Positions 1 through 64,000 of a DNA stretch of 64,000 bases are shown here, in pieces (position 1 is the first letter of the stretch; the number at the start of each line of letters is the position of its first letter). A program made the translations under genes and the position numbers. The notes below the pieces were generated by a model. That model was not told the origin of the DNA, made no database searches, and saw only the letters and a list, made by a program, of their open reading frames with translations. This stretch comes from Streptomyces lienomycini. GTDB lineage: Bacteria; Actinomycetota; Actinomycetes; Streptomycetales; Streptomycetaceae. Where the stretch lies: assembly GCF_027947595.1 (NCBI RefSeq), contig NZ_CP116257.1:4278001-4342000 (forward strand), written 5' to 3'.

Positions 1-276
1 CTGCAACTGGTAGAGGCGCTCGCACACGTTGGTGAGCACCGTGCGGCCCGCGCTGCCGCCCTGGGTGTCGAGGTCCAGCGAGTCGGGCTCGTCCTCCAGC
101 AGCCAGTCGACGCTGTCCACCCCACCGGCGGCCGCGGGGGTGGTCGGGGTGAGCTGCAACCGGGTCACGTCGCGGGCCGCGGCCCCGGCCGGGCCGGTGT
201 CGGCGCCGCTGCAGGCGGTGGCGAGAACCGTCATGCCCGCCAGCCCGAGGGCGGCGATCGAGGTCTTCAACTTCAT
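1..276 (-). CDS. ABC transporter substrate-binding lipoprotein, partial (C-terminus outside window)
   Basis: The first 92 codons of an exported solute-binding protein; the rest lies beyond the window edge. The ATG at 276 is followed by a lipoprotein signal with lipobox LATAC near residue 22. The mature part contains DSVDWLLEDEPDSLDLDTQ and then NVCERLYQL. That resembles the opening of family-5 (peptide/nickel/opine) binding proteins, which deliver ligands to a membrane permease pair. The gene lies 115 bp downstream of the C45 acyltransferase on the same strand, so the two probably form one operon with permease and ATPase genes outside the window. The family call is from the N-terminus only; the lipoprotein call is firm. 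Confidence 0.75.
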   Translation of the reverse strand, partial: MKLKTSIAALGLAGMTVLATACSGADTGPAGAAARDVTRLQLTPTTPAAAGGVDSVDWLLEDEPDSLDLDTQGGSAGRTVLTNVCERLYQLQ

Positions 277-391
277 ACGGTGGCTCCTGGGCGGGAAGGG
301 TGGTGCGGAGACTGCTCGTTTCTGCGGCGTGCGGGGGGGACGTGGGGGGCGAGGCGGAGCGTGGGGGGTGGGAACAGCCGGTCGGTGCGGT

Positions 392-1531
392 CTACTTGGG
401 GGCGTGGGGGCCGTCGTAGAGGTTCCAGGGCAGGTCCTGGTAGCCGCGGTCGCAGGGGGTGCCGGGGGTGACGTGGTAGTCGCCGGAGGTCAGGTCGACG
501 CAGGAGGAGACGAGTGTCTGCCACTGCCGTACGGGCGACCTGCGGGGGTCGGGGTGGGTGCACAGCGACTCGGGGAAGCCGAGGTGGTCCGACATGGCTT
601 GCCGGATCGTCTTGCGGGACTCGTCGGGGCCCGTGGAGTCACGCAGTCGGCGCAGTCCCTGTTCGGCGCGGGGCACCCGGACGAGGGAGTCGGCGGCCAG
701 GGGCCGGTAGTCGGCGGCGAGCGCGGTGGGGATGCCGGCCTGGTAGTGGTTGCCGTGCACCAGCAGACCGTCGGTGGGGTACATCCAGCGGTGTCCGGCC
801 GGGGTGGCCTCCACGTCGATCGCGAAGCCTTCGCGGCAGGTGAGCAGCGCGTTCCCGGCGATGTGTGCGCGGGTCCGGCACAGCACGCGCAGGGCGTCGC
901 TGATGTTCGACTGGTCCAGCACGCTGCGGCGGATCACCGTCTGGGGCAGGCCGACGGTGTCGTCGAAGCGTCCGCCCAGTCCGTTGGCGTTGAGCGCGAT
1001 GCCCGCCGAGTTGGCGCCCTGGCGGCCGATTTGACCGGCCTCCACCTGCATGACGAGGGTCGGCTTCGGAGGCTGCACGATGCGCAGCATCACGACGGTG
1101 CCGGCCACCGCGGCCCGCCAGTCCCAGTTCTGCCCGGCCCACACATGGCCGTCGCCGCTCGCCGGTCCGTAGGCCGCGAAGGAGGTGCAGCCCTCGGCGG
1201 CCTCCTCGTCCTCGGGCAGCCGGCTGAAGGTGGAGTCGTAGATGACCTCGCCGCGTGCGTTGAGCGCCAGTACGTCGAGCAGGCCCACGCCTGCTCCGTC
1301 GGCTATGCCCCGCATCTCCTCGATCAGGTCGGGAGCGTGGTCGTGCACCGGCTCCAGCCAGAGCTGGGCCCGGGCCGTCACCTGATCCCAGGTCAGTCCG
1401 GAGGCCTCGCCGAAGGCTTCGGTGTAGTACCCGATGGCCTCGCCGATGCGGGAGCGCACCGCTTCGCCGTACTGCCGCCCGCGTTCCGCCGGTGTTCCGG
1501 AGATCTCTATGACCGGCAGGGCGTGGTGCAT
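392..1531 (-). CDS. C45-family acyltransferase / autoproteolytic amidohydrolase
   Basis: A 379-residue cytoplasmic protein of the acyl-CoA:6-aminopenicillanate acyltransferase-like (peptidase C45, Ntn-hydrolase) family. The likely N-terminal nucleophile after self-cleavage is Cys115 in AEGCTSFAAYG, preceded by the typical NARGEVIYD segment. Other family marks are GQNWDW and NSAGIALNANGLGG. Members hydrolyse or transfer amide-linked acyl groups; the substrate here is unknown. CCTCCCGAGGAG lies just upstream of the ATG and gives a strong ribosome site. The pairing with a peptide-type binding protein suggests the substrate is imported. A divergent RpiR regulator and a palindrome at 1571-1596 suggest local control. 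Confidence 0.88.
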   Translation of the reverse strand: MHHALPVIEISGTPAERGRQYGEAVRSRIGEAIGYYTEAFGEASGLTWDQVTARAQLWLEPVHDHAPDLIEEMRGIADGAGVGLLDVLALNARGEVIYDSTFSRLPEDEEAAEGCTSFAAYGPASGDGHVWAGQNWDWRAAVAGTVVMLRIVQPPKPTLVMQVEAGQIGRQGANSAGIALNANGLGGRFDDTVGLPQTVIRRSVLDQSNISDALRVLCRTRAHIAGNALLTCREGFAIDVEATPAGHRWMYPTDGLLVHGNHYQAGIPTALAADYRPLAADSLVRVPRAEQGLRRLRDSTGPDESRKTIRQAMSDHLGFPESLCTHPDPRRSPVRQWQTLVSSCVDLTSGDYHVTPGTPCDRGYQDLPWNLYDGPHAPK

Positions 1532-1570
1532 GACAGGACTCCTCGGGAGGGTGATCGTGCTGTAACATCC

Positions 1571-1596
1571 GTTCCAAGAGTGAACATCATTGGAAC
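1571..1596. promoter_or_regulatory. Palindromic operator between C45 gene and RpiR regulator
   Basis: A perfect inverted repeat, GTTCCAA-N12-TTGGAAC, sits in the 112-bp gap between the divergent genes starting at 1531 and 1644. Its size and place suit a dimeric regulator, most simply the adjacent RpiR protein controlling itself and the C45/transport operon. The binding partner is inferred, not shown. Confidence 0.6.
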
Positions 1597-1643
1597 AAGT
1601 TGCTCAGAGCGTAACCACGAAACCGAGTAAGTCAAGAGGCGTA

Positions 1644-2546
1644 ATGGATGTTCCAGAGGCTGGCAGTGTGGGTCCGGGCGGGCTGGCCCGGCTGCGGACC
1701 GCGATCCGAGACCTGTGGGAGGAGCTCTCGGCGTCCGAGCGCACCGTCGCGCAGTACCTCGCGAGCGCGCCCGCGGAGCAGATCATGTTCGCCAGCGCTC
1801 AGCAGCTGGGCACCGCCAGCGGCACCAGCAACGCCACCGTCGTCCGCGCCTTGCAGCACCTGGGGTACGCGGGGCTTCCGGCTCTGAAGAGGGAACTGGC
1901 CGCGGACTTCACCGCTTCGCAGGCGCCCGAGGTCCGGCTCAGGCAGCGCATCTCCCACGTGGGCCAGGACCTGGAGAGCATCTGGGGCGACGTGTTCGAC
2001 GAGGCGCAGGAGCGCATCGAGCAGGCCAGGCGTCTGACCGGTACGAAGTCCTTCGAGCGGGCCGTCGAGGTACTGGCTCCGGCCCGCGAGGTCTTCTGCT
2101 ACGGCGTCGCCGCGTGCGAGTTCGGGGCCCGCCACCTCGCCCTGTCCCTCGGCCGGCTGGGGCGCCGCGCCCGCTTCAGCGGGGCCACCGGGTTCGCCTT
2201 CGCCGACGATCTGCTGCCCCTCGCGCAGGGCGACGCGGTGGCGGTCTTCCAGCCGGCCCGCCCGCTGCACGAGCTGGCCGTCCTGGTGGAACGGGCGCGG
2301 GCGGTCGGGGCCGGTGTCGTCCTGATCACCGACGAACTCGGAGAGCGCTTCGGTGACCGCGTCGACGCCGTGCTCACCGCGCCGCACACGCCCACCGGAA
2401 ACACCAACGAGTCTTTGACCGGTCTCCTGGTCGCCGACGCGCTGCTGCTGGCGATGACCACCCTGGACGAGACACGTGCCGTGGAGCACTCCCACCAGCT
2501 GACGGCGCTGCGCGAGCGTTTGGTTACGCCCCCTCGACGAACCTGA
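1644..2546 (+). CDS. MurR/RpiR family transcriptional regulator
   Basis: A 300-residue regulator with an N-terminal RpiR-type helix-turn-helix (about residues 15-75; LSASERTVAQYLASAP and GTSNATVVRALQHLG) and a C-terminal SIS domain that senses phosphosugars or related ligands. The SIS core includes the VFCYGVAACEFGA segment. The ATG at 1644 is preferred because an AGAGG stretch precedes it and the protein then starts near the conserved HTH; upstream in-frame starts would run through the palindrome. It diverges from the C45/ABC operon and probably controls it. It ends 9 bp before the convergent HEAT-repeat gene. Confidence 0.9.
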   Translation: MDVPEAGSVGPGGLARLRTAIRDLWEELSASERTVAQYLASAPAEQIMFASAQQLGTASGTSNATVVRALQHLGYAGLPALKRELAADFTASQAPEVRLRQRISHVGQDLESIWGDVFDEAQERIEQARRLTGTKSFERAVEVLAPAREVFCYGVAACEFGARHLALSLGRLGRRARFSGATGFAFADDLLPLAQGDAVAVFQPARPLHELAVLVERARAVGAGVVLITDELGERFGDRVDAVLTAPHTPTGNTNESLTGLLVADALLLAMTTLDETRAVEHSHQLTALRERLVTPPRRT

Positions 2547-2554
2547 GGCGCTCC

Positions 2555-4599
2555 TCACGGCAGCGCCAGCACCGCCTCGATGAGGGAGCGGGCTTCCTCG
2601 TCGTCGAGGACGGCCCGGTAGTCCGAGTGGGCGGACAGCCGTCGGTCGCGAGCCCTGACCTGGTGGAGGACGTGACGCGCGCCGGGGGTGGTCGCGCCGA
2701 TGCGGAGGAAGGCGCGCAGCGTCCAAAGGAGGAACCCGTAGCCGTCGTCGTCCCCGGCGGCGTCCGTGACGGCCTGTTCCAGCACCGCGAGGCCGGGCCG
2801 CGGATCGCCGGTGATCGCCGCCAGGGCGACCGCCGCCTCCACCGCCGTCAGGCCCTCGGCGGTGTCCATGATGTGCCGCACCCGTTCGCCGTGGGCGGCG
2901 GCGGCGGAACCGAAGTCGGCCAGGAGGGAGACCGGTCCGTAGGCCGGGCCCGGCTCCTGCTCCACCGCCTCGCCCAGCAGCCGCAGGACCGCGTCGTCGT
3001 CCCCGCCTCCGATGCGCCACGCGGCCCATGCGATCCTCCGGTGGTTGGCCGCGTGGTCGAGGACCACGGCGTCGCGCACGGCGGGCGCCGTGGACGCGGC
3101 CCCCGGCCCCATCGCGACGAGCGCGTCGACCGCACTCAGCGAGTACCGCGTGTCCTTGAGGAGCGGCATCAGCTCCGGCAGCGCGGGCAGTGCCGCCGGG
3201 CCCCACGCCTCGGCGACCCTCACCAGGACGCCGGTCAGCGGGCCGTGATCGCCGTCGCGCTCGTACTGGAGCCGTACTTCCCGGCGCAGCACGGGCAGCA
3301 GGACGTCCGCGTGCTCCCGCAGCGGGGCGAGGACCTCGTGGATCTCCGGGCCGCGCGGGTCGCCCGTGGCGTAGCCGCGTGCGTACTGCTCCCGGTAGGG
3401 CGCCCACAACGCCTCGACGAGGCCGGGGAGGGCACGGGGGTCGTCCAGCCTGACGAGGGCCCAGCGTGCGAAGTCGCCGACGGTGCCCTCGATCCAGGAG
3501 ATCCGGTCGGTCCCGGGATCGTCGATCAGTGCCGCCAGACGGTCGGCGTACGGGGCGGAGAGCGGTGCGAGGATCGCGAGGAGGTGCACGGCCTTGAGGC
3601 GCACACAGTCGTCGGGATGGTCCAGCAGCCGCGCCGCCAGGGGCAGCACCCGGGGTGCGAGGGAGGGCCGCGGCACCAGGAGCCGCCACGCCTCGTCGAG
3701 GGCGACCCGGTGCAGGCCGGTGTCCCCGGTGCGGTCCGCGGCCTCTGCCAGCCGGATCACGAACGACAGGGCGGTGTGGGGGCGGTGGCCGAAGAGCCCG
3801 GTCACCCACGCGGCGACGTCGTCGCGGGTGAACGCGCTCTCGACGTCCGGCGGGAACCAGATCTGCTCGAAACGGGGGCGGACCGCCGGGTCGGTGAGGA
3901 CGTCCAGCAACAGGCCGGTGTGGCGCAGGGGGACGTCGCGGTCGAGGGACGCCCACGCGACCACGGTCGCGACCTTCAGCACCGGCTCGCCGTCCCGCAC
4001 CACCTGGTCCAGCACCGCCCGGACGACGCGCGGGTCCGCACGGTCCCGGCTGCCGGGGCCCGGGCCGGCCGCCTCCTGGGAGCCGGCGGCCGCCCGTGTG
4101 CCCAACGCCAGTAGCACGCCCAGGCGTACGGCCGGGTCGTTCTCGGTGTGCCGGCGCTCCAGCAGTGTGCCGTCGTCCGTGAGGGGGACGGCCGCTCGCC
4201 GGATCGCGGGGTCCGGATCCGCCGACAGTGCCGCGAGGGTGCTCTCCTGGCGCCGCCACTCCTCGTACCAGCGATCCCCCGCGTCCCGGGACCGCGGCGC
4301 GCGGCGTCGTGCAGGGCGGTGAGGAGTTCGACGAGGGCGACGCGGGCGCCGTTGTCCGGGTCGGCGGCGAGCGCGGTGACGAACGGCAGGGCCACGGCAG
4401 CGACCGACCCGACTCCGCCCGCCCTCCCGAACAGACAGTCGTACAGCGGGTGGCAGTCCGGCTCCGTCGCCGCGGGCCCCTTCCTGGCGAGGCGCCGCAG
4501 CGCGCGGGGTACTTCCTCGACCGGGTGGTGCTCCGGCGAGTCCGTCTCGAACCGGCTCCAGTCCACCGCGTCCACTGCCTCGACCGAAGTCCCCGTCAT
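2555..4599 (-). pseudogene. HEAT-repeat protein, broken by an apparent single-base deletion
   Basis: Two reading frames together encode one HEAT-repeat protein. The N-terminal part starts with an ATG at 4599 (MTGTSVEAVDAVDWSRFETD) and runs to about 4285. The larger C-terminal part continues one frame over (DRWYEEWRRQESTLAALSAD, then NDPAVRLGVLLAL) to the stop at 2555. Adding one base to a G or C run in 4270-4300 (for example GGGA to GGGGA on the minus strand) would rejoin the frames. Repeats such as CVRLKAVHLLAILAPL and RRIAWAAWRIGG are typical scaffold helices; no enzymatic motif is visible. It may be a true pseudogene or a sequence error. Function unknown. Confidence 0.75.
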
Positions 4600-4913
4600 T
4601 CCCACCCCGTGCACTCCGTCCCCTGCCGACCGCCCGTCATCCTCACACCCGCCCGGAGCGCGGTCACCCGGTTTTCGTCGGGAACGCCGGGGAGGGGCGG
4701 TGATCGGCTCGCTCGTGCGCCGACTCCGGAGCCTGCCGGTGACAGGCCGCGGACGTGTGGCGGCGGACCGGGAACGTACAAACGCACATGCCAGGCCGTA
4801 GAACCGATGATCACGCTCATGCGAAGCGACAAGAGACTTTCACCTTGCATCTGCGGCAGTATGCTCTGCGTATGCACGCCTACGTCCGTTCAGGACCTCG
4901 AAGGAGTGGCCCC
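4600..4913. promoter_or_regulatory. Intergenic region upstream of modA
   Basis: This 314-bp gap between divergent genes has no convincing coding sequence. Near its right end GTATGC occurs twice (4859-4864 and 4870-4875), 11 bp apart, roughly one helical turn. TATGCT at 4860-4865 could be a -10 box with TTTCAC about 16 bp upstream. A molybdate-responsive repressor site here is plausible, but no ModE gene is in the window. Confidence 0.35.
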
Positions 4914-5744
4914 GTGTTGACCCGTTCCGCGCGCCGGACCCGCCGGATGCCGCTGCTGACCGGCGCAGGTGCCGTCCTGCTGCTGGCCCTGAGCGCCTGT
5001 TCGTCCTCCGGCTCCGATTCCGACGCCGAGTCCGGGGGATCCTCGTCGGCCGGCGGCTCGGACAGGCTGTCCGGGACCGTGAACGTCTTCGCCGCGGCCT
5101 CGCTGACGGAGAGCTTCACCGAGCTGGGCGAGGACTTCGAGAAGCAGCACCCCGGCACCAAGGTCGTCTTCAACTTCGGGGGCAGCGACTCGCTGGCCGC
5201 GGGCATCACGAGCGGCGCACCGGCCGACGTGTTCGCCTCCGCCAGCCCCAGGACGATGAAGGTCGTCACGGACGCCGACGCCGCCGCCGGGACACCGGTC
5301 ACCTTCGTCCGCAACCAGCTGGAGATCGCCACCCTGCCGGGCAACCCGGACGGGATCACCTCCCTGGAGGGCCTCACCGGGGACGATCTGAAGGTCGTGC
5401 TGTGCGACAGGACGGTGCCCTGCGGAGCCGCCGCCCAGAAGGCACTGACCGCCGCCGGTCTGAAGCTCACTCCGGTCTCCTACGAGGAGGACGTGAAGTC
5501 GGCGCTCAACAAGGTGGTCCTCAAGGAGGCCGACGCCGCGGTCGTCTACCGGACGGATGTGAGGGCGGCAGGTGACAAGGTGGAGGGCGTGGAGTTCCCC
5601 GAGTCGGCGAAGGCCGTCAACGACTACCCGATCACCCTGCTCAGGGACGCCCCCAACGCCGAGGTCGGCAAGGAGTTCATCGAACTGGTGCGGTCCGCCG
5701 AGGGGCAGAAGGTCCTGACCGAGGCCGGGTTCACCGCGCCGTGA
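4914..5744 (+). CDS. modA: Molybdate ABC transporter, substrate-binding lipoprotein
   Basis: A 276-residue exported lipoprotein that binds molybdate (or tungstate) for import. The GTG at 4914 is chosen because AAGGAG (4901-4906) lies 7 bp upstream and the protein then begins with a proper signal: RRTRR, hydrophobic stretch, lipobox LSAC (Cys29). The mature domain has ModA marks: VFAAASLTESFTELG, FNFGGSDSLAAGI, GAPADVFASAS, and AAVVYRTDV near the C-terminus. It heads a tight operon; the stop overlaps the modB start by four bases. An in-frame ATG at 4872 lacks a ribosome site. The oxyanion specificity is inferred from the family. Confidence 0.93.
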   Translation: MLTRSARRTRRMPLLTGAGAVLLLALSACSSSGSDSDAESGGSSSAGGSDRLSGTVNVFAAASLTESFTELGEDFEKQHPGTKVVFNFGGSDSLAAGITSGAPADVFASASPRTMKVVTDADAAAGTPVTFVRNQLEIATLPGNPDGITSLEGLTGDDLKVVLCDRTVPCGAAAQKALTAAGLKLTPVSYEEDVKSALNKVVLKEADAAVVYRTDVRAAGDKVEGVEFPESAKAVNDYPITLLRDAPNAEVGKEFIELVRSAEGQKVLTEAGFTAP

Positions 5745-6588
5745 CCGCCCCGCACAAGGCCGGTGCCGCGACCGGCCCCCGCACGGGCGGGCAGCGGCGC
5801 CGCCGCCCGGTCCGCGGCGGGGCTCCGCTGCCGCTGCTCGTCCCCGCGCTCGTCGGCCTGGCGTTCCTGGTGCTTCCTCTCGCCGCCCTGCTGATCCGGG
5901 CGCCCTGGGGGAGCATGCCGGAGCTGCTGACCAGTACCGAGGTGTGGCAGGCGCTGCGGCTCTCGCTGATCTGCGCCACGGCGGCGACCGTCGTGAGCAT
6001 GGTGATCGGCGTGCCGCTGGCCTGGCTGCTGGCCCGGGTGGAGTTCCCCGGACGCGGACTCGTCCGGGCCCTGGTGACGCTGCCGCTGGTGCTGCCGCCG
6101 GTGGTGGGCGGTGTCGCCCTGCTCATGGCGCTGGGCCGCAACGGGGTCGTCGGGCGGTGGCTGGACTCGTGGTTCGGGATCACGCTGCCGTTCACCACCA
6201 CCGGTGTGATCCTCGCGGAGGCGTTCGTGGCGATGCCGTTCCTCGTCATCAGCGTCGAGGGCACCCTGCGTGCTGCCGACCCCCGCTACGAGGAGGCGGC
6301 CACCACCCTGGGCGCGTCCCGCTTCACGGCGTTCCGCCGGGTCACGCTGCCGCTGATCGCGCCCGGGATCGCCGCCGGTGCCGTCCTGGCCTGGGCACGG
6401 GCACTCGGCGAGTTCGGGGCGACGATCACCTTCGCCGGCAACTTCCCCGGCCGCACCCAGACCATGCCGCTGGCGGTCTACCTCGCCCTGCAGAGCGACC
6501 CGGAGGCCGCCGTCGCCCTCAGCCTGGTACTGCTGGCCGTTTCCGTCGCCGTCCTCGCCGGACTGCGCGACCGCTGGATGACCGCCTC

Positions 6589-6592
<4 letters not shown>
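5741..6592 (+). CDS. modB: Molybdate ABC transporter permease
   Basis: A 283-residue integral membrane protein, the channel subunit of the molybdate importer. Several hydrophobic helices are evident, for example LLVPALVGLAFLVLPLAALL near the N-terminus and LSLVLLAVSVAVLAGL at the end. The permease EAA loop that contacts the ATPase is EEAATTLGASRFTAFRRVTL. The GTG start overlaps the modA stop and the modC ATG overlaps this gene's stop (ATGA), so the three genes are translationally coupled. Confidence 0.93.
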
Positions 6593-7695
<1,103 letters not shown>

Positions 7696-7701
7696 CATCG
7701 C

Positions 7702-7726
7702 GAGGAGGCACCGGCAACGCCTCCTC
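7702..7726. terminator. Hairpin between convergent modC and TetR gene
   Basis: GAGGAGGC, a nine-base loop and GCCTCCTC form a perfect 8-bp stem just after the modC stop, overlapping the end of the convergent TetR gene. There is no T-tract, as usual for high-GC actinomycetes. It could stop transcripts from both sides. Confidence 0.6.
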
Positions 7727-8315
7727 AGTCGCCCGCGTCGAGAGTCCGCGCGAGTGCGCCGAGGGTCACGTCGACGACGGCGCGCAGCCGCTCCGTGCCC
7801 GTTCCGGCCCTGCTCATGACGGCGAGGGACTGGTTCACGGCCGCGAGGTGGGTCGCGAAGGACTCGGCAGCCTCGTCGTTCAGCCGGCCGGCCTTCAGCG
7901 CGGCACGTAGCCGGGTGTGCTGGAAGCCGATCGCCTCGCGGGCACGCTCCGCGACGCTCGCGCTCAGCACCGGGGTCGCCATGACGGTCTGGGCCACCAG
8001 GCATCCGTCGGGCAGACGGGGGTCCGCGATGCGGTCCAGGGTGACGTCGAAGAACGCCCGCACGGCCGCCAGGGGCCGGTCGGCGGCGCAGGACAGCGCG
8101 GCGTCGTACTTGTCTCCGTACCGCGTGGAGTAGCGCTCCAGGCAGCGCGTGAAGAGCGTGTCCTTGTCGCCGAAGGAGGAGTAGAGGGAGCTGCGGTTGA
8201 GTCCGGTCGCCCGGGACAAGTCGTCCACCGACGTGTCCGCGTAACCGGCCCGCCAGAACTGGAGCATCGCGGCATCGAGCGCCGTGGCGATGTCGAACTG
8301 CTTCCTGCCCGCCAT
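7725..8315 (-). CDS. TetR/AcrR family transcriptional repressor
   Basis: A 196-residue regulator. The N-terminal HTH is clear: FDIATALDAAMLQFWRAGYA, then TSVDDLSRATGLNRSSLYSS and FGDKDTLFTRCLERY. The C-terminal half is the variable ligand domain. The ATG at 8315 is preferred because GGGAGGT lies 6 bp upstream and MAGRKQFD is a typical family start. It diverges from an alpha/beta hydrolase gene across a gap holding a perfect 30-bp palindrome, so it very probably represses that gene and itself. The inducer is unknown. Confidence 0.9.
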   Translation of the reverse strand: MAGRKQFDIATALDAAMLQFWRAGYADTSVDDLSRATGLNRSSLYSSFGDKDTLFTRCLERYSTRYGDKYDAALSCAADRPLAAVRAFFDVTLDRIADPRLPDGCLVAQTVMATPVLSASVAERAREAIGFQHTRLRAALKAGRLNDEAAESFATHLAAVNQSLAVMSRAGTGTERLRAVVDVTLGALARTLDAGD

Positions 8316-8360
8316 GCCGCACCTCCCTCTCACTCGACCATCCCCGACGGAGACCATTCT

Positions 8361-8390
8361 CCCATCTTGAACCATTCAGTTCAAGATGGG
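8361..8390. promoter_or_regulatory. Perfect TetR-type operator palindrome
   Basis: CCCATCTTGAAC and GTTCAAGATGGG are perfect 12-bp arms with a 6-bp spacer, lying between the divergent TetR gene (8315) and the hydrolase gene (8473). TTGAAC in the left arm could serve as the -35 box of the hydrolase promoter, so repressor binding would block polymerase. Confidence 0.75.
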
Positions 8391-8472
8391 TTAGGGTGAA
8401 GCTCCTGATCACCCTCTGTTTCGACGATCAGGCCGACCCTCAGCACACACTTCACGCCGACGGAGGAGAACG

Positions 8473-9405
8473 ATGAACGAGCCCGCAAGCGCCCCCGGCG
8501 TCCCCGGCAACCCGGTCCGCGACCTGCCGCTGCCCGACCTGGCCGGTTTCACCCACCGTTGGGTCGACGCGGACGGCGTCCGGCTCCACGCGGTCGAGGG
8601 CGGCCGGCCGGAGGGCCCAGCCGTCGTGCTGCTCGCCGGGTTCCCGCAGACCTGGTGGGCGTGGCGCGAGGTGATGCCGCCCCTGGCCGCCCGCTTCCAC
8701 GTCATCGCGTTGGACCTGCCGGGCCAGGGCCACTCCGAACGCCCGGACATCAGCTACGACACGCACACGGTCGCCGCGCACGTCCACGCCGCGGTCGAGG
8801 CGCTCGGAGTCTCCGTGTACTGGCTGGTCGCCCACGACATCGGCGCGTGGGTCGCCTTCTCCCTCGCCCTGGAGCAGCGGAGCCGGTTGCGCGGCCTGGC
8901 GCTGCTCGATGCCGGCATCCCGGGCATCACGCTCCCCGACGCCGTCCCGACCGATCCCCAACAGGCCTGGAAAACCTGGCACTTCGCCTTCCACCTGGTG
9001 CCCGACCTGCCCGAGACGCTGCTCACCGGCCGCGAACGGGAGTACGTCGGCTGGTTCCTGAAGGCCAAGACCCTCGCCTCCGACACCTTCGACGACGCCG
9101 ACATCGAGCACTACGCCGCGTCCGTGGCGGCGGACGGCGGTCTCCGTGCCTCCCTGGCCTACTACCGGGACGCCACCGAGTCGGCGCGCAGGAACCACGA
9201 GGCGCTGGCGCGACAGCGCCTGACGGTTCCGGTTCTCGGGATCTCCAGCAGCCACGGCTCCATCCCCGACATGGCGGCTTCCGTCCGGCCGTGGGCCGAC
9301 CACGCCACCGGGATCGTCGTGCCGGACGCAGGACACTTCATCCCCGACGAACAGCCCGACGCCGTCGCTGCCGCGCTGACCGGCTTCATCGCCGAGGACG
9401 GCTGA
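8473..9405 (+). CDS. Alpha/beta hydrolase, epoxide hydrolase / haloalkane dehalogenase-like
   Basis: A 310-residue soluble hydrolase. Asp rather than Ser sits at the nucleophile elbow: VAHDIGAW, Asp122. This is the mark of epoxide hydrolases and haloalkane or haloacetate dehalogenases, which form a covalent aspartyl ester. The oxyanion-side motif GFPQTWWAWREVMP matches the HGFP motif of epoxide hydrolases except for its first residue (AGFP). The catalytic His is probably in DAGHFIPDEQPD near the C-terminus. GGAGGAG precedes the ATG. Divergence from a TetR gene with a palindromic operator suggests induction by a xenobiotic or metabolite. Epoxide versus halide substrate cannot be settled by eye. 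Confidence 0.85.
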   Translation: MNEPASAPGVPGNPVRDLPLPDLAGFTHRWVDADGVRLHAVEGGRPEGPAVVLLAGFPQTWWAWREVMPPLAARFHVIALDLPGQGHSERPDISYDTHTVAAHVHAAVEALGVSVYWLVAHDIGAWVAFSLALEQRSRLRGLALLDAGIPGITLPDAVPTDPQQAWKTWHFAFHLVPDLPETLLTGREREYVGWFLKAKTLASDTFDDADIEHYAASVAADGGLRASLAYYRDATESARRNHEALARQRLTVPVLGISSSHGSIPDMAASVRPWADHATGIVVPDAGHFIPDEQPDAVAAALTGFIAEDG

Positions 9406-9486
9406 GAGGGGCCCCGAAGCTCGCCGCCGCGACGGTCGGTGGGTGGGTGGCGGCCGGGACGAGCTTGCCGCGGGTGCGGCCGGCGC

Positions 9487-9993
9487 CTACTCGCCGACGG
9501 CTCCGTCGATCGCCTCGCGCAGGAGGTCGGCGTGGCCGTTGTGCCGCGCGTACTCCTCGATCATGTGGGTGAGGACGTAGCGCAGGGAGATGGTCACGCC
9601 GCCACAGTCGACGGTGCCGTCGACCGAGGCGAAGGAGCGGGCGACGGCACGGGCGTGGGCGCACTCCTCGTGCCAGACCGCGAACGCCTCCTCCACGTCG
9701 GCGTCCTCGACGTGGAAGTCCGCGAACGTGCCGTCGACCTCTCCGGGCCACAACGACTCCAGGTCCTCGGCGTTCAGGGCGAAGCGGAACCAGCTTCGCT
9801 CGACGGAGGCCGCGTGGCGTACCAGGCCGAGGAGTGTGAGCCCCGAGGTCGGCACCGCCTTCTGCTTCAGCTGCTCGCCGGTCAGTCCCCGGCACTTCAT
9901 GGCCAGGGTGGCACGCTGGTGGTCGAGGAACGAGGTGAGCGACGCACGGTCGTCGGCCACCTTCGAAGGGGGGATGCGCTGTTCGTCGTTCAC
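9487..9993 (-). CDS. DinB-family (DUF664) protein
   Basis: A 168-residue DinB-fold protein. Metal-ligand histidines are at the usual places: LVRHAASVERSWF in the first half, and HMIEEYARHNGHADLLRE near the C-terminus, the typical actinomycete DUF664 ending. Characterised relatives include mycothiol-dependent enzymes such as maleylpyruvate isomerase, but this protein's substrate is unknown. The start is GTG at 9993; an ATG slightly upstream runs into an immediate stop. It stands alone, convergent with the preceding hydrolase. Confidence 0.85.
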   Translation of the reverse strand: MNDEQRIPPSKVADDRASLTSFLDHQRATLAMKCRGLTGEQLKQKAVPTSGLTLLGLVRHAASVERSWFRFALNAEDLESLWPGEVDGTFADFHVEDADVEEAFAVWHEECAHARAVARSFASVDGTVDCGGVTISLRYVLTHMIEEYARHNGHADLLREAIDGAVGE

Positions 9994-10191
9994 CGCCCCA
10001 TGATGGCAAGGCCGTCTCCCCGCGGGCCACCCCGCGTACGAGGTGATCCGAAAGTCAACACAGGTCCGAAACAGCGTCGTTGGGTCTCCACAGGTCGGTC
10101 GCGGAACTATCCTCGGAGCCCTGCCGGCGCCAGGGGGCCGCCGTTGCCGAGTGACGTCACGTACAGGTGGTCGACCGGAAGGCGAACGGAC

Positions 10192-11679
10192 ATGCCCGAG
10201 GCACCCGCACCGCGGACCGGCCCCGAACTGCCCGGTGCCGTCCGCGTCGGATACGGACTCGGTTCCCTCGCCACCGGAGCCTTCGGCACGGTGCCCGGGC
10301 TCATCCTGCTCTACTACCTGACGGACGTACTGGCCGTGCCGGCGGTGGTGGCCGGTGCCGCCGTGTTCCTGCCCAAGGCGTGGGACGTCCTGGTCAACCC
10401 GCTGATCGGGGCCGCCGCCGACCGCAGCCGGGCACGCGGCGGTTCACGCAGGCCCTTCCTGCTGGCCGGCGCGATCACCCTGCCGCCGCTGTTCGCGCTG
10501 ATCTTCGCCGCTCCTCCGCTGCACGGTGCTGCCGCCGCCGCGTACGTGTCCGTGCTGTTCCTGCTCGCGGCGACCGCCTACGCCGTGTTCCAGGTCCCGT
10601 ACGTGACGATGCCGGCCGAGATGACCGAGGGCCCGGTCGAACGGGGCCGGGTGCTGGGCTGGCGGGTCGGTTTCCTCGGCGTCGGCATCCTGCTCTCCGG
10701 CGCGCTGGCGCCCGCCCTCGCCCGCGAGGGGCCGAGCGCCTCGTCCGGCTACCGCACGATGGGCGTGGTGGTGGGAGCGCTGCTCGCCGTCGGCATGTTC
10801 GGTGCCTGGCACTGCACCCGGCACGCGCCGGTCGTGCTGCGCAGCGAGGCCGAGGGGTCGCTGCGCGCTCAGTTCGCCGCGGGCCGGGACAACCCCGCCT
10901 TCGCCGCGCTGGCGGGGATGTGGGCGGTGCAGGCGCTCGCGGTGGGCGTGATGCTCGCCGGGACGCAGTACTTCGCCACGTACACCCTCGGTTCGGCGGG
11001 TGCCGTCACCCCGCTGTTCGTCTGCATGATCGGGCCGATGGCGCTGGTCATGCCGCTGTGGAACAGGCTTGCCCGGGCGCGTTCCACCGAGTACGCCCAG
11101 TGGTGCGCGTCGCTGCTGTTCACCGGGGCCTGCGCCCTGCTGTCCCTGACGCCGTACACCGGGGCGGTCGTCGGGTACGCGGCCGTGGCACTGTCCGGAG
11201 TGGCGTACGCGGGGCTGCAGTTGCTGCCGCTGACCATGCTGGCTCACACCCTGGCCGCGGACGCCCGACGCAGCGGACGGCGCCGGGCCGCCACCTTCAC
11301 CGGACTGTGGACCGCCGCCGAGACGCTCGCCATGGCGCTGGGACCCGCGCTCTTCGCGCTGGTGCTGGCGGCCACCGGGTTCCGCTCCTCCGACGCCGGC
11401 CGTCGGGCGACCCAGCCGTCGTCGGCCGTCACGGGCATCGCCCTCGGGACGAGCCTGCTGCCCGCAGCCCTCTCACTCGCCGCGCTCCTGCTGCTCGCCC
11501 GCTACCGGCGGGCATCCGCCCGGCTGGACGCCGCCGACGGCCCGCCCGGGGACCCGTCCGGTGGCAGGCCGGACCCGCAAGCGCCGCCCGTCCCGTCCCT
11601 CTCCCCCGCTGCCGAAGCCGCACCCGCACCCATGCCCGCACCCGCGCCCGCGCAGGAGGACCGTCACCGTGACCACTGA
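10192..11679 (+). CDS. MFS / GPH-type sodium-solute symporter
   Basis: A 495-residue membrane transporter of the MelB-like glycoside-pentoside-hexuronide family (MFS_2). About 12 hydrophobic helices are apparent. The family loop is AFQ-like, here VFQVPYVTMPAEMTEGPVER after helix 4, preceded by DRSRARGGSRRPFLLAG. The C-terminal ~45 residues are a soluble Pro/Ala-rich tail ending in QEDRHRDH. The tail carries the ribosome site (AGGAGGA) of the next gene and overlaps it by 11 bases, so a PLP-dependent lyase is co-translated. The substrate is probably the molecule the lyase uses, but is unknown. Confidence 0.87.
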   Translation: MPEAPAPRTGPELPGAVRVGYGLGSLATGAFGTVPGLILLYYLTDVLAVPAVVAGAAVFLPKAWDVLVNPLIGAAADRSRARGGSRRPFLLAGAITLPPLFALIFAAPPLHGAAAAAYVSVLFLLAATAYAVFQVPYVTMPAEMTEGPVERGRVLGWRVGFLGVGILLSGALAPALAREGPSASSGYRTMGVVVGALLAVGMFGAWHCTRHAPVVLRSEAEGSLRAQFAAGRDNPAFAALAGMWAVQALAVGVMLAGTQYFATYTLGSAGAVTPLFVCMIGPMALVMPLWNRLARARSTEYAQWCASLLFTGACALLSLTPYTGAVVGYAAVALSGVAYAGLQLLPLTMLAHTLAADARRSGRRRAATFTGLWTAAETLAMALGPALFALVLAATGFRSSDAGRRATQPSSAVTGIALGTSLLPAALSLAALLLLARYRRASARLDAADGPPGDPSGGRPDPQAPPVPSLSPAAEAAPAPMPAPAPAQEDRHRDH

Positions 11680-13207
11680 ACCGACCGCCTCGCAAGTCTC
11701 CCCCCGTCCCCCCGCCCACGGCTCCGGCGACGAGGGGCCGCGCTCCGCGCTGGGTGACGCCGGACGGCCCGTGTCCGAGGTGCTGGCGGAGCTGGACGGC
11801 CTGCGTGCGGCCGACGCCCCGACCCGGGGCGGCCGGACCTTCGCGTACGTCTACGATTCCGGCCGCCCCGGCGTGGACGAGCTGGCGGCCTCCGCCTACC
11901 GGACGTTCGCGACCGTCAACGGCCTCGACCCGACGGTCTTCCCGAGCGTGGCCCGGCTGGAGAACGACGTGGTCGGCGCGGTCGTGCGGGTCCTCGGCGT
12001 ACCCGGCGCGCAGGGCACCTTCACCAGCGGCGGCACCGAGTCGATCCTGCTGGCGGTGAAGACGGCCCGGGACCACGCGCGCGCCGAACGCGGTGTGGAC
12101 CGCCCCGAGTTGCTGCTGCCGTCGACCGCGCACGCCGCGTTCCACAAGGCAGCGCACTACCTCGGTCTCGACCCGGTGGTGGTGCCGGTCGACCCGGTGA
12201 CCTTCCGGGCGGACGCGTCCGCGACGGCGGCGGCGATCACCGACCGCACCGCACTGGTCGTCGTGTCGGCACCGTCGTACGCGCACGGTGTGATGGACCC
12301 GGTGCCGCAGGTCGCGGCGGCCGCGGCGGAGCACGGGGTGCTCTGTCACGTCGACGCGTGCATCGGCGGCTGGGATCTGCCCTTCCTCGCCCGTACCGGA
12401 CGGCCCGTGGAACCGTTCGGACTGTCCGTGCCGGGCGTCACCTCCCTCTCGGTCGACCTGCACAAGTACGGGTACGCGGACAAGGGCGCGTCGGTCGTGC
12501 TGTACCGGGACGCCCGACTCCGGCGCCACCAGTACTTCGCGCACGCGGGCTGGCCCGGCTACCCGGTGGTCAACCCGACCGTGCAGGGCACCAAGTCGGG
12601 CGGGCTGCTGGCGCAGGCCTGGGCGGTGCTGCGCCACCTCGGCGCGGACGGCTACACCGAGTTGGCCGGGCGGGTGGCGACGGCCACCGGTGAACTGCTC
12701 GCCGGGCTGCGGGCCCTGGACGGCGTACGGGTGCTGGGCGAACCGGCGGGCAGCCTGGTCGCGGTCGCCGTGACCGGTCCGGGCGGGGAGGCCGACCTCG
12801 GCCTGATGCTGCACGTGGCCGACGAGATGCGGGTGCGCGGCTGGTACCTCCAGCCCCAGCTGTCCTACGACGGGCTGCCGCCCAACCTGCACCTGACCCT
12901 GACCCCGGCGACCGCCGATCGAGTCGGTCCGCTCCTCGCCGACCTGGCCGCCTCGGTCACCGCCGCGCTCGCGGCCGAGCCCGTCACCGTCGACCCGGAC
13001 CTGGCCGCGCTGGCCGCCGGGCTCGACCCGGACTCCCTCACGCCCGAGGACGTCGCGGGCATCCTGGCCTTCGCGGGTCCGGGCGGTGCCGGCACTCCCG
13101 GCCTGCCGTCGCGCACGGCACCGGTGCTGGCCCTGCTGGACGCGCTGCCCCCGCGCCTGAAGGAACGGCTGCTCACCGAGTTCGTCTCGTCCCTGTTCCA
13201 GGTCTGA
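11669..13207 (+). CDS. PLP-dependent lyase/decarboxylase, sphingosine-1-phosphate-lyase-like
   Basis: A 512-residue fold-type I PLP enzyme. The cofactor lysine is Lys266 in SVDLHKYGYADKG, the form found in sphingosine-1-phosphate lyases and group II decarboxylases. Upstream are TFTSGGTESILLAVKTARD (phosphate-binding turn) and HVDACIGGW (PLP-nitrogen Asp). VNPTVQGTKSGG is also typical of the lyase branch. The GTG at 11669 follows AGGAGGA by 8 bp and lies inside the end of the transporter gene. No bacterial sphingolipid genes are nearby, so the real substrate may be another amino-alcohol phosphate or amino acid. Confidence 0.85.
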   Translation: MTTEPTASQVSPRPPAHGSGDEGPRSALGDAGRPVSEVLAELDGLRAADAPTRGGRTFAYVYDSGRPGVDELAASAYRTFATVNGLDPTVFPSVARLENDVVGAVVRVLGVPGAQGTFTSGGTESILLAVKTARDHARAERGVDRPELLLPSTAHAAFHKAAHYLGLDPVVVPVDPVTFRADASATAAAITDRTALVVVSAPSYAHGVMDPVPQVAAAAAEHGVLCHVDACIGGWDLPFLARTGRPVEPFGLSVPGVTSLSVDLHKYGYADKGASVVLYRDARLRRHQYFAHAGWPGYPVVNPTVQGTKSGGLLAQAWAVLRHLGADGYTELAGRVATATGELLAGLRALDGVRVLGEPAGSLVAVAVTGPGGEADLGLMLHVADEMRVRGWYLQPQLSYDGLPPNLHLTLTPATADRVGPLLADLAASVTAALAAEPVTVDPDLAALAAGLDPDSLTPEDVAGILAFAGPGGAGTPGLPSRTAPVLALLDALPPRLKERLLTEFVSSLFQV

Positions 13208-13368
13208 CCAGGTTCCATGTCCGACCGCCCTCGTCCGCGCGGTCGACGCCACCGGGGATTGACATCGACGGTGCGTGGATGCGGGCGATCTTGGTGTTGG
13301 TCCTGGCTCGCCCGGCGATGCGACGCTGGGGCCTCCGACCCGTCACTGTGCAGCGAGAGGCAGGCTCT

Positions 13369-14879
13369 GTGGACGTCTTCGAGACGACGTACGGCTCGGT
13401 CCGGGGGTTTCGGGCGGCCGCCGACGTCGTCGCCGCCCTCGGCATCCCGTACGCCGCGCCGCCGTTCGGGGCCAACCGGTTCCGGGAACCCCTCGCGCCG
13501 CGGCCGTGGACCGGGGTGCGGGACGGCGGGAGGTTCGGTCCGATCGCCCCGCAGTCGGCTCGGCTGCCCGGGGCTCCCGTGTGGTCTCCCGGCGACGAGG
13601 ACATCCTCACCGTCAACGTGTGGACGCGGGCCCCGCGGGGCGACGGCCCGCTGCCGGTCCTCGTCTGGATCCACGGCGGTGCCTACACCTTCGGTTCCTC
13701 GGCCCAGCCCGACTTCGACGGCACCGTGCTGGCCCGCGCCGGACTGGTCGTGGTCACGCTCAACCACCGCATAGGTTTCGAGGGATTCGGCCACGTCCCG
13801 GCGGACGGGGCGATCGCCCACCCGGACAACCGGGGCCTGCTCGACCAGGTCGCCGCCCTGCGTTGGGTGCGCGAGAACATCGCCGCCTTCGGCGGTGACC
13901 CCGACAACGTCACCCTCGCGGGCCAGTCGTCCGGGGCTGCCTCGGTCGCCTGCCTCATGGTGATGGACCGCGCCCGCGGCCTGTTCCGCCGTGCCATCGC
14001 GCACAGCCCCGCCAGCCCCTGCTACACACGCGACATCGCCGCCGCGACCACCTTCGAGATCGCCGCCGCGGCGGGCTGCCCGGCCACGTCCGCGGGCTTG
14101 GCCTCCGCGAGTCCGCAGGCCCTGGTCGAGGCCGCCGACGAGGTGGTCGACCGCTACCGGCGCGACCCCGCCTCCGGGTCCCGCCACTACGACCCCTCGC
14201 TCTACGCCCCGTCCTCGACGGCGTCGTCCTGCCCACCGACCCCCTCACGGCAATGGCGGCCGGTGCGGCCCGGGACGTGGACCTGCTGGTCTGCCACACC
14301 ACGGAGGAGTACTGGCTGCTCGATGCCGTCGGCAGCAGCGCGAAGGTCACCACCGACACGCAACTCGGCCGTTTCGGCGAGGACTTCGGGCTCCCCGACG
14401 GCCTGGTCGCCGGTTACCGCGCCGCGATGCCCGACGCCCCGGTGCTCGACGTCTACCTCGCCGTCTACAGCGATCTGCTGTTCGGTGAGTACAGCAACCG
14501 ACTCGTCGAACTCCACGCCCGGGCCGGCGGGCGGGCGTTCCTGTCCCGCTTCGACCGGCGGCGCACGGACCCGTCCGCGGTGGTGCGCGCCTGGCACTGT
14601 GCGGACGTCCCCTTCGCCTTCGGCAACCTGGACGACGATCGCCTGGCATTCCTCATCGGCGGCCCGCCCACCCCTGCGGACCACGGTCTCGCTCGGCGTA
14701 TGGTGCGCGCCTGGGCCGACTTCGCCACCACCGGAAGTCCGGGCTGGCCGTCCCTCCGTGAATCCGCCACCGAGGTCAGGACGTGGACGACCGGCGACCA
14801 GGCGGACACCGGCAGCCCGCCCGTCGCCGCCGTCCGGTCTCTCTGGGCCGACGCCGACTTCCCGGTCCTGCGTCCGTGA
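13369..14879 (+). pseudogene. Type-B carboxylesterase, broken by an apparent single-base deletion
   Basis: A para-nitrobenzyl-esterase-like carboxylesterase split over two frames. The first frame, from GTG 13369 (GAGAGG 8 bp upstream), carries YGSVRGF, VLVWIHGGAYTFGS (oxyanion hole) and the nucleophile Ser187 in GQSSGAAS. Near 14208 homology jumps one frame: LDGVVLPTDPLTAMAAG, CHTTEEYWLL, and WHCADVPFAFGNLD with the catalytic His. One extra C in the run at 14206-14209 would restore a ~503-residue enzyme. As given, the first frame reads on out of frame to 14988. Whether this is decay or a base-calling slip needs read data. Confidence 0.8.
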
Positions 14880-14935
14880 GCCGGAACCCGGGCCGTGCTC
14901 CGGCCCGGGCGGGTGGCGCATGCCGCGGCCGGCGT

Positions 14936-15435
14936 TCAGCCCACCCCGGTCCGCGCCGTCTCGGGCAGTTCCAGCTCACCGCCGGTGAACCGGGCCCGCA
15001 GCGCGCGATCGTGTGTGACCAGTACGACGGCTCCGGGGAACCCGGTCAGTGACTCCTCCAGCTCCTCGACCAGCACCGGTGACAGGTGGTTCGTCGGCTC
15101 GTCGAGCAGCAGCAGGTCGGCGGGCTGCGAGACGAGTCGGGCCAGATCCACGCGGCGGCGCTGGCCGTAGGACAACTCGCGGAGGCGCAACCCCAGTTCC
15201 GCCGGGCGGAAGAGGCCGAGGGCGAGCAGGGCGTCGGCGTGCTCGTCGGAACCTCGCCGCCGTCCGGGCGCTCCCGGCCCGCGACGAGCCTGAGGAGGGT
15301 GGACTTCCCGGCGCCGTTGTCACCGATCAGCCCGGCCTTCTCGCCCGGTTTCAGCGTGAGGGAGACCTGGTCCAGGACGGTGCGGCCCGGGTAGCGCTTG
15401 GTGACGTGGGAGAGGGTGAGTTGTGAGGTGTGCAA
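14936..15435 (-). pseudogene. Collapsed ABC-F ATPase remnant
   Basis: A remnant of an antibiotic-resistance-type ABC-F protein. A TTG start at 15435, with AGGAGGGA 7 bp upstream, opens [20 protein letters not shown] and a Walker A ([16 protein letters not shown]). After GGEV, near 15245, the sequence jumps one frame to [13 protein letters not shown] and [15 protein letters not shown], then [20 protein letters not shown] and VTHDRALRARF. That tail belongs to the C-terminal nucleotide-binding domain. An intact ABC-F protein has two such domains and ~500+ residues; ~350 residues are missing, plus a frameshift. Non-function is inferred. Confidence 0.8.
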
Positions 15436-15636
15436 GATCGGGTCCCTCCTGGCCGCACGGGTTCGGGCCCGGGCCGGATCGGAGTGGATGGCTGCACGGC
15501 GGGGCGCGGCGACGGCGGAGCTGTGCTCCACGCCGTCGGCGCCGCTGATCTCACAGGGAACCCATGCGGACGACGGTACGTCACGGCGAGCGAGTACGCA
15601 AGACGATACGTCTCGCCTTGTTGGGCCCGCGGGGGT

Positions 15637-16716
15637 TCAGAGTTCCACCGGTTCGAGATGGCGGGGGTCGAGGACACGGCCGTCGGCCCCGATGACCTGC
15701 TGGAGCCGGTCGACCACGCGTCGGTTCACCGTGTCGTGCAGCGTGGGGTCGTCCAGGGCGGTGACCAGGTCGTCGTGGTGGCTCGGGACGATGACCGGCG
15801 GCCGGCCCAGCGTGTCGACGGCGCGCTCGAAGTAGTCGTGTACGGCGGCGTGTCCGCTGGCCCCCAGTACCAGGACGTCGGGGGTGGCGCCGGTGACCGC
15901 GCGCGCCGCGAAGTTGGCCGAGCCGCTGAGGAACATGACGCTCAACCGGTCGCCCACCGTGACCTGGTAGCCCAGGGTGCCGCCCTCCACCAGATCGCCC
16001 AGTGACCGGGGCCGGGCCGGAGGTGCGGTCAGGGTGCCGTACGGGTCGAAGCCGTAGCCGCCGAGTTGGCTGTGCAGGCTGCGTACGACCTCGATGGTGA
16101 AGTCGGGGCGGGTGGGCCTCTCGGACGACTGGAGGGGGTGGCGCAGCACCTCCTCCCCCGAGACCGCCACCAGGCGGTGCGGGCGCCCGGTGCCGGGGAC
16201 GCCCATGGCGGTCAGCAGGTGCAGATGGGTCTCGGTGCCCAGGATGTTGATCTCCCGGTCCCGCCATGCGGGGTGGTCCAGGAGGTGGGGGACGTCGGCG
16301 AGATGGTCCCAGTGTCCGTGCGTCAGCAGGATGAACTCGGGCGCGGAGGTGAGGTGTTCACGCAGTACCCAGTCGATGATCCGGTGGTTCACCCGCAGTT
16401 TCCGCGTCATGTCGGCCTTGCCGGCCGCGTCCGTGTAGGGCTGCCGGGTGAGGTACGGGTCGATGAGGAGGCGGTGGCCGTCGAAGCTCAGCTCCCACCC
16501 GGCGACGCCGAGCCAGCGCAGCCGCACACCGCTGCGCCCCGGGCGGACCGTGCCCCGGGCGGAACCGCCCCGCGGCTCGGCGGCCGAGCCGGGCGCGGCC
16601 GCGCCCACGGCCCCGGCCGCGCCCGCGACTCCCGCCGAGCCCGCGGCGAGGCTCGTCCTCAGGACGCCGCGCCGGCTCACCCGTCGCGGGGCGGATGGGG
16701 GCTGCTGAGAGAACAT
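15637..16716 (-). CDS. Tat-exported metallo-beta-lactamase-fold hydrolase
   Basis: A 359-residue secreted metallohydrolase. The N-terminus has a twin-arginine signal (SRRGVLRTS at about residues 14-22, then an Ala/Gly-rich hydrophobic stretch). The dinuclear metal motif is THGHWDHLAD (His133, His135, Asp137, His138). Further possible ligands lie in VRSLHSQLGG and VPSHHDD. The surrounding pattern (WLGVAGWELSFDGHRLLIDP) matches UlaG/RomA-like MBL proteins, which include phosphodiesterases and lactonases; the substrate is unknown. It diverges from the LysR gene at 16870. Confidence 0.85.
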   Translation of the reverse strand: MFSQQPPSAPRRVSRRGVLRTSLAAGSAGVAGAAGAVGAAAPGSAAEPRGGSARGTVRPGRSGVRLRWLGVAGWELSFDGHRLLIDPYLTRQPYTDAAGKADMTRKLRVNHRIIDWVLREHLTSAPEFILLTHGHWDHLADVPHLLDHPAWRDREINILGTETHLHLLTAMGVPGTGRPHRLVAVSGEEVLRHPLQSSERPTRPDFTIEVVRSLHSQLGGYGFDPYGTLTAPPARPRSLGDLVEGGTLGYQVTVGDRLSVMFLSGSANFAARAVTGATPDVLVLGASGHAAVHDYFERAVDTLGRPPVIVPSHHDDLVTALDDPTLHDTVNRRVVDRLQQVIGADGRVLDPRHLEPVEL

Positions 16717-16869
16717 GGCTGGGCTCCTTCACCTGACGCGCGCCTCAACTGGTTGTTCCGAGGCGGCTCTTGAGGACAGGAGTGAAGCCTCGGAGACCCT
16801 TCCGTGTCGAATACACTCTCGACCGCGGGTCGATTCGCCGGGCGTATCGCACCAGATCACGGGGGACGC
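16717..16869. promoter_or_regulatory. Divergent promoter region with two inverted repeats
   Basis: The gap between the MBL-fold gene and the LysR gene contains TCGACC-GCG-GGTCGA (16819-16833), a perfect 15-bp dyad of LysR-box size, and CCGAGGC / GCCTCGG arms at 16758-16764 and 16787-16793. The dyads could be the LysR binding sites that link the regulator to the MBL-fold gene, itself or both. Confidence 0.45.
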
Positions 16870-17768
16870 ATGCTGACCGAACGGCATCTGGAGATCTTCG
16901 TCGCCCTCGCGGAGGAGGAGCACTTCGGTGACGCCGCACAGCGTGTGGGCATCACGCAGCCGCCGCTCTCGCAGGCGCTGCGCCGCCTGGAATTGCTGCT
17001 GGGGGTACGGCTGTTCGACCGGGAACGCGGGGTCTCCCTCACCGAGGAGGGCGCGGCCCTGCTCCCGCACGCCCGCCGGGCGCTGACCGCGCTGGGCGAA
17101 CTGCGGGAGACCGGCTCCCGGGAGAGCGCGGACGGCCGGCGTCTCCGGCTCGGCCTGCCGCCGGAGCTGCCGCCCCGGCTCGGCGCGACCGTCGCCGCCT
17201 CCCCGTGCGGGGCGGCGTCCGGGCCAGGGTCTCGGTGGTCACGGCACCGACGGCGACGCTGCTGACGGACGTCTCCGCGGGACGGCTCGACCTCGCCGTC
17301 GTCCGCCATCCCGCCGTACTGCACGGTCTGTCCGCGGGGCCCGTGACGCTGCTGCCGACGTGGCTGCTGGAGCCGGACCGGGCGGAGGCGGCCCAGCGCG
17401 ACGCCGCGCACCTGGCGCGGGGGCTGCCGTACGCGGTGCGGCCCCGTGCCGAGTCGCCCGCGGCGCATGATCTGTTCCTGGACACGATCGCGGGGCGGGG
17501 GCGGCGGGTCGAGACGGTGGTCGTCTCCGACGAGCGCGCCGGGCTGGCCCTCGTCGCCGCCGGTCAGGCCGTACTCGTCACCGCGGACGAATCGCTCACG
17601 GCGGACGGCGTCTCCCGGCGGCCGACCACCTCCCCGGCGCTGCCGCTGCGGCTGCGGGTGGTGTGGGACGCCCGGCGACTCGCCGCCGCGCACGCCGCCG
17701 CGGCGGCCGAAGCCCTGGTCGGCGCGCTGGCTTCGGCGCACCGCCCGGGTGCGGGGGCGGCCCGATGA
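16870..17768 (+). pseudogene. LysR-family regulator, broken by an apparent single-base deletion
   Basis: The N-terminal frame from ATG 16870 holds a full LysR winged helix (MLTERHLEIFVALAEEEHFG, ITQPPLSQALRRLE, LFDRERGVSLTEEG). Near 17200 homology continues one frame over (VRGGVRARVSVVTAPTATLL, then GRLDLAVVRHP) to a stop at 17768. Adding one C to the run at TCCCCG (about 17201-17204) would restore a ~299-residue protein. As written, translation stops at 17265 after the DNA-binding domain. Its end overlaps the beta-lactamase-like gene (ATGA), recalling LysR/beta-lactamase pairs such as ampR/ampC, though here both face the same way. Confidence 0.8.
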
Positions 17769-18682
17769 GCACGACGGCCTCCGACCGGGGCGACCGGGGC
17801 ATCCGGCGCACCCTGCGCGCGATGTTCGACGACGCGGGCGTACACGGCCGGCTCCATGTGGCCGAACTGCACCGGCCCTCGGCGGCGGTGGCCCTCGACG
17901 CGGACGAGGCCGTGCTGATGGGCTCGGTCTACAAGGTTCCGCTGGCGGTGGCCTACTGCAGACAGGTGGACGCCGGTGTCCTCGACCCCCGGCGCCGGGT
18001 CGCCCTGCCGCCCGGGGACAGGCTGCCCGGGCCCACCGGCATATCGCAGCTGTGCGACGAGGTGTCCATGTCCCTGCGCGACCTGGTCGTCATGATGATG
18101 AGCATCTCCGACAACACCGCGGCCGACGCGGTGCTCCGCCACGTGGGTGCCGAGGCGTTCGACGACGCCTGCCGGGCCCTGGGCCTGGTGCGCACGCACC
18201 TGGGCGACGGTGCCGCGGGCACCCTGGCCCGGCTGCTGCGGGTGACCGGGGCCGATTCCGTGGGCGCCGCCATGGCGCGGATCGCGGACAACGACCGGGC
18301 GGTACCACCCGGTCTCTACGACCCCGCCTGGGTGGCCTCGACCACCGCCGCGGAGATGGCGCGTCTGCTGCGCGCCGTCTGGACCGACGAGGCTGCCTCT
18401 CCCGAGGGCTGCGCGTTCGTCCGTCGCGCCATGGGACTCCAGCCCTGGCAGCACCGGCTCGCGGCGGGCTTCCCCTACGACGACGTGGCGGTGTACGGGA
18501 AGACCGGGACGTTCGGCGTCATGCGGCACGAGGTCGGGGTGGTCGAACTCGCCGGTGGCCGCGCGTACACGGCTGTCGTCTTCACACAGGCCGCGCGTGC
18601 CGACCGCCGGCTGCCCCGTGCCGACGCGGTGATCGGTGCCGTCGCCCGCCGCGCCGTCGAGTACCTGAGCGGGAGGGAGTGA
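17765..18682 (+). CDS. Class A beta-lactamase-like serine hydrolase without signal peptide
   Basis: A 305-residue serine hydrolase with three penicillin-recognising motifs: S-V-Y-K (Ser54, Lys57), S-D-N (115-117) and K-T-G (246-248). The omega-loop stretch that should read EPELN, with the deacylating Glu166 of class A enzymes, is replaced by a segment around PPGLYDPAWVASTTAAEM with no matching Glu. There is also no signal peptide. It may therefore be a cytoplasmic esterase, peptidase or penicillin-binding relative rather than a true lactamase. The ATG overlaps the LysR stop. Confidence 0.82.
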   Translation: MSTTASDRGDRGIRRTLRAMFDDAGVHGRLHVAELHRPSAAVALDADEAVLMGSVYKVPLAVAYCRQVDAGVLDPRRRVALPPGDRLPGPTGISQLCDEVSMSLRDLVVMMMSISDNTAADAVLRHVGAEAFDDACRALGLVRTHLGDGAAGTLARLLRVTGADSVGAAMARIADNDRAVPPGLYDPAWVASTTAAEMARLLRAVWTDEAASPEGCAFVRRAMGLQPWQHRLAAGFPYDDVAVYGKTGTFGVMRHEVGVVELAGGRAYTAVVFTQAARADRRLPRADAVIGAVARRAVEYLSGRE

Positions 18683-18725
18683 TCTCCGGCCGGCTCGGGA
18701 GGGCACCGTTCGCCGGAACCAGCCG

Positions 18726-20099
18726 TCACACCACCCGCCGACCGCCGCGTGCCTCGTCGGGGTGGGCGAGGCCGAGCTGGTGCCGCAGCGTCGGCCCCTG
18801 GTACTCCGTGCGGAAGACGCCTCGTTCCTGGAGGAGCGGGACGACCCGGTCGGCGAAGACGTCCAGGCCGCCCGGTGTGATGTGGGGGACGAGGATGAAG
18901 CCGTCGGAGGCGTCGGCCTGCACGAACCGGTTGATGGTCCTGGCGACGGTCGCCGGGGAGCCCACGAAGTTCTGGCGGTTGCCGGTGTTGATGACGAGGT
19001 CGCGGATGGACCAGCCGTGGGCGGCGGCGAGTTCGCGCCACTCGCGGGCGGTGGCGAGCGGGTCGCGGTACATCCTCACCTGGGCACGGCCCTCGGCGAT
19101 GTGGTGGTCGCCGACGTCCGGGTCGATGTCGGGCAGCGGCCCTTCGGGGTCGTACGAGGAGAGGTCCCGGTTCCAGACGAACTCCAGGTGCTTGAGGGCG
19201 GTGGCCCCGCTGACCTGCCGACGGCGCACCTCGCGCGCCAGTTCCTCGGCCTGCGCGTCGGTGTCGCCGAGCACGAAGGTGGCGGCGGGCAGGACGAGGA
19301 GTTCGTCGGGGCGGCGGCCGTACTTGGCGAGGCGGTTCTTGACGTCGGTGTAGAACGCCTGGCCCCCCTCCAGCGTGGCGTGTCTGCTGAAGATCGCGTC
19401 GGCGTCGGCGGCGGCGAACTCGCGCCCTTCGTCGGAGTCGCCCGCCTGGAAGACGACCGGGCGGCCCTGCGGTGAGCGCGGGACGTTGAACCGGCCGTGG
19501 ATGTCGAAGTGCCGGCCCGTGTGGACGAAGGAGCCCGCCTTCGCGTCCCGCAGGAAGGTGCCGCCGGTCTGGTCGGCGAGGATCTCGTCGCCGTGCCAGG
19601 AGTCGAAGAGTTCGTTGGCGGTGGCGAGGAACTCCTTGGCGCGGCTGTAGCGCTCCTCCCGCGGGAGGTAGCCGCCGCGGCGGAAGTTCTCGCCGGTGAA
19701 GGCGTCCCAGGAGGTGACCACGTTCCATGCCGCGCGGCCCCCGGAGAGGTGGTCGAGGGCGGCGAACTGCCGGGCGACTTCGTAGGGTTCGTTGAAGGTG
19801 GAGTTGATGGTGCCGGTCAGCCCGAGGTGCTCGGTGACGGCCGCGAGTGCGGCCAGCACGGTGAAGGTGTCGGGTCGGCCGACGACGTCCAGGTCGTAGA
19901 TCTTTCCGCCCTGTTCCCGCAGCCTGAGCCCTTCGGCGAGGAACAGGAAGTCGAACTTGGCGCGTTCGGCGGTCTGCGCGAAGTGCCTGAACGATCGGAA
20001 GTCGATGTGGCTGCCGGCCTCCGGGTCGCTCCACACGGTGGTGTTGTTGACGCCCGGGAAGTGGGCGGCCAGATGGATCTGCTTCAGCGGCTTGCTCAT
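18726..20099 (-). CDS. FMN-dependent monooxygenase, NtaA/SnaA/DmoA type
   Basis: A 457-residue luciferase-like flavin monooxygenase. Diagnostic segments are HFPGVNNTTVWSDP near the N-terminus, FAQTAERAKFDFLFLAEGL, VTSWDAFTGENFRRGG and VFQAGDSDEGREFAA, all characteristic of the NtaA/SnaA/DszA branch. These enzymes use FMNH2 and O2 to cleave C-N or C-S bonds, for example in nitrilotriacetate or dimethylsulfide. GGAGGGA precedes the ATG. It is the last gene of a minus-strand operon (binding protein, ATPase, two monooxygenases). The context points to an imported organosulfur compound, probably a modified cysteine. Confidence 0.9.
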   Translation of the reverse strand: MSKPLKQIHLAAHFPGVNNTTVWSDPEAGSHIDFRSFRHFAQTAERAKFDFLFLAEGLRLREQGGKIYDLDVVGRPDTFTVLAALAAVTEHLGLTGTINSTFNEPYEVARQFAALDHLSGGRAAWNVVTSWDAFTGENFRRGGYLPREERYSRAKEFLATANELFDSWHGDEILADQTGGTFLRDAKAGSFVHTGRHFDIHGRFNVPRSPQGRPVVFQAGDSDEGREFAAADADAIFSRHATLEGGQAFYTDVKNRLAKYGRRPDELLVLPAATFVLGDTDAQAEELAREVRRRQVSGATALKHLEFVWNRDLSSYDPEGPLPDIDPDVGDHHIAEGRAQVRMYRDPLATAREWRELAAAHGWSIRDLVINTGNRQNFVGSPATVARTINRFVQADASDGFILVPHITPGGLDVFADRVVPLLQERGVFRTEYQGPTLRHQLGLAHPDEARGGRRVV

Positions 20100-20117
20100 G
20101 GGTCGCGTCCCTCCGGC

Positions 20118-21317
20118 TCAGGCGGCGTAACGGTTGGCGGGCCGGGCCAGTCCCAGCAGCCCGCGCAGGGTGTCCGCCTCGTAGGCGAGGCGGAAGGCTC
20201 CCCGGCGCTGGAGTTCGGGAACCAGCTTCCGGGTGATCGCCGGCAGGTCGTGGCCCAGGACGGCGGGGCGCAGCCGGTATCCGGTGAGGCCGGCCGACCG
20301 CCATTCCTGGAGCAGGTCGGCGAGGGCCGCGGGCGTGCCGGTGAAGACGGCGGCGTCGCTGGTGTACGGCTCGCCCGCGAGGGCGTCGAGGCGCTCGCGT
20401 CGGGCGGCCGCGGCCCCGGGGGCGTCGTCGAGGAAGACGACGAGGTCGGCGAAGACGTGCAGCGGCTGACCGGCGCGGCCGGCCGCCTCCTGCTCGGCAC
20501 GGATCTCCGCGACGACGGTGCGGGCCTGCCCGGCGCCGTGCGGAGTGACGTACCCGATGTCGCCCTGACGGGCCACCAGCCGGTAGGGCACGCTCTGGTG
20601 GGCGAGAGCGCTGACCACGGGCTGGCCCTGTGGCGGGCGGGGGGTGATGGACGGGCCCCTGACGCTGAAGTGTCTGCCCTCGAAGTCGATGTAGTGCAGC
20701 TTGTCGCGGTCGACGAACCGGCCGGTGGCGGTGTCCCGGATCTCCGCGTCGTCCTCCCAGCTGTCCCAGAGGCGGCGTACGGCCTCGACGTAGTCGGCGG
20801 CCTCGTCGAAGAGGTCCGTCACCGCTTCGCGGGTGGCCGGGCCGTCGTGGGCGTCGATGCGCGGGACCGTGCGGCGGCCGAAGTGCGCGGCCTCGTTCGG
20901 CCGTGCGCTGACCTGCACGCGCACCCCGGCGCGGCCGTCGCTGACGTAATCGAGGGTGGCGATCGCCTTGGACAGGTGGAAGGGCTCCGTGTGGGTGACG
21001 ACCGCGGTCGGGACCAGGCCGATGTGCCGGGTGAGGGGCGCGACCCGGGACGCGATGAGGACGGCGTCCAGCCGGCCGCGGACCTGGTCGGTGCGGTCGT
21101 CCGGTTCGAGGGAGTGGGCCGACTGCGGGCCGAGGCCGTCCTCGACGGTCACGAAGTCGAGCAGGCCGCGCTCGGCCTCGGTGACCAGGTCGGCCCAGTA
21201 TCCGGCGGTGAAGAGGTCCCGGGGGCGGGCGACGGGCTCCCGCCAGGAGGCCGGGTGCCAGCCGGTGCCGTCCAGGGCGACGGCGAGACGCAGCGGAGTG
21301 GGAGGGGTTGAGGACAC
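20118..21317 (-). CDS. LLM-class flavin-dependent monooxygenase
   Basis: A second luciferase-like monooxygenase of ~399 residues, distinct from its neighbour. It has WADLVTEAERGLLDFVTVED near the N-terminus, SDGRAGVRVQVSARPNEAAHF in the flavin region, and a C-terminal helix set (DLPAITRKLVPELQRRGAF). The GTG at 21317 with AGGAAGG upstream is preferred; the longer in-frame extension is low-complexity Arg/Pro sequence with no homology look. It lies 18 bp before the NtaA-type gene and after the ABC ATPase. Paired monooxygenases beside an amino-acid-type transporter recall the Bacillus subtilis ytm/ytn sulfur operon. Confidence 0.88.
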   Translation of the reverse strand: MSSTPPTPLRLAVALDGTGWHPASWREPVARPRDLFTAGYWADLVTEAERGLLDFVTVEDGLGPQSAHSLEPDDRTDQVRGRLDAVLIASRVAPLTRHIGLVPTAVVTHTEPFHLSKAIATLDYVSDGRAGVRVQVSARPNEAAHFGRRTVPRIDAHDGPATREAVTDLFDEAADYVEAVRRLWDSWEDDAEIRDTATGRFVDRDKLHYIDFEGRHFSVRGPSITPRPPQGQPVVSALAHQSVPYRLVARQGDIGYVTPHGAGQARTVVAEIRAEQEAAGRAGQPLHVFADLVVFLDDAPGAAAARRERLDALAGEPYTSDAAVFTGTPAALADLLQEWRSAGLTGYRLRPAVLGHDLPAITRKLVPELQRRGAFRLAYEADTLRGLLGLARPANRYAA

Positions 21318-21485
21318 GAGTGGGTGCCTTCCTGGCAGGGGCGCGGTGCGCGGGGACGGATGGCGGCCGGACGCTCGGTGCCGGGCTGCCGCCGCCGGTC
21401 CGTCCTGGGCAGGCCGGCGGGTGGATCTCGGACTTCGACGGTGCGGCGGGGGACGAGGGGGCACGTCGGTCTCCTCGCGGGGCGG

Positions 21486-22250
21486 TCAGAGGACCTTGGA
21501 GAGGAAGGCGCGGGTACGTTCGTGCCGCGGCGCGTCGAGGACGGCCGCGGGCGGGCCCTTCTCGACGACGACCCCGTCGTCCATGAACACCACGGTGTCG
21601 GCGACCTCGCGGGCGAAGCCGATCTCGTGGGTCACGACGATCATGGTGGTGCCGGTGCGGGCCAGGTCCTTGATGACGTCGAGGACCTCGCCGACCAGTT
21701 CCGGGTCGAGTGCCGAGGTGGGCTCGTCGAACAGGAGCACCTTCGGTTCGAGGGCGAGTGCGCGGGCCATGGCCACGCGCTGCTGCTGGCCGCCCGACAG
21801 CTGCCGCGGATAGGCGTCGGCCTTGTCGGCGAGGCCCACGCGCTCCAGCAGGCGACGGGCCGCCTCCGCCGCCCTTCTGCGCGGGCGGCGCAGGGCGGAC
21901 ACCGGGGCCTCGACGAGGTTCTCCAGCACGGTGAGGTGCGGGAAGAGGTTGAAGTTCTGGAACACGAACCCGATGTTCGTGCGCTGTCTCCGAACGTCCT
22001 TCTCCCTCAGCTCGTACAGCCTGCCTCCGGAGCGGCGGTAGCCGATGAGCTCGCCGTCGACGCTGATCCAGCCGTGACTGACCTTCTCCAGGTGGTTGAT
22101 GGTGCGCAGCAGCGTGGACTTCCCGGAGCCGGACGGGCCCAGGACGACGGTGACCTCGCCGGCGCGGACCTGGAGGTCGACACCGCGGAGCACCTCCTGC
22201 GGTCCGAAGCTCTTGTGGACGTCGTGGACGTCCACCATCACCTCGCTCAT
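21486..22250 (-). CDS. Polar amino acid-type ABC transporter ATP-binding protein
   Basis: A 254-residue ATPase of the GlnQ/HisP/TcyN group. Walker A is [12 protein letters not shown], the Q-loop region [18 protein letters not shown], signature LSGGQQQR, Walker [17 protein letters not shown] and the switch His in VTHEIGF. It energises the permease encoded divergently at 23951-25081 with the binding protein at 22342-23301. Sitting between the binding protein and two flavin monooxygenases, it fits uptake of a sulfur-containing amino acid derivative. Confidence 0.93.
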
Positions 22251-22341
22251 CGGTCGGCTCCCAAGTGGTCGAGTGGTGTGACGGACTGATCGCGCCGCGC
22301 GCGGTGGAACGGGGCGGGCGCGGTTGCGGGTCCCTGTCGGC

Positions 22342-23301
22342 TCATGTGTGTTCGGGCGGGTTGATCCGCGACGTCTCGATCGCGGAGGCGGAGGTGCCCC
22401 ACTTCTCGAGGATCCGGGCGTACGTGCCGTCGTCGATCAGCTCGTTGACGGCTGCCTGGAACGCCTCGGTGAGCGGGGAGTCCTTCTTGAAGGTGAAGCC
22501 GACGTCCAGGCGGTGGTACTCGCCGAGGAACGCGGTGTGCGCGGCCGGCTGCGACGCCTGGTACCGCAGGCCGTTGATGGTCGACATGATCACGTCGATG
22601 CGGCCCTGCTGGAGCGCGGTGACGGTGGCCCCGTTGTCCGAGTAGACCTTCACGTCGTACGGCTTCTTGTCGGCCTTCTCGCACACCTCCTTGTTCGCCT
22701 CCAGGGTCGCCTCGAAGGTGGTCCCGGCGCCGATGCCCACCGTCCGCCCGCACAGCTGGACCAGGTCCGTGACCTTCTCGCCGAACGACGTGTCGCCCTC
22801 CTTCACCGCGAAGCCCTGGCCGTCGTCGATGTAGGTGACGAAGTCGATGGTCTTCAGACGCTCGGTGGTGACCCCGAAGTTGCCGGTGCCGAAGTCGTAC
22901 TTGCCGCTGCGCAGGGCGGGCAGGATCGTCTCGAAGGAGGCGTCCTGGCGCTCCAGCCCGATGCCGAGGACCTTGGCGACGGCATCGGCGATGTCGATGT
23001 CCTGGCCCTCGGGCTGCTGGTCCGACCCGTTCGGGTAGTACGCCGTCGGCGGGGCGGCGACGGAGCTGCCGACCCGGAGCGTGCCCGACTTCCGCACGGC
23101 GGCGGGCAGCAGCGCGGCGACGGAGTCCACCTCGCGTACGGCGGCGACCGGGTCGTCGGTCGGCGCGGGAGAGTTCCGCGCGCCTGCCACTGCCATGTCG
23201 TCGGGGTCTCCGGAGCCGCACCCGGTCAGGAGCAGCGGGGGCAGGAGCGCGGCGGCGACCACGGCGGGGCGCAGACGGCTGTCGACGCGGGGGCGCTTCA
23301 C
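22342..23301 (-). CDS. Amino acid-type ABC transporter substrate-binding lipoprotein
   Basis: A solute-binding protein of family 3 (~319 residues). The GTG at 23301 is chosen because [12 protein letters not shown] followed by a hydrophobic stretch and lipobox LLTGC (Cys28) then makes a normal lipoprotein signal; GAGG lies 10 bp upstream. A longer reading from 23463 would bury the signal behind 54 extra residues. Family-3 features are [55 protein letters not shown] and [18 protein letters not shown]. It is the first structural gene after the cysteine-rich leader peptide at 23662-23739. Confidence 0.9.
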
Positions 23302-23661
23302 CGGCCGGCGGGCCTCGTGCGCCCGGGCGAGGCGGAGCGTGTGCTGCGCGTCGAAGGCGGCGCCGGAACGCGGGGGCGTTTCGGAGCCGTTCTCGGTGGC
23401 GGCGACGCCGGGGAACTCCGCGGGCATGACAGGGGCCTTCATGACAGGGGCCTTTCGGAACAAGGTCGTGTGCGGGCATGACGCGGGGACTCGCCGTGCG
23501 GACGCAAGGGCGCCCGTCAGGACGGCGACGAGTGGCTACAGGCGTGACGACGCCGGGGCGTCGGGGGAAGCAGTGCTGCGGCAGCGCGCGCGATGACGGA
23601 ATTCGGCCCGCAACGGGTCACCGATGGAGGGAAAGGGCCGGTCGGACGGCCTGCTGCCGAA
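23302..23661 (-). promoter_or_regulatory. Leader region between cysteine leader peptide and binding-protein gene
   Basis: A 360-bp transcribed leader on the minus strand. It contains CGACGCC-GG-GGCGTCG (23548-23563), a perfect 7-bp stem that could act as the attenuator controlled by translation of the upstream peptide. A 15-bp unit, catgacaggggcctt, is tandemly duplicated at 23424-23453 and explains the repeated residues in the longer alternative start of the binding protein. No other gene is seen here. Confidence 0.5.
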
Positions 23662-23739
23662 TCAGGCGCAACACGCGGCGGACCACACCCGACCGAAGTC
23701 GATGTGGTCGCGAGAGACCAGGCGTTCCTGAGCAGTCAT
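23662..23739 (-). CDS. Cysteine-rich leader peptide (attenuation uORF)
   Basis: A 25-residue reading frame, ATG at 23739 with AAGGGC just upstream. It begins MTAQERLVSRD and ends HIDFGRVWSAACCA followed by TGA. The pattern (basic and H-x-D, then R-V-x-S-A, then tandem Cys near the stop) is that of actinobacterial leader peptides in front of sulfur-assimilation operons. There, ribosome stalling at Cys codons during cysteine shortage permits downstream expression, as reported in mycobacteria. It precedes the binding-protein/ATPase/monooxygenase operon on the same strand. The cysteine response here is inferred from the peptide pattern. Confidence 0.75.
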   Translation of the reverse strand: MTAQERLVSRDHIDFGRVWSAACCA

Positions 23740-23838
23740 GCCCTTCATTCAGCCGCGCGCACGGCTGCCCGTCAAGCGCGGACCGCATGCGGTACCACGC
23801 CTTGAGACCGTGTTGCGGAAGCATGTACACGATGTTGC

Positions 23839-23885
23839 AACTCCCCGGCAGGAGTTGACCGTTCACATGTTCCAGGGCCTAGTCT
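23839..23885 (+). promoter_or_regulatory. Promoter and inverted repeat upstream of the permease gene
   Basis: CAACTCC-N6-GGAGTTG (about 23839-23858) is a perfect 7-bp-arm repeat running into TTGACC, a good -35 box. TAGTCT about 18 bp downstream could be the -10. The arrangement suggests a regulator overlapping the -35 of the permease/FAD-protein operon. Positions may be off by one base. Confidence 0.45.
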
Positions 23886-23950
23886 CGACGGCGGACCGGG
23901 CACCGCCGTACGTGGTGGACGATCCGGCCGCGTTGAGGGACGCGACATGC

Positions 23951-25081
23951 GTGACGACACCCATGCCCACGCCTCCTCCCTCCTCCGGAGCCTCCCCGAT
24001 GGTCACTCCTTCTGACGTCACTCCTTCTGACGTCACTCCTTCCGATGTCACGCCCTCCGATGTCACGCCCTCCGACGCCACGCCTTCCGATGCCCCGTCC
24101 GCTGCTGCTCCGAAGCGCGGGAGAGCGCCCGGGCCACGCGGCGCCGACTCGCCTCGGATCGTGCCGCGCCGGCACACCGGCCGGCTGCTGGCGGCGGCCG
24201 TGGCGCTGCTGCTCTTCGCCATGGTGGTCAACTCCGCGGCCCGCAACAGCGCCTTCCAGTGGGACGTGGTGGGCCGGTACTTCGCCACGAGCGCGGTGCT
24301 GGACGGTCTGTTGCTGACCCTGTGGCTCACCGCGACCGTGACGGTGCTCGGCTTCCTGCTCGGCATCCCCCTGGCGGTGATGCGGCTCTCCGCCAACCCG
24401 GTGCTGCGCACGCTGAGCTGGGGTTACGTGTGGGTGTTCCGGTCCACGCCGCTGCTGGTGCAACTGCTGTTCTGGTTCAACATCGGAGCGCTCTACCCCA
24501 CCCTCGGGCTCGGCGTCCCGTTCGGCCCGGAGTTCGTCACCGTCAAGACGGTGAACCTCCTCGGGCCCACCCTCACCGCGGTCATCGGCCTCACCCTGCA
24601 CGAGACCGCCTACGCCGCCGAGGTGGTACGCGGCGGCATCCTCTCGGTGGACGCGGGCCAGACCGAGGCCGCCCAGGCCCTGGGCCTCGGCAGGTCGCGC
24701 ACGCTGCGCCGGATCGTCGTGCCGCAGGCGATGCGCTCGATCGTGCCGACGGCCGGGAACATGCTGATCGGTACGCTCAAGGGGACGAGCATCGTCAGTG
24801 TGCTGGCCGTGCACGATCTGCTGTTCTCGGTACAGCTGATCTACAACCGCACCTATCAGGTCATACCCCTGCTGATGGTCGCCACACTGTGGTACATCGC
24901 GGTCACGACCGTGCTGAGCGTCGGTCAGTACTACGTCGAGCGGTACTACGCCCGCGGTGCCGCCCGCAGCCTGCCGCCCACCCCGCCGCAACGGCTCCGC
25001 GCCGGCCTGACCACCCTGCGGGTCCGGCTGAACCGGGCGACCGCCGCGGACGCCCGGCCCACCCTCGGCGGTGACCGGTGA
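23951..25081 (+). CDS. Amino acid-type ABC transporter permease with repeat-rich N-terminal tail
   Basis: A ~376-residue HisM/GlnP-type permease. The core has hydrophobic helices and the EAA loop (QTEAAQALGLGRSRTLRRIV), with FRSTPLLVQLLFWF as a family mark. The first ~80 residues are an unusual hydrophilic cytoplasmic tail with about six VTPSD-type pentapeptide repeats encoded by 15-bp tandem units at 24002-24091. The GTG at 23951 has GAGGGA 10 bp upstream; an ATG at 23963 is possible. The stop overlaps the next gene (GTGA). It partners the binding protein and ATPase encoded divergently. Confidence 0.9.
   Translation: MTTPMPTPPPSSGASPMVTPSDVTPSDVTPSDVTPSDVTPSDATPSDAPSAAAPKRGRAPGPRGADSPRIVPRRHTGRLLAAAVALLLFAMVVNSAARNSAFQWDVVGRYFATSAVLDGLLLTLWLTATVTVLGFLLGIPLAVMRLSANPVLRTLSWGYVWVFRSTPLLVQLLFWFNIGALYPTLGLGVPFGPEFVTVKTVNLLGPTLTAVIGLTLHETAYAAEVVRGGILSVDAGQTEAAQALGLGRSRTLRRIVVPQAMRSIVPTAGNMLIGTLKGTSIVSVLAVHDLLFSVQLIYNRTYQVIPLLMVATLWYIAVTTVLSVGQYYVERYYARGAARSLPPTPPQRLRAGLTTLRVRLNRATAADARPTLGGDR
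24002..24091 (+). repeat. Six tandem 15-bp units encoding V/A-T-P-S-D
   Basis: Units begin at 24002, 24017, 24032, 24047, 24062 and 24077 and read GTCACTCCTTCTGAC with third-position drift (GTCACGCCCTCCGAT and similar). The first two are identical and the later ones diverge, as expected for stepwise slippage expansion. They lie in frame in the permease N-terminus, so copy number could vary between strains without breaking the gene. Confidence 0.9.
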
Positions 25082-27075
25082 GCAACGCCCGCACCGCGGC
25101 CGTCCTCGTCGTCGTCGGCGCGGGACCGCGCGCCACCGGACTGCTGGAGCGGATCGCCGCGAACGCCCCCGAACTGTGGTCCGGTGACAGGGAGTTGCTC
25201 ATCCACCTGGTGGATCCGCACCCGCCGGGGCCGGGCCGCATCTGGCGGCACGAGCAGTCGCCGCTGCTGCGCATGAACTCCATGGCCGAGGACGTCACGA
25301 TGTTCACCGACGAGACGTCCACCATCGACGGCCCCGTACGGCCGGGCCCGTCCCTGGCCGAGTGGGCCGCCGCGTTCTCCGACGGCACCGAAGCCCGCGC
25401 ACACGCGCCGCACGCCCCGTCCCCCGACCCGGACGTGCTCGCCGAACTGCGCACGCTGACCGGGACGGACTTCCCCACCCGCCGGGCGCAGAGCGCCTAC
25501 CTGACCTGGGTGTTCCGCCGGGCCCTGGGGGACCTGCCGCCGTCCGTCAGGGTCGAGTGGCACCGCGCCGTCGCGACGGCCGTGACCGGCCCCGCGGACG
25601 GCCCGCAACACGTCCGCCTGGCCGGCCGCACCGCACCCCTCGTCGCCGACCTGGTGGTCCTGGCCCAGGGCCACCTGGAGTCCGCCCCCGCCGTCGAGCA
25701 CCGCGCCCGCGCCGCCTTCGCCCGCCGCCACAACCGCGTCCATCTGCCACCGGGCCTCTCCGCCGACGCCGACCTGTCGGCGCTGCGCCCGGGCGAGCAC
25801 GTCATCCTGCGCGGCTTCGGACTCGCCTTCGTCGACCTGATGGCGTTGCTCACCGAGGGCCGCGGCGGCGCCTTCCGCGCCTCGGCGGACGGCACGCTCA
25901 CCTACCTCCCCTCCGGCCGCGAACCGGTCCTCCACGTCGGATCACGACGCGGGGTGCCATACCACTCCAAGACCCGCTACCGCCTCCAGGGCCCCCGACC
26001 GCCGCTGCCCCGGCACTTCGGACCGGCGGCCCTCGACACGCTGATCGCCGGGGGGCGGCCGCTGGACCTGCGGCGCGACGTGTGGCCGCTGATGGCCAAG
26101 GAGATCGGCTTCGGCCACTACCACGAGTTGTTCCACGCCCACCCCGAGCGGACGGCGCTGCCCTGGCCGGAGTTCGTCACCGCCTACGACCGCCTCGACT
26201 GGTACTCCACCGAGATGACGGCCCTGATCACCGCAGCCGTGCCCGGCCGGGAGGACCGCCTGGACTTCGAGGCGCTGGACCGCCCCCTCCAGGACCTGGT
26301 CTTCGTCACGCCGGAAGCCCTCCGGGGCCACGTGCGCGACCATGTCGCCCGGGACGTCGCCCGCCGCGAGGACGCGGCCCACAGCGCGGACCTGGGCGCG
26401 TTCCTCGCGCTGCTGTCCGTCTACGGGCAGTTGCCCCGGCTGGTCGCTGCCGGACGGCTGACGGCCCGCTCCGTCGCCGACGGTCTGGACGGCTGGTGGC
26501 ACGGCTTCTTCAGCTTCCTCGCCTCCGGCCCGCCGGGCTTCCGGCTGCGTCAACTGCTCGCCCTGTCCGAGGCCGGGCTCGTCCGCTTCCTCGGCGCGGA
26601 CCTCCGCGTCGGCACGGACGAGGCCACCGGCACCTTCACCGCCGCCAGCCCCACGGTGCCAGGCCACATCACGCACGCCACCGCGCTGATCGAGGCGTAC
26701 CTGCCGGGCCCGAATCTCGACCGCACGCGGGACCCCCTGCTACGGCGGCTGTACCGCGCGGGCGCCCTCACCGAGGAGGTCGTCGACGACCCGGCGCACA
26801 CACACCGCTCCGGCAGGATCAGAGTCGACCCGGAGGGCGGCCACGTCGTCGACGCCGTTCTCGGCGGCCCCCACCCCCGCCGCATCGCCCTCGGCGCCCC
26901 CACCGACAGCCGCGCCCAGGCCGCCTTCGCCCGGCCTCGCACCGATGCCCCCGCCTTCCGGCAGAACGACGCGGTGGCCCGTGCCCTGCTGCGGTCCCTG
27001 AACGCCGATCAGCACACCGGACCGGCGGACCACGGCGGCAGTCCTGCCGATCTCGGTGTGCGTGTCGGGGGGTGA
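25078..27075 (+). CDS. FAD/NAD(P)-binding protein (NAD_binding_9 family)
   Basis: A 665-residue flavoprotein-type protein. The N-terminal Rossmann motif is VLVVVGAGPRATGLLERIAA, followed by IHLVDPHPPGPGRIWR and LLRMNSMAEDVTMFTD, the layout of the FAD-NAD(P)-binding family seen with siderophore- or ornithine-type N-hydroxylase relatives. A second Rossmann-like segment is REHVILRGFGL-like (GEHVILRGFGLAFVDLMALL). Its GTG overlaps the permease stop, so it is co-translated with the transporter. It may oxidise the imported compound or assist the divergent flavin monooxygenases; no direct evidence separates these. Confidence 0.85.
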   Translation: MSNARTAAVLVVVGAGPRATGLLERIAANAPELWSGDRELLIHLVDPHPPGPGRIWRHEQSPLLRMNSMAEDVTMFTDETSTIDGPVRPGPSLAEWAAAFSDGTEARAHAPHAPSPDPDVLAELRTLTGTDFPTRRAQSAYLTWVFRRALGDLPPSVRVEWHRAVATAVTGPADGPQHVRLAGRTAPLVADLVVLAQGHLESAPAVEHRARAAFARRHNRVHLPPGLSADADLSALRPGEHVILRGFGLAFVDLMALLTEGRGGAFRASADGTLTYLPSGREPVLHVGSRRGVPYHSKTRYRLQGPRPPLPRHFGPAALDTLIAGGRPLDLRRDVWPLMAKEIGFGHYHELFHAHPERTALPWPEFVTAYDRLDWYSTEMTALITAAVPGREDRLDFEALDRPLQDLVFVTPEALRGHVRDHVARDVARREDAAHSADLGAFLALLSVYGQLPRLVAAGRLTARSVADGLDGWWHGFFSFLASGPPGFRLRQLLALSEAGLVRFLGADLRVGTDEATGTFTAASPTVPGHITHATALIEAYLPGPNLDRTRDPLLRRLYRAGALTEEVVDDPAHTHRSGRIRVDPEGGHVVDAVLGGPHPRRIALGAPTDSRAQAAFARPRTDAPAFRQNDAVARALLRSLNADQHTGPADHGGSPADLGVRVGG

Positions 27076-27145
27076 GGCGGCGTTCCGGCGTGGGGGTGCC
27101 TGTCGACGAGCGGAAGCCCCCTGGGCACACCGCCGCCGGACGGCG

Positions 27146-27418
27146 TCAGCCGATGTGCCAGGAGAAACTGCCGCCGTTGTTGGCGGCGACGGCGAACATC
27201 ACGATCATGAGCACGATGTCGGCGATTCCGAGACCCAGTGCCCACTTGGCCATCGCGGATCCGGTCTGACGCAGCGCCACGGCACCGAAGATGATCGCCA
27301 GCGGGCCCAGGACGATGGGCAGGATGAGGAGTCCCACGATGCCGCAGACCAGTCCGGCGATCGCCAGTCCACTGGTCCTGCCGCCCTTTCGGGCTCCCGT
27401 TCTGCTGTAGGTCGACAT
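27146..27418 (-). CDS. Small DUF4190-type membrane protein
   Basis: A 90-residue protein with two transmembrane segments (LAIAGLVCGIVGLLILPIVL and LGLGIADIVLMIVMFAVAA) and a short basic N-terminus. The S-G-L-A-I-A-G start and the GPLAIIFGAVALRQ loop are typical of DUF4190 proteins, common in streptomycetes and of unknown function. GAAGGAAGC directly precedes the ATG. It is monocistronic. Confidence 0.85.
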   Translation of the reverse strand: MSTYSRTGARKGGRTSGLAIAGLVCGIVGLLILPIVLGPLAIIFGAVALRQTGSAMAKWALGLGIADIVLMIVMFAVAANNGGSFSWHIG

Positions 27419-27706
27419 GCTTCCTTCCGATCTGTCGTGGATCAGTGGAATCTTCTTCTTTCGGTGGCCTTCGAGTTGCCCCTGGGAGCCGTTTCACACC
27501 AGCGACTCGTCAAATCCATTGGCCGCGGCCGAAGTTCGGCCCGTCCGGGCCATACGGGCAACGGGCGACATCCTCCCGTCGGCGCCGCGTAGCAACTCTG
27601 TCGGGGGCTGTCGGTCGGATGTCGGTGGCCCGTCGGCGGGAGGCGGCACCTTTCGGAAGGTGGCCGTCCGGAGCCAACCGGGCGGCCCGATCCCGAAGGA
27701 GTCACC

Positions 27707-28828
27707 TTGCACACCCCAGTCACGATCATCGGCGCCGGGCTCGGCGGACTCACCCTGGCCCGCGTCCTCCACGTCCACGACGTCTCGGTCACCGTCTACG
27801 AGGCCGAGCCCTCCCCCTCGGCGCGCGCACAGGGCGGACTGCTGGACATCCACGACTACAACGGACAACTCGCGCTCGAGGCGGCCGGGCTGACGGACGA
27901 GTTCCGGGCCATCGTTCTGGAGGGCCGTCAGGCGCTGCGGGTGGTCGACGAGGACGGTACCGTCCTGCTCGACCAGGCCGACGACGGTACCGGCGGACGC
28001 CCGGAGGTGCAGCGGGGGGACCTGCGGCAGGTCCTGCTCGACTCGCTCCCCGCCGACACCGTGCGCTGGGGGCACAAGGTCGGCCGCACCCGTGGCCTCG
28101 GCGACGGGCGCCATGAGGTGAGCTTCGCGGACGGCAGCACTGTCGTCACCCGCCTGCTGGTCGGCGCGGACGGCGCATGGTCACGCGTCCGGCCGCTGCT
28201 GTCCTCGGCCACACCCGAGTACACCGGCAAGTCGGTCGTCGAGACCTACCTGTACGACGCCGGCTCACGGCACCCGGGCGCCGCGAAGACCGTCGGCGGC
28301 GGGATGCTGATCGCTCCTTCGCCGGGCAAGGAGATCTTCGCCCACCGGGAGAAGGACGACACGCTGCACGCCTACGTCGGGCTCTCCCGACCGCGCGACT
28401 GGTTCGCCGCCGTCGACTTCACCGATGCCGCCGAGGCCACCGCGCGGATCGCCCGGGAGTTCGACGGCTGGGCACCGGAGCTGACCGCGCTGATCACCGA
28501 CAGCGATGTCGCGCCGGTCCTGCGTTCCCTCTACGCCCTGCCGGCCGGACACCGGTGGGAGCGGCTCCCGGGGGTGACCCTGCTGGGCGACGCCGCCCAC
28601 CTGTCCGCTCCCAACGGCGAGGGCGCCAACCTGGCGATGCTCGACGGCGCGGAACTGGGCACGGCCATCGCCGCGCACCCCGAGGACATCGAGAGGGCAC
28701 TGGGCGAGTACGAGCGGGCCATGTTCCCGCGCAGCGCCGAGTCGGCCACCGACGACATGATCGGGCTCGACTCGGCCGACAACACGGCCCAGGGGCTGAT
28801 CGACCTGGTCACCGAGAACGGGCTCTGA
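27707..28828 (+). CDS. FAD-dependent monooxygenase, TetX-like
   Basis: A 373-residue group A flavin monooxygenase. FAD motifs are VTIIGAGLGGLTLARVL (N-terminal Rossmann), GADGAWSRVRPLL (DG motif) and LLGDAAHLSAPNGEGANLAM (GD motif). The overall pattern resembles tetracycline-modifying TetX-type enzymes, but many relatives act on other aromatics, so resistance is only a possibility. The start is TTG at 27707 with AAGGAG 5-6 bp upstream. A small dyad, GGCCCG-TC-CGGGCC, lies upstream at 27538-27551. No regulator is adjacent. Confidence 0.87.
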   Translation: MHTPVTIIGAGLGGLTLARVLHVHDVSVTVYEAEPSPSARAQGGLLDIHDYNGQLALEAAGLTDEFRAIVLEGRQALRVVDEDGTVLLDQADDGTGGRPEVQRGDLRQVLLDSLPADTVRWGHKVGRTRGLGDGRHEVSFADGSTVVTRLLVGADGAWSRVRPLLSSATPEYTGKSVVETYLYDAGSRHPGAAKTVGGGMLIAPSPGKEIFAHREKDDTLHAYVGLSRPRDWFAAVDFTDAAEATARIAREFDGWAPELTALITDSDVAPVLRSLYALPAGHRWERLPGVTLLGDAAHLSAPNGEGANLAMLDGAELGTAIAAHPEDIERALGEYERAMFPRSAESATDDMIGLDSADNTAQGLIDLVTENGL

Positions 28829-28885
28829 GCCGCCGATCAGCGCCCCGGCCGCGCCTGGTGGGGCAGCGGGTCGCCGTAGGCCCTC

Positions 28886-30112
28886 TCACAGGAACCGGCG
28901 GATGGGCTGTACGGCGACCTCGCGGGCGCGCTGGAACGGGGATCGCCGACTCCAACGACCTCGCCGGATCGGTTCGCTGAGCGCGGTGTCGGCCTCGAAG
29001 TGCCGGTCCAGCGTGGCGGTGAACTCCGTGTCCAGTACGGCGAGCATGACTTCCTCGTCGTGATCGAGGGAGCGTCGGTTGAAGTTGGTCGAACCGACCA
29101 GGGCAGCCGTGTGATCGACGGTCATGACCTTGGCGTGCATCATCGTCGGCTGGTAGTGGTGGATCTTCACGCCGCAGGCCAGCAGGGAGTCGTAGTGGTG
29201 CTGCCCGGCCAGCTGGCAGACGCGCTTGTCGGTGTGCGGCCCGGGCAGCAGGATCTCCACCTCCACTCCGCGCCGTGCGGCGGCGCACAGGAGGTCGATG
29301 AAGTAGGCGTCCGGGGAGAAGTAGGCGGTGGCCAGCCTGAAACGCTCCTCGGCGGACTCGATCATGACCCGGATGAGGGTCTGCATGTCCTGCCAGCCGA
29401 AACTGGCCGAGCCGCGCACGACCTGCACCACCGCGTTGCCCTGGGGGCGGTGCTCGATGAACCGGTCGCGCTCGTCGAAGAGTTCGTCGTGGCACTCGGC
29501 CCAGTTCTGTGCGAAGGCGGCCGCGATACCGTCCACGGCCGGTCCACGCACCTGGACGTGGGTGTCGCGCCACTCGTGCGGGTTGCGCGCGTCGCCGCAC
29601 CACTCCTGGGCGATTCCCACACCTCCGGTGAAGGCCACCTGTTCGTCGACGACCAGGACCTTGCGGTGGCAGCGGTGGTTCTGCTTGAAGGGCGACAGGT
29701 GGGCGGGTTTGCGGAACCAGGCCACCTGGACGCCCGCCCGGTCCATCTCCGCCAGCAGGTCCGTGTCGATGAGTCTGCTGCCGAAGCCGTCCAGCAGCAG
29801 GCGTACGCGCACTCCGGCTCGCGCGCGCTCCGCCAGCGCGTGCGCGAAGTCGCGGGCGATGTCGCCCTTCCAGTACACGAACGTCATCATGTCCACGGTG
29901 TGCTCCGCGCAACGGATGGCGTCGAGCATGGCCGGGAAGATCTCGTCTCCGTTGCGCAGGGCGTCCAGGGCGTTTCCCTCGGTCGCCGCGATCCCGATCA
30001 GACGCTCCAGACGGCGGCGTATGCGTACGGAGCGCTCGTCCGGTCCCCCGCCCTCGGCAGCGGACGCCCCGGAGGCACTGGAGGCCGACGGCACCTCATG
30101 GACACTCGTCAT
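28886..30112 (-). CDS. Phospholipase D-like / cardiolipin synthase-like protein
   Basis: A ~408-residue protein with two HKD motifs: HRKVLVVDEQVAFTGG and HAKVMTVDHTAALVGSTN, each followed by the expected G-G or G-S-x-N. This is the two-domain arrangement of cardiolipin synthases and related transphosphatidylases. No N-terminal membrane helix is seen, unlike ClsA, so it resembles ClsB-type or nuclease-like soluble members. The ATG at 30112 with GGAAGG 9 bp upstream is preferred over a longer start at 30205. Confidence 0.88.
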   Translation of the reverse strand: MTSVHEVPSASSASGASAAEGGGPDERSVRIRRRLERLIGIAATEGNALDALRNGDEIFPAMLDAIRCAEHTVDMMTFVYWKGDIARDFAHALAERARAGVRVRLLLDGFGSRLIDTDLLAEMDRAGVQVAWFRKPAHLSPFKQNHRCHRKVLVVDEQVAFTGGVGIAQEWCGDARNPHEWRDTHVQVRGPAVDGIAAAFAQNWAECHDELFDERDRFIEHRPQGNAVVQVVRGSASFGWQDMQTLIRVMIESAEERFRLATAYFSPDAYFIDLLCAAARRGVEVEILLPGPHTDKRVCQLAGQHHYDSLLACGVKIHHYQPTMMHAKVMTVDHTAALVGSTNFNRRSLDHDEEVMLAVLDTEFTATLDRHFEADTALSEPIRRGRWSRRSPFQRAREVAVQPIRRFL

Positions 30113-30261
30113 TCCTCTTCGCCTTCCGTCGCACGCGTATGCGTGATCGTGAGGGAACCGACCGTGAACAGCCCGTACCCGGCCCTCTTCGAGCACGCCG
30201 AGCATAGCTTCGGCGGCGACTCGGGGCCCCGGCCCCGCCCTCGCCGTCCGCGGACGGCCGC

Positions 30262-30711
30262 TCAGGGCCCGGGCCTGCGCCTGGGGCGGAAGAGCAGCAG
30301 ATACACCGTCGCCACCACCGCGACCGCCTGGGCCACGGCGGTGGTCTCCTTCTCTCCGTACCAGACGGGCTCGTACATGTCCGGGAAGGGCCCCAGTTCG
30401 CCGATGTTCCAGTAGCGGTACACGAGCAGGAGCACCAGCCCGCCCACGGCCACCGCCGCGGCGAAGAGGTCACCCGGGAGACGGCGCCAGGCAAGGACGA
30501 GGACCGCGGCCAGTGCCGCGAGGGCCGCCTCGAGCCGGAAGAGCGTTCCCTGGCTGATGCCGGACGCGATGGGGTCGTACCGGTCTGCCAGATGTGCGTG
30601 GAGGTAGGCGTCCACGGCGAGACCGGCGGCGGCCAGTACCCGTGCCGCGCCTCGCACAAGACGGCCGGCGCCGCCGCGGCTCGCGGCCGGGCCGGTTCTC
30701 TGTGATGACAT
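30262..30711 (-). CDS. Conserved membrane protein, about four helices
   Basis: A 149-residue integral membrane protein with hydrophobic segments at roughly residues 22-42, 58-78, 83-100 and 125-143 (for example LEAALAALAAVLVLAW and AAAVAVGGLVLLLVYRYWNI). The loop GPFPDMYEPVWYGEKETTAV recurs in small streptomycete membrane proteins found near copper and lipoprotein genes. Function unknown. It follows the cupredoxin remnant on the same strand, so they may once have formed one operon. Confidence 0.75.
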   Translation of the reverse strand: MSSQRTGPAASRGGAGRLVRGAARVLAAAGLAVDAYLHAHLADRYDPIASGISQGTLFRLEAALAALAAVLVLAWRRLPGDLFAAAVAVGGLVLLLVYRYWNIGELGPFPDMYEPVWYGEKETTAVAQAVAVVATVYLLLFRPRRRPGP

Positions 30712-30757
30712 GGCAGGCCTCCGTTGACGGCGCGGGACGGGACCGCGGGCCGAGGGC

Positions 30758-30955
30758 TCACCCGACGGTGAGGGTGCCCTTCATGAAGGGGTGGATCGTG
30801 CAGTCGTACGGGAAGTCGCCCGGCTTCGACGGCGCCGTGAAGGTGGCGCTCCTGCCCGGGGCGATGTCGCCGGTGTCGAAGGCGTTGTCCTCGGCCGCCG
30901 TCAGGGTGTGCGTGGTCGTGTCGTCGTTGGCGACGGACTGGCGGCCGATTCGGTC
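30758..30955 (-). pseudogene. C-terminal remnant of a secreted cupredoxin
   Basis: About 60 codons ending at a TGA (30758-30760) encode SVANDDTTTHTLTAAEDNAF, then FTAPSKPGDFPYDCTIHPFM. This is the copper-binding end of a plastocyanin-like domain, with His (THTL), Cys, His and Met ligands all present. Upstream of about 30950 the frame turns into unrelated Arg/Pro-rich sequence with no in-frame start codon, so the signal peptide and first strands are lost. A deletion ending near 30950 is the simplest explanation. The next gene on this strand is a four-helix membrane protein. Confidence 0.72.
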
Positions 30956-31051
30956 GCACGGCCCCCGCCGTCGAAACGGCCCGGGCCGGCGGGGAAGGGG
31001 AACGGCATGGCGTCTGCGAGCGCTGGTGAGCCCGACCGGCCCGGGCCGGGG

Positions 31052-31609
31052 TCAGTACCCGCCGCCGCTGCTCCGGGGCTTTTGGGTGATCTTCTTGCCG
31101 TCGGGGTCGACGACGAACCACTTGGCGCCGAAGGCGTCGACGCCCTGCCCGTTGATGTCACCGGCCTTCTGGTCGTCGGCGAACCGGTACAGCGGGTGCC
31201 CGTTGTACGTCACCTGCTCGGACCCGTCGTCGCGTTTGGTGGTCTTGAGCAGGTCCTTCTTGACTCCGTTGCCCGCGGTCGGTGCGGGCTTGGCGGTGAA
31301 CGGCGGCCACGCCTTGGCACAGTCGCCGTTGCACATCGACTTGTCCTTCTTGTCCTTCTCGAACAAGTAGAGCGTCCGGCCCTTCTCGTCGACCAGCATC
31401 TTCCCGTAGGTGCCGTCCTTGATGTCGACCTCGGCGGTGGTCGACGAGGTCGCGGCCGGCACCACATCGGTGTCGATGCCCACCGCTGGGTTGTCGCTCT
31501 CCGTACCGCCGGCACTGCCGTCGCCGCCGCCGTCCGAACACCCCGCCGCCGCGGTGGCGACCAGGAGAACGGAGGCCAGCGCGGTGACTGTCCTGAGGTG
31601 CGGTTTCAT
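31052..31609 (-). CDS. Lipoprotein with two secreted-repeat (PF03640) units
   Basis: A 185-residue lipoprotein: basic start, hydrophobic stretch and lipobox AAGC (Cys24), then a Gly/Ser linker. Two related units follow: YGKMLVDEKGRTLYLFEKD ... CNGDCAKAWPPF, and NGHPLYRFADDQKAGDINGQ ... AKWFVVDPDGK. This is the PF03640 layout found in actinobacterial surface lipoproteins of unknown role, often near copper or redox proteins. AAGGAG precedes the ATG at 31609. A cupredoxin remnant lies downstream on the same strand. Confidence 0.87.
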   Translation of the reverse strand: MKPHLRTVTALASVLLVATAAAGCSDGGGDGSAGGTESDNPAVGIDTDVVPAATSSTTAEVDIKDGTYGKMLVDEKGRTLYLFEKDKKDKSMCNGDCAKAWPPFTAKPAPTAGNGVKKDLLKTTKRDDGSEQVTYNGHPLYRFADDQKAGDINGQGVDAFGAKWFVVDPDGKKITQKPRSSGGGY

Positions 31610-31795
31610 ACCAACTCCTTGATCGTCGCCCCGTCCGGGCAGCACGCGGCCCACCCGATCGGGGCCGCCGCTCCCAGCTCAGCCCACGGCCGACGATCCG
31701 GCCATCCGGACGTGGCCGTTCGGATTGGGGCCGCGCGGACCGACAGGACGGGCCCGTTCACGGCCGCCGTCAACGCGGCCGCAAGCGGTGACGCC

Positions 31796-32362
31796 GTGCC
31801 CCTCACCGACCGGCTCCTCTGGCAGAATCGTCCCCACGGGTACCGACGGGGGGCGACGGGCTTGGCCATCTTGTGGACGCCGCAGGGTTCGCTGAGCGAG
31901 GCGGATCTGCGGGATCTGGAAGCGGAACTGGGAACGGTCCTGCCTGGTGACTACCGCGGCTGGCTCGCCGCCACCAACGGCGCCCGGTTCTCCGCGCCCG
32001 CGTGGATCCCGGAGCACGAGATCTTCGCCGAGGAATGCCTGTGGGGATATCGCACCGGCCTCCCGGGACGCGACCTGGTCACCGGGCACCGGTCCACCCG
32101 CGACGTGTTCACCGCCGACTACACGGCGATCACCCGCACCCTGTCCGGCAACATCGCGGTGAGGACGTCCGGGGACGACGTGGGCTCGGTGTGGGAGTTC
32201 GACATCGACCGGATGCGGGAGGACGGGCGCTACGACCCGGTGGCCGTCTGCGACGACATGCTGGTGCGGCTCGCGGACGACTTCACCGGGTTCCTGGACC
32301 TGTGGGAGGTCGACGACAGCCAGACGATCGTGGAACCGTGGCAGCCTCCGGGGTCTGGATGA
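31796..32362 (+). CDS. SMI1/KNR4 (SUKH-1) family protein
   Basis: A ~188-residue SUKH-superfamily protein. The core begins LSEADLRDLEAELGTVLPGD and YRGWLAATNGARF, the typical SMI1 start, and ends in LADDFTGFLDLWE. SUKH proteins are commonly immunity factors of bacterial polymorphic toxins. Its stop overlaps the next ATG (ATGA), coupling it to a YwqJ-type deaminase and a SUKH-3 protein. The start is uncertain: GTG 31796 has no strong ribosome site, and TTG 31862 is an alternative. Confidence 0.8.
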   Translation: MPLTDRLLWQNRPHGYRRGATGLAILWTPQGSLSEADLRDLEAELGTVLPGDYRGWLAATNGARFSAPAWIPEHEIFAEECLWGYRTGLPGRDLVTGHRSTRDVFTADYTAITRTLSGNIAVRTSGDDVGSVWEFDIDRMREDGRYDPVAVCDDMLVRLADDFTGFLDLWEVDDSQTIVEPWQPPGSG

Positions 32363-32793
32363 CCGCCGACGCGACGGCCGGGGCGACGCCGCCCGGAGTG
32401 GGCGCCACGCTGTACCGTCCGGGTCGGCACCCCGAGCAGAAGGTGAGCGCGCACACCGCCACCGTCCCCGCGCACCCGGCGGTCCTCGCTCTGCTGGACC
32501 GTACGGAGCCCGCCATGCGTTCGGCCTTCCACGGGCGCTGCCCCGACGTGCTGCTGCTGTCCGCGGTCGCTGCCGAGGCGGAGACGTCCCTGACCGTCGA
32601 GGGCCTGGCGGCCTGGACGACCGAGACGCTGCTGGAGCGGCTGCGGCGGCTGCTGCGGGGTTCCCTGCTGACGGCGGTGCTGCTGCGAGAACCCCACGAT
32701 CCGGCGGGCGGACGCCCGATCCCGCCCTGCTCCTCCTGTGCGCCCGCTCTCGTCGCACTCGGCGTCCGCTACGACGGGCCGGTGCCGCCGTGA
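32359..32793 (+). CDS. YwqJ-related nucleic-acid deaminase-like protein
   Basis: A 144-residue protein of the YwqJ branch of the deaminase fold. The zinc-type motifs are FHGRCPDVLLLS in the middle and PIPPCSSCAPALVALGV near the end (P-C-x-x-C). The first motif has Asp where these deaminases usually have a catalytic Glu after C-x, which may lower or abolish activity. It has no secretion or delivery domain, unlike YwqJ domains at the ends of polymorphic toxins. It is sandwiched between SUKH genes with ATGA and GTGA overlaps. Confidence 0.72.
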   Translation: MTADATAGATPPGVGATLYRPGRHPEQKVSAHTATVPAHPAVLALLDRTEPAMRSAFHGRCPDVLLLSAVAAEAETSLTVEGLAAWTTETLLERLRRLLRGSLLTAVLLREPHDPAGGRPIPPCSSCAPALVALGVRYDGPVPP

Positions 32794-33617
32794 CCGCGGT
32801 CGCAGGCCGGCCCGCCGGTGTCCGGGGGCCGGCAGAGGGCCGGTTCCCTCCCGATGTCGCGGCCGTGCTCTCCGCCGCGGGCTGGTTCGAGGGCGTCCGC
32901 GTCGACGACGGTGACATGCTGCACTGGTTCCGGGCGTTGAAGACCGCGGGTGCGGACATGTCCCCTCCGGCGGTCGCCGCGCTGAGGGAGTTCGGCGGGT
33001 TGACGGTGCACCAGTACGGACCCGGGGTGGACATGTCCCGGATGCCGTTCCGGATCGATCCCATGGCCGGTGTCCACGCGTCCGCCACGCTGGCCGCCTA
33101 CGGAGCGGCGCTGGGCAGCGCGCTGACCCCGCTCGGCGAGTACGACCTGGGGCGCGGTCGGCTGGCGATGGACGAGGAGGGCGCCGTCCACCTGTGGTGG
33201 GGCGACCTGTGGAGGGTCGCGCACTCCATGGACACCGCTTTGAGCGCGCTGGTGCGGGGCCGCCGCCCGACCCGGCTCGACCTTGAGGCGCCCCGCGAGC
33301 CCCCGCCCGAACACTCGATGGACGTCGACGAGGCCACCGTGCTGGCCCGCCGCCTGACCGCGTGGAACAGGACGGACGTCGGCGTGGCACTGCACCCGTT
33401 CGACCTGGGCTGGCTGGTCCACCACCCGCCCTCCCCGGCCGGCGGCGACACGGACGCCCCGGCGCGGGACCCGGGCGGAGGCTACTGGGTCATCGACCGC
33501 CGCAACGGCCGTGTCACGAGTTGGCCGAGCGTGCCTCCCGACGTGGTCGTCGGGATGTACCGGGACCAGCACGGCGACCACCCGCCCCGGCACGCCGTGC
33601 GGGGCGGGGGTGCGTGA
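32790..33617 (+). CDS. SUKH-3 domain protein (putative immunity)
   Basis: A 275-residue protein. Its first ~150 residues match SUKH-3 immunity proteins (RFPPDVAAVLSAAGWFEGVR, then FGGLTVHQYGPGVDM and YDLGRGRLAMDEEGAVHLWW). A C-terminal ~80-residue region (TDVGVALHPFDLGWLVHHP ... YWVIDRRNGRVTSWPSVPPD) resembles a YrhB/immunity-35-like module, so this looks like a fusion of two immunity-type domains. The GTG start overlaps the deaminase stop. It probably binds the neighbouring deaminase-fold protein. Confidence 0.8.
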   Translation: MTAVAGRPAGVRGPAEGRFPPDVAAVLSAAGWFEGVRVDDGDMLHWFRALKTAGADMSPPAVAALREFGGLTVHQYGPGVDMSRMPFRIDPMAGVHASATLAAYGAALGSALTPLGEYDLGRGRLAMDEEGAVHLWWGDLWRVAHSMDTALSALVRGRRPTRLDLEAPREPPPEHSMDVDEATVLARRLTAWNRTDVGVALHPFDLGWLVHHPPSPAGGDTDAPARDPGGGYWVIDRRNGRVTSWPSVPPDVVVGMYRDQHGDHPPRHAVRGGGA

Positions 33618-33916
33618 CCGGGCGTTCTCCGGGTCGTGCGCCCTGCCGCCTGCCGCCTTCCGTCCGACGGCGGCTTCAGGATCGCGGCATGCTCATGCAG
33701 AGGGCGTGTTCGCCCGGCGAGGGGCGGCCTGGCCGCAGGAGCCGCTGGTACGGCTGGTGGACCGGACAGCCCGCACGGCTCCGGGCGGCTCCGGGCGCGC
33801 GGAGCACTGACAGGGCGCGCGGTGACGCCGGTCCTCCCCCTCGCGCCTACGAGCGCCGTTGGACGGCGGGCGCACGTGGGCAGCCTCCTCGCAGCACTGC
33901 GAACGAGGGGGCTTGA
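33618..33916. other. Gene-free stretch before the EF-hand gene
   Basis: These 299 bases hold no convincing gene on either strand. A frame ending at an in-frame stop near 33810 (WPQEPLVRLVDRTARTA) has coding-like bias but no recognisable domain or start. GAGGGGG at the right edge is the ribosome site of the EF-hand gene. Confidence 0.4.
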
Positions 33917-34468
33917 ATGGCCAGCGAATTCCAGCACACCAAGTTGCGCGCGATGTTCGACGCCTTCGACGTGGACGGCGACGGCTACTTGGAGGAGGCG
34001 GACTTCACCGCCCTCGCGGCCCGTTGGGGCGGACTGGCGCGCGTGAGAACGGAAGCCGATCTGGCCGCGAGGGTCCGCGACGTGATGCTCGGCTGGTGGC
34101 AGCACCTGTCGACGACCGTCGACACGGACGGAGCCGGCCGGATCAGCATGGCCGGCATCCTCGCCATGGTCGACCGGCTCCCCTCCATGCACGAGACCGT
34201 CACCGCCACCGCCGACACCGTCTTCGACGCGGTGGACGAGAACGGCGACGGTCGCATCTCGCGCGGCGAGCACCAGCGGTTGATCGACGTGTGGCACGGC
34301 CGGGGCATCGAGACCGGCAGCACGTTCGACCTGCTCGACCAGGACGGGGACGGCTACCTGACCCGCCCGGAGTTCGCCGAGCTGTGGTCCCAGTTCTGGA
34401 TCAGCGACGACCCGACGTACCCCGGGAACTACCTGTGCGGACCGTTCACGGGCGCCCCGACCGGTTGA
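33917..34468 (+). CDS. EF-hand calcium-binding protein
   Basis: A 183-residue calmodulin/sarcoplasmic-type Ca2+-binding protein without a signal peptide. Four loops are seen: DVDGDGYLEEAD, DTDGAGRISMAG, DENGDGRISRGE and DQDGDGYLTRPE. Loops 1, 3 and 4 have full Ca2+ ligand sets; loop 2 ends in Gly instead of Glu and is probably weak. Such proteins buffer or sense calcium in streptomycetes. GAGGGGG lies 5 bp upstream of the ATG. It appears monocistronic. Confidence 0.92.
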   Translation: MASEFQHTKLRAMFDAFDVDGDGYLEEADFTALAARWGGLARVRTEADLAARVRDVMLGWWQHLSTTVDTDGAGRISMAGILAMVDRLPSMHETVTATADTVFDAVDENGDGRISRGEHQRLIDVWHGRGIETGSTFDLLDQDGDGYLTRPEFAELWSQFWISDDPTYPGNYLCGPFTGAPTG

Positions 34469-34669
34469 CCGGCGGCCTGCCGTCGGTCGCCCCCGCGGGC
34501 CCCGAACCAGGAAACCGTCCCGCTCGCGGCACGCCGCGTCGTGTGGGGAAGTGATGGAGAAGTCGGTCGCACTTGTCGGTACTCGGCCACGGCTGCGGAA
34601 AACTCGGAGGGTCCACTCGGGGCCTCCGAACCAGTCGGACGCCCACCATGCGACGGGAGACGACCAACG

Positions 34670-35587
34670 ATGCTGACTCCGGTAAGGAACAGAGTGCGAG
34701 CCGCCGCGCTCGCGCTCTCGGCCGTCGCGGCCCTCACCTTCCACACGGCCTCGACGACCGGCGCGGCGGCGGCACCCGCTGCCGCGAAGCAGGGCCCGAC
34801 CTCGGTGGCCTACGTCGAGGTGAACAACAACAGCATGCTCAACGTCGGCAAGTACACGCTCGCCAACGGCGGCGGCAACGTCTTCGACGTGGCCGTGATC
34901 TTCGCGGCGAACATCAACTACGACACGGGCACGAAGACGGCGTACCTGCACTTCAACGAGAACGTGCGGCGCGTCCTGGACAACGCCGCCACGGAGATAC
35001 GGCCCTTGCAGCAGAAGGGCATCAAGGTCGTGCTCTCGGTGCTGGGCAACCACCAGGGCGCGGGGTTCGCCAACTTCACGTCCCAGGGCGCGGCTTCGGC
35101 GTTCGCGAAGCAGCTGTCGGACACGGTCGCCGAGTACGGTCTCGACGGCGTCGACTTCGACGACGAATACGCCGAGTACGGCAACAACGGCACCGCCCAG
35201 CCCAACGACAGCTCGTTCGTGCACCTGGTGACGGCACTGCGCGCGAACATGCCGGACAAGATCATCAGTTTGTACAACATCGGTCCCGCCGCCTCCCGCC
35301 TGTCCTACGGCGGCGTCGACGTCTCCGCCGAGTTCGACTACGCCTGGAACCCGTACTACGGCACCTGGCAGGTCCCCGGTATCGCACTGCCCAAGTCGAA
35401 GCTCTCGCCGGCGGCCGTCGAGATCGGCCGGACCTCCCGGAGCACGTCCGCCGACCTCGCGCGCCGCACCGTCGACGGGGGCTACGGCGTCTACCTGACG
35501 TACAACCTCGACGGCACCGATCGCAGCGCCGACATCTCCGCGTTCACGAGGGAGCTGTACGGCAGCGACGCCGTCCGCACGTCGTAG
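34670..35587 (+). CDS. Secreted endo-beta-N-acetylglucosaminidase (EndoH-type, GH18)
   Basis: A 305-residue secreted enzyme that cleaves between the two core GlcNAc residues of high-mannose N-glycans. The Sec signal runs to about residue 35-40 (AAALALSAVAALTFHTAST). The mature part nearly matches what I recall of Streptomyces plicatus EndoH: QGPTSVAYVEVNNNSMLNVG, DVAVIFAANINYDTGTKTAY, and the catalytic DGVDFDDEYAEYG with acid/base Glu166 (precursor numbering). GGGAGA lies about 10 bp before the ATG. No other gene shares the transcript. Confidence 0.95.
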   Translation: MLTPVRNRVRAAALALSAVAALTFHTASTTGAAAAPAAAKQGPTSVAYVEVNNNSMLNVGKYTLANGGGNVFDVAVIFAANINYDTGTKTAYLHFNENVRRVLDNAATEIRPLQQKGIKVVLSVLGNHQGAGFANFTSQGAASAFAKQLSDTVAEYGLDGVDFDDEYAEYGNNGTAQPNDSSFVHLVTALRANMPDKIISLYNIGPAASRLSYGGVDVSAEFDYAWNPYYGTWQVPGIALPKSKLSPAAVEIGRTSRSTSADLARRTVDGGYGVYLTYNLDGTDRSADISAFTRELYGSDAVRTS

Positions 35588-35621
35588 GACGCCCCTGCTC
35601 ACCGCGTCGCCGACAACGATG

Positions 35622-35897
35622 TCAGCGGCGCGGTCGCGCCGCGCAGGCGAGGTCCCGAGCGGGGCGTTCTCCGGAGGTCAGGAACCGCGTCGCCGCGTCG
35701 TTGGCGCAGGTGTTGCCGCCGTACGGGTAGACACCGTGACCGCCCTGGTCGACCGTCACCATCGTGGCCCGCCCGCCGAAGGCCCGCCGCAGCTCCCGGG
35801 CACCGGCCGGCGGCGTGCCGGGGTCACACTCGTTCCGCAGCATCAGCACGTTCGACGGGCCCCTGCCGGTGATGCGCACCGGCGGTTCGGTCCGCTC
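35622..35897 (-). pseudogene. C-terminal remnant of a secreted S33 / TAP-like peptidase
   Basis: About 90 codons ending at 35622 encode NVLMLRNECDPGTPPAGARE, ATMVTVDQGGHGVYPYGGN and TCANDAATRFLTSGERP. This is the C-terminal TAP-like part of streptomycete tripeptidyl-aminopeptidase-type alpha/beta hydrolases, including the catalytic Asp (ECDPGTP) and His (QGGHGVY). The rest of the protein (~400 residues, with signal and nucleophile Ser) is missing. The break near 35890-35905 coincides with the break of the facing LuxR remnant. Confidence 0.8.
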
Positions 35898-35904
35898 CCG
35901 GCGA

Positions 35905-36313
35905 CCTGGTGCTCGGGGCACTGCGGGCCGGCGCTCTCGGATTCGTCCTCAAGGACACCCCGCCCCCACGCATCCTCGACGCGGTACGGACCGCGGCGGA
36001 CGGCAACCCGGTGCTGTCCCCGGCGGCCACGGCACGGGTGATCGCCGCTGCCACCGGCCCGGACTCCGCGCACGCCCGTGACCACTCCCGCGAGGCCGCG
36101 CGTGAGCGGCTGTCGGTGCTGACCGACCGGGAGCGGGAGACCGCCCGGGCCATCGCGGACGGACTGGGCAACCCTCAGATCGCCGAGCGGCTGCGCATCG
36201 CCGTCGCGACGGTCAAGGCCCACACCGGCAGCCTGTTCGCCAAGCTGGCGGTCGAGAACCGGGTGCAGATCGCGCTCCTGGTCCGCGACGCGGAGAAGCC
36301 GGCGGGGGGATGA
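35905..36313 (+). pseudogene. C-terminal remnant of a NarL/LuxR-type response regulator
   Basis: In-frame sequence begins abruptly with GDLVLGALRAGALGFVLKDT, the last helix of a receiver domain, and continues to a complete LuxR helix-turn-helix (LTDRERETARAIADGLGNPQ, then IAVATVKAHTGSLFAKL). About 100 N-terminal residues with the phosphorylated Asp are absent. The remnant could start at an internal codon near 35909 but lacks a clear ribosome site. It faces away from the truncated S33 peptidase, as if one deletion had removed both 5' ends. Confidence 0.8.
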
Positions 36314-36346
36314 CCCGGAAGGTGCGGGGCGCGGGCGGGCGGCCGG

Positions 36347-36997
36347 TCAGCCGCCGAGCACGGCGGACGGCGCGTCCCCGTTCTGCGCCTGCCGGGACCG
36401 CTCCGCCAGTACCGCCGCCAGGTCCCGGACGCTGTCCCCGTCGACGCCGCCCCCCTCGCCCGCGGAGATCGCCTCGGTCCACAGCAGTGTCGTGCCGACC
36501 CGGACCTGGGTCACGGCACCGAGTGCACCCTTGTAGCTGAACGAGCCGAGCCGGGCATCGCGCTCGTCTCCGACCGGGCCGAGCCCGAGCGGCTTCGCCT
36601 TCTCCCCCGCCCGCTTGGCGTACCGGCCGTCCCACAGCACGTCGTACGCCTCCCGGGCGGCCTGCTCGCCGGCGTAGGCGATGATCAGGAAGTTCACCTG
36701 GACGGCGTCGTCCTTGTCGTGGAAGGTCGAGACGCCGAAGAAGCGGGAGTTCTCGCAGCCCGCGTTGCCCTTCATGGGGCAGGCCTCCCGGCGGTAGAGC
36801 GCGTCCATCTCGACGGCGATGGGCCGGGCGGACTCCTTCCAGCCGGCCATGGCCTCGTCGTCCGGCAGCACCTCCCCCACCTGTTCCTTCGTGAGCGCCG
36901 TCGCCCGGTCTTCAGCGCTGCCACCCTCCGCGCCGCCCCCGCAGCCGGTCAGCAGCAGAACCGCCGCGGCCGGCAGGCACCATCGGTAGGTCCTCAT
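36347..36997 (-). CDS. Lipoprotein of unknown function
   Basis: A 216-residue exported lipoprotein: MRTYRWCLPAAAVLLL then lipobox LTGC (Cys19). The mature domain has two further Cys residues close together (REACPMKGNAGCENSRFF), probably a disulfide, and later FSYKGALGAVTQVRVGTTLL. It resembles sensor-domain-like lipoproteins of streptomycetes in size, but no named family is recognised. GGGGGT lies upstream of the ATG. Confidence 0.78.
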   Translation of the reverse strand: MRTYRWCLPAAAVLLLTGCGGGAEGGSAEDRATALTKEQVGEVLPDDEAMAGWKESARPIAVEMDALYRREACPMKGNAGCENSRFFGVSTFHDKDDAVQVNFLIIAYAGEQAAREAYDVLWDGRYAKRAGEKAKPLGLGPVGDERDARLGSFSYKGALGAVTQVRVGTTLLWTEAISAGEGGGVDGDSVRDLAAVLAERSRQAQNGDAPSAVLGG

Positions 36998-37087
36998 GGT
37001 CGTGCCACCCCCTTGGGGGGTGATCCTACGCGGGCCGTTCTGGCGAAGCGGATTCCCTTCGACGTCCCACCGCGGGCGGGCCCTCCA

Positions 37088-37103
37088 TTTTGTCTAGACC
37101 TAT
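37088..37103. promoter_or_regulatory. DasR-responsive-element-like site upstream of GH3 gene
   Basis: TTTTGTCTAGACCTAT contains the palindromic core GTCTAGAC and fits 11 of 16 positions of the streptomycete dre consensus (A[G/C]TGGTCTAGACCA[G/C]T). It lies 99-114 bp before a GH3 beta-N-acetylhexosaminidase-type gene. DasR is the GntR repressor of GlcNAc and chitin metabolism, released by phosphorylated amino sugars. Binding is predicted, not shown. Confidence 0.55.
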
Positions 37104-37201
37104 TGCCCTGTCCTTGACCGCGGGCTACGTTTCCCGCTGTCCGGAGTCTTCACGTTTCCTTCAACTCCCCTGATGGGCAAGGCTGGAAGGAGCATGTCCG
37201 C

Positions 37202-39031
37202 ATGCAGGACCGGAGTCTGTCCAGACGAACCGTTCTCGCCTCCGCGACCCTGGTCGCCGCGAGTACGACGGGCGTCGTGGGCCTGACGGCTACTCCCGCG
37301 GTCGCGCACGAGCGCGACGACCGCCGCCTCAAGAGGATCATCTCCAGGATGAGCATCGAGGCGAAGATCGGCCAGTTGTTCGTGCCGTACTTCTACGGCA
37401 CGTCGGCGACTTCTCCCAGCAGGCTCGACCAGGAGCGCAATCTCAGGGAACTCGGCGTCCGCACCGTTGCCGAGCTGATCGCCAAGTACCACGTCGGCGG
37501 GGTCATCTACTTCTCCGGCTGGGCCAACAACATTCAGGACCCCCGCCAGGTGGCGGACTTGTCGAACGGAGTGCAACGGGCCTCGCTGGCCCTGCCCACC
37601 CCCGTTCCGTCCCTGATCTCCATCGACCAGGAGCACGGGGCCAACGTCCGCATCGGCAGCGGCGCCACGCAACTGCCGGGCGCGATGGCGCTCGGCGCGG
37701 GCCGCTCGCTCGCCGACGCGCGCACCGCCGGACGGATATCGGGCACGGAGCTGGCCGCCCTCGGCATCCATCAGAACTTCGCCCCGGTCGCGGACGTCAA
37801 CGTCAACCCGGCCAACCCCATCATCAACGTCCGCTCCTTCGGCGCCGACGCCCGCGAGGTCGGCCGCATGGTGGCGGCCCAGGTGACGGGATACCAGCAG
37901 GTCGGCGTCGTGGCCTGCGCCAAGCACTTCCCGGGCCACGGGGACACCGGTCAGGACAGCCACACCGGTCTGCCGGTGATCACCCACACCCGCGAGGAGT
38001 GGGAGCGCGTCGACGCCCCGCCCTTCAGGGCCGCGATCGCCGCCGGTGTCGATTCGATCATGACGGCGCACCTCCAGGTCCCCGCGCTCGACCCCAGCAA
38101 CGACCCGGCCACCCTGTCGCCCGCGATCCTCCAGGGTGTGCTGCGCGGGGAACTCGGCTTCGACGGGGTGATCGTCACCGACGCCCTCAACATGCAGGGC
38201 GTACGAACCAAGTACGGCGACGACCGGGTGCCCGTCCTCGCCCTCAAGGCCGGTGCGGACCAGCTGCTGTTCCCGCCGGACATCGACGTCGCGTACAACG
38301 GAGTCCTGGCCGCCGTCCGCGGCGGAGAGATCACCGAGGACCGCCTCGACGAGTCGGTCCTGCGCATCCTGCGGATCAAGGACAAGGCGGGCCTGTTCAG
38401 CGGCAGCCCCTTCACCTCCCGCAAGGAGGTCGACCGGGTCGTCGGCGCACGCGGGCACCGGCTCGCCGCGGCCCGGATCGCCGAGCGCACCACCACGCTG
38501 CTGGTCAACGAGGACGAGGCACTCCCGCTGCGCCGCAGGCAGCGGAAGCTGCTCGTGGTCGGCGCGAGCCCGGCCTTCCCGACCGACGACACCCGCACCA
38601 CGGTGCCCGAGCTGGCCGAGGCGTTCGACGAACTCGGCTACAGCACGACCCACCTCGCCACCGGCAGGGCGCCCGACGCGGCGAAGATCGACGAGGCCGT
38701 GGCCGCCGCGCGGGGACGGGACGCGGTGGTGGTCACCACCGACAACGTCGGCGCCACCAGCGCCCAGCGCACCCTGGTGTCCCGGCTGCTCGCGACGGGC
38801 GTTCCCGTCGTCCACCTCGCGGTGCGCAACCCCTACGACATCGCCCACCTCGGCGACGTCCCGGCCTCACTGGCCTCCTACTGCTGGACCGAGGTCGAAC
38901 TGCGCGCCGCCGCCCGGGTCATCGCCGGGCGGGTCGACCCGCGCGGCAGGCTGCCCGTGCCCATCCAGCGGGCGGACGACCCGACCAGGGTCCTCTTCCA
39001 CTCCGGGCACGGCCTGTCGTACGGCCGCTGA
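37202..39031 (+). CDS. Tat-exported GH3 beta-N-acetylhexosaminidase (NagZ-like)
   Basis: A 609-residue glycoside hydrolase family 3 enzyme. The Tat signal is LSRRTVLASATLVAAS. The catalytic domain has IDQEHGANVRIGSG, the NagZ-type KHFPGHGDTGQDSH loop (Lys241-His242, His246, with the His/Asp dyad) and the nucleophile Asp327 in VTDALNM. A C-terminal domain (from about residue 420, AAARIAERTTTLLVNEDEAL) follows, as in two-domain GH3 enzymes. It probably removes terminal GlcNAc from wall or chitin fragments outside the cell. GGAAGGAG lies 9 bp upstream. A dre-like site suggests DasR control. Confidence 0.92.
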   Translation: MQDRSLSRRTVLASATLVAASTTGVVGLTATPAVAHERDDRRLKRIISRMSIEAKIGQLFVPYFYGTSATSPSRLDQERNLRELGVRTVAELIAKYHVGGVIYFSGWANNIQDPRQVADLSNGVQRASLALPTPVPSLISIDQEHGANVRIGSGATQLPGAMALGAGRSLADARTAGRISGTELAALGIHQNFAPVADVNVNPANPIINVRSFGADAREVGRMVAAQVTGYQQVGVVACAKHFPGHGDTGQDSHTGLPVITHTREEWERVDAPPFRAAIAAGVDSIMTAHLQVPALDPSNDPATLSPAILQGVLRGELGFDGVIVTDALNMQGVRTKYGDDRVPVLALKAGADQLLFPPDIDVAYNGVLAAVRGGEITEDRLDESVLRILRIKDKAGLFSGSPFTSRKEVDRVVGARGHRLAAARIAERTTTLLVNEDEALPLRRRQRKLLVVGASPAFPTDDTRTTVPELAEAFDELGYSTTHLATGRAPDAAKIDEAVAAARGRDAVVVTTDNVGATSAQRTLVSRLLATGVPVVHLAVRNPYDIAHLGDVPASLASYCWTEVELRAAARVIAGRVDPRGRLPVPIQRADDPTRVLFHSGHGLSYGR

Positions 39032-39054
39032 CGTCCCCGGCACCCGCACGGCCT

Positions 39055-39092
39055 CCGGCCCCGGCACCCCGAAGGGGAAGCTCCGGGGCCGG
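39055..39092. terminator. Strong hairpin between convergent GH3 gene and RiPP operon
   Basis: CCGGCCCCGG (39055-39064) and CCGGGGCCGG (39083-39092) form a perfect 10-bp stem; the loop itself holds CCCC-GAA-GGGG. It lies 23 bp after the GH3 stop and 55 bp after the precursor-peptide stop coming from the other side. It looks like a bidirectional terminator without a T-tract. Confidence 0.75.
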
Positions 39093-39146
39093 ACCCGCCT
39101 GCGTCCGACCGGGTGCGGGGACGACCGGCCTTCCTCGCGCACGGCG

Positions 39147-39335
39147 TCAGGAATCACGCACCTCGGGGATGTCCGTCCCGCCCGAGTAGAGGGTGGCGGC
39201 GTGTACGCACCCGGGGTCGTCGCAGCCCGTGCGGCCCGGGTGGGCGTCGGTGTCCGGCACGGCCAGCAGTTCCGCTCGCAGGGAGCGTATCCGGGCCTCA
39301 ACGCCCCCGGGCCTTCCCGGCACTTCGTTCCGCAT
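39147..39335 (-). CDS. Candidate RiPP precursor peptide, 62 residues
   Basis: A 62-residue peptide encoded last in the operon, its ATG 38 bases inside the end of the radical SAM gene. The N-terminal part (GGVEARIRSLRAELLAVPD) is helix-like and could be the leader. The C-terminal part carries GCDDPGCVHAATLYSGGTD with Cys38, Cys43, His45 and Tyr50. Radical SAM/SPASM cyclophane synthases join aromatic (including His) side chains to a residue two positions on, so His-Ala-Ala or Tyr-Ser-Gly are possible ring sites. I recall a cyclophane RiPP family named for an HAA motif (HaaA), and this may belong to it. Position and size support the precursor call more than sequence does. Confidence 0.65.
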   Translation of the reverse strand: MRNEVPGRPGGVEARIRSLRAELLAVPDTDAHPGRTGCDDPGCVHAATLYSGGTDIPEVRDS

Positions 39336-40443
39336 CGCGCATCAGTCCTTCCATGAGGAGTTGTCTGCTGTTGCGGCAGAAGACGGTCTCGGTGACGTCC
39401 AACCGCCCCGTCTCGAAGTACTTGTTGGCGACCTGCCCGCCCCGGCAGTAGGCGAACAGATCGCATACCGCGCGACAGGCGTCGATCCCGGCGAGGGCCT
39501 CGGCGACCCAGGGGGTCTCCTGGGCCCGTGCCAGGCGGGCCGCGAGCCCGTGCTCCCGCACGTCGCCGATGGTGAAGGGGCCGTGGCGCGGGGAGGAGAA
39601 GCCCGCGAGGTCCGGCCCGACGGGCACGACCTGACCGTCCCAGGTGACCATCGGCAGCGGATCGACCGGCTGCTCGGCCCACTGCCCGGCCGTGCCGGCC
39701 AGCTCCGCCCTGACGTACCGCCGGACATGCTCCACGTCGCGCAGGCGCATGCGCGGGTCGGCGCGTCCGCACGCGGCCAGCGCGGCCCAGAAGTCGGCGA
39801 CGTTCTCGTCGTCGTGGACGGCCCGGGTGTTCAGCCCCTTGCGTTCCACCAGGTTCACGCCCAGGACGCGGCAACCGAGTTCGGTGAACCACCGGTGCAG
39901 TTCGGCCGCTTTGCGCGGAGTCGGGTCGGACACGACGGCGATGGCGCCGAAGGCGATGCCGTGCTCCTTGAGCAGCCCGACACCGCGCAGCGTGCGGCCG
40001 GTGGCGTCTCGGCCGCCGCGGTCCACCCGGCCACCGCCGGCCCCGGGGCCGGGGTCGGGTCCGTCGACACTGACGGAGACCTCGATCCCCCGCCCGCGGA
40101 ACAGCCGGCACCACGCTTCGTCGACGAGCGTGGCATTGGTCTGCACGGCGTGCCGTACGGGATGTCCGCGCCCCGGCGGGAACCGGTCGAGCAGTGCCGT
40201 CAGGCGGGACACGCCCGCGGCGAGCGGCTCCCCGCCGTGCCACAGCACGGTGACCGGGTGCTGTTCCGACCATGCGCCGACGGTCTGTGCGACCGCGTCG
40301 GCGACCTCGTCCGACATGACGCGGGCAAGACCGCGGGCGGGCAGGTAGCAGTAGCGGCAGTCGAGGTTGCACAGCGGAGTCGGCTGGAGGAGCACGAGGG
40401 AACTCGTCCGCGCCAGCCGGGCACGGGGCGACGGCGCCGTCAT
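39298..40443 (-). CDS. Radical SAM/SPASM peptide maturase
   Basis: A 381-residue radical SAM enzyme. The [4Fe-4S] motif CNLDCRYCYLP (Cys25, Cys29, Cys32) follows LVLLQPTPL. VLWHGGEPL and VSVSVDGPDPG are core strands. The C-terminus has a SPASM-like cysteine set: GIDACRAVCDLFAYCRGG, NKYFETG, and a final Cys in ETVFCRNSRQ. This layout matches GrrM/FxsB/cyclophane-forming maturases rather than lasso or sactipeptide enzymes. Its ATG overlaps the upstream NB-ARC gene's stop (ATGA), and its own end overlaps the 62-residue peptide gene. It probably cross-links that peptide. Confidence 0.88.
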   Translation of the reverse strand: MTAPSPRARLARTSSLVLLQPTPLCNLDCRYCYLPARGLARVMSDEVADAVAQTVGAWSEQHPVTVLWHGGEPLAAGVSRLTALLDRFPPGRGHPVRHAVQTNATLVDEAWCRLFRGRGIEVSVSVDGPDPGPGAGGGRVDRGGRDATGRTLRGVGLLKEHGIAFGAIAVVSDPTPRKAAELHRWFTELGCRVLGVNLVERKGLNTRAVHDDENVADFWAALAACGRADPRMRLRDVEHVRRYVRAELAGTAGQWAEQPVDPLPMVTWDGQVVPVGPDLAGFSSPRHGPFTIGDVREHGLAARLARAQETPWVAEALAGIDACRAVCDLFAYCRGGQVANKYFETGRLDVTETVFCRNSRQLLMEGLMRDAERSAGKARGR

Positions 40444-42722
40444 CGGCCGCCCCCCTCCCCTGTTGGTTCCCCTTCCCGGTACCCGGCGGCGGTGAGGCGT
40501 TTCAGCGCCTCGCTCTCGCCGTGGCGGTCGGCCAGTTCGCGGTAGAGGCACAGGGCCTGGACGTGTGCCTCGACGGCCTCCTCGCGGCGGCCCGCGCGCC
40601 CGAGGGTGACGCCGAGGTCCTGCGTCGCGATCGCCTGACCGTGCCGGTGGCCGAGATCCCGCTGCTCCCGCACCGCGAGCCGGTGGGCGTCGACGGCCTC
40701 GTCGAACCGGCCCAGCGCGCACAGGGCGACCCCGAAGTCGTTCCACGACGTGGCGAGGCGTTCACGCTCCCCCAGTTCCTCGAAGACCGCACGGGCGGTG
40801 GTGTGCGCCTCCAAGGCCTCCTCCAGGCGCCCGGTCTCGCGGAACGCGCGCCCCAGGTTGTTCCGGGCGGTGGCCTCGCGTGCCCGGTCACCGACCGAAC
40901 GGAACATCGCGCAGGCCCGGGACAGGGCGACGATCGACTCCTCGCACCGGCCGAGCTTGAACCGGGCGCGGCCGAGGTTGTTCCACGTCGACGCCTCGAC
41001 CTGCGCGTCCTGGACCGCCTGGGCCAGCTCCCGGGCGCGCTCGTGGGCCTCGATCGCCTCGTCGAACCGGCGGGCTTCCGTCAGGGAGACGCCCAGCATG
41101 TCCCAGACCTTCCCCTCCCCGAGCCGGTCACCGCGCTCCCGGTGGATCCCGCAGGCGCGGGTGTGCGCCGCGACAGCCTCGTCGAGCCTGCGGTTGTGGC
41201 GCAGGGCGAGACCCAGGTAGCTCCACGCCCTGCCCGCGCCGGAGCCGTCGCCCAGCGCGAGCGCCGCCTGGGCCGCGCACCGGTAGACGGACACCCCGTC
41301 GTCGAAGTATCGCCGTCGGTCGAGATACTCGTAAAGGCTCAGTGCCAGTCCCAGTCCGGCCCGGGCGTGCACCGGGTCGGCCGCCCACAGGGCGCCGGAG
41401 ATGAGACCGGTGCGCTCGCGGTCGAGCCAGCTCAGCGCCTCCTCCCGGCCGTCGAATCCGGGAGAGGGGGCCCTGCCGGGGAGGTTGCGCACGTGCCAGT
41501 CGGCCGCCTCGGTCCGCCGCTGGTAGTGCGCGAGCAGCCGGGCCCGCGCCGCCGTGCCCTCCGCGCGCAGCGGCTCCTGTCGCGCCACCCGGTCCAGGGC
41601 GTAGGCGCGGACCAGGTCGTGCATGCTCCAGCAGCCCCGCACACTGCCGGGGCCGACCAGGTGGGCGCGCACCAGGACGTTCAGCTCCCGCCGCGGCGGG
41701 GTGGTCGCGCCGGACAGCACGGTGAGCGCCTCGTCGCTCGTCTCCTTCCCCGGTGCGAGCGCCAGGAGGCGGAAGAGGCGTGCGGGTTCCGGGCCGAGGC
41801 GGCGGTACGACAGGTCGAAGGCGGCCCGCACACCCCGCTCGCCGTCGTCCAGGTGGTCGAGGACGGTGGCGGAGTCGGCCAGCTCAGCCACCAGTTCCGC
41901 CACGGGCTTGCCCGGATCGGAGAGGAGCAGCGCGGCCGCGATCTGCAGCGCCAGCGGCAGATGCCCGCACAGCTCGCACAGTTTCTCGGCCCCGTCGGCA
42001 TCGTCCAGGACGCGCGGGTCCGCCGGGTCGGCGGTGCGCAGGGCCGCGCGCAGGACGTCCCGGGCCACCTGGGGCCGGAGGACGTCGAGGTGGAGCAAGT
42101 GCGCGCCGAGCTGTGGCATGGTGTCGCGCGAGGTGACCAGGACCCGGTGCGCGGGGTGCCCGGGCAGCAGCGGTCTGACCTGCCCGGGGTGCGAGGCGTT
42201 GTCCACCACGATCAGCACGCGGCCGCCTGCGCGGGCCCGTTCGGCGAGCATCGAGCGGTAGAGTCCGGCACGCTCGTCCACCGTGCTCGGTACGTGCGCG
42301 GCGGCCACTCCCAGGGCGCGCAGCAGGGCTTCCAGGAGCTGCTCGGGTCCCGCGGGCGTCTCGTCGTAGCCGTGGCAGTCGACGAACAGGGCGCCGGCCG
42401 GGAACCAGCCGCGTTCGCGTGCCGTGTGGGCGGCCCGTACGGCCAGCGCGGTCTTGCCCACGCCGCCCAGCCCGGCCACCGCGGTGACCGGGGCCGCGGT
42501 GCGGTGTGCGCCCTCGGGGGCCAACGCCGCGAGCAGCGCGTCCAGTTCGTCCTCGCGTCCGGTGAACTCGGCTGTCGCGGGCGGGAGCGCGTCCTCTACG
42601 TGGGGCATGGGTCCGTAATGGTGGTGATGCTCCACCTTCTTCCCGATCGCCTCGCCCCGGAACGTGCCCTGGCTGAAGTCGATTCGATCCCCGCCGTACG
42701 TGTCCCCGCTCACCCTGCCCAT
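40440..42722 (-). CDS. NB-ARC / tetratricopeptide-repeat protein of the RiPP operon
   Basis: A 760-residue STAND-type protein. A short N-terminal segment (GDTYGGDRIDFSQGTFRG, then EHHHHYG) precedes an NB-ARC ATPase: FTGREDELDALLAAL, Walker A GLGGVGKTAL (84-93), VLIVVDNASHP, and VLVTSRD. From about residue 500 there are at least six tetratricopeptide units with the spacing A-x-A-W-S-Y-L-G, E-A-I-E-A-H-E-R-A and so on. STAND proteins act as ligand-triggered switches. As first gene, coupled to a radical SAM gene, it may guide or regulate the peptide. The start could be ATG 42722 or GTG 42713. Confidence 0.88.
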   Translation of the reverse strand: MGRVSGDTYGGDRIDFSQGTFRGEAIGKKVEHHHHYGPMPHVEDALPPATAEFTGREDELDALLAALAPEGAHRTAAPVTAVAGLGGVGKTALAVRAAHTARERGWFPAGALFVDCHGYDETPAGPEQLLEALLRALGVAAAHVPSTVDERAGLYRSMLAERARAGGRVLIVVDNASHPGQVRPLLPGHPAHRVLVTSRDTMPQLGAHLLHLDVLRPQVARDVLRAALRTADPADPRVLDDADGAEKLCELCGHLPLALQIAAALLLSDPGKPVAELVAELADSATVLDHLDDGERGVRAAFDLSYRRLGPEPARLFRLLALAPGKETSDEALTVLSGATTPPRRELNVLVRAHLVGPGSVRGCWSMHDLVRAYALDRVARQEPLRAEGTAARARLLAHYQRRTEAADWHVRNLPGRAPSPGFDGREEALSWLDRERTGLISGALWAADPVHARAGLGLALSLYEYLDRRRYFDDGVSVYRCAAQAALALGDGSGAGRAWSYLGLALRHNRRLDEAVAAHTRACGIHRERGDRLGEGKVWDMLGVSLTEARRFDEAIEAHERARELAQAVQDAQVEASTWNNLGRARFKLGRCEESIVALSRACAMFRSVGDRAREATARNNLGRAFRETGRLEEALEAHTTARAVFEELGERERLATSWNDFGVALCALGRFDEAVDAHRLAVREQRDLGHRHGQAIATQDLGVTLGRAGRREEAVEAHVQALCLYRELADRHGESEALKRLTAAGYREGEPTGEGGGR

Positions 42723-42874
42723 CCTGCCCGAGGACGGGCACCGAAGGTGGATCTTGAGTCTCTTTACGACTCGGCGTTGACAAAGTTCCGCTTCACTACA
42801 TCAATATGAAGGGCGGTGCCCCACGGCCACGTGGGGCGGCGCGGACACGGCGACCCTCGCAGGGAGTACCGAGC
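42723..42874. promoter_or_regulatory. Divergent promoter region, RiPP operon versus ROK gene
   Basis: This 152-bp gap contains TTGACA at about 42776 with ATCAAT ~18 bp downstream, a plausible promoter toward the ROK gene. A GAGTC-N7-GACTC dyad lies at 42756-42772, between the likely promoters of the two operons. Local AT content is higher than around it. Confidence 0.4.
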
Positions 42875-44032
42875 ATGGCGACGACCGGAACAGACCTGTC
42901 CCGGATGCGCGAGATGAACCAGCTGTCGATCGTGTGGGCGCTGCGCGGCGGCCCTCCGTCGACGGTCACCGAACTCGCCGGCCGGGCCGGTCTGTCGCGT
43001 CCCGCCGTGGACGTACTGGTGCGGGCACTGGTCGGGGACGGCTGGGTGGAGGTGGAGGAGCCCGGGCCCGGCAGCGTGGTGGGACGTCCGGCACGCCGGT
43101 ACCGGTTCCGGGCGGACGCCGGCCATGTCCTCGGCGTCGACGTCGGTGTGCACAAGGTGCTGGCGGTGCTGAGCGACCTGGAGGGCGACGTGGTACGGAC
43201 GCTGCGCCGGCCGGTCGACCCCGAAGCGCCGCCCGCGGCACGGCTGTCGGAGGTCGACGGGGTGATCGACGACGTCCTGCGGTCCGCCGGGATGACACCG
43301 GCCGAGGTCTGGGCCGTGACGGTCGGGGTGACCGGCCCGGTCGACGCCGCGGGGCGGACCAGCCTGTCCACACCTCTGCCCGGCTGGACCGAGGCCGACC
43401 CGGTCGCCCATCTCGCGGCCCGCTTCTCCTGCCCGGTCCGGGTCGAGAACGACTGCAAACTCTCCGCCGTGGCCGAGCGGTGGAAGGGGGCGGCGCAGGA
43501 CGCCGACGACATCGCCTTCCTCCTCGCCGGACTGCGCACCGGCGCCGGTCTCCTCCTGGACGGCACCCTGCGCCGTGGGCACGGCGGCGCCGCGGGAGAG
43601 ATCGGCGCCCTGAAGGCGGTGCGCTGGATCACCGCCCCGGACCACCTCCGGAACTGCCCCGGGATTCCGGCCGCGGCCGCGCCCGGCGAGGCCGCCGCCT
43701 GGGTCTTCCAGGCGGCCCGGGACGGCGACCGGGACGCCAGGACGGCGATCCGCCGGTACACCCGCGACCTCGCGGTGGGGGTCGCCGCGCTGGTGCTGAC
43801 CCTGGACCCGCAGGTCGTCGTCTACGGCGGCGGCTTCTCGCGCTCCGCCGACGTGCTTCTCGAACCACTGCGCCGCGAACTGGCCAGACACTGCCTGCGC
43901 ATGCCGGAGCTGCGCGCCTCCACGCTCGGCGACGAGAGCGTGGCCCTGGGGGCGGTGCGCCTCGCGCTGGACGAGGTCGACGGCCGGCTGCTGAGCGACC
44001 GGCTCTCCGCGCCGACGGCACCACGCCGGTAG
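42875..44032 (+). CDS. ROK-family transcriptional regulator
   Basis: A 385-residue regulator: winged helix at the N-terminus (MNQLSIVWALRGGPPSTVTE, then LAGRAGLSRPAVDVLVRAL), then a ROK sugar-kinase-like domain with VLGVDVGVHKVLAVL, VTVGVTGPVD and VRVENDCKLSAVAE. The Cys/His zinc motif of true ROK kinases is poorly kept. The ATG at 42875 has AGGGAG about 10 bp upstream; an ATG at 42806 would add a low-complexity Arg-rich tail. It precedes a Gfo/Idh/MocA dehydrogenase and probably controls it in response to a sugar. Confidence 0.88.
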   Translation: MATTGTDLSRMREMNQLSIVWALRGGPPSTVTELAGRAGLSRPAVDVLVRALVGDGWVEVEEPGPGSVVGRPARRYRFRADAGHVLGVDVGVHKVLAVLSDLEGDVVRTLRRPVDPEAPPAARLSEVDGVIDDVLRSAGMTPAEVWAVTVGVTGPVDAAGRTSLSTPLPGWTEADPVAHLAARFSCPVRVENDCKLSAVAERWKGAAQDADDIAFLLAGLRTGAGLLLDGTLRRGHGGAAGEIGALKAVRWITAPDHLRNCPGIPAAAAPGEAAAWVFQAARDGDRDARTAIRRYTRDLAVGVAALVLTLDPQVVVYGGGFSRSADVLLEPLRRELARHCLRMPELRASTLGDESVALGAVRLALDEVDGRLLSDRLSAPTAPRR

Positions 44033-44149
44033 GCGCCCGGCGCTCCGGCACCGCCCCGTCGGCGTGCCGCCCGGCACGCCCTGCGCATACCGCACACCAC
44101 CGCCCCCCACCGGGAAACGCCGGGAACACCGGATACGAAGGGACCCCAA

Positions 44150-45370
44150 GTGAGCGACCACGACCGGACGGTTGGACGGGAACTGCGCGTCGGAGTGATC
44201 GGCATCGGCCAGCGTGCCCCCATGGCGGCGCTGGCGAACCGTCCCGGCGTCGCCCGGGTCGTCTCCTGCGCCGATCCGGATCCGCGGGGCCGGGAGGACG
44301 CCCGGAGCCTGTTCGGGCCGGACGTGGCACTGCACGAGCGGTACGAGGAGATGACCGACGACGGCCTGGACGCCGTGTTCGTCCTCACGCCCGACCACGT
44401 GCACACGGCACCCGTGCTGTACTTCCTGGCCGCCGGGGTCCCGGTGTTCGTGGAGAAGCCCCTGGCGATCACCCTCGAGGACTGCGACGCTCTGCTCGAG
44501 GCCGCGTACCACTCCCGCAGCCGCCTGTACGTGGGCCACAACCTGCGCCATCTCCCGGCGCTGCGGCGCATGCGCGAGCTGATCGACGACGGCGCGATAG
44601 GCCGGGTGCGCGGCGTGTGGTGCCGCCACTTCGTGGGGCACGGCGGGGACTACTACTTCAAGGACTGGCACGCGGAGCGGGCCAACACCACGGGGCTGCT
44701 TCTGCAGAAGGGCGCCCACGACCTCGACGTCGTCCACTGGCTCGCCGGGGGCTACTCCCGGAGCGTCGTCGCGCAGGGCTCGCTGTCGGTGTACGGGGAC
44801 AACCCGCGGCGCGCGGCCGACGCCCCGGCCCCCGCGGGCGGACGCATGCCCGACTGGTTCGACCCCGACGTCTGGCCGCCGTCCGCGTTGCGGGAGTTGA
44901 ACCCGGTGGTCGACGTCGAGGACATCAGCATGATGCTGGCGCGGCTGGACAACGGGGTGCTGGCCAGCTACCAGCAGTGCCACTTCACGCCGGACTACTG
45001 GCGCAACTACACCGTCATCGGGGACGAGGGGCGTCTGGAGAACTTCGGCGACGGCATCGAGGGGGACGCCGCGACGATCCAGGTCTGGAACCGGCGCCGC
45101 TCCGGCTACCGGCGCGACGCCGACCTCTCCGTCCCCGTCGCCACACCGTCCCAGGACGACCACGGCGGCGCGGACCGGGCGCTGGTCGACGAGTTCCTCC
45201 GCTTCGCCGCGGCCGGCGGCCCGACGGACACCTCGCCGGTGGCGGCCCGCGAGGCGGTCGCGGCCGGCGTCGCCGCGACGACCTCCCTGCGCAGCGGCGG
45301 CACACCGGTCGACGTACGGGCGCCGGCCCCGGCGATCGTCGACTACTTCGGGCAGCACCAGCCGGCGTGA
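44150..45370 (+). CDS. Gfo/Idh/MocA family oxidoreductase
   Basis: A 406-residue NAD(P)-dependent dehydrogenase of sugars or cyclitols. The Rossmann start is LRVGVIGIGQRAPMAALANR, and the family lysine lies in VFVEKPLAITLED. The C-terminal alpha/beta domain includes GHNLRHLPALRRMRELIDDG and LLQKGAHDLDVVHWLAGG, where His/Asp probably bind substrate. The start is GTG 44150 with AAGGGA upstream. The gene lies 117 bp after the ROK regulator on the same strand, suggesting an orphan catabolic pair with no transporter nearby. Confidence 0.9.
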   Translation: MSDHDRTVGRELRVGVIGIGQRAPMAALANRPGVARVVSCADPDPRGREDARSLFGPDVALHERYEEMTDDGLDAVFVLTPDHVHTAPVLYFLAAGVPVFVEKPLAITLEDCDALLEAAYHSRSRLYVGHNLRHLPALRRMRELIDDGAIGRVRGVWCRHFVGHGGDYYFKDWHAERANTTGLLLQKGAHDLDVVHWLAGGYSRSVVAQGSLSVYGDNPRRAADAPAPAGGRMPDWFDPDVWPPSALRELNPVVDVEDISMMLARLDNGVLASYQQCHFTPDYWRNYTVIGDEGRLENFGDGIEGDAATIQVWNRRRSGYRRDADLSVPVATPSQDDHGGADRALVDEFLRFAAAGGPTDTSPVAAREAVAAGVAATTSLRSGGTPVDVRAPAPAIVDYFGQHQPA

Positions 45371-45470
45371 CGGTCCGCCGGGGGCCGCTCAACCTTCTCG
45401 GGTATGGCGGCGGCCATCACCAGCGGTATCCCCCTCAGAACGCGGAGGAGTCCGGGAGGAGTTCTGGCTG

Positions 45471-45704
45471 GTGCGGCCGATGGTCTTCACGACCCTGCAC
45501 CGGGACGGGAGCGGGGCGGAGCACCGGGACTGCTTCGTCGACTCGGACGGGTTCGTCCGGTTGCCCCACGGCCTGCGCGGTGCGGAGACGGTGACGCACT
45601 GGGCCGAGCTGCCCACCCTCCCGGGCGGGACGACGCACGCCGTGTGCGGAGCGGACGTGCGTCCCGCTGCCGGGAACGTGTGGCGTTCTCGTCCCGTTGA
45701 CTGA
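45471..45704 (+). CDS. Small hypothetical protein, 77 residues
   Basis: A GTG-initiated frame with GGGAGGA about 10 bp upstream. It encodes MRPMVFTTLHRDGSGAEHRD and DGFVRLPHGLRGAETVTHWA, with two Cys residues and no signal or membrane helix. Base composition fits coding sequence, but I recognise no family. It could also be the end of a larger lost gene, since in-frame EEFWLVRPM lies upstream. It follows the Gfo/Idh/MocA gene by 100 bp. Confidence 0.4.
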   Translation: MRPMVFTTLHRDGSGAEHRDCFVDSDGFVRLPHGLRGAETVTHWAELPTLPGGTTHAVCGADVRPAAGNVWRSRPVD

Positions 45705-45760
45705 CCACACCCCCTCCCCCCGCACCGCTGCGCCCCGCCCCCGCCACCGGTGCGCCCGTG

Positions 45761-46621
45761 TCAGGGCCGCTCCTGCGCGTACATGTCCGGGTTGCGGGTG
45801 CTGCCGACGAGTACGCAGCCGTCGCCCAGGGGTTCGAGCCGCCCCATGGGCGGGTGGATCCAGGGAGCCACGTCGGCCGTGGGCGCTTCGAACACCACGC
45901 GGGTGGCGAACTCCCAGCCGACACCCAGGTTCTCCTCCAGCATCGCCACCGGGTCGACGTCCTCGGGCGCCCGGAAGCCGTGTCCGGTGGGCCGGACCGC
46001 GCCGAACCGGTCGACCCGGTAGGTGCGGATCGCGTCCGCGCGATGGGAGTGGCACAGCAGGTACCAGCGCCCGTGGCGCACGACGAGGGACCAGGGGTCC
46101 ACCTCCTCCTCCCACGCGTGGCCGGCCTCGCTCCGGTACTCGACCCGTACGCGGCGCCGGTTGGCGACGGCGTCGACGAGGGAACTGGTGACGGCCGGAT
46201 CCGGATGCGCCGCGTAGGGGTCGGGGGCGGCCGCCGCGTACTCCGTCAGCAGGGCCGCCTGCCGGCCGACGCTCTCCGGGAGGGCCTTGACGACCTTGCC
46301 CAGGGCGGTGCCGACCAGGTCGTCGGTGTCTGCCGGGGCCGGCCGGCCGCTGAGGACCGCCATGACGAGGCCGAGCGCCTCGGCCTGGGTGAAGTGCACG
46401 GGCGGCAGTCTCGTCCCGCGCCCCAGCCGATACCCGCCGTGCGGCCCCCGGGCCGACTCCACGGGGATGCCGGCCTCTCGGAGGATCCCCACGTACCGGC
46501 GTGCCGCCCGCTCCGTGACGCCCAGTCGGGTGGCGAGCTGTTCGGCCGTCGTGCCGGGGCGGGTCCGGAGGATCTCCAGTGCGCGCAGCGCTCGCGCGGT
46601 CGGGCTCAGGTCGTTCGGCAC
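45761..46621 (-). CDS. WYL-domain (YafY-type) transcriptional regulator
   Basis: A 286-residue regulator. The N-terminal HTH_11 domain reads ALEILRTRPGTTAEQLATRL and GVTERAARRYVGILREAGIP. The WYL domain is marked by VDPWSLVVRHGRWYLLCHSH and RTYRVDRFGAVRPTG; such domains bind nucleic acid or nucleotide ligands. It ends with a WCX-like segment (VVFEAPTADVAPWI). It diverges from the alpha/beta hydrolase gene at 46752 across ~130 bp and may control it. Confidence 0.92.
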   Translation of the reverse strand: MPNDLSPTARALRALEILRTRPGTTAEQLATRLGVTERAARRYVGILREAGIPVESARGPHGGYRLGRGTRLPPVHFTQAEALGLVMAVLSGRPAPADTDDLVGTALGKVVKALPESVGRQAALLTEYAAAAPDPYAAHPDPAVTSSLVDAVANRRRVRVEYRSEAGHAWEEEVDPWSLVVRHGRWYLLCHSHRADAIRTYRVDRFGAVRPTGHGFRAPEDVDPVAMLEENLGVGWEFATRVVFEAPTADVAPWIHPPMGRLEPLGDGCVLVGSTRNPDMYAQERP

Positions 46622-46751
46622 GGGAACAGGCTAGTCGCGACCCCGGGACCCGCTGCCCGGGAGGCCGCACCCGGTCCGCCGGGACATACCGGCAGCGGAT
46701 CGTCCGGATCTCCTCCTACGGTGCTGCCAAGCGCGAGAAGGGGAACTGATC

Positions 46752-47435
46752 ATGGACATTCTGCTCATCGGCGGCCTGTGGCTGGACGGATCGGTGTGGG
46801 AGCGCGTCGCGTCCACGCTGGAGTCGCTCGGCCACCGGCCCGTGCCGCTCACCCTCCCGGGGCAGGGGGACGGCACGGCCGCCGCCACGCTCGACGACCA
46901 GGTGGCGGCGGTGGTGGACGCGGTGGACGCGGCGTCCGGGAGGGCCATGGTGGTGGGGCACTCCGTGGCCTGCACGCTGGCCTGGCTCGCCGCCGACCGG
47001 CGACCGGAGCGGGTGGCCAAGGTCGCCCTGGTCGGCGGCGTCCCGACGTCCGACGGCCGGCCGTACGCCGACCTCTTCGAGGTCACGGACGGCGTCATGC
47101 CCTTCCCCGGCTGGGGTCCCTTCCAGGGACCGGATGCCGCCGACCTCGACGAGACGGCGAGGCGCGAGATGGCGGCCGCCGCGATCCCGGTGCCGGAAGC
47201 CGTGGCCAGGGGTGTCGTGCGGCTGACCGACGAGAGGCGGTTCGACGTGCCGGTCGTGGTGGTGTGCCCCGAGTTCACGCCCGCGCAGGCACGGGAGTGG
47301 ATCGACGGCGACGTTCCCGAACTCCGCCGGGCCGGACGCGTCGGCTTCGCCGACATCGACTCGGGCCACTGGCCCATGATCACCCAACCCGCCGAACTGG
47401 CCCGGATCCTCGCCGCGGCGGCCGAGGCCGCCTGA
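46752..47435 (+). CDS. Alpha/beta hydrolase
   Basis: A 227-residue soluble serine hydrolase. The oxyanion-side motif is LLIGGLWLDGSVWERV, the nucleophile Ser lies in VVGHSVACTLAW (G-H-S-V-A) and the catalytic His in DIDSGHWPMITQP. It lacks a large lid domain. The pattern is like small esterase/RsbQ-type hydrolases; the substrate is unknown. It is divergent from the WYL regulator. Confidence 0.88.
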   Translation: MDILLIGGLWLDGSVWERVASTLESLGHRPVPLTLPGQGDGTAAATLDDQVAAVVDAVDAASGRAMVVGHSVACTLAWLAADRRPERVAKVALVGGVPTSDGRPYADLFEVTDGVMPFPGWGPFQGPDAADLDETARREMAAAAIPVPEAVARGVVRLTDERRFDVPVVVVCPEFTPAQAREWIDGDVPELRRAGRVGFADIDSGHWPMITQPAELARILAAAAEAA

Positions 47436-47495
47436 CCCGGACCGCGCCGCGGCCCCGTCGGTGCGCGATGTCCGGCCGGGGCCCGGCCGGGGCCC

Positions 47496-47870
47496 TCAGT
47501 GGAAGCAGAGGCAGAACGGGTGGCCGGCCGGATCCGCGTAGACCCTCCAGTTGGCGCCCTGGCGCAGCTGGTCCGTCCGCTCCAGCACCGTCGCGCCGAG
47601 AGCGACCGCCCGTTCCTCCTCGCCGTCGAGGTCGTCCACGTCGAAGTCCAGGTGCAGCTGCTGCGGCCGCTCCTGGCCGGGCCATTCGGGCGCCCGGTAG
47701 CCGTCCACCCGCTGGCAGGCCAGCGGTGTCCCCTCGAACCCGTGCACTTCGACCCAGTCGGCATCCTCCGGGTCCGCGACCACCCGGCCGCCGAGCAGGT
47801 TCGCGTAGAACTCCGCGAGCCGCACCGGGTCGGCGCAGTCCAGCGCGACGGCCTGCAGCTTTCGAATCAC
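47496..47870 (-). CDS. VOC-family (glyoxalase-like) protein
   Basis: A ~124-residue protein of the vicinal oxygen chelate fold with two beta-alpha-beta-beta-beta modules: LQAVALDCADPVRLAEFYAN and LHLDFDVDDLDGEEERAVAL. It ends GHPFCLCFH, usual for streptomycete VOC proteins of the glyoxalase/bleomycin-resistance group; the substrate is unknown. GTG 47870 is preferred because AGAGG is then 8 bp upstream; GTG 47879 would leave only one base. Confidence 0.87.
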   Translation of the reverse strand: MIRKLQAVALDCADPVRLAEFYANLLGGRVVADPEDADWVEVHGFEGTPLACQRVDGYRAPEWPGQERPQQLHLDFDVDDLDGEEERAVALGATVLERTDQLRQGANWRVYADPAGHPFCLCFH

Positions 47871-48011
47871 GTGTGACACCTCTCGTTCGTCGGCCGCTCG
47901 CGCGACGCCCCGGTACGGGAGGGGTACTACCCGCCGGGACAGCCGGCATGCCCGCGCCCGTCACCCGACGGCCCTTCGCACCGCCTCCCTCCCTCCTGAA
48001 TGCACTTGCCG

Positions 48012-48030
48012 ATGCACGCACCGCGTGCAT
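48012..48030. promoter_or_regulatory. 19-bp dyad within promoter of the S12 hydrolase gene
   Basis: ATGCACGC-ACC-GCGTGCAT is a perfect 8-bp-arm dyad. TTGCCG (48006-48011) on its left and CATACT (48028-48033) overlapping its right end look like -35 and -10 boxes 16 bp apart, so the dyad fills the spacer. Such placement suits a repressor or MerR-like activator. The regulator is not identifiable here. Confidence 0.5.
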
Positions 48031-48099
48031 ACTGGGTGCAAGAGCGGTCCGACGCGCCTCGCCCGAGGCCGTCGGGGCACCGGAACGGGGAGGCACGCC

Positions 48100-49218
48100 A
48101 TGAACGGCTCACTGGATCCAGCGGTACTGCAGGCCGCCGTCGAGAACGTCCGTCGCGCCGGGGTGCCGGGCGTGTTCGCCGAGGTGTGCGACGGCGACCG
48201 GGTCTGGCGCGGCGCCGCCGGGGTCGCCGATGTCGACACCGGCCGCCCGGTCACCGCCGACATGCGCCACCGCGTCGGCAGCGTCACCAAGACCTTCACC
48301 GCCGCCGCGGTCCTGCGGCAGGTCGAGAGGGGCCGGATCGGGCTCGACACACCGATCGGCGCGTACCTTGCGGACCTGGTCCCCGGCGCGCGCGGCGACG
48401 CCGTCACGGTCCGCATGCTGCTGAACCACACCAGCGGCCTCGCCGAGTACCTGCCCCGCGTCTACACGTCCCTCAAGGCGTTCCCCGCCCTCGCCGACAC
48501 CGGACCCGAGAGCCTGGACGACCACCGGTTCACCCGCTTCGACCCGGTCGAACTGATCGGGGCGGGAGTCGACGCACCCGCCGTCGGCGCCCCGGGCGGC
48601 GCTCCGGGCCTGTACTCCAACACCAACTACCTGCTCCTGGGCCAACTCCTGGCGCGGGTGACCGGCACCACCGCCGAGCGGTGCATAACCCGCGACGTCA
48701 TCGAGCGTGCCGGGCTCCGGGACACCGAGTTGCCCACCGGACCGTACGTCGCGACACCGCACTCACGGATCTACGAGGCCTGGTTCGGCATGATCGACCC
48801 GCCGCGCGACTACAGCGTCTACGACATGTCGTGGGTGGGGCCGGCGGCCTCGCTGATCTCCACCGTCGCGGACCTCAACCGCTTCTACGGCCTGCTGCTT
48901 GCGGGCGAGATCGTCGGTCCGGCGTCGCTCGAGCAGATGCGTCGCACCGTGCCGGTCGTCGCACAGGACGGGCGGACGATCGACTACGGGCTCGGCCTGC
49001 ACCCGGCCGAAGCCCCCGGTCAGGACACCTTCTGGGGTCACGGCGGCACGGCCTGGGGTGCCGGCACGCTGGCACTGGTCCGCGCCGACGGCAAGCGGCG
49101 GATGGCCGTCGCGGTGAACCTGCAGCGGTGGAACCGGCTCGACGCCTCGGGCAGGCCCCTCCCCCATCCCATCGACGACGCGCTCGCGGCCCTCCACCGC
49201 GTCGCGCTGTACGGCTGA
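48100..49218 (+). CDS. Serine beta-lactamase-fold hydrolase (S12 family)
   Basis: A 372-residue enzyme of the class C beta-lactamase / D-Ala-D-Ala carboxypeptidase family. It shows S-V-T-K (Ser61, Lys64 in RVGSVTKTF), Y-S-N (LYSNTNYLLLGQLL) and the H-G-G motif (FWGHGGTAWG). There is no signal peptide, so it is probably an intracellular esterase or peptidase rather than a secreted lactamase. GGGGAGG precedes the ATG. Upstream lies a 19-bp dyad in a promoter-like setting. Confidence 0.9.
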   Translation: MNGSLDPAVLQAAVENVRRAGVPGVFAEVCDGDRVWRGAAGVADVDTGRPVTADMRHRVGSVTKTFTAAAVLRQVERGRIGLDTPIGAYLADLVPGARGDAVTVRMLLNHTSGLAEYLPRVYTSLKAFPALADTGPESLDDHRFTRFDPVELIGAGVDAPAVGAPGGAPGLYSNTNYLLLGQLLARVTGTTAERCITRDVIERAGLRDTELPTGPYVATPHSRIYEAWFGMIDPPRDYSVYDMSWVGPAASLISTVADLNRFYGLLLAGEIVGPASLEQMRRTVPVVAQDGRTIDYGLGLHPAEAPGQDTFWGHGGTAWGAGTLALVRADGKRRMAVAVNLQRWNRLDASGRPLPHPIDDALAALHRVALYG

Positions 49219-49298
49219 CCAGGACGCGCCGAGCCTTCACAAGCGGAGCCGGGTCGAGCCGGGTCTTCCGCGGGGGTGATGTGGCAGTATCCGCTGGC

Positions 49299-50714
49299 AT
49301 GTCGCCGTTGACCGTGCTGCCGCCCAGGGTCCGTCGTCGTCTGTTCGTGGTGCTGGCCGTGCTGCTCGTGGCGGCCGGCGCCGGTGTGAGTGATGCCGAA
49401 GCCTCGCCAGAGGCGGGGGCCGGGGCGGGGGCGTACGGGGCCGCCGCGACACCCGACGGCGCCCGCTACGACGTCGCTCTGCGCTCCGACGCCGACGGCG
49501 GCCACTGGCGGGGACGGCAGCGCGTGTCGTTCCGGAACGCGTCCGACCGGCCGCTGCGCGAGGTGTACCTGCGGCTGTGGGGCAACGGCGAGGACACGTG
49601 CGGCGAGCCCGGGGCGCCCGGCGCGTCCTCCCCCGTCGTCGTGTCGAACGTCCGCGGTGGCACACCGGACCGCCCCACGGTGAACTGCACGGCCCTGCGC
49701 GTCGCCCTGCCGAAACCGCTCGCGCACGGGCAGCGGACGTCCGTCGGCTTCGACGTCTCCATCACCGTGCCCGACCGCAACGCCCGCTTCGGCCGCGAGG
49801 GCGCCCACCGCTTCCTCGGCAACGCGCTGCCGGTGCTCGCCGTACACGACGCGGCGGGGTGGCACCTCGACCCGTACGTGGCCGTCGGCGAGAGCTTCTA
49901 CGCCCTCACCGCCGACTTCCGGGTCCGTCTCGACCACCCGTCGGACATGGTGGTACCGACGACGGGCACCACCCGCACCCTCCCCGGCGCTCCCGGCCGT
50001 ACGGTCACCCTCGGCGTCGCGCGGCGGGTGCGGGACTTCGCGTGGGCCGCGGGACCGTTCCGCACGGCGACGCAGACTACGCCCGGCGGGGTGCGCGTGA
50101 AGTCGTACTGGTCGTCCGACACCCCCGCCGAGGGCGTGCGCCTCACCCGCGCGGACGCCGTCGCCGCGCTCGAGCGCTTCGGGCGGGAGTTCGGCCGCTA
50201 TCCGTACGGTGAGGTCGACCTGGTGATGACGCCGGGGTTCGGCGGCGGCATGGAGTACCCCGGCCTCGTCCTGCTGGGCACCACCGAGGAGGGCGGCGCC
50301 GTCGTCCACGAACTGGCGCACCAGTGGTGGTACGGCATCGTCGGCAACGACGAGTACGCCTCGCCGTGGCTGGACGAGAGCTTCGCCCAGTACGCCAACT
50401 TCCGCTTCTACGGCCTGGACACCCGCGACTGCTGGTCGGAGGTGTACTGGCCCGACGAGGGCGTCCGGCTGACCTCCTCCATGGCCTACTGGTCGCAGCA
50501 CCGCGGCGAGTACCACCTCGTGTACACGGCCGGGCCCTGCGCCCTGGCCGACCTGGAACGCGTTCTCGGCGCCGACACCATGGCACGGCTCCTGAAGCAC
50601 TACGCGCGGGACCACTGGTACGGGGTCTCCACCACCGAGGACTTCAAGAGGGCCGCGCAGTCCGTGGCGGACACGGATCTCGGGCCCTTCTGGGAGGCCC
50701 ACCACCTCACGTGA
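49299..50714 (+). CDS. Secreted M1-family (gluzincin) metallopeptidase
   Basis: A ~471-residue zinc peptidase with a signal peptide (RRRLFVVLAVLLVAAGAGVS). The zinc site is VVHELAHQWWYG with His337, Glu338 and His341, and the third ligand Glu360 in WLDESFAQYANF, spaced as in M1 aminopeptidases. GGGMEYPGLVLLG matches the substrate-recognition G-x-M-E-N loop with Tyr for Asn. It is shorter than full aminopeptidase N and lacks the helical C-terminal domain. The start is uncertain: ATG 49299, or GTG 49281 with a G-rich stretch upstream. It ends in a hairpin shared with the convergent gene. Confidence 0.88.
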   Translation: MSPLTVLPPRVRRRLFVVLAVLLVAAGAGVSDAEASPEAGAGAGAYGAAATPDGARYDVALRSDADGGHWRGRQRVSFRNASDRPLREVYLRLWGNGEDTCGEPGAPGASSPVVVSNVRGGTPDRPTVNCTALRVALPKPLAHGQRTSVGFDVSITVPDRNARFGREGAHRFLGNALPVLAVHDAAGWHLDPYVAVGESFYALTADFRVRLDHPSDMVVPTTGTTRTLPGAPGRTVTLGVARRVRDFAWAAGPFRTATQTTPGGVRVKSYWSSDTPAEGVRLTRADAVAALERFGREFGRYPYGEVDLVMTPGFGGGMEYPGLVLLGTTEEGGAVVHELAHQWWYGIVGNDEYASPWLDESFAQYANFRFYGLDTRDCWSEVYWPDEGVRLTSSMAYWSQHRGEYHLVYTAGPCALADLERVLGADTMARLLKHYARDHWYGVSTTEDFKRAAQSVADTDLGPFWEAHHLT

Positions 50715-50731
50715 CGGCGCGTCAGGTGAGG
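50705..50731. terminator. Hairpin containing both stop codons of convergent genes
   Basis: CCTCAC-G-TGACG-GCG-CGTCA-G-GTGAGG is a near-perfect 27-bp palindrome with one G-G mismatch. The TGA of the M1 peptidase and the reverse TGA of the nuclease-fold gene both lie inside it. It probably terminates both transcripts. Confidence 0.65.
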
Positions 50732-51573
50732 TCCACATCGGCGTACAGCAGGTCGTGGTCCGAGTGCGCGGTGTGCTGGACGCGATGGTCGACCGGGGCG
50801 ATGCCGCGCAGGAAGACGTAGTCGAACTTGCTCCGCCAGTCCGTGGTCGGCTCGCAGGCGCCGGTGCCGCTCGCGGCCGACGAGGGACGGCACCGCGGGT
50901 CCGTGTCCGTGGCCAGCTCCCACATGGGGGCGAGTTCGGGCGCCTCCGGGACGGCGTTGAAGTCGCCGAGGACGATGACGCGTTCGTGTCGGGCGACCTC
51001 CTCTGCGAGTACCTCGACCTGGTCCGCCCGGACGGCTTCCTGACGTCGTTGGGCGAGATGCGTGTTGAGGACGCGCACGGCGCGGCCGTCCACCTCGGTG
51101 GTGACCGCCAGATATCCGCGGTCCTCGGAACCGCCGTCGGGATACTCGACGTTGACCCGGTCCGTCATCGGCGCGGCGGAGAGGACGGCCTGGCCGAAGC
51201 CCCCCGGGTTCCACGGCGCTCCCCCGCAGCGGCCCCAGTTCCGCAGCACGCTCCCGTAGGCGACGTGGTAGACGAGCCCGTGGAAGGCCTCGAGGTAGTC
51301 CCTGATCCGGTCGACGTCACGTGCGCACGCTTCCTGCATGCCTATGACCTGGGGAGCGTGCGCGGCTATCTCCGCCGCCCGGTCGAGGGCGTTCGCGTCG
51401 CACGGGTTGCAGAGGTTCCACGTCATGACCCGGTTCGGTACGACGTCCCTGACGGCCTCGACGGGCAGTGACCTGCCGGACAGGGCACCGCCGGGGGCAC
51501 TGGGGCCCAGCAGTACCGAACCGGCCAGCGCCAGCGCGCATGCGAGCACTCGCGAGCCGCCCCTTGTGAGCAC
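50722..51573 (-). CDS. Secreted endonuclease/exonuclease/phosphatase-fold protein
   Basis: A ~283-residue exported protein of the DNase I-like (EEP) superfamily. GTG 51573 with GAGGAGG upstream gives a signal peptide (RVLACALALAGSVLLGP). Family motifs are VMTWNLCNPC, VIGMQEACARD (metal Glu), VLNTHLAQRR, VIVLGDFNAVPEAPE and the final HTAHSDHDLLYADV (catalytic His). Members include nucleases and sphingomyelinase-like phosphodiesterases; the substrate cannot be fixed by eye. It is convergent with the M1 peptidase gene. Confidence 0.9.
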   Translation of the reverse strand: MLTRGGSRVLACALALAGSVLLGPSAPGGALSGRSLPVEAVRDVVPNRVMTWNLCNPCDANALDRAAEIAAHAPQVIGMQEACARDVDRIRDYLEAFHGLVYHVAYGSVLRNWGRCGGAPWNPGGFGQAVLSAAPMTDRVNVEYPDGGSEDRGYLAVTTEVDGRAVRVLNTHLAQRRQEAVRADQVEVLAEEVARHERVIVLGDFNAVPEAPELAPMWELATDTDPRCRPSSAASGTGACEPTTDWRSKFDYVFLRGIAPVDHRVQHTAHSDHDLLYADVDLT

Positions 51574-51646
51574 CGTCGCCTCCTCGGTGTGGTCCCATGG
51601 CAACCGACGTTTCCACGGTCGAGGTTATGGCACGAAGGGGCGGGTC

Positions 51647-54133
51647 TCAGCGGCGCAGTGCCATCCTCGCCGGCAGGGTCGTCGCCAGCAGGCCCAGCCC
51701 CACCGCGCCGGCGGTGAAGGCCGCGTACACCAGCGGAGGTACGTAGGGAGCCTCGCCGGTGAGTCCGCGCACCATCGGGATCAGCGTGGCGGCGGCGATG
51801 GCCGTGCCGAGGACGATCCCGGCCACGGCCACCAGCAGGCCTTCCCAGCGCAGCATGCCCAGCACCTGGCGCCGGGTGGATCCGACGAGGCGGAGGACGG
51901 CGAGTTCGCGGCGGCGGTCGAGGACGGTCATCACCAGCGTGTTGACCGCGGCGACCGCGGCGAAGCCGCCGAGGACCGCGGCCATGGTGTAGTTGGCCCA
52001 GGCGTTGAGCTCGCGGTCCATGTTCCGTTCGAGCGCGTATCCGGAGGCGTCGGTGACCCGGCCGAGCGGGGCGAGCGCCCGCGCGTCGCCGCCGCGTACC
52101 AGCAGGGCGCTGTCGAAGCCCGAGGTGACGTGCGGGGCCAGGGACGCCCGGTCCATGGTCACCGCCGCGAGGCCGATCCCCCGGCCGTACACCGCGACGA
52201 CCTCGGGGCTCGCCCTGGTGCCGTCCGGGAGGTAGAGCGGCAGCCTGTCGCCGACCCGCACCTTCGCCGAGGTGGCGAGCGTCCGGTCGACGGCGATCCG
52301 TCCCCGGCCCACCCGGTCGAGGCTGCCGCTGCGCACGTCGAGGTCCTGCACTCGCGCGAGTTGGGCGCCGGAGCCGGAGACGCCCTGGGCCGCGGTTCCC
52401 TGCAGCCACCGGTCGGCGCCCGACCCGACGGGTACCAGGACCTGTGTGTCGAGCAGGCTCACGGCACTCTCGACGCCGGGCGCGCGGGCAGCCCGTTCGA
52501 CGGCGTCGCCGGGCAGTCCGGCCGGATCGGTGACGATGTGGTCGGCGGTGACGCCGGCGCGCAGTTGTCCGGCGGCGACGTGGCTCTCGCTGGTGTGCAT
52601 GAAGACGAGCGTCGAGGCGAAGGCGATGGCCAGCACGATCGGGGTGATGGCGGAGGCCAGCCGGCGGGCGTTCGCCCGGGAGTTGGCGGCCGCGAGCGAC
52701 GCCTCGGCGCCGGCCCGGTCCAGCGGCAGTCCCAGCAGTTGTGCGCACGTCCATGCCACCAGCGGGCCGAGCAGCGCGACGGCGAGCATGAACAGCATGA
52801 CGACACCGAGGGCGGCGTTGGCCGCGTCGTCCCCGGCCGAGCGGGCGGCGACGACGGTGAGGGACCCGCCGCCGGCGAGCGCGCCCAGGCCCAGCAGCGT
52901 ACGGATCACACCCGGCCGCAGCCGCTCCACCGACGCCTCGGTGAGCGCCTGGCCGGGCTTGGTCCTCGCGGGCCGACGCCCGGCCGCCCATCCGGCGGTG
53001 AGCGCGGTGAGCAGCCCCGTGGCGACGGCGACGAGCGCCGGGATCCACGAGACGTGCAGGCTCACCGCGTCCGGAACGGCCCCGCGGTCCTGCAACTGCC
53101 CGAACCACCAGTGGGCGAGCGCGGCCCCGGGCAGGCAGCCGACCAGTCCGGCGACGGGCGCGACGAGCAGCGCCTCCGCGGCGACCGCGCGCCGGATCTG
53201 CCGCGGGGTGGCGCCGATGGCGCGCAGCAGGGCGAACTCCCGGGCCCGCTGGGCCACGGACAGCGCGACCGTGCCGGACGCCGTGAAGACGGCGACCGCC
53301 GCGGAGATCCCGCCGAAGGAGCCGCCGAGTCCGGTGAGCATCTCCTTGGCGTATCCGAGCCCGCGGTCCTCGACCGCGCCGCGGTCGTCACCGGTGTGCA
53401 CCCGGGCGCCGGAGCCGGCGAGTGCCTTGCGCACCCCGGCGGCGAGGGCGTCGGGGTCCGCCCCGTCCTTCGCCAGTACGGCGATCGCGTCGGCCTTGCC
53501 GGGATGCCCGGCCAGCGCCGGGGACTGCGCGTCGGCGAACCAGCCCGTGGCGTCCCCGGTGGTGTCGCCGGGGCCGGCCGTCGCCAGGCCGGAGACGCGG
53601 AAGTCGGCGCGTCCGGCGGCGGTTTCGAGCGTGACGGTGTCGCCGACACCGGCCCGGGCGGCCCGGGCGGCGGCGGTGCCGAGCACGACCTCGCCGGTTC
53701 GGGGCCCGGTACCGGAGGTGAGCGCGGTGCCGGTGAAGGCGTGCGATCCCCAGCCGTGGCCCGTCAGGGCGCCGTCGCCCCGGCGCACCGGGAACGTGAA
53801 GTCGGGTACCGCCCTCTCGGCACCGGGGGCGCGGGCCGCCCGGGCCGCGAGCGCGGTGTCGACGCGTGCCGTGTCCGGCAGCAGGTACGCCGACTCGGAG
53901 CGGCTGTCCCCGCTGCCCGTGACGAGGCGGGCGTACTGGTCCGCCGCGGCGACGACGGGAGCCTTCGCGTACCGCTGGGGCGGCACCGAGGCGCGGGCGC
54001 CGGTCTCCAGGAGGATGCCGCAGGCGGAGACGATCAGCGCCGCCGTCATCAGCGCCACGAACGTGCCCGCGAACGAGGCGGGTTTGAAGCGGACGGCCGC
54101 GCGGGCGAGGCCGTTGGGGGCTAGTCTCCTCAC
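51647..54133 (-). CDS. MacB/FtsX-type ABC exporter permease
   Basis: An 828-residue membrane protein with two FtsX domains and large extracytoplasmic regions. The first helix is FAGTFVALMTAALIVSACGI. Four-helix sets occur around residues 280-440 (VAVFTASGTVALSVAQRARE, LLVAPVAGLVGCLPGAAL) and at the C-terminus (AVLGGFAAVAAVNTLVMTVL, ending in FTAGAVGLGLLATTLPARMA). Such permeases expel peptides, lipids or antibiotics or exert mechanical signalling. The GTG at 54133 overlaps the stop of the ATPase gene (GTGA), making a two-gene exporter. Confidence 0.92.
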   Translation of the reverse strand: MRRLAPNGLARAAVRFKPASFAGTFVALMTAALIVSACGILLETGARASVPPQRYAKAPVVAAADQYARLVTGSGDSRSESAYLLPDTARVDTALAARAARAPGAERAVPDFTFPVRRGDGALTGHGWGSHAFTGTALTSGTGPRTGEVVLGTAAARAARAGVGDTVTLETAAGRADFRVSGLATAGPGDTTGDATGWFADAQSPALAGHPGKADAIAVLAKDGADPDALAAGVRKALAGSGARVHTGDDRGAVEDRGLGYAKEMLTGLGGSFGGISAAVAVFTASGTVALSVAQRAREFALLRAIGATPRQIRRAVAAEALLVAPVAGLVGCLPGAALAHWWFGQLQDRGAVPDAVSLHVSWIPALVAVATGLLTALTAGWAAGRRPARTKPGQALTEASVERLRPGVIRTLLGLGALAGGGSLTVVAARSAGDDAANAALGVVMLFMLAVALLGPLVAWTCAQLLGLPLDRAGAEASLAAANSRANARRLASAITPIVLAIAFASTLVFMHTSESHVAAGQLRAGVTADHIVTDPAGLPGDAVERAARAPGVESAVSLLDTQVLVPVGSGADRWLQGTAAQGVSGSGAQLARVQDLDVRSGSLDRVGRGRIAVDRTLATSAKVRVGDRLPLYLPDGTRASPEVVAVYGRGIGLAAVTMDRASLAPHVTSGFDSALLVRGGDARALAPLGRVTDASGYALERNMDRELNAWANYTMAAVLGGFAAVAAVNTLVMTVLDRRRELAVLRLVGSTRRQVLGMLRWEGLLVAVAGIVLGTAIAAATLIPMVRGLTGEAPYVPPLVYAAFTAGAVGLGLLATTLPARMALRR

Positions 54134-54945
54134 GCCGCGGCCCCCGCCATCGGGCCGGTGCGGGAGGTGAGGGCGGCCATGCGGGCCGCGATCCGCTCCG
54201 CCGAACCGCGTTCGAGGTGGTCGGCGAAGGCGCCGTCGGCGAGGAACAGCACCCGGTCGGCCCAGGCGGCCGCGACCGGGTCGTGGGTGACCATGACGAC
54301 GGTGGCTTGGAGGGTGTCCACCGCGTGCCGCAGCAGGCCGAGGATCTCGGCGGCGGTGCCGGTGTCGAGGGCGCCGGTGGGTTCGTCGGCGAAGATCACG
54401 TCGGGGTCGGTGACCAGGGCGCGGGCGATGGCGACGCGCTGCTGCTGGCCGCCGGAGAGTTCTCCGGGCCGGCGTTTCGCCTTGTCGGCGAGGCCGACCC
54501 GGGTGAGCAGCGCCTGCGCCCGCCGCCGGTCCTGGCGCAGGCCGGCCAGGCGCGTCGGGAGCAGCACGTTCTGCTCGACGGTGAGGGAGGGCAGCAGGTT
54601 GAAGGCCTGGAACACGAAGCCCAGGCGGGTGCGGCGCAGTTCGGTGAGCCGGTTCTCCCCCATGCCCGTGATCTCCGTGCCGCCGAGCCGTACGGAGCCG
54701 GCCGTCGGCCGGTCGAGGCCCGCGGCGCACTGCAGGAAGGTGGACTTGCCCGACCCGGAGGGGCCCATGACGGCGGTGAACGTGCCGCGCGGCAGGGCGA
54801 GGTCGACGCCCGCGAGCGCGTGCACGGTGCGGGCGCCGCGGCCGTACTGGCGCCGGACGCCGCGCAGTTCGACGGCGGGACCGGGTTGGGCCTGGGCCTC
54901 GGTCCGGTCGTCCGTCGTGTGGCGCCTGTCCTTGCGCAGCCTCAT
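54130..54945 (-). CDS. MacB/LolD-type ABC exporter ATPase
   Basis: A ~271-residue ATPase. It has Walker [14 protein letters not shown]-loop FVFQAFNLLPSLTVEQNVLL, signature LSGGQQQR, Walker B VIFADEPTGALDTGTA (the DEPTGALD form of this exporter group) and switch His VTHDPVA. ATG 54945 has AGAGG 8 bp upstream. It is co-translated with the FtsX permease. A divergent LysR gene starts 240 bp away, but no clear link is visible. Confidence 0.93.
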   Translation of the reverse strand: MRLRKDRRHTTDDRTEAQAQPGPAVELRGVRRQYGRGARTVHALAGVDLALPRGTFTAVMGPSGSGKSTFLQCAAGLDRPTAGSVRLGGTEITGMGENRLTELRRTRLGFVFQAFNLLPSLTVEQNVLLPTRLAGLRQDRRRAQALLTRVGLADKAKRRPGELSGGQQQRVAIARALVTDPDVIFADEPTGALDTGTAAEILGLLRHAVDTLQATVVMVTHDPVAAAWADRVLFLADGAFADHLERGSAERIAARMAALTSRTGPMAGAAA

Positions 54946-55185
54946 GGTCCGTCCTCTCAAGATCCTGCCGAGCCGATGATCCGACGCTACGGAGCACGGC
55001 CGTGGCGGACCATGGCGGCTACCGGCGGATCGGGGGTGGGGTTAACCCGAGGGCGGGCACGCCGTCGGGGCGACGTGCCCGCGGTGTGCCCGGGCGGGCG
55101 GCCCCCTCCGACGGGGATCGGGGCGGGGCCGAGCCACAACCATCGGTTGGGGGGCTGTCCGGTGGTCGCGGCTATGCTCGGCCCC

Positions 55186-56121
55186 ATGGATACCGAGGCG
55201 GTGCGCTCGTTCGTCCGCGCGGCCGAGCTGGGGCAGCTGCGGCACGCCGCCGACGAGCTGGGGGTGACGCAGCAGGCCGTCTCGAAGCGGATCGCGGCTC
55301 TCGAGCGCGCACTCGACGTCCGGTTGTTCACCCGCACCCCTCGGGGGGTCGAGCTGACCCTCGACGGCCAGGCCTTCCTCCCGCACGCCCGGAACATCGT
55401 CACGGGTGCCGATCGCGCCGTCACCGCCGTCAGGCGGGGCTCGCGGGCGCTGCGGATCGACGTTCTCGGCCTGCGGTCGGCGCAGGCCGTCATCCTGCAC
55501 GACTACTGGCGCTCGCACCCCGGTTGCGAACTCGACGTGGTGACGCTCAGGGTCGACGACCCGCGGCTGGCGGTGGCCGCCGTGCGGGCGGGCGACCTCG
55601 ACGCCTCGTTCCGCTCGGTCACCGACCCGGCCGCGCTGCCGCACGAGGTGCGCATGATCCACGCGTTCCACTCCCCGCTGGAACTCGTCGTCGGCCCGAG
55701 GCACCCGCTCGCCTCCGCACGGACCCTGAGACCGGCCCAGCTGCGCGGGCACCGGATCTGGGTGCCGGGTATCGCGCCGGGCAGCGAGTGGGCGGAGTTC
55801 TACGACGAACTCGTCACCGAGTTCGGCCTCCGCGTGGACGCCGCGGGTCCGAACTTCGGCAACGAGGTGCTCCTCGACATCCTGGCGGACTCCGCGGACG
55901 TGGCGACGCTCGTGGGGTCGCGCGACCGATACGCCTGGCCGGCCGGTCACGACCTGCGCCGCATCCCGATCGCGGATCCGACGCTCGCGTACCCGCTCTC
56001 GCTGCTCCTCCCCCGGGCGAATCCGCACCCGGGGCTCGGGGCGGTCATCGCCCACTTCACGGGACTGGCACCGCTTCCCGGGAAGGTCTGGCTGCCCTCC
56101 TGGGCCGTCACCACCCTGTGA
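55186..56121 (+). CDS. LysR-family transcriptional regulator
   Basis: A 311-residue LysR protein with an intact winged helix (MDTEAVRSFVRAAELGQLRH, then ELGVTQQAVSKRIAALERAL and LFTRTPRGVELTLDG) and a C-terminal effector domain with a tryptophan-rich end (PGKVWLPSWAV). There is no ribosome site before the ATG, but TATGCT lies 8-9 bp upstream at a -10 distance, so the mRNA may be leaderless. The likely target is the divergent MacB-like exporter operon. Confidence 0.9.
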   Translation: MDTEAVRSFVRAAELGQLRHAADELGVTQQAVSKRIAALERALDVRLFTRTPRGVELTLDGQAFLPHARNIVTGADRAVTAVRRGSRALRIDVLGLRSAQAVILHDYWRSHPGCELDVVTLRVDDPRLAVAAVRAGDLDASFRSVTDPAALPHEVRMIHAFHSPLELVVGPRHPLASARTLRPAQLRGHRIWVPGIAPGSEWAEFYDELVTEFGLRVDAAGPNFGNEVLLDILADSADVATLVGSRDRYAWPAGHDLRRIPIADPTLAYPLSLLLPRANPHPGLGAVIAHFTGLAPLPGKVWLPSWAVTTL

Positions 56122-56194
56122 GCCCCACCATGAGCCGGGCATGCCACATCGACGCCCGGGGAACGGTGTTGGCCAGAGTAAAGCCGAGAACCCA

Positions 56195-56210
56195 AGAGGT
56201 CTAGACCCCA
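56195..56210. promoter_or_regulatory. DasR-responsive-element-like site upstream of GH84 gene
   Basis: AGAGGTCTAGACCCCA carries the full palindrome GGTCTAGACC and fits 13 of 16 positions of the dre consensus. It lies 59-74 bp before a GH84 enzyme gene that removes GlcNAc. Together with the site at 37088-37103 it suggests that two exported glycosidases of this window belong to the GlcNAc-controlled DasR regulon. Confidence 0.68.
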
Positions 56211-56268
56211 TACGTCTTACGTCTCGCCCTCGACGTGGCGCATCATCCCTGGAGACAAGGCACGTCAC

Positions 56269-58698
56269 ATGGTCCAGACCAAGCCTGGAGGTCTCATGGG
56301 AAGACGCACGACGACCTTGACCACACTCGGCGTCTGCTTTGCACTGGCAAGCACTCTGGCGATCGAGACGCTCCCCGCCGCGGCCGACGACACACCCTCC
56401 GCCGCGGCGCCCGCGGTCCCGCCGGTCTCGCCGAATCCCCAGTCCCTCACTCGCGCAGGTGACGACGTTCCGGTGACCGGCCGGGCACTCGTGGTGGCGG
56501 ACCGGGACACGGACGCCGCCGCCCGGGCCCGTCTCGTCGGGGAGTTGAAGGCGCACGGCGCACGGCGCGTGGACGTCGTCACCCCCGGGAACGTCCCCCG
56601 GGCCTCGGCCGGTCTGCTCACCGTACGGCTCGGCCCGGCCGCGCGGCCCGACATCGCCGAGGCGCTGGGCGACACGGCGGTGCCGGACCACGCGGAGGGC
56701 TACGCCCTGCGCGTCTCGGGCGCGGGACGGGGCAAGCGGGTCACTCTCGGCGGCACCGACGCCGCCGGTCAGTTCTACGCCGTGCAGACCCTGCGCCAGC
56801 TCTTCGTCCGGGCGGGGAGCGGCGGTTGGAAGGTGGCGGGCGTTCGGGCGAGCGACTACCCGTCGATGCCGCTGCGCGGCACCATCGAGGGGTTCTACGG
56901 GCAACCGTGGACGCACGCCGAACGCCTCGACCAGATGGACTTCTACGGGGACGTCAAGGCCAACACCTACGTCTACGCCCCGAAGGACGACCCCTACCAC
57001 CGGGGCAAGTGGCGCGAGCCCTACCCCGCGGACAAGCTGGCGGAACTGGGCGAGCTGGTGACCCGGGCCACCGCCAACCACGTGCGCTTCACCTTCGCCG
57101 TCTCCCCCGGCGAGTCCATCTGCTACTCGGACCCCGCCGACCGCGCGGCACTGAAGGACAAGCTGCGGGCCCTGTACGGCCTGGGGACGCGCGCCTTCTC
57201 CATCCCGCTCGACGACATCAGCTACACCCGCTGGAACTGCGAGGGCGACAAGGCCGCGTACGGCGACCCCGGCCGCGCGGCGGCCGCCAGGGCCCAGGTC
57301 GACCTGCTCAACGACGTGCAGCAGAACTTCGTCGCCGCCCACGAAGGGGTACAGCCCCTGCAGATGGTGCCCACCGAGTACGGCGACCTCACCGACACCG
57401 CGTACAAGCAGACGATGCGCGAGACGCTGGACCCGGCGGTCGTCGTGATGTGGACCGGCACGGCCGTCGTCCCGCCGAAGATCACCAACGACGAGGCGGA
57501 CCGGGTCTCGAAGCTCTTCGGACGCAAGGTCTTCGTCTGGGACAACTACCCGGTGAACGACTTCGGCAACACCAGCGGGCGGCTGCTGCTCGCCCCGTAC
57601 GACAAGCGCGAGGCGGGCCTGTCCGGGCACCTCTCGGGCATCGTCGCCAACCCCATGAACCAGCCGTACGCCAGCAAGGTCGCCGTCTTCGGCACCGCGG
57701 ACTTCACCTGGAACGACCGGGCGTACGACGCGGGCACGAACTGGCCGCGCGCCATGTCCTACCTGGCGGGCGGCGACCGCGAGGCCACCGACGCGCTGCT
57801 GGTCCTCGGTGACCTGGAGCACCTGGCCCCGACCTTCGGCGCCACGCCCTGGCAGCCGCAGGCACCCGAACTCGCCCGGCGCGCGGCGCGGTTCTGGACG
57901 GCGTGGGACGAGGGGCGGCGCGCGGAGGCCGTCGAGGTGCTGCGCGGCTACGCGAGGGCGATCGAGCGGGCGCCGGGCACGATCCGCGGCGGCGCGGTGG
58001 ACGAGGGGTTCACCGTCGACGCGGCGCCCTGGCTGGACGCCACCGAGCTGTGGGGCGGGGCGATGCGGACCATGCTCGACGCGCTCGCGGCCCGGGAGAA
58101 CGGCGACAGGGGGACGTCCGACCGACTGCTCGCCGAGTCGGACGCCCTTCAGCAGCGGGCCCGGGCCGTACGGGTCGATCCGCCGCGCAACTCGTGGGGG
58201 AAGGTCCAGCCCAAGGTCGGTGACGGCGTGCTCGACGCCTTCCTGGTGCGGGCGGAACTCCGGCTGCGGCTGTGGGACTCCGCGGGCGGCGGGGAGAACC
58301 TGGCGCTGAAGGGTACGGCCTCCGCCTCCAGCGTGGAGCAGGACCTCGACCGGCTGGCGGCCCGGTACGTCAACGACGGCGAGCCGGGCACACGTTGGGC
58401 CTCCGGCTACTCCGACGAGGAGTGGGTGCAGGTGGAGCTGGCGGCCCCGGCGAAGGTCGCGGCGGTGACCCTGGCGTGGGAGGGCGCCTGCGCGACGGAG
58501 TACGCCGTCCAGACCTCGCCCGACGGCGTGACCTGGCGGACCGTGTCCACGCGGCGTCCGGACGCCTGCGGCAACGACGTCGTCCGGGTCGACTCGGACG
58601 AGGCCGTGCGGTACGTCCGTATGCAGGGCGTGCACCGGAAGACGACCTGGGGCTACTCGCTGTACGAGATGGGGGTCTACGGAACGCCCGCCTCCTGA
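56269..58698 (+). CDS. Secreted GH84 beta-N-acetylglucosaminidase / hyaluronidase with CBM32
   Basis: An 809-residue secreted glycosidase. After a Sec signal (LTTLGVCFALASTLAIETLP) come an N-terminal GH84-associated domain (~45-180) and the catalytic GH84 barrel. The barrel starts MPLRGTIEGFYGQPWTHAER and carries the adjacent catalytic Asp pair in SIPLDDISYTRW (about residues 315-316). A helical linker follows, then a C-terminal F5/8-type (CBM32) domain from about residue 685 (NLALKGTASASSVEQDLDRL). GH84 enzymes release GlcNAc from glycoproteins or hyaluronan. The start may instead be ATG 56296, which has GGAGG 4 bp upstream. A dre-like site precedes it. Confidence 0.93.
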   Translation: MVQTKPGGLMGRRTTTLTTLGVCFALASTLAIETLPAAADDTPSAAAPAVPPVSPNPQSLTRAGDDVPVTGRALVVADRDTDAAARARLVGELKAHGARRVDVVTPGNVPRASAGLLTVRLGPAARPDIAEALGDTAVPDHAEGYALRVSGAGRGKRVTLGGTDAAGQFYAVQTLRQLFVRAGSGGWKVAGVRASDYPSMPLRGTIEGFYGQPWTHAERLDQMDFYGDVKANTYVYAPKDDPYHRGKWREPYPADKLAELGELVTRATANHVRFTFAVSPGESICYSDPADRAALKDKLRALYGLGTRAFSIPLDDISYTRWNCEGDKAAYGDPGRAAAARAQVDLLNDVQQNFVAAHEGVQPLQMVPTEYGDLTDTAYKQTMRETLDPAVVVMWTGTAVVPPKITNDEADRVSKLFGRKVFVWDNYPVNDFGNTSGRLLLAPYDKREAGLSGHLSGIVANPMNQPYASKVAVFGTADFTWNDRAYDAGTNWPRAMSYLAGGDREATDALLVLGDLEHLAPTFGATPWQPQAPELARRAARFWTAWDEGRRAEAVEVLRGYARAIERAPGTIRGGAVDEGFTVDAAPWLDATELWGGAMRTMLDALAARENGDRGTSDRLLAESDALQQRARAVRVDPPRNSWGKVQPKVGDGVLDAFLVRAELRLRLWDSAGGGENLALKGTASASSVEQDLDRLAARYVNDGEPGTRWASGYSDEEWVQVELAAPAKVAAVTLAWEGACATEYAVQTSPDGVTWRTVSTRRPDACGNDVVRVDSDEAVRYVRMQGVHRKTTWGYSLYEMGVYGTPAS

Positions 58699-58722
58699 CC
58701 GGTCGGCCGCGGTGGGGTGGCG

Positions 58723-59310
58723 CTACTGGCCGAGGATCCCCTCGACGATCCTCGTCAACCGCTCCCCCACCCGGTCGATGCTTCCGTTCTGACTGCTGAC
58801 CTGCGCGCCTTCGAGCAGGAAGGTGATCTGGGCGGCGGCCTGGCCGGGGTCGGACAGGCCCGCCTCGGCGCACATGCCGACGAGCCGGCGGGTCTGGCCG
58901 GCCTTGTGCTCCTCGATCACGCGGCGCGCGGGATGGGAGCGGTCGGGCAGCTCGGCGAGGGAGTTGATGAAGGGGCAGCCCCGGTGCGACAGCGTCGGCA
59001 GTCCCTCGGCGATGAAGCGGGCCAGTCCGAGGATCTGCTCCCGTGGCCGGCCGGGGTGGTCGGCCTCGACGCGGTCGAAGGCGGCCCGGTAGTCGGCGGC
59101 CAGGATCCGCAGCCACTCGGCGACCAGCGCGTCCTTGGTCTCGAAGTGCCGGTAGATCGCCGCCTTGGTGGTCTCGGCCTTCTCGGCGATCGCCTGGACG
59201 CCCACGCGCCGGATGCCCTCGCTCTGGAAGAGTTCCTCGGCCGCGTCGAGGATGCGCTCCCGAGGCGGCAGCTTCGCCACTCTGCCCGGCCTGCTGGCGG
59301 TCGATGTCAT
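58723..59310 (-). CDS. TetR-family transcriptional repressor
   Basis: A 195-residue regulator with the HTH ERILDAAEELFQSEGIRRVG, QAIAEKAETTKAAIYRHFET, KDALVAEWL. The ligand domain includes GCPFINSLAELPD, as in the AcrR/YcdC-like group. It is divergent from an amidase gene, and the gap between them contains a perfect 34-bp palindrome, so it almost certainly represses the amidase and itself. Confidence 0.93.
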   Translation of the reverse strand: MTSTASRPGRVAKLPPRERILDAAEELFQSEGIRRVGVQAIAEKAETTKAAIYRHFETKDALVAEWLRILAADYRAAFDRVEADHPGRPREQILGLARFIAEGLPTLSHRGCPFINSLAELPDRSHPARRVIEEHKAGQTRRLVGMCAEAGLSDPGQAAAQITFLLEGAQVSSQNGSIDRVGERLTRIVEGILGQ

Positions 59311-59369
59311 TCCTGCTCCGTGACGTCCGGTCGATGGGGCCCTTCACCTTCCTGCTACGGTACCAGTCC

Positions 59370-59403
59370 GTGCCGCTCGATACCGGTCGGTATCGAGCGG
59401 CAC
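59370..59403. promoter_or_regulatory. 34-bp perfect palindrome, TetR operator for the amidase
   Basis: Arms GTGCCGCTCGATACC and GGTATCGAGCGGCAC (15 bp each, perfect) surround GGTC. It lies 60 bp from the TetR start and 35 bp from the amidase start. Further TACC-like half-sites flank it (GGTACCAG at about 59359, GAGTACCG at about 59409). It probably binds one or two TetR dimers. Confidence 0.82.
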
Positions 59404-59437
59404 TCATGAGTACCGTTGCTTGTTCTGAGGAGTGACA

Positions 59438-60889
59438 GTGAAAGTCGCCGAGTACGCGCGATACGACGCGGTGGGGCTCGCGGAGCTGGTGGCCGCGGGC
59501 GAGGTGACCCCCGCCGAGGTGGAGGCGGCCGCGCGCGAGGCCGTCCGGGCGGTCGATCCGCGGATCAACGCCGTCGTGGAGACCTGGCAGGCCGACGACC
59601 GGCCCGTCCCCGGCAGCACGCCGCTGGCGGGCGTTCCGTTCCTGATCAAGGACTTCGGAGTCGCCATGGCGGGCCGGCGCACGGAGATGGGCAGCCGTCT
59701 CGCGGCCGGCCACGTCGCCCGCTCCGACTCCTTCCTGATGCGGCGCCTGCGCCGCGCGGGGCTGCTGACCTTCGGGCGCACCGCCACACCGGAGCTGGCG
59801 TACAGCATCACCACGGAACCGGTGCTGTACGGCCCGACCCGCAACCCGTGGGACCCGCGACGCGGCGCCGGTGGTTCGAGCGGCGGCGCGGGCGCGGCCG
59901 TCGCCGCCGGAGCGGTCCCCCTCGCCCACGCCACCGACGCCGCGGGATCACTGCGCATCCCCGCCTCGTACAACGGCCTCTTCGGTCTGAAGCCGACCCG
60001 GGGCCGGGTATCCCTGGGCCCCGGCCTCGACGAGGGCTTCAACGGACTCGCCGTCCAGGGCGGCGTCAGCCGCACCGTGCGGGACAGCGCGGCGCTGCTC
60101 GACCTGATACGCGGTCCGGAACCGGGCGACCCGTACTTCGCCGAACAACCGCCCCGGCCCTACGCGCAGGAGGTCGCCCGTCCTCCGGGGCCGCTGCGGA
60201 TCGGGGTCCTCCCGCAGGCCTGGGGCGGTCGCCGGACCGCGGTCCCGGTGGCCGACGCGCTGACCCGTACCGTGCGGCTGCTGGAGTCCCTCGGCCACCG
60301 CACGGAGGAGGCCGAGGCCGCTCTGGGCGTCGACTGGGAGGAGTTCGTGCTGGCCAACGCCCGTCTGTCGACGGCCAACGTCGCGGCCACGGTCGACGAG
60401 CTGGCGGCAGCCTTCGGCCGCCCCGTCGACTCCTCGACCGTCGAGCCGGCGACGCTGGCCGCCCACCGCTACGGGCAGCGGGTCAGCGGCCCCCAGTTCG
60501 TCACCGCCCTCACGATCCGCAACCGGGTCGCCCGGAGCCTGGCCCGGCACTTCGGCACGTACGACCTCCTGCTCACCCCGACCCTGCCGGAGCTTCCCCC
60601 GCTCCTGGGCACCTACGCGCGGGGCGCGGAGGCGCTGGACGGCCTGGGCTGGATCGACCGTCTCAACGACCGTTCGCCGTTCACCATGGCGTTCAACGTG
60701 GCGGGGACGCCCGCCATGTCCGTGCCGCTGACCGCCGACCCCGGGACGGGCCTGCCGATCGGCATGCAGTTCGCCGCCGGCTACGGGCGCGAGGACCTCC
60801 TCTTCCGTCTCGCCGGGCAGCTCGAACAGGCACAGCCGTGGTCGGGCCGGACCCCTGCCGTGTGGGCGGGGGACCCCGCGCCCCGCTAG
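59438..60889 (+). CDS. Amidase (amidase signature family)
   Basis: A ~483-residue amidase. The Ser-cisSer-Lys triad is visible: Lys in PFLIKDFGVAMAG, cis-Ser in GGSSGGAGAAVAAG, and nucleophile Ser in HATDAAGSLRIPASYNG. The last usually reads D-G-G-G-S, so D-A-A-G-S is a mild variant. The family hydrolyses aliphatic or aryl amides, or the GatA reaction; the lack of gatB/gatC nearby argues for a catabolic enzyme. GTG 59438 is preferred over GTG 59432 because GAGGA is then 6 bp upstream. Expression is probably induced through the TetR gene next door. Confidence 0.9.
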   Translation: MKVAEYARYDAVGLAELVAAGEVTPAEVEAAAREAVRAVDPRINAVVETWQADDRPVPGSTPLAGVPFLIKDFGVAMAGRRTEMGSRLAAGHVARSDSFLMRRLRRAGLLTFGRTATPELAYSITTEPVLYGPTRNPWDPRRGAGGSSGGAGAAVAAGAVPLAHATDAAGSLRIPASYNGLFGLKPTRGRVSLGPGLDEGFNGLAVQGGVSRTVRDSAALLDLIRGPEPGDPYFAEQPPRPYAQEVARPPGPLRIGVLPQAWGGRRTAVPVADALTRTVRLLESLGHRTEEAEAALGVDWEEFVLANARLSTANVAATVDELAAAFGRPVDSSTVEPATLAAHRYGQRVSGPQFVTALTIRNRVARSLARHFGTYDLLLTPTLPELPPLLGTYARGAEALDGLGWIDRLNDRSPFTMAFNVAGTPAMSVPLTADPGTGLPIGMQFAAGYGREDLLFRLAGQLEQAQPWSGRTPAVWAGDPAPR

Positions 60890-60953
60890 CCCGTGTGCGG
60901 GGTCACGGGAAATTCGGGTGCCCGGGGCGGCAGAAGACGTTACCTTCGCCGGT

Positions 60954-61022
60954 ATGAACGTCATCGGCCGAAGCATCTTCGCGACCGCGCGAGCGACCAG
61001 CTCGCCGGTTGCCGCCGTCTGA
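60954..61022 (+). CDS. Possible alanine-rich leader peptide before the AlaRS-like gene
   Basis: A 22-codon frame (MNVIGRSIF, then ATARATSSPVAAV and TGA) lies 135 bp upstream of the synthetase-like gene. TTACCT about 9 bp before its ATG resembles a -10 box, so it could be leaderless. It has five Ala codons, with two tandem at the end. Two stem-loops follow (61033-61063 and 61071-61084). This could be a ribosome-mediated attenuator; Ala is common in this genome, so the enrichment is only suggestive. Confidence 0.35.
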   Translation: MNVIGRSIFATARATSSPVAAV

Positions 61023-61032
61023 CCTTCCCTTC

Positions 61033-61084
61033 CCACCGGCGACCGGAAACGGCCCGTCGGTGGTTCACCCGGCGCTCCGGCGCC
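61033..61084 (+). promoter_or_regulatory. Two stem-loops in the leader of the AlaRS-like gene
   Basis: CCACCG ... CGGTGG (61033-61063) encloses an inner CCG-GAAA-CGG stem; GGCGC-TCCG-GCGCC (61071-61084) follows directly. Both lie between the small upstream frame and the synthetase-like start, where attenuator structures would be expected. No T-tract follows. Confidence 0.4.
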
Positions 61085-61156
61085 CTCGCCCCGGTGCGAC
61101 GACCGCGCGGCTTCGTTCTCCGGTGCCTCTCCCGCCCAGACGCGAAGGAGTCACCC

Positions 61157-62338
61157 ATGGACACCGAGCACGTCGTCCGCACGTTCGTCGAGTACTACGA
61201 GGAACACGGTCATCGCCGGATCACCGGCTCGACACTGCTGCCGCCGCCCGGCGACCCCGTGCTGTTCACCACCTCCGGCATGCACCCGCTCACCCCGTAC
61301 CTGGAGGGACGCCCCCACCCGCTGGGCCGACGGCTGGTCAACGTGCAGCGCTGTCTGCGCACCACGGACCTGGACGAGGTCGGCGACAGCACCCACTTGA
61401 CGGTCTTCGAGATGCTCGGCACCTGGTCGCTGGGCGACTACGAGGGTTCACGGAGCCTCGACTGGGGCTACCGGCTGCTCACCGAGGGGCTGGGGGTCGC
61501 CCCGGGCCTGCTGCACGCCACCGTGTTCGGGGGTGACGAGCAGGTCGGCCCGGACACCGACTCCCTGCGGCTGTGGCAGGAGCACGGCGTTCCCGTGGAG
61601 CTGACGGTGGAGGACAACTGGTGGCAGAACGGACCGGTCGGCCCCTGCGGGCCCGACTCGGAGATCTTCCTGTGGACCGGCGACACCCCGCCCGAGTCGA
61701 CACCCGGCCGCGACGACCGCTGGGTGGAGGTGTGGAACCACGTGATGATGCGCCACCGCCGGCTCGACGACGGCCGGCTCGTTCCGCTGCCGCAGCGCAA
61801 CATCGACACCGGCCTCGGCCTGGAACGCCTCGCCTCGCTCCTGCAGGGCAAGCCGTCGGTGTTCGAGTGCGACGTCTTCGCCCCGTGGCGCCGGTCGGTA
61901 CCGGCCCTGTGGCCACTGGACGAGCCCTCGCTCCGCCTGGTCTGCGACCACCTGCGTTCGGCCGTCGTGATCGTCGGCGACGGAGTGCGCCCGGCCAACA
62001 CCGGCCGCGGATACGTGCTGCGCCGCCTGGTGCGACGGGTGCTCACCGTGCTGTGGCGGGACGATCCGTCGCGCGGACTCGACGACCTGCCGCGGGAGTT
62101 GGTCACGCACACACTGGACCACTTCGGGCAGGACGTGGACCCCGGCCTCGTACGGCGCGTACTGGTCGAGGAGGAACAGCGGTTCGGCAGGCTTCTGGAA
62201 CGCGGCCGCCAGGTGCTCTCCCGGCCGCGCTTTTCGGGCCCGCTGGGCGAGGACGACTACCACTACCTCCACGACACCCACGGTCTGCCGCGCGACCTGG
62301 TGACGACGCTGCGCGAGGGCGGGTACTCCCGTACGTGA
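61157..62338 (+). CDS. Truncated alanyl-tRNA synthetase paralogue (AlaRS-like)
   Basis: A 393-residue class II synthetase homologue restricted to the catalytic and tRNA-recognition part of AlaRS. Motifs include VLFTTSGMHPLTPYLEG (motif 2 region), NVQRCLRTTDLDEVGDSTHL, FEMLGTWSLGDY, NDTGLGLERL-like (NIDTGLGLERLASLLQG) and RGYVLRRLVRRVL. It lacks the HxxxH editing domain and C-Ala dimer domain, being less than half of a normal ~890-residue AlaRS. AAGGAG precedes the ATG at 61157. It may charge a carrier or small molecule, support peptide biosynthesis or act in resistance; it is unlikely to be the housekeeping enzyme. Confidence 0.87.
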   Translation: MDTEHVVRTFVEYYEEHGHRRITGSTLLPPPGDPVLFTTSGMHPLTPYLEGRPHPLGRRLVNVQRCLRTTDLDEVGDSTHLTVFEMLGTWSLGDYEGSRSLDWGYRLLTEGLGVAPGLLHATVFGGDEQVGPDTDSLRLWQEHGVPVELTVEDNWWQNGPVGPCGPDSEIFLWTGDTPPESTPGRDDRWVEVWNHVMMRHRRLDDGRLVPLPQRNIDTGLGLERLASLLQGKPSVFECDVFAPWRRSVPALWPLDEPSLRLVCDHLRSAVVIVGDGVRPANTGRGYVLRRLVRRVLTVLWRDDPSRGLDDLPRELVTHTLDHFGQDVDPGLVRRVLVEEEQRFGRLLERGRQVLSRPRFSGPLGEDDYHYLHDTHGLPRDLVTTLREGGYSRT

Positions 62339-62353
62339 CGCGGCGGGGGTGAG

Positions 62354-63289
62354 TCACTCGCGGGGGCGGGACGTGCCGAACCACGCCTCCGCGAGCGACT
62401 CCAGGCTCCCTTCGGCGGGTGTGCCCAGCTCCCTCATGTACCAGGGCAGGTCGCTGTACACGTGCAGCAGGGTGTACGCGAGCAGCTCGGCCGGTTCGAA
62501 GGTGTGCCCGTAGGACTCGGTGAGCCCGGCCAGCAGGGCCGGGTCTCCGCCGGTGACGAACAGACCGACCGCCACGAAGTCGTAGGCGCGGTCACCGATC
62601 ATGGCGGGTTCGAAGTCGAAGAGCCCGGTCGGGCGCCACGTGTCGGGGTCCACGAGCACGTGCTGCCGCATGACCTCGGTGTGCAGCAGACAGGGATGCG
62701 GGGCGCGGGGCGGACGGACCGCGTCGAGGAAGTCCGGGATCTGTTCCAGCCAGGCGGACGGCAGTCCGTGCGCGCGCTGCCGTGCCACGGCGCCCGCCGC
62801 CTGGCGGTCCAGGAAGGCGCCCCAGTCCCCGGGGCCGAGGACGTCCGCGAGCGGGTCGGTGTCGAGGGAGTGCAGTACCGCCAGGGTCTCGCCGACTTCG
62901 GCGACGAGCCGCTCCCGGTCCGCCCGCGCCGTGCGGCCCCAGGCGCCGGCCAGGTTCTCACCGTGCAGCCGGGACATCAGGACGTAGCGCCAGCCGTTCT
63001 CGTAGGACCCGCAGTCGCGCACCCGCGGGGTCGGTATCGGCAGCCGTCCCTGGAGGTGGGTGAGTACGCGGCCCTCGGCGACGCCGGCCCGGGCGGCGGC
63101 CGCGGGGAACAGCTTGAGCACGTGCTCGTCACCCACCGCGTAGACCGGCTGTGATCCGTCCGGGAACCGGGTCAGCGGTGCGCCGGCCAGGCCGAGCCGC
63201 GCGCAGAGGTCCGCCGCGCCGGGGCGCATCACCGTCTCGTCGGGGACGATCGCGTCCCAGTCCTCGTCCGTTTCCACCAGAGGCAGCAT
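62354..63289 (-). CDS. Aminoglycoside phosphotransferase-family kinase
   Basis: A 311-residue protein kinase-like (APH fold) enzyme. The nucleotide lobe has PVYAVGDEHVLKLFP, with Lys as the ATP-binding residue. The catalytic loop reads CLLHTEVMRQHVLVD where APH enzymes normally have H-x-D and a downstream Asn, so Asp is Glu and Asn is His. The metal motif is LFDFEPAMIGDRAYDF. The changed loop makes aminoglycoside resistance doubtful; a small-molecule kinase or degenerate relative is possible. It is convergent with the AlaRS-like gene; their stops are ~16 bp apart. Confidence 0.85.
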   Translation of the reverse strand: MLPLVETDEDWDAIVPDETVMRPGAADLCARLGLAGAPLTRFPDGSQPVYAVGDEHVLKLFPAAAARAGVAEGRVLTHLQGRLPIPTPRVRDCGSYENGWRYVLMSRLHGENLAGAWGRTARADRERLVAEVGETLAVLHSLDTDPLADVLGPGDWGAFLDRQAAGAVARQRAHGLPSAWLEQIPDFLDAVRPPRAPHPCLLHTEVMRQHVLVDPDTWRPTGLFDFEPAMIGDRAYDFVAVGLFVTGGDPALLAGLTESYGHTFEPAELLAYTLLHVYSDLPWYMRELGTPAEGSLESLAEAWFGTSRPRE

Positions 63290-63369
63290 GATCCGGACCG
63301 TATGCCGCGGCGTGCGGGCGGGCCAAAGGGGTTTCCACCCGCGCTCTTCTGGTGGGGTCGCCCGGTGCG

Positions 63370-64000
63370 TCAGGTTCCGTTCGCGGGGCGGCGCGCGGGG
63401 CGGCGGCGGCGTTGGACCGCTCCGTAGGTCTCCTCCAGGGCGGTGGTCGCCGCGTCGTAGGAGCGCTGGGCGACGCCGACGAAGAGGCAGTCGATGACGG
63501 CCAGTTGGGCGATGCGGCTGACGGTCGCGCCGGAGCGGAACGGTGTTTCCCGGGCACAGGTCGTCAGGACGAGGTCGGCGCCGGTGGCGAGAGTGGAGCC
63601 CGGGTCGTTGGTCAGGGCGATGGTGGTGGCCCCGCGTTCGGCCGCGGCCTGGAGGGGTTCGGTGGTGTCCTCCGTCTCGCCGGAGTGGGAGACGGCCAGG
63701 GCCACGTCGCCGGGCCCCAGCAGGGCCGTCGCGGTGAGCGCGGCGTGCCGGTCGCTCCAGATGAAGGCCATCCGGCCTATGCGGTGCAGCTTCTGGTGGA
63801 GGTCCTGGCCGACGAACGCGCTGGCGCCCACACCGAAGATGTCGACGCGGCGGGCCTTCGCCACCGCGTCGACCGCCCGGCCGAGCGCCTCGACGTCGAG
63901 TCCGGCACCGGAGTCCTCCAGGGCCCGCACCTCGTTGTAGATGATCTTGCTGACTATCCGGTCCAGCGAGTCCGTGGGGCTGATGTCCGTGCCGCCCTGG
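63370..64000 (-). CDS. MurR/RpiR family regulator, partial (N-terminus outside window)
   Basis: The C-terminal ~210 residues of an RpiR-type regulator running off the right edge. In-frame sequence at the edge (SPTDSLDRIVSKIIYNEVRA) is the usual linker before the SIS domain. SIS motifs are VDIFGVGASAFVGQDLHQKL, ALAVSHSGETEDTTEPLQAA, ERGATTIALTNDPGS. The S-H-S-G-x-T-x-D/E-T loop binds phosphosugars such as N-acetylmuramate-6-phosphate or glucosamine-6-phosphate. Its target operon lies outside the window. It is the second RpiR regulator here. Confidence 0.9.
   Translation of the reverse strand, partial: QGGTDISPTDSLDRIVSKIIYNEVRALEDSGAGLDVEALGRAVDAVAKARRVDIFGVGASAFVGQDLHQKLHRIGRMAFIWSDRHAALTATALLGPGDVALAVSHSGETEDTTEPLQAAAERGATTIALTNDPGSTLATGADLVLTTCARETPFRSGATVSRIAQLAVIDCLFVGVAQRSYDAATTALEETYGAVQRRRRPARRPANGT

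Follow-up and report, generated by a model that had tools for sequence, protein, structure and literature searches.

A conserved Streptomyces operon joining a STAND/TPR protein, an AmcB-family radical SAM enzyme and a small peptide: a possible RiPP-coupled receptor module

The window analysed here, the whole stretch of 64,000 nucleotides taken from Streptomyces lienomycini (contig NZ_CP116257.1), carries on its minus strand the following genes and features:

40440..42722, minus strand: gene 1, STAND/NB-ARC-TPR protein, 760 amino acids, ATG start (list of open reading frames)
39298..40443, minus strand: gene 2, radical SAM enzyme, 381 amino acids, ATG start (NF041718, Radical_SAM PF04055, tree)
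39147..39335, minus strand: gene 3, putative precursor peptide, 62 amino acids, ATG start (open reading frame, homologues, pN/pS)
39054..39093 (approximate ends), minus strand: GC-rich hairpin 3' of the operon, without a U-run (terminator scan, folding)

The STAND and radical SAM genes share 4 bases (ATGA, 40440-40443); the overlap of the radical SAM and peptide genes is 38 bases long (39298-39335). The initial annotation had described this arrangement, and its coordinates were confirmed, as was its remark that no obvious protease or exporter is present, neither being encoded within the three-gene operon. In 7/7 further genomes the radical SAM and peptide genes overlap likewise (by 29 to 107 bases) and a STAND gene lies in front; the operon is genuine, and its three genes are conserved together. 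The strong terminator previously assigned to its end stands as a GC-rich hairpin, but a U-run, a consensus terminator and an exceptional folding energy are lacking, the energy being ordinary for the composition (z -1.5; 17/200 shuffles fold equally well), and promoter and terminator scans returned no match.

Among 122 loci examined, a STAND gene is found directly in front in all 17 that belong to the type seen in the window or to a sister type (11 genomes). A weak STAND match on the opposite strand is present at one other locus (L051), and the remaining 104 have no STAND gene within the flanks examined (1.5 to 6 kb). Genus sampling around genome G016 yielded window-type genomes in 5/199 cases, none additional to those already known. 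The genes flanking the operon differ among relatives; those read by eye were given names such as purine genes, and an S74 domain was named. A mobile-element reading was set aside, relatives of the enzyme being absent from 72,556 plasmid records (E<=1e-30) and from viral contigs, where 24 pattern matches for the enzyme gave 0 confirmed. When 31 genomes were compared through the ROK gene that flanks the operon, no syntenic empty site could be named, because the ROK genes of the relatives are only 44-48% identical.

The enzyme matches the Pfam model Radical_SAM (PF04055) and scores 494 bits over residues 10-371 against the AmcB model NF041718 (curated cut-off 425), and by this score it is a member of the AmcB cyclophane maturase family, in agreement with the earlier proposal of a radical SAM maturase from a family that forms cyclophanes in RiPPs. 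Against sulfatase maturases, with which it does not group, it scores 97 bits (cut-off 349); this test had been set in advance. The CNLDCRYCYLP stretch noticed earlier in the middle protein occupies residues 25-35, and the cysteines that may hold its clusters lie as follows:

40348..40371, minus strand: radical SAM CxxxCxxC, C25/C29/C32, invariant in 31 aligned enzymes
39376..39477, minus strand: C-terminal C323/C327/C333/C356, one presumed auxiliary cluster, invariant in 31 aligned enzymes

C112 is also invariant in this alignment. The SPASM-like cysteine set of the initial annotation was borne out in so far as the four C-terminal cysteines are invariant in all 31 rows, but these suffice for one auxiliary cluster. 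In a quick tree, window-type and sister-type STAND-linked enzymes share one branch (8+3 rows) with an SH-aLRT of 88, which is below the 95 mark, and each type taken alone is supported at 99-100.

The last gene encodes, as had been stated, a 62-residue peptide containing GCDDPGCVHAATLYSGGTD, and this peptide looks like a RiPP precursor. Its family comprises 24 distinct sequences, the window peptide included, in which a leader helix, a Cys/His box and a core of the form TL[YF][SP]G[GA][TS] can be distinguished:

39201..39224, minus strand: Cys/His box, C38-x4-C43-x-H45 (24 distinct relatives)
39171..39194, minus strand: putative core, T48-L-Y50-S-G52-G-T-D55 (lowest pN/pS; core duplicated in relatives)

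Conservation of the peptide frame had been chosen beforehand as a test, and it is supported by the 24 distinct relatives and by pN/pS values of 0.63 after the overlap region and 0.23 at residues 49-55, figures from 8 loci that are rough because the high GC content holds pS down. Within the core, L49 and G52 are present in 24/24 distinct precursors, and position 50 is Tyr or Phe in 23/24, the lone Cys occurring in a peptide whose second core copy is intact. Conservation around His45 and Tyr50 had been proposed as a check; it is highest at the Tyr/Phe within L-[YF]-[SP]-G, and His45, whose i+2 residue is not Gly in the window peptide, is less conserved than this aromatic. A search of the window genome for a second copy of the peptide found none that was convincing (best other match, E 0.56).

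It had been proposed that the locus belongs to the HaaA/HaaB/HaaT systems, which it resembles, as it does ScaB, in bringing together a STAND/TPR gene, a radical SAM gene and a small precursor, and in the HAA of the window peptide. HaaB and ScaB join C2 of His to Cb of Ala within HAA motifs (PMC11002830), and an open reading frame beside the true HaaT reads THAASLTW, so that the enzyme might make a HaaA-type triceptide, with a bond between C2 of His45 and the Ala47 beta carbon. This seems to us very unlikely. HAA occurs in 6/24 distinct relatives, the residue two past the His is Gly in 3/24, and the His is replaced by Arg in 2/24. Moreover, the STAND protein of the window scores 321 bits against the HaaT model, under its cut-off of 1125. 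True HaaT was found in 1/296 genomes, and at the one HaaT locus examined the gene order is HaaT-precursor-radical SAM and the neighbouring enzyme is of the FxsB type (428 bits against FxsB, cut-off 370; 128 against AmcB), the reverse of the window enzyme (82 bits against FxsB, 494 against AmcB), which it matches at best with 34% identity over 186 residues. HaaA membership was consequently rejected on the HaaT score, the FxsB-type neighbour and the distribution of HAA.

The AmcA/AmcB systems (NF041718) share the enzyme family, a single four-Cys auxiliary set and a small precursor, encoded downstream, whose leader helix is short. However, canonical AmcA precursors carry FDN/WDN repeats, in which i+2 is N or D, and many canonical loci continue with a gene of about 225 amino acids bearing NDLS-type repeats, whereas no such follower is seen here, a STAND gene stands in front, and Gly occupies i+2 relative to the conserved aromatic in 24/24 distinct window-type precursors. 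The beta carbon at this position that characterises AmcA-type precursors and triceptides is absent, and the usual link to it therefore cannot form there; an AmcA reading of the precursor was discarded, although the enzyme family fits. The sister type presents the same feature in a W-E-G motif, with Gly at i+2 of the invariant W in 10/10 peptides. The recurrence of this Gly in two unlike precursor types suggests that some AmcB-family enzymes depart from the established beta-carbon cyclophane chemistry. The argument is not airtight, since a second aromatic with a non-Gly residue at i+2 is found in 8/10 sister-type peptides, and in the window peptide HAA is another possible site of linkage.

Conservation of the Cys/His box comes close to that of the core (C38 and C43 in 24/24, the His in 22), and a further Cys three residues before C38, forming a CxxC, is present in 22/24 distinct relatives and absent from the window peptide. 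This box suggests metal binding, which a receptor module regulated by a modified peptide leaves unexplained. An unmodified zinc-binding peptide (CxxC-x4-C-x-H) might instead regulate the STAND receptor, the radical SAM enzyme having another substrate. Such a reading would suit the name 'ribosomal protein L32' given to two relatives (P0013, P0020) by one source (jgi), L32 being a zinc-ribbon protein, and the anecdotal observation that a lost box ligand is seemingly replaced nearby (H32 in the window, Cys in P0017/P0018). We consider it quite unlikely: many AmcB genes have small leader-core peptides beside them (27 canonical and 69 Micromonosporaceae matches), the lowest pN/pS lies in the core and outside the box, and the core is duplicated in three relatives (P0014, P0019, L061), a duplication that occurs without the box.

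The product of the first gene is a STAND NTPase (NB-ARC/AP-ATPase) with C-terminal TPRs, as had been recognised: NB-ARC is matched at 24.0 bits (cut-off 23.5), together with AAA_16 and TPR_12 (109 bits), and the Walker A GLGGVGKTAL, LIVVDN and MHDLVR motifs are present. Two of its regions bear on the interpretation:

40488..41240 (approximate), minus strand: TPR region, residues about 495-745, candidate ligand-binding part (Pfam TPR, TPR structures)
42630..42698, minus strand: N-terminal motif YGGDRIDFSQGTFRGEAIGKKVE, residues 9-31 of the receptor, common to the C-termini of PNP_UDP proteins

AfsR structures (8k60/8jke) match residues 46-442, and the AfsR model gives 309 bits, far under its cut-off of 1430. 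Many RiPPs are secreted, and the modified peptide could be exported to act on other cells as an antibiotic or signal, the AfsR-like STAND protein being only a cluster-situated regulator. This we hold to be decidedly unlikely, taking into account that the Pfam matches of gene 1 include no SARP DNA-binding domain, that the operon has neither exporter nor protease and the relatives differ in their flanking genes, and that the N-terminal motif is common to PNP_UDP proteins instead. A parallel is offered by radical SAM-modified peptides coupled to AP-ATPase/TPR proteins, which are predicted to be parts of conflict systems (FxSxx/VMAP; eLife 2020 e52696). The window operon differs from these in lacking a metallopeptidase or vWA gene and in its radical SAM family, with scores of 130 bits against FxSxx_TPR (cut-off 300) and 82 against FxsB (cut-off 370).

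In PNP_UDP proteins the motif sits 1-9 residues from the C-terminus. The motif-bearing PNP_UDP protein of the window genome is a predicted nucleosidase and a candidate effector (127 bits against PF01048; 61 bits against the PADLOC PN-superfamily 'Effector' model). Within this genome the receptor and the PNP_UDP protein are the only matches of the motif model (E<=0.001, and a second run at E<=0.5); their genes lie 2.85 Mb apart, and no STAND gene is found in the 11 kb around the latter. Three further matches in the same genome, L164 (E 2.7e-5 with a 56-residue query), L177 and L178 (E 1.6 and 2.2), were examined and set aside; they are absent from the matches of the motif model. A motif-tailed PNP_UDP protein is present in 8/8 window-type genomes versus 14/197 others in a 199-genome sample (Fisher 4.7e-9, genomes being counted without a species tree).

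The motif might alternatively be an ordinary entry sequence of actinobacterial STAND proteins, with the co-occurrence arising from kinship, an explanation that fits the count without a species tree and the presence of the motif in further STAND genes without any radical SAM gene. We rate this as unlikely, though the most serious of the rivals, because the motif is found (E<=0.001) in only 17/199 genomes, 16 of which have it on a PNP_UDP C-terminus, and the 8 window-type PNP_UDP proteins are scattered on their own tree, with 6 label changes, as many as by chance.

Pairing of the two protein types is also seen elsewhere. Among 21 other genomes with the PNP_UDP protein, 11 have a motif-bearing long frame at most 2 kb away, which in 10 cases was shown to be STAND-like, and 4 more have a STAND gene within 7-8 kb; at L220 and L239, PNP_UDP, motif and STAND stand together in a single frame. 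In 6/7 other window-type genomes (all but G683) the PNP_UDP gene has its own adjacent motif-bearing STAND gene, which is a more obvious partner, so that the nucleosidase may serve that protein. Furthermore, the motif was not found in the sister-type genomes G053, G144 and G425 (= L067), and the effector link is thus not valid for the whole STAND-linked branch.

Comparable motifs have been described as NLR amyloid motifs, BASS in bacteria and PUASM with PNP_UDP in fungi (PMC9815663, PMC12261475). The likeness extends to a short motif at the receptor N-terminus and the effector C-terminus, to a PNP_UDP effector and, in other genomes, to adjacent, paralogous STAND/PNP_UDP motif pairs. The Streptomyces motif, a putative signalling motif, differs from the PUASM pattern FxGxGxQxxGxGxF; in addition, the effector gene of the window genome is not adjacent and a RiPP pair is attached to the receptor. 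The shared motif is a hint that an immune-like or cell-death switch may be controlled by the peptide.

Our preferred reading, held with middling confidence, makes the operon an NLR-like receptor module coupled to a RiPP, in which an intracellular modified peptide regulates a receptor acting through a nucleosidase effector. The observations behind it are the order of the genes and its conservation, the family of the enzyme, the way in which the precursor is conserved, the sharing of the motif, and the co-occurrence of the operon with a motif-tailed PNP_UDP protein. The AmcB-family enzyme would recognise the leader helix of the precursor (around E-x-R-I-R-S-L), and would use its radical SAM chemistry on the aromatic residue conserved in T-L-[YF]-[SP]-G-[GA]-[TS], creating an intramolecular bond. 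Since i+2 is always Gly, this would not be a standard three-residue cyclophane on the i+2 beta carbon; its partner might be the alpha carbon of that Gly or some other neighbour. The modified peptide would probably remain in the cell, as the operon has no protease or exporter, and we infer that it is the ligand that the STAND NTPase of the operon senses with its TPR part. The receptor would then oligomerise, and its N-terminal motif, possibly by templated assembly, would pass the signal on to the nucleosidase-like effector bearing the same motif, which may harm or arrest the cell. The intracellular signal or defence role suggested by the initial annotation is plausible on these grounds.

Streptomyces and other multicellular bacteria have many STAND/TPR genes and many orphan RiPP maturases; to our knowledge, the inputs of the former and the products of the latter are mostly unknown. 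This locus joins one of each and points to a candidate effector, so that the purpose of the modified peptide becomes testable. If the motif link is true, the fungal PNP_UDP/NLR amyloid pairs would have a counterpart in bacteria. A bolder version, which must be regarded as something of a long shot, is that Y/F-S-G and W-E-G mark a new cross-link from the aromatic to the Gly alpha carbon, and that the peptide gates an NLR templating a remote nucleosidase through a prion-like motif; RiPP chemistry would then be the input of an NLR-amyloid-effector pathway. Among the matches listed in open-licence PMC, there was no literature on this operon type, and the names AmcA, AmcB, HaaA and HaaT appeared in unrelated uses among the 20 listed of 1,719 matches; the combination of HaaA, cyclophane and radical SAM returned no paper in the same collection. 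Against a defence library, the operon proteins matched a generic TPR model (43.5 bits) and, weakly, a viperin model (26.6 bits).

The operon lies on the minus strand of a genome of 7.86 Mb, assembled as a single contig, and comprises three genes:

42722-40440, minus strand: gene 1, STAND receptor (NB-ARC/TPR, 760 aa)
40443-39298, minus strand: gene 2, AmcB-family radical SAM (rSAM) enzyme (381 aa)
39335-39147, minus strand: gene 3, precursor peptide (62 aa)

The overlaps described in the initial annotation, 4 bases between genes 1 and 2 and 38 bases between genes 2 and 3, are present, all on the minus strand. The strong terminator that it placed after the operon is weaker than described, the hairpin located 3' being GC-rich but unexceptional, and a promoter/terminator scan at the operon gave no consensus match. 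Upstream lies a divergent gene for a ROK regulator and downstream a convergent gene for a GH3 glycosidase; these flanking genes are not conserved, since L061, L064 and L065, inspected by eye, have other flanks, common to those three loci.

Genes 2 and 3 very probably encode a RiPP maturase and its precursor. The enzyme reaches 494 bits against the AmcB model NF041718 (cut-off 425), and 203, 97 and 82 bits against those for GrrM/OscB, sulfatase maturases and FxsB, respectively. From the cysteines invariant in 31 aligned enzymes (C25, C29, C32, C112, C323, C327, C333 and C356), one auxiliary cluster is expected. A quick tree was built from 54 enzymes picked out of 122 loci: the eight window-type enzymes, from loci with relatives of this peptide, form a single branch (support 99), the three sister-type enzymes, from STAND-linked loci with a W-E-G peptide, form their own (support 100), and both branches unite (support 88). 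The labels of the tree, which we assigned ourselves, need 6 changes taken together, the minimum possible; 22 rows were labelled canonical, the type with AmcA precursors, including two (L045, L051) without a canonical precursor. Window-type enzymes occur in 4 of 392 same-genus genomes, counting that of the window, and in six named records, two of which correspond to G016 and G345, for a total of eight genomes.

The peptide as a query retrieved 5 proteins and an alignment 20, which together with locus translations gave 25 rows, 24 of them distinct. In these 24 precursors, the core aromatic (position i, Y50 in the window peptide) is Y in 19, F in 4 and C in one (P0019, whose second core copy, TLYSGGT, is intact); it is always preceded by Leu and always has Gly at i+2, with S (21) or P (3) at i+1, G (20) or A (4) at i+3, T (19) or S (5) at i+4, and D (14), E (8), N or A (1 each) at i+5. 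Second copies are also found in P0014 (TLYSGDT) and L061 (TLHSGDT), and taking into account that in these three precursors the core is copied without the Cys/His box, the duplicating unit is the core alone. The first Cys of CxxC is conserved in 22, with R in the window peptide and its near copy P0004, and His45 is H in 22 and R in 2. The pair following His45 is so diverse (AA 6, AV 5, AS, PG and PT 2 each, seven others once) that HAA is one variant among many. The peptide frame itself proved to be conserved, with a pN/pS between eight loci of 0.63 past the overlap and 0.23 at residues 49-55; its constant opening MRNE may be imposed by the overlapping reading frame of the enzyme gene. L-aromatic-x-G is more likely than not the site of modification.

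Three more genomes, G053, G144 and G425 (the latter represented by L067 as well), combine STAND, AmcB and a longer peptide. The ten distinct sister-type peptides have a common leader, L-[AS]-D-R-[IVM]-E-R-L-R-x-P-L, and an invariant W-E-G; the W is the only core aromatic in two of them, and the other eight contain additional aromatics with a non-Gly i+2, where a standard ring could form. The last 40 residues of canonical AmcA precursors (27 matches, some being repeat fetches of one place) hold 155 aromatic positions, with N or D at i+2 in 115 (W-D-N 54, F-D-N 45 and W-D-D 7 among them), K in 31 and Gly in 2, and the 69 Micromonosporaceae matches carry F-E-N, F-[YF]-N and W-N-N, besides W-N-H and H-F-E. 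Thus, judging from the sequences alone, the best conserved aromatic of the STAND-linked branch has Gly at i+2, unlike both other types, whereas the known three-residue cyclophane enzymes are described in PMC11002830 as bonding to a beta carbon there.

The receptor matches the NB-ARC part of AfsR in a structure comparison, and no DNA-binding domain appears among its Pfam hits. Window-type receptors begin with a segment resembling G-D-x-I-D-F-x-x-G-x-F-R-G-x-x-[IV]-G-K-K-V-E-H-H-H; the three sister-type receptors examined start differently. When the N-terminal 56 residues were searched against 61 genomes, matches were obtained in four, including a short ORF of the window genome that encodes a 282-aa PNP_UDP_1 protein (PF01048, 127 bits) ending in YGGDHIDFRGGTFHGPVTGKGDGRR:

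G000:C1:1473760-1474608 (L172:5261-6109), minus strand: PNP_UDP protein with C-terminal motif

Its neighbours, viewed by eye, are presumably two-component and sugar-transporter-like genes. A model of this motif (13 rows, E<=0.001) matched 17 of 199 same-genus genomes, 16 of them having a match 1-9 residues before the C-terminal end of a PNP (the exception being G119). The motif-bearing PNP is present in all eight window-type genomes (G000, G016, G345, G420 and G680-G683, the last four being those of L061, L063, L064 and L066) versus 14 of 197 others of the sample (Fisher's exact p = 4.7e-9, genomes being counted without correction for kinship); with G000, G016, G345 and G420 only, p = 4.6e-5. 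For the 199-genome sample, window-type status was taken from the search of 392 same-genus genomes, which was assumed to include them. The motif search gave zero matches in the sister-type genomes G053, G144 and G425 (L067) and in the genome of L070. A PNP tree of 22 rows needs 6 label changes (shuffled labels: mean 6.7, 198/500 as low), which argues against a single common inherited PNP in the eight genomes.

In the window genome the model matches only two proteins, this receptor and the PNP, and no STAND gene lies in the 11 kb surrounding the latter. For six of the other seven window-type genomes (G016, G345, G420, G680, G681, G682), a STAND gene carrying the motif was located no more than 2 kb from the PNP, its motif being weak in G345 (E 0.009) and G682 (E 0.002); in G683 none was among the model matches. 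This adjacent STAND is the more obvious PNP partner in those six genomes, which weakens there the inference linking the receptor to the PNP. Among the 14 other genomes, a motif frame is found within 2 kb in five (G033, G118, G136, G143 and G170, the last from the listing alone) and a motif-bearing STAND at 7-8 kb in four (G001, G049, G107, G198); no nearby partner is listed in the remaining five. In G016 and G033 a STAND gene bearing the N-terminal motif and the gene of a PNP with this ending are divergently oriented, and L220 (G016:C14) and L239 (G680:C11) contain frames whose product apparently unites PNP, motif and STAND.

In PMC9815663, PMC12261475 and PMC8086366, fungal PNP_UDP and bacterial Bell effectors are described as having such motifs in common with adjacent NLRs, with amyloid behaviour demonstrated for some cases, and AP-ATPase/TPR proteins and peptides modified by rSAM enzymes were predicted by Kaur et al. 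(PMC7159879) to cooperate in actinobacterial conflict systems. Combining both, it can be proposed that the peptide would be modified inside the cell and sensed by the receptor TPRs, and that the receptor would bring in the PNP via the common motif. Whether the peptide regulates the receptor, activating or restraining it, seems evenly balanced, and the receptor may or may not, with similar plausibility, work through the PNP; templated assembly via the motif is a more doubtful suggestion. All the single ingredients of this model are already known; no prior account was found, in the searches made of the open-licence PMC literature, of their combination, of Gly-at-i+2 precursors in an AmcB branch or of a motif common to bacterial STAND and PNP_UDP proteins.

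Other features were observed in the fetched AmcB loci. A conserved gene of ~225 aa with terminal NDLS-type repeats comes shortly after the canonical precursor (e.g., L001, L005, L009, L011, L012, L042-L044, L046-L050, L052-L059), and none was seen in those STAND-linked loci that were read. The Micromonosporaceae loci L071-L140 encode a near-invariant precursor ending in CAWNHFENIPTFYNWNNRPR, downstream of the rSAM gene at about 6001-7100 (69 matches over 70 loci); this near-invariance, unusual for a RiPP, suggests a housekeeping role. The genes 5' of the rSAM gene there, by eye, look like what we take to be purine-synthesis genes in 4 of 6 loci viewed. In L041 (2342-3333) and L069 (7088-7578), AmcB-like enzymes are followed by two overlapping ORFs, the first with a leader-like helix, which presumably correspond to a phage-tail intramolecular chaperone (S74-like) domain split in two. 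Finally, L038, L039, L040 and L070 contain another precursor type directly 3' of the rSAM gene, with a leader of about R-I-x-A-[SR]-R and IFGW near its end.
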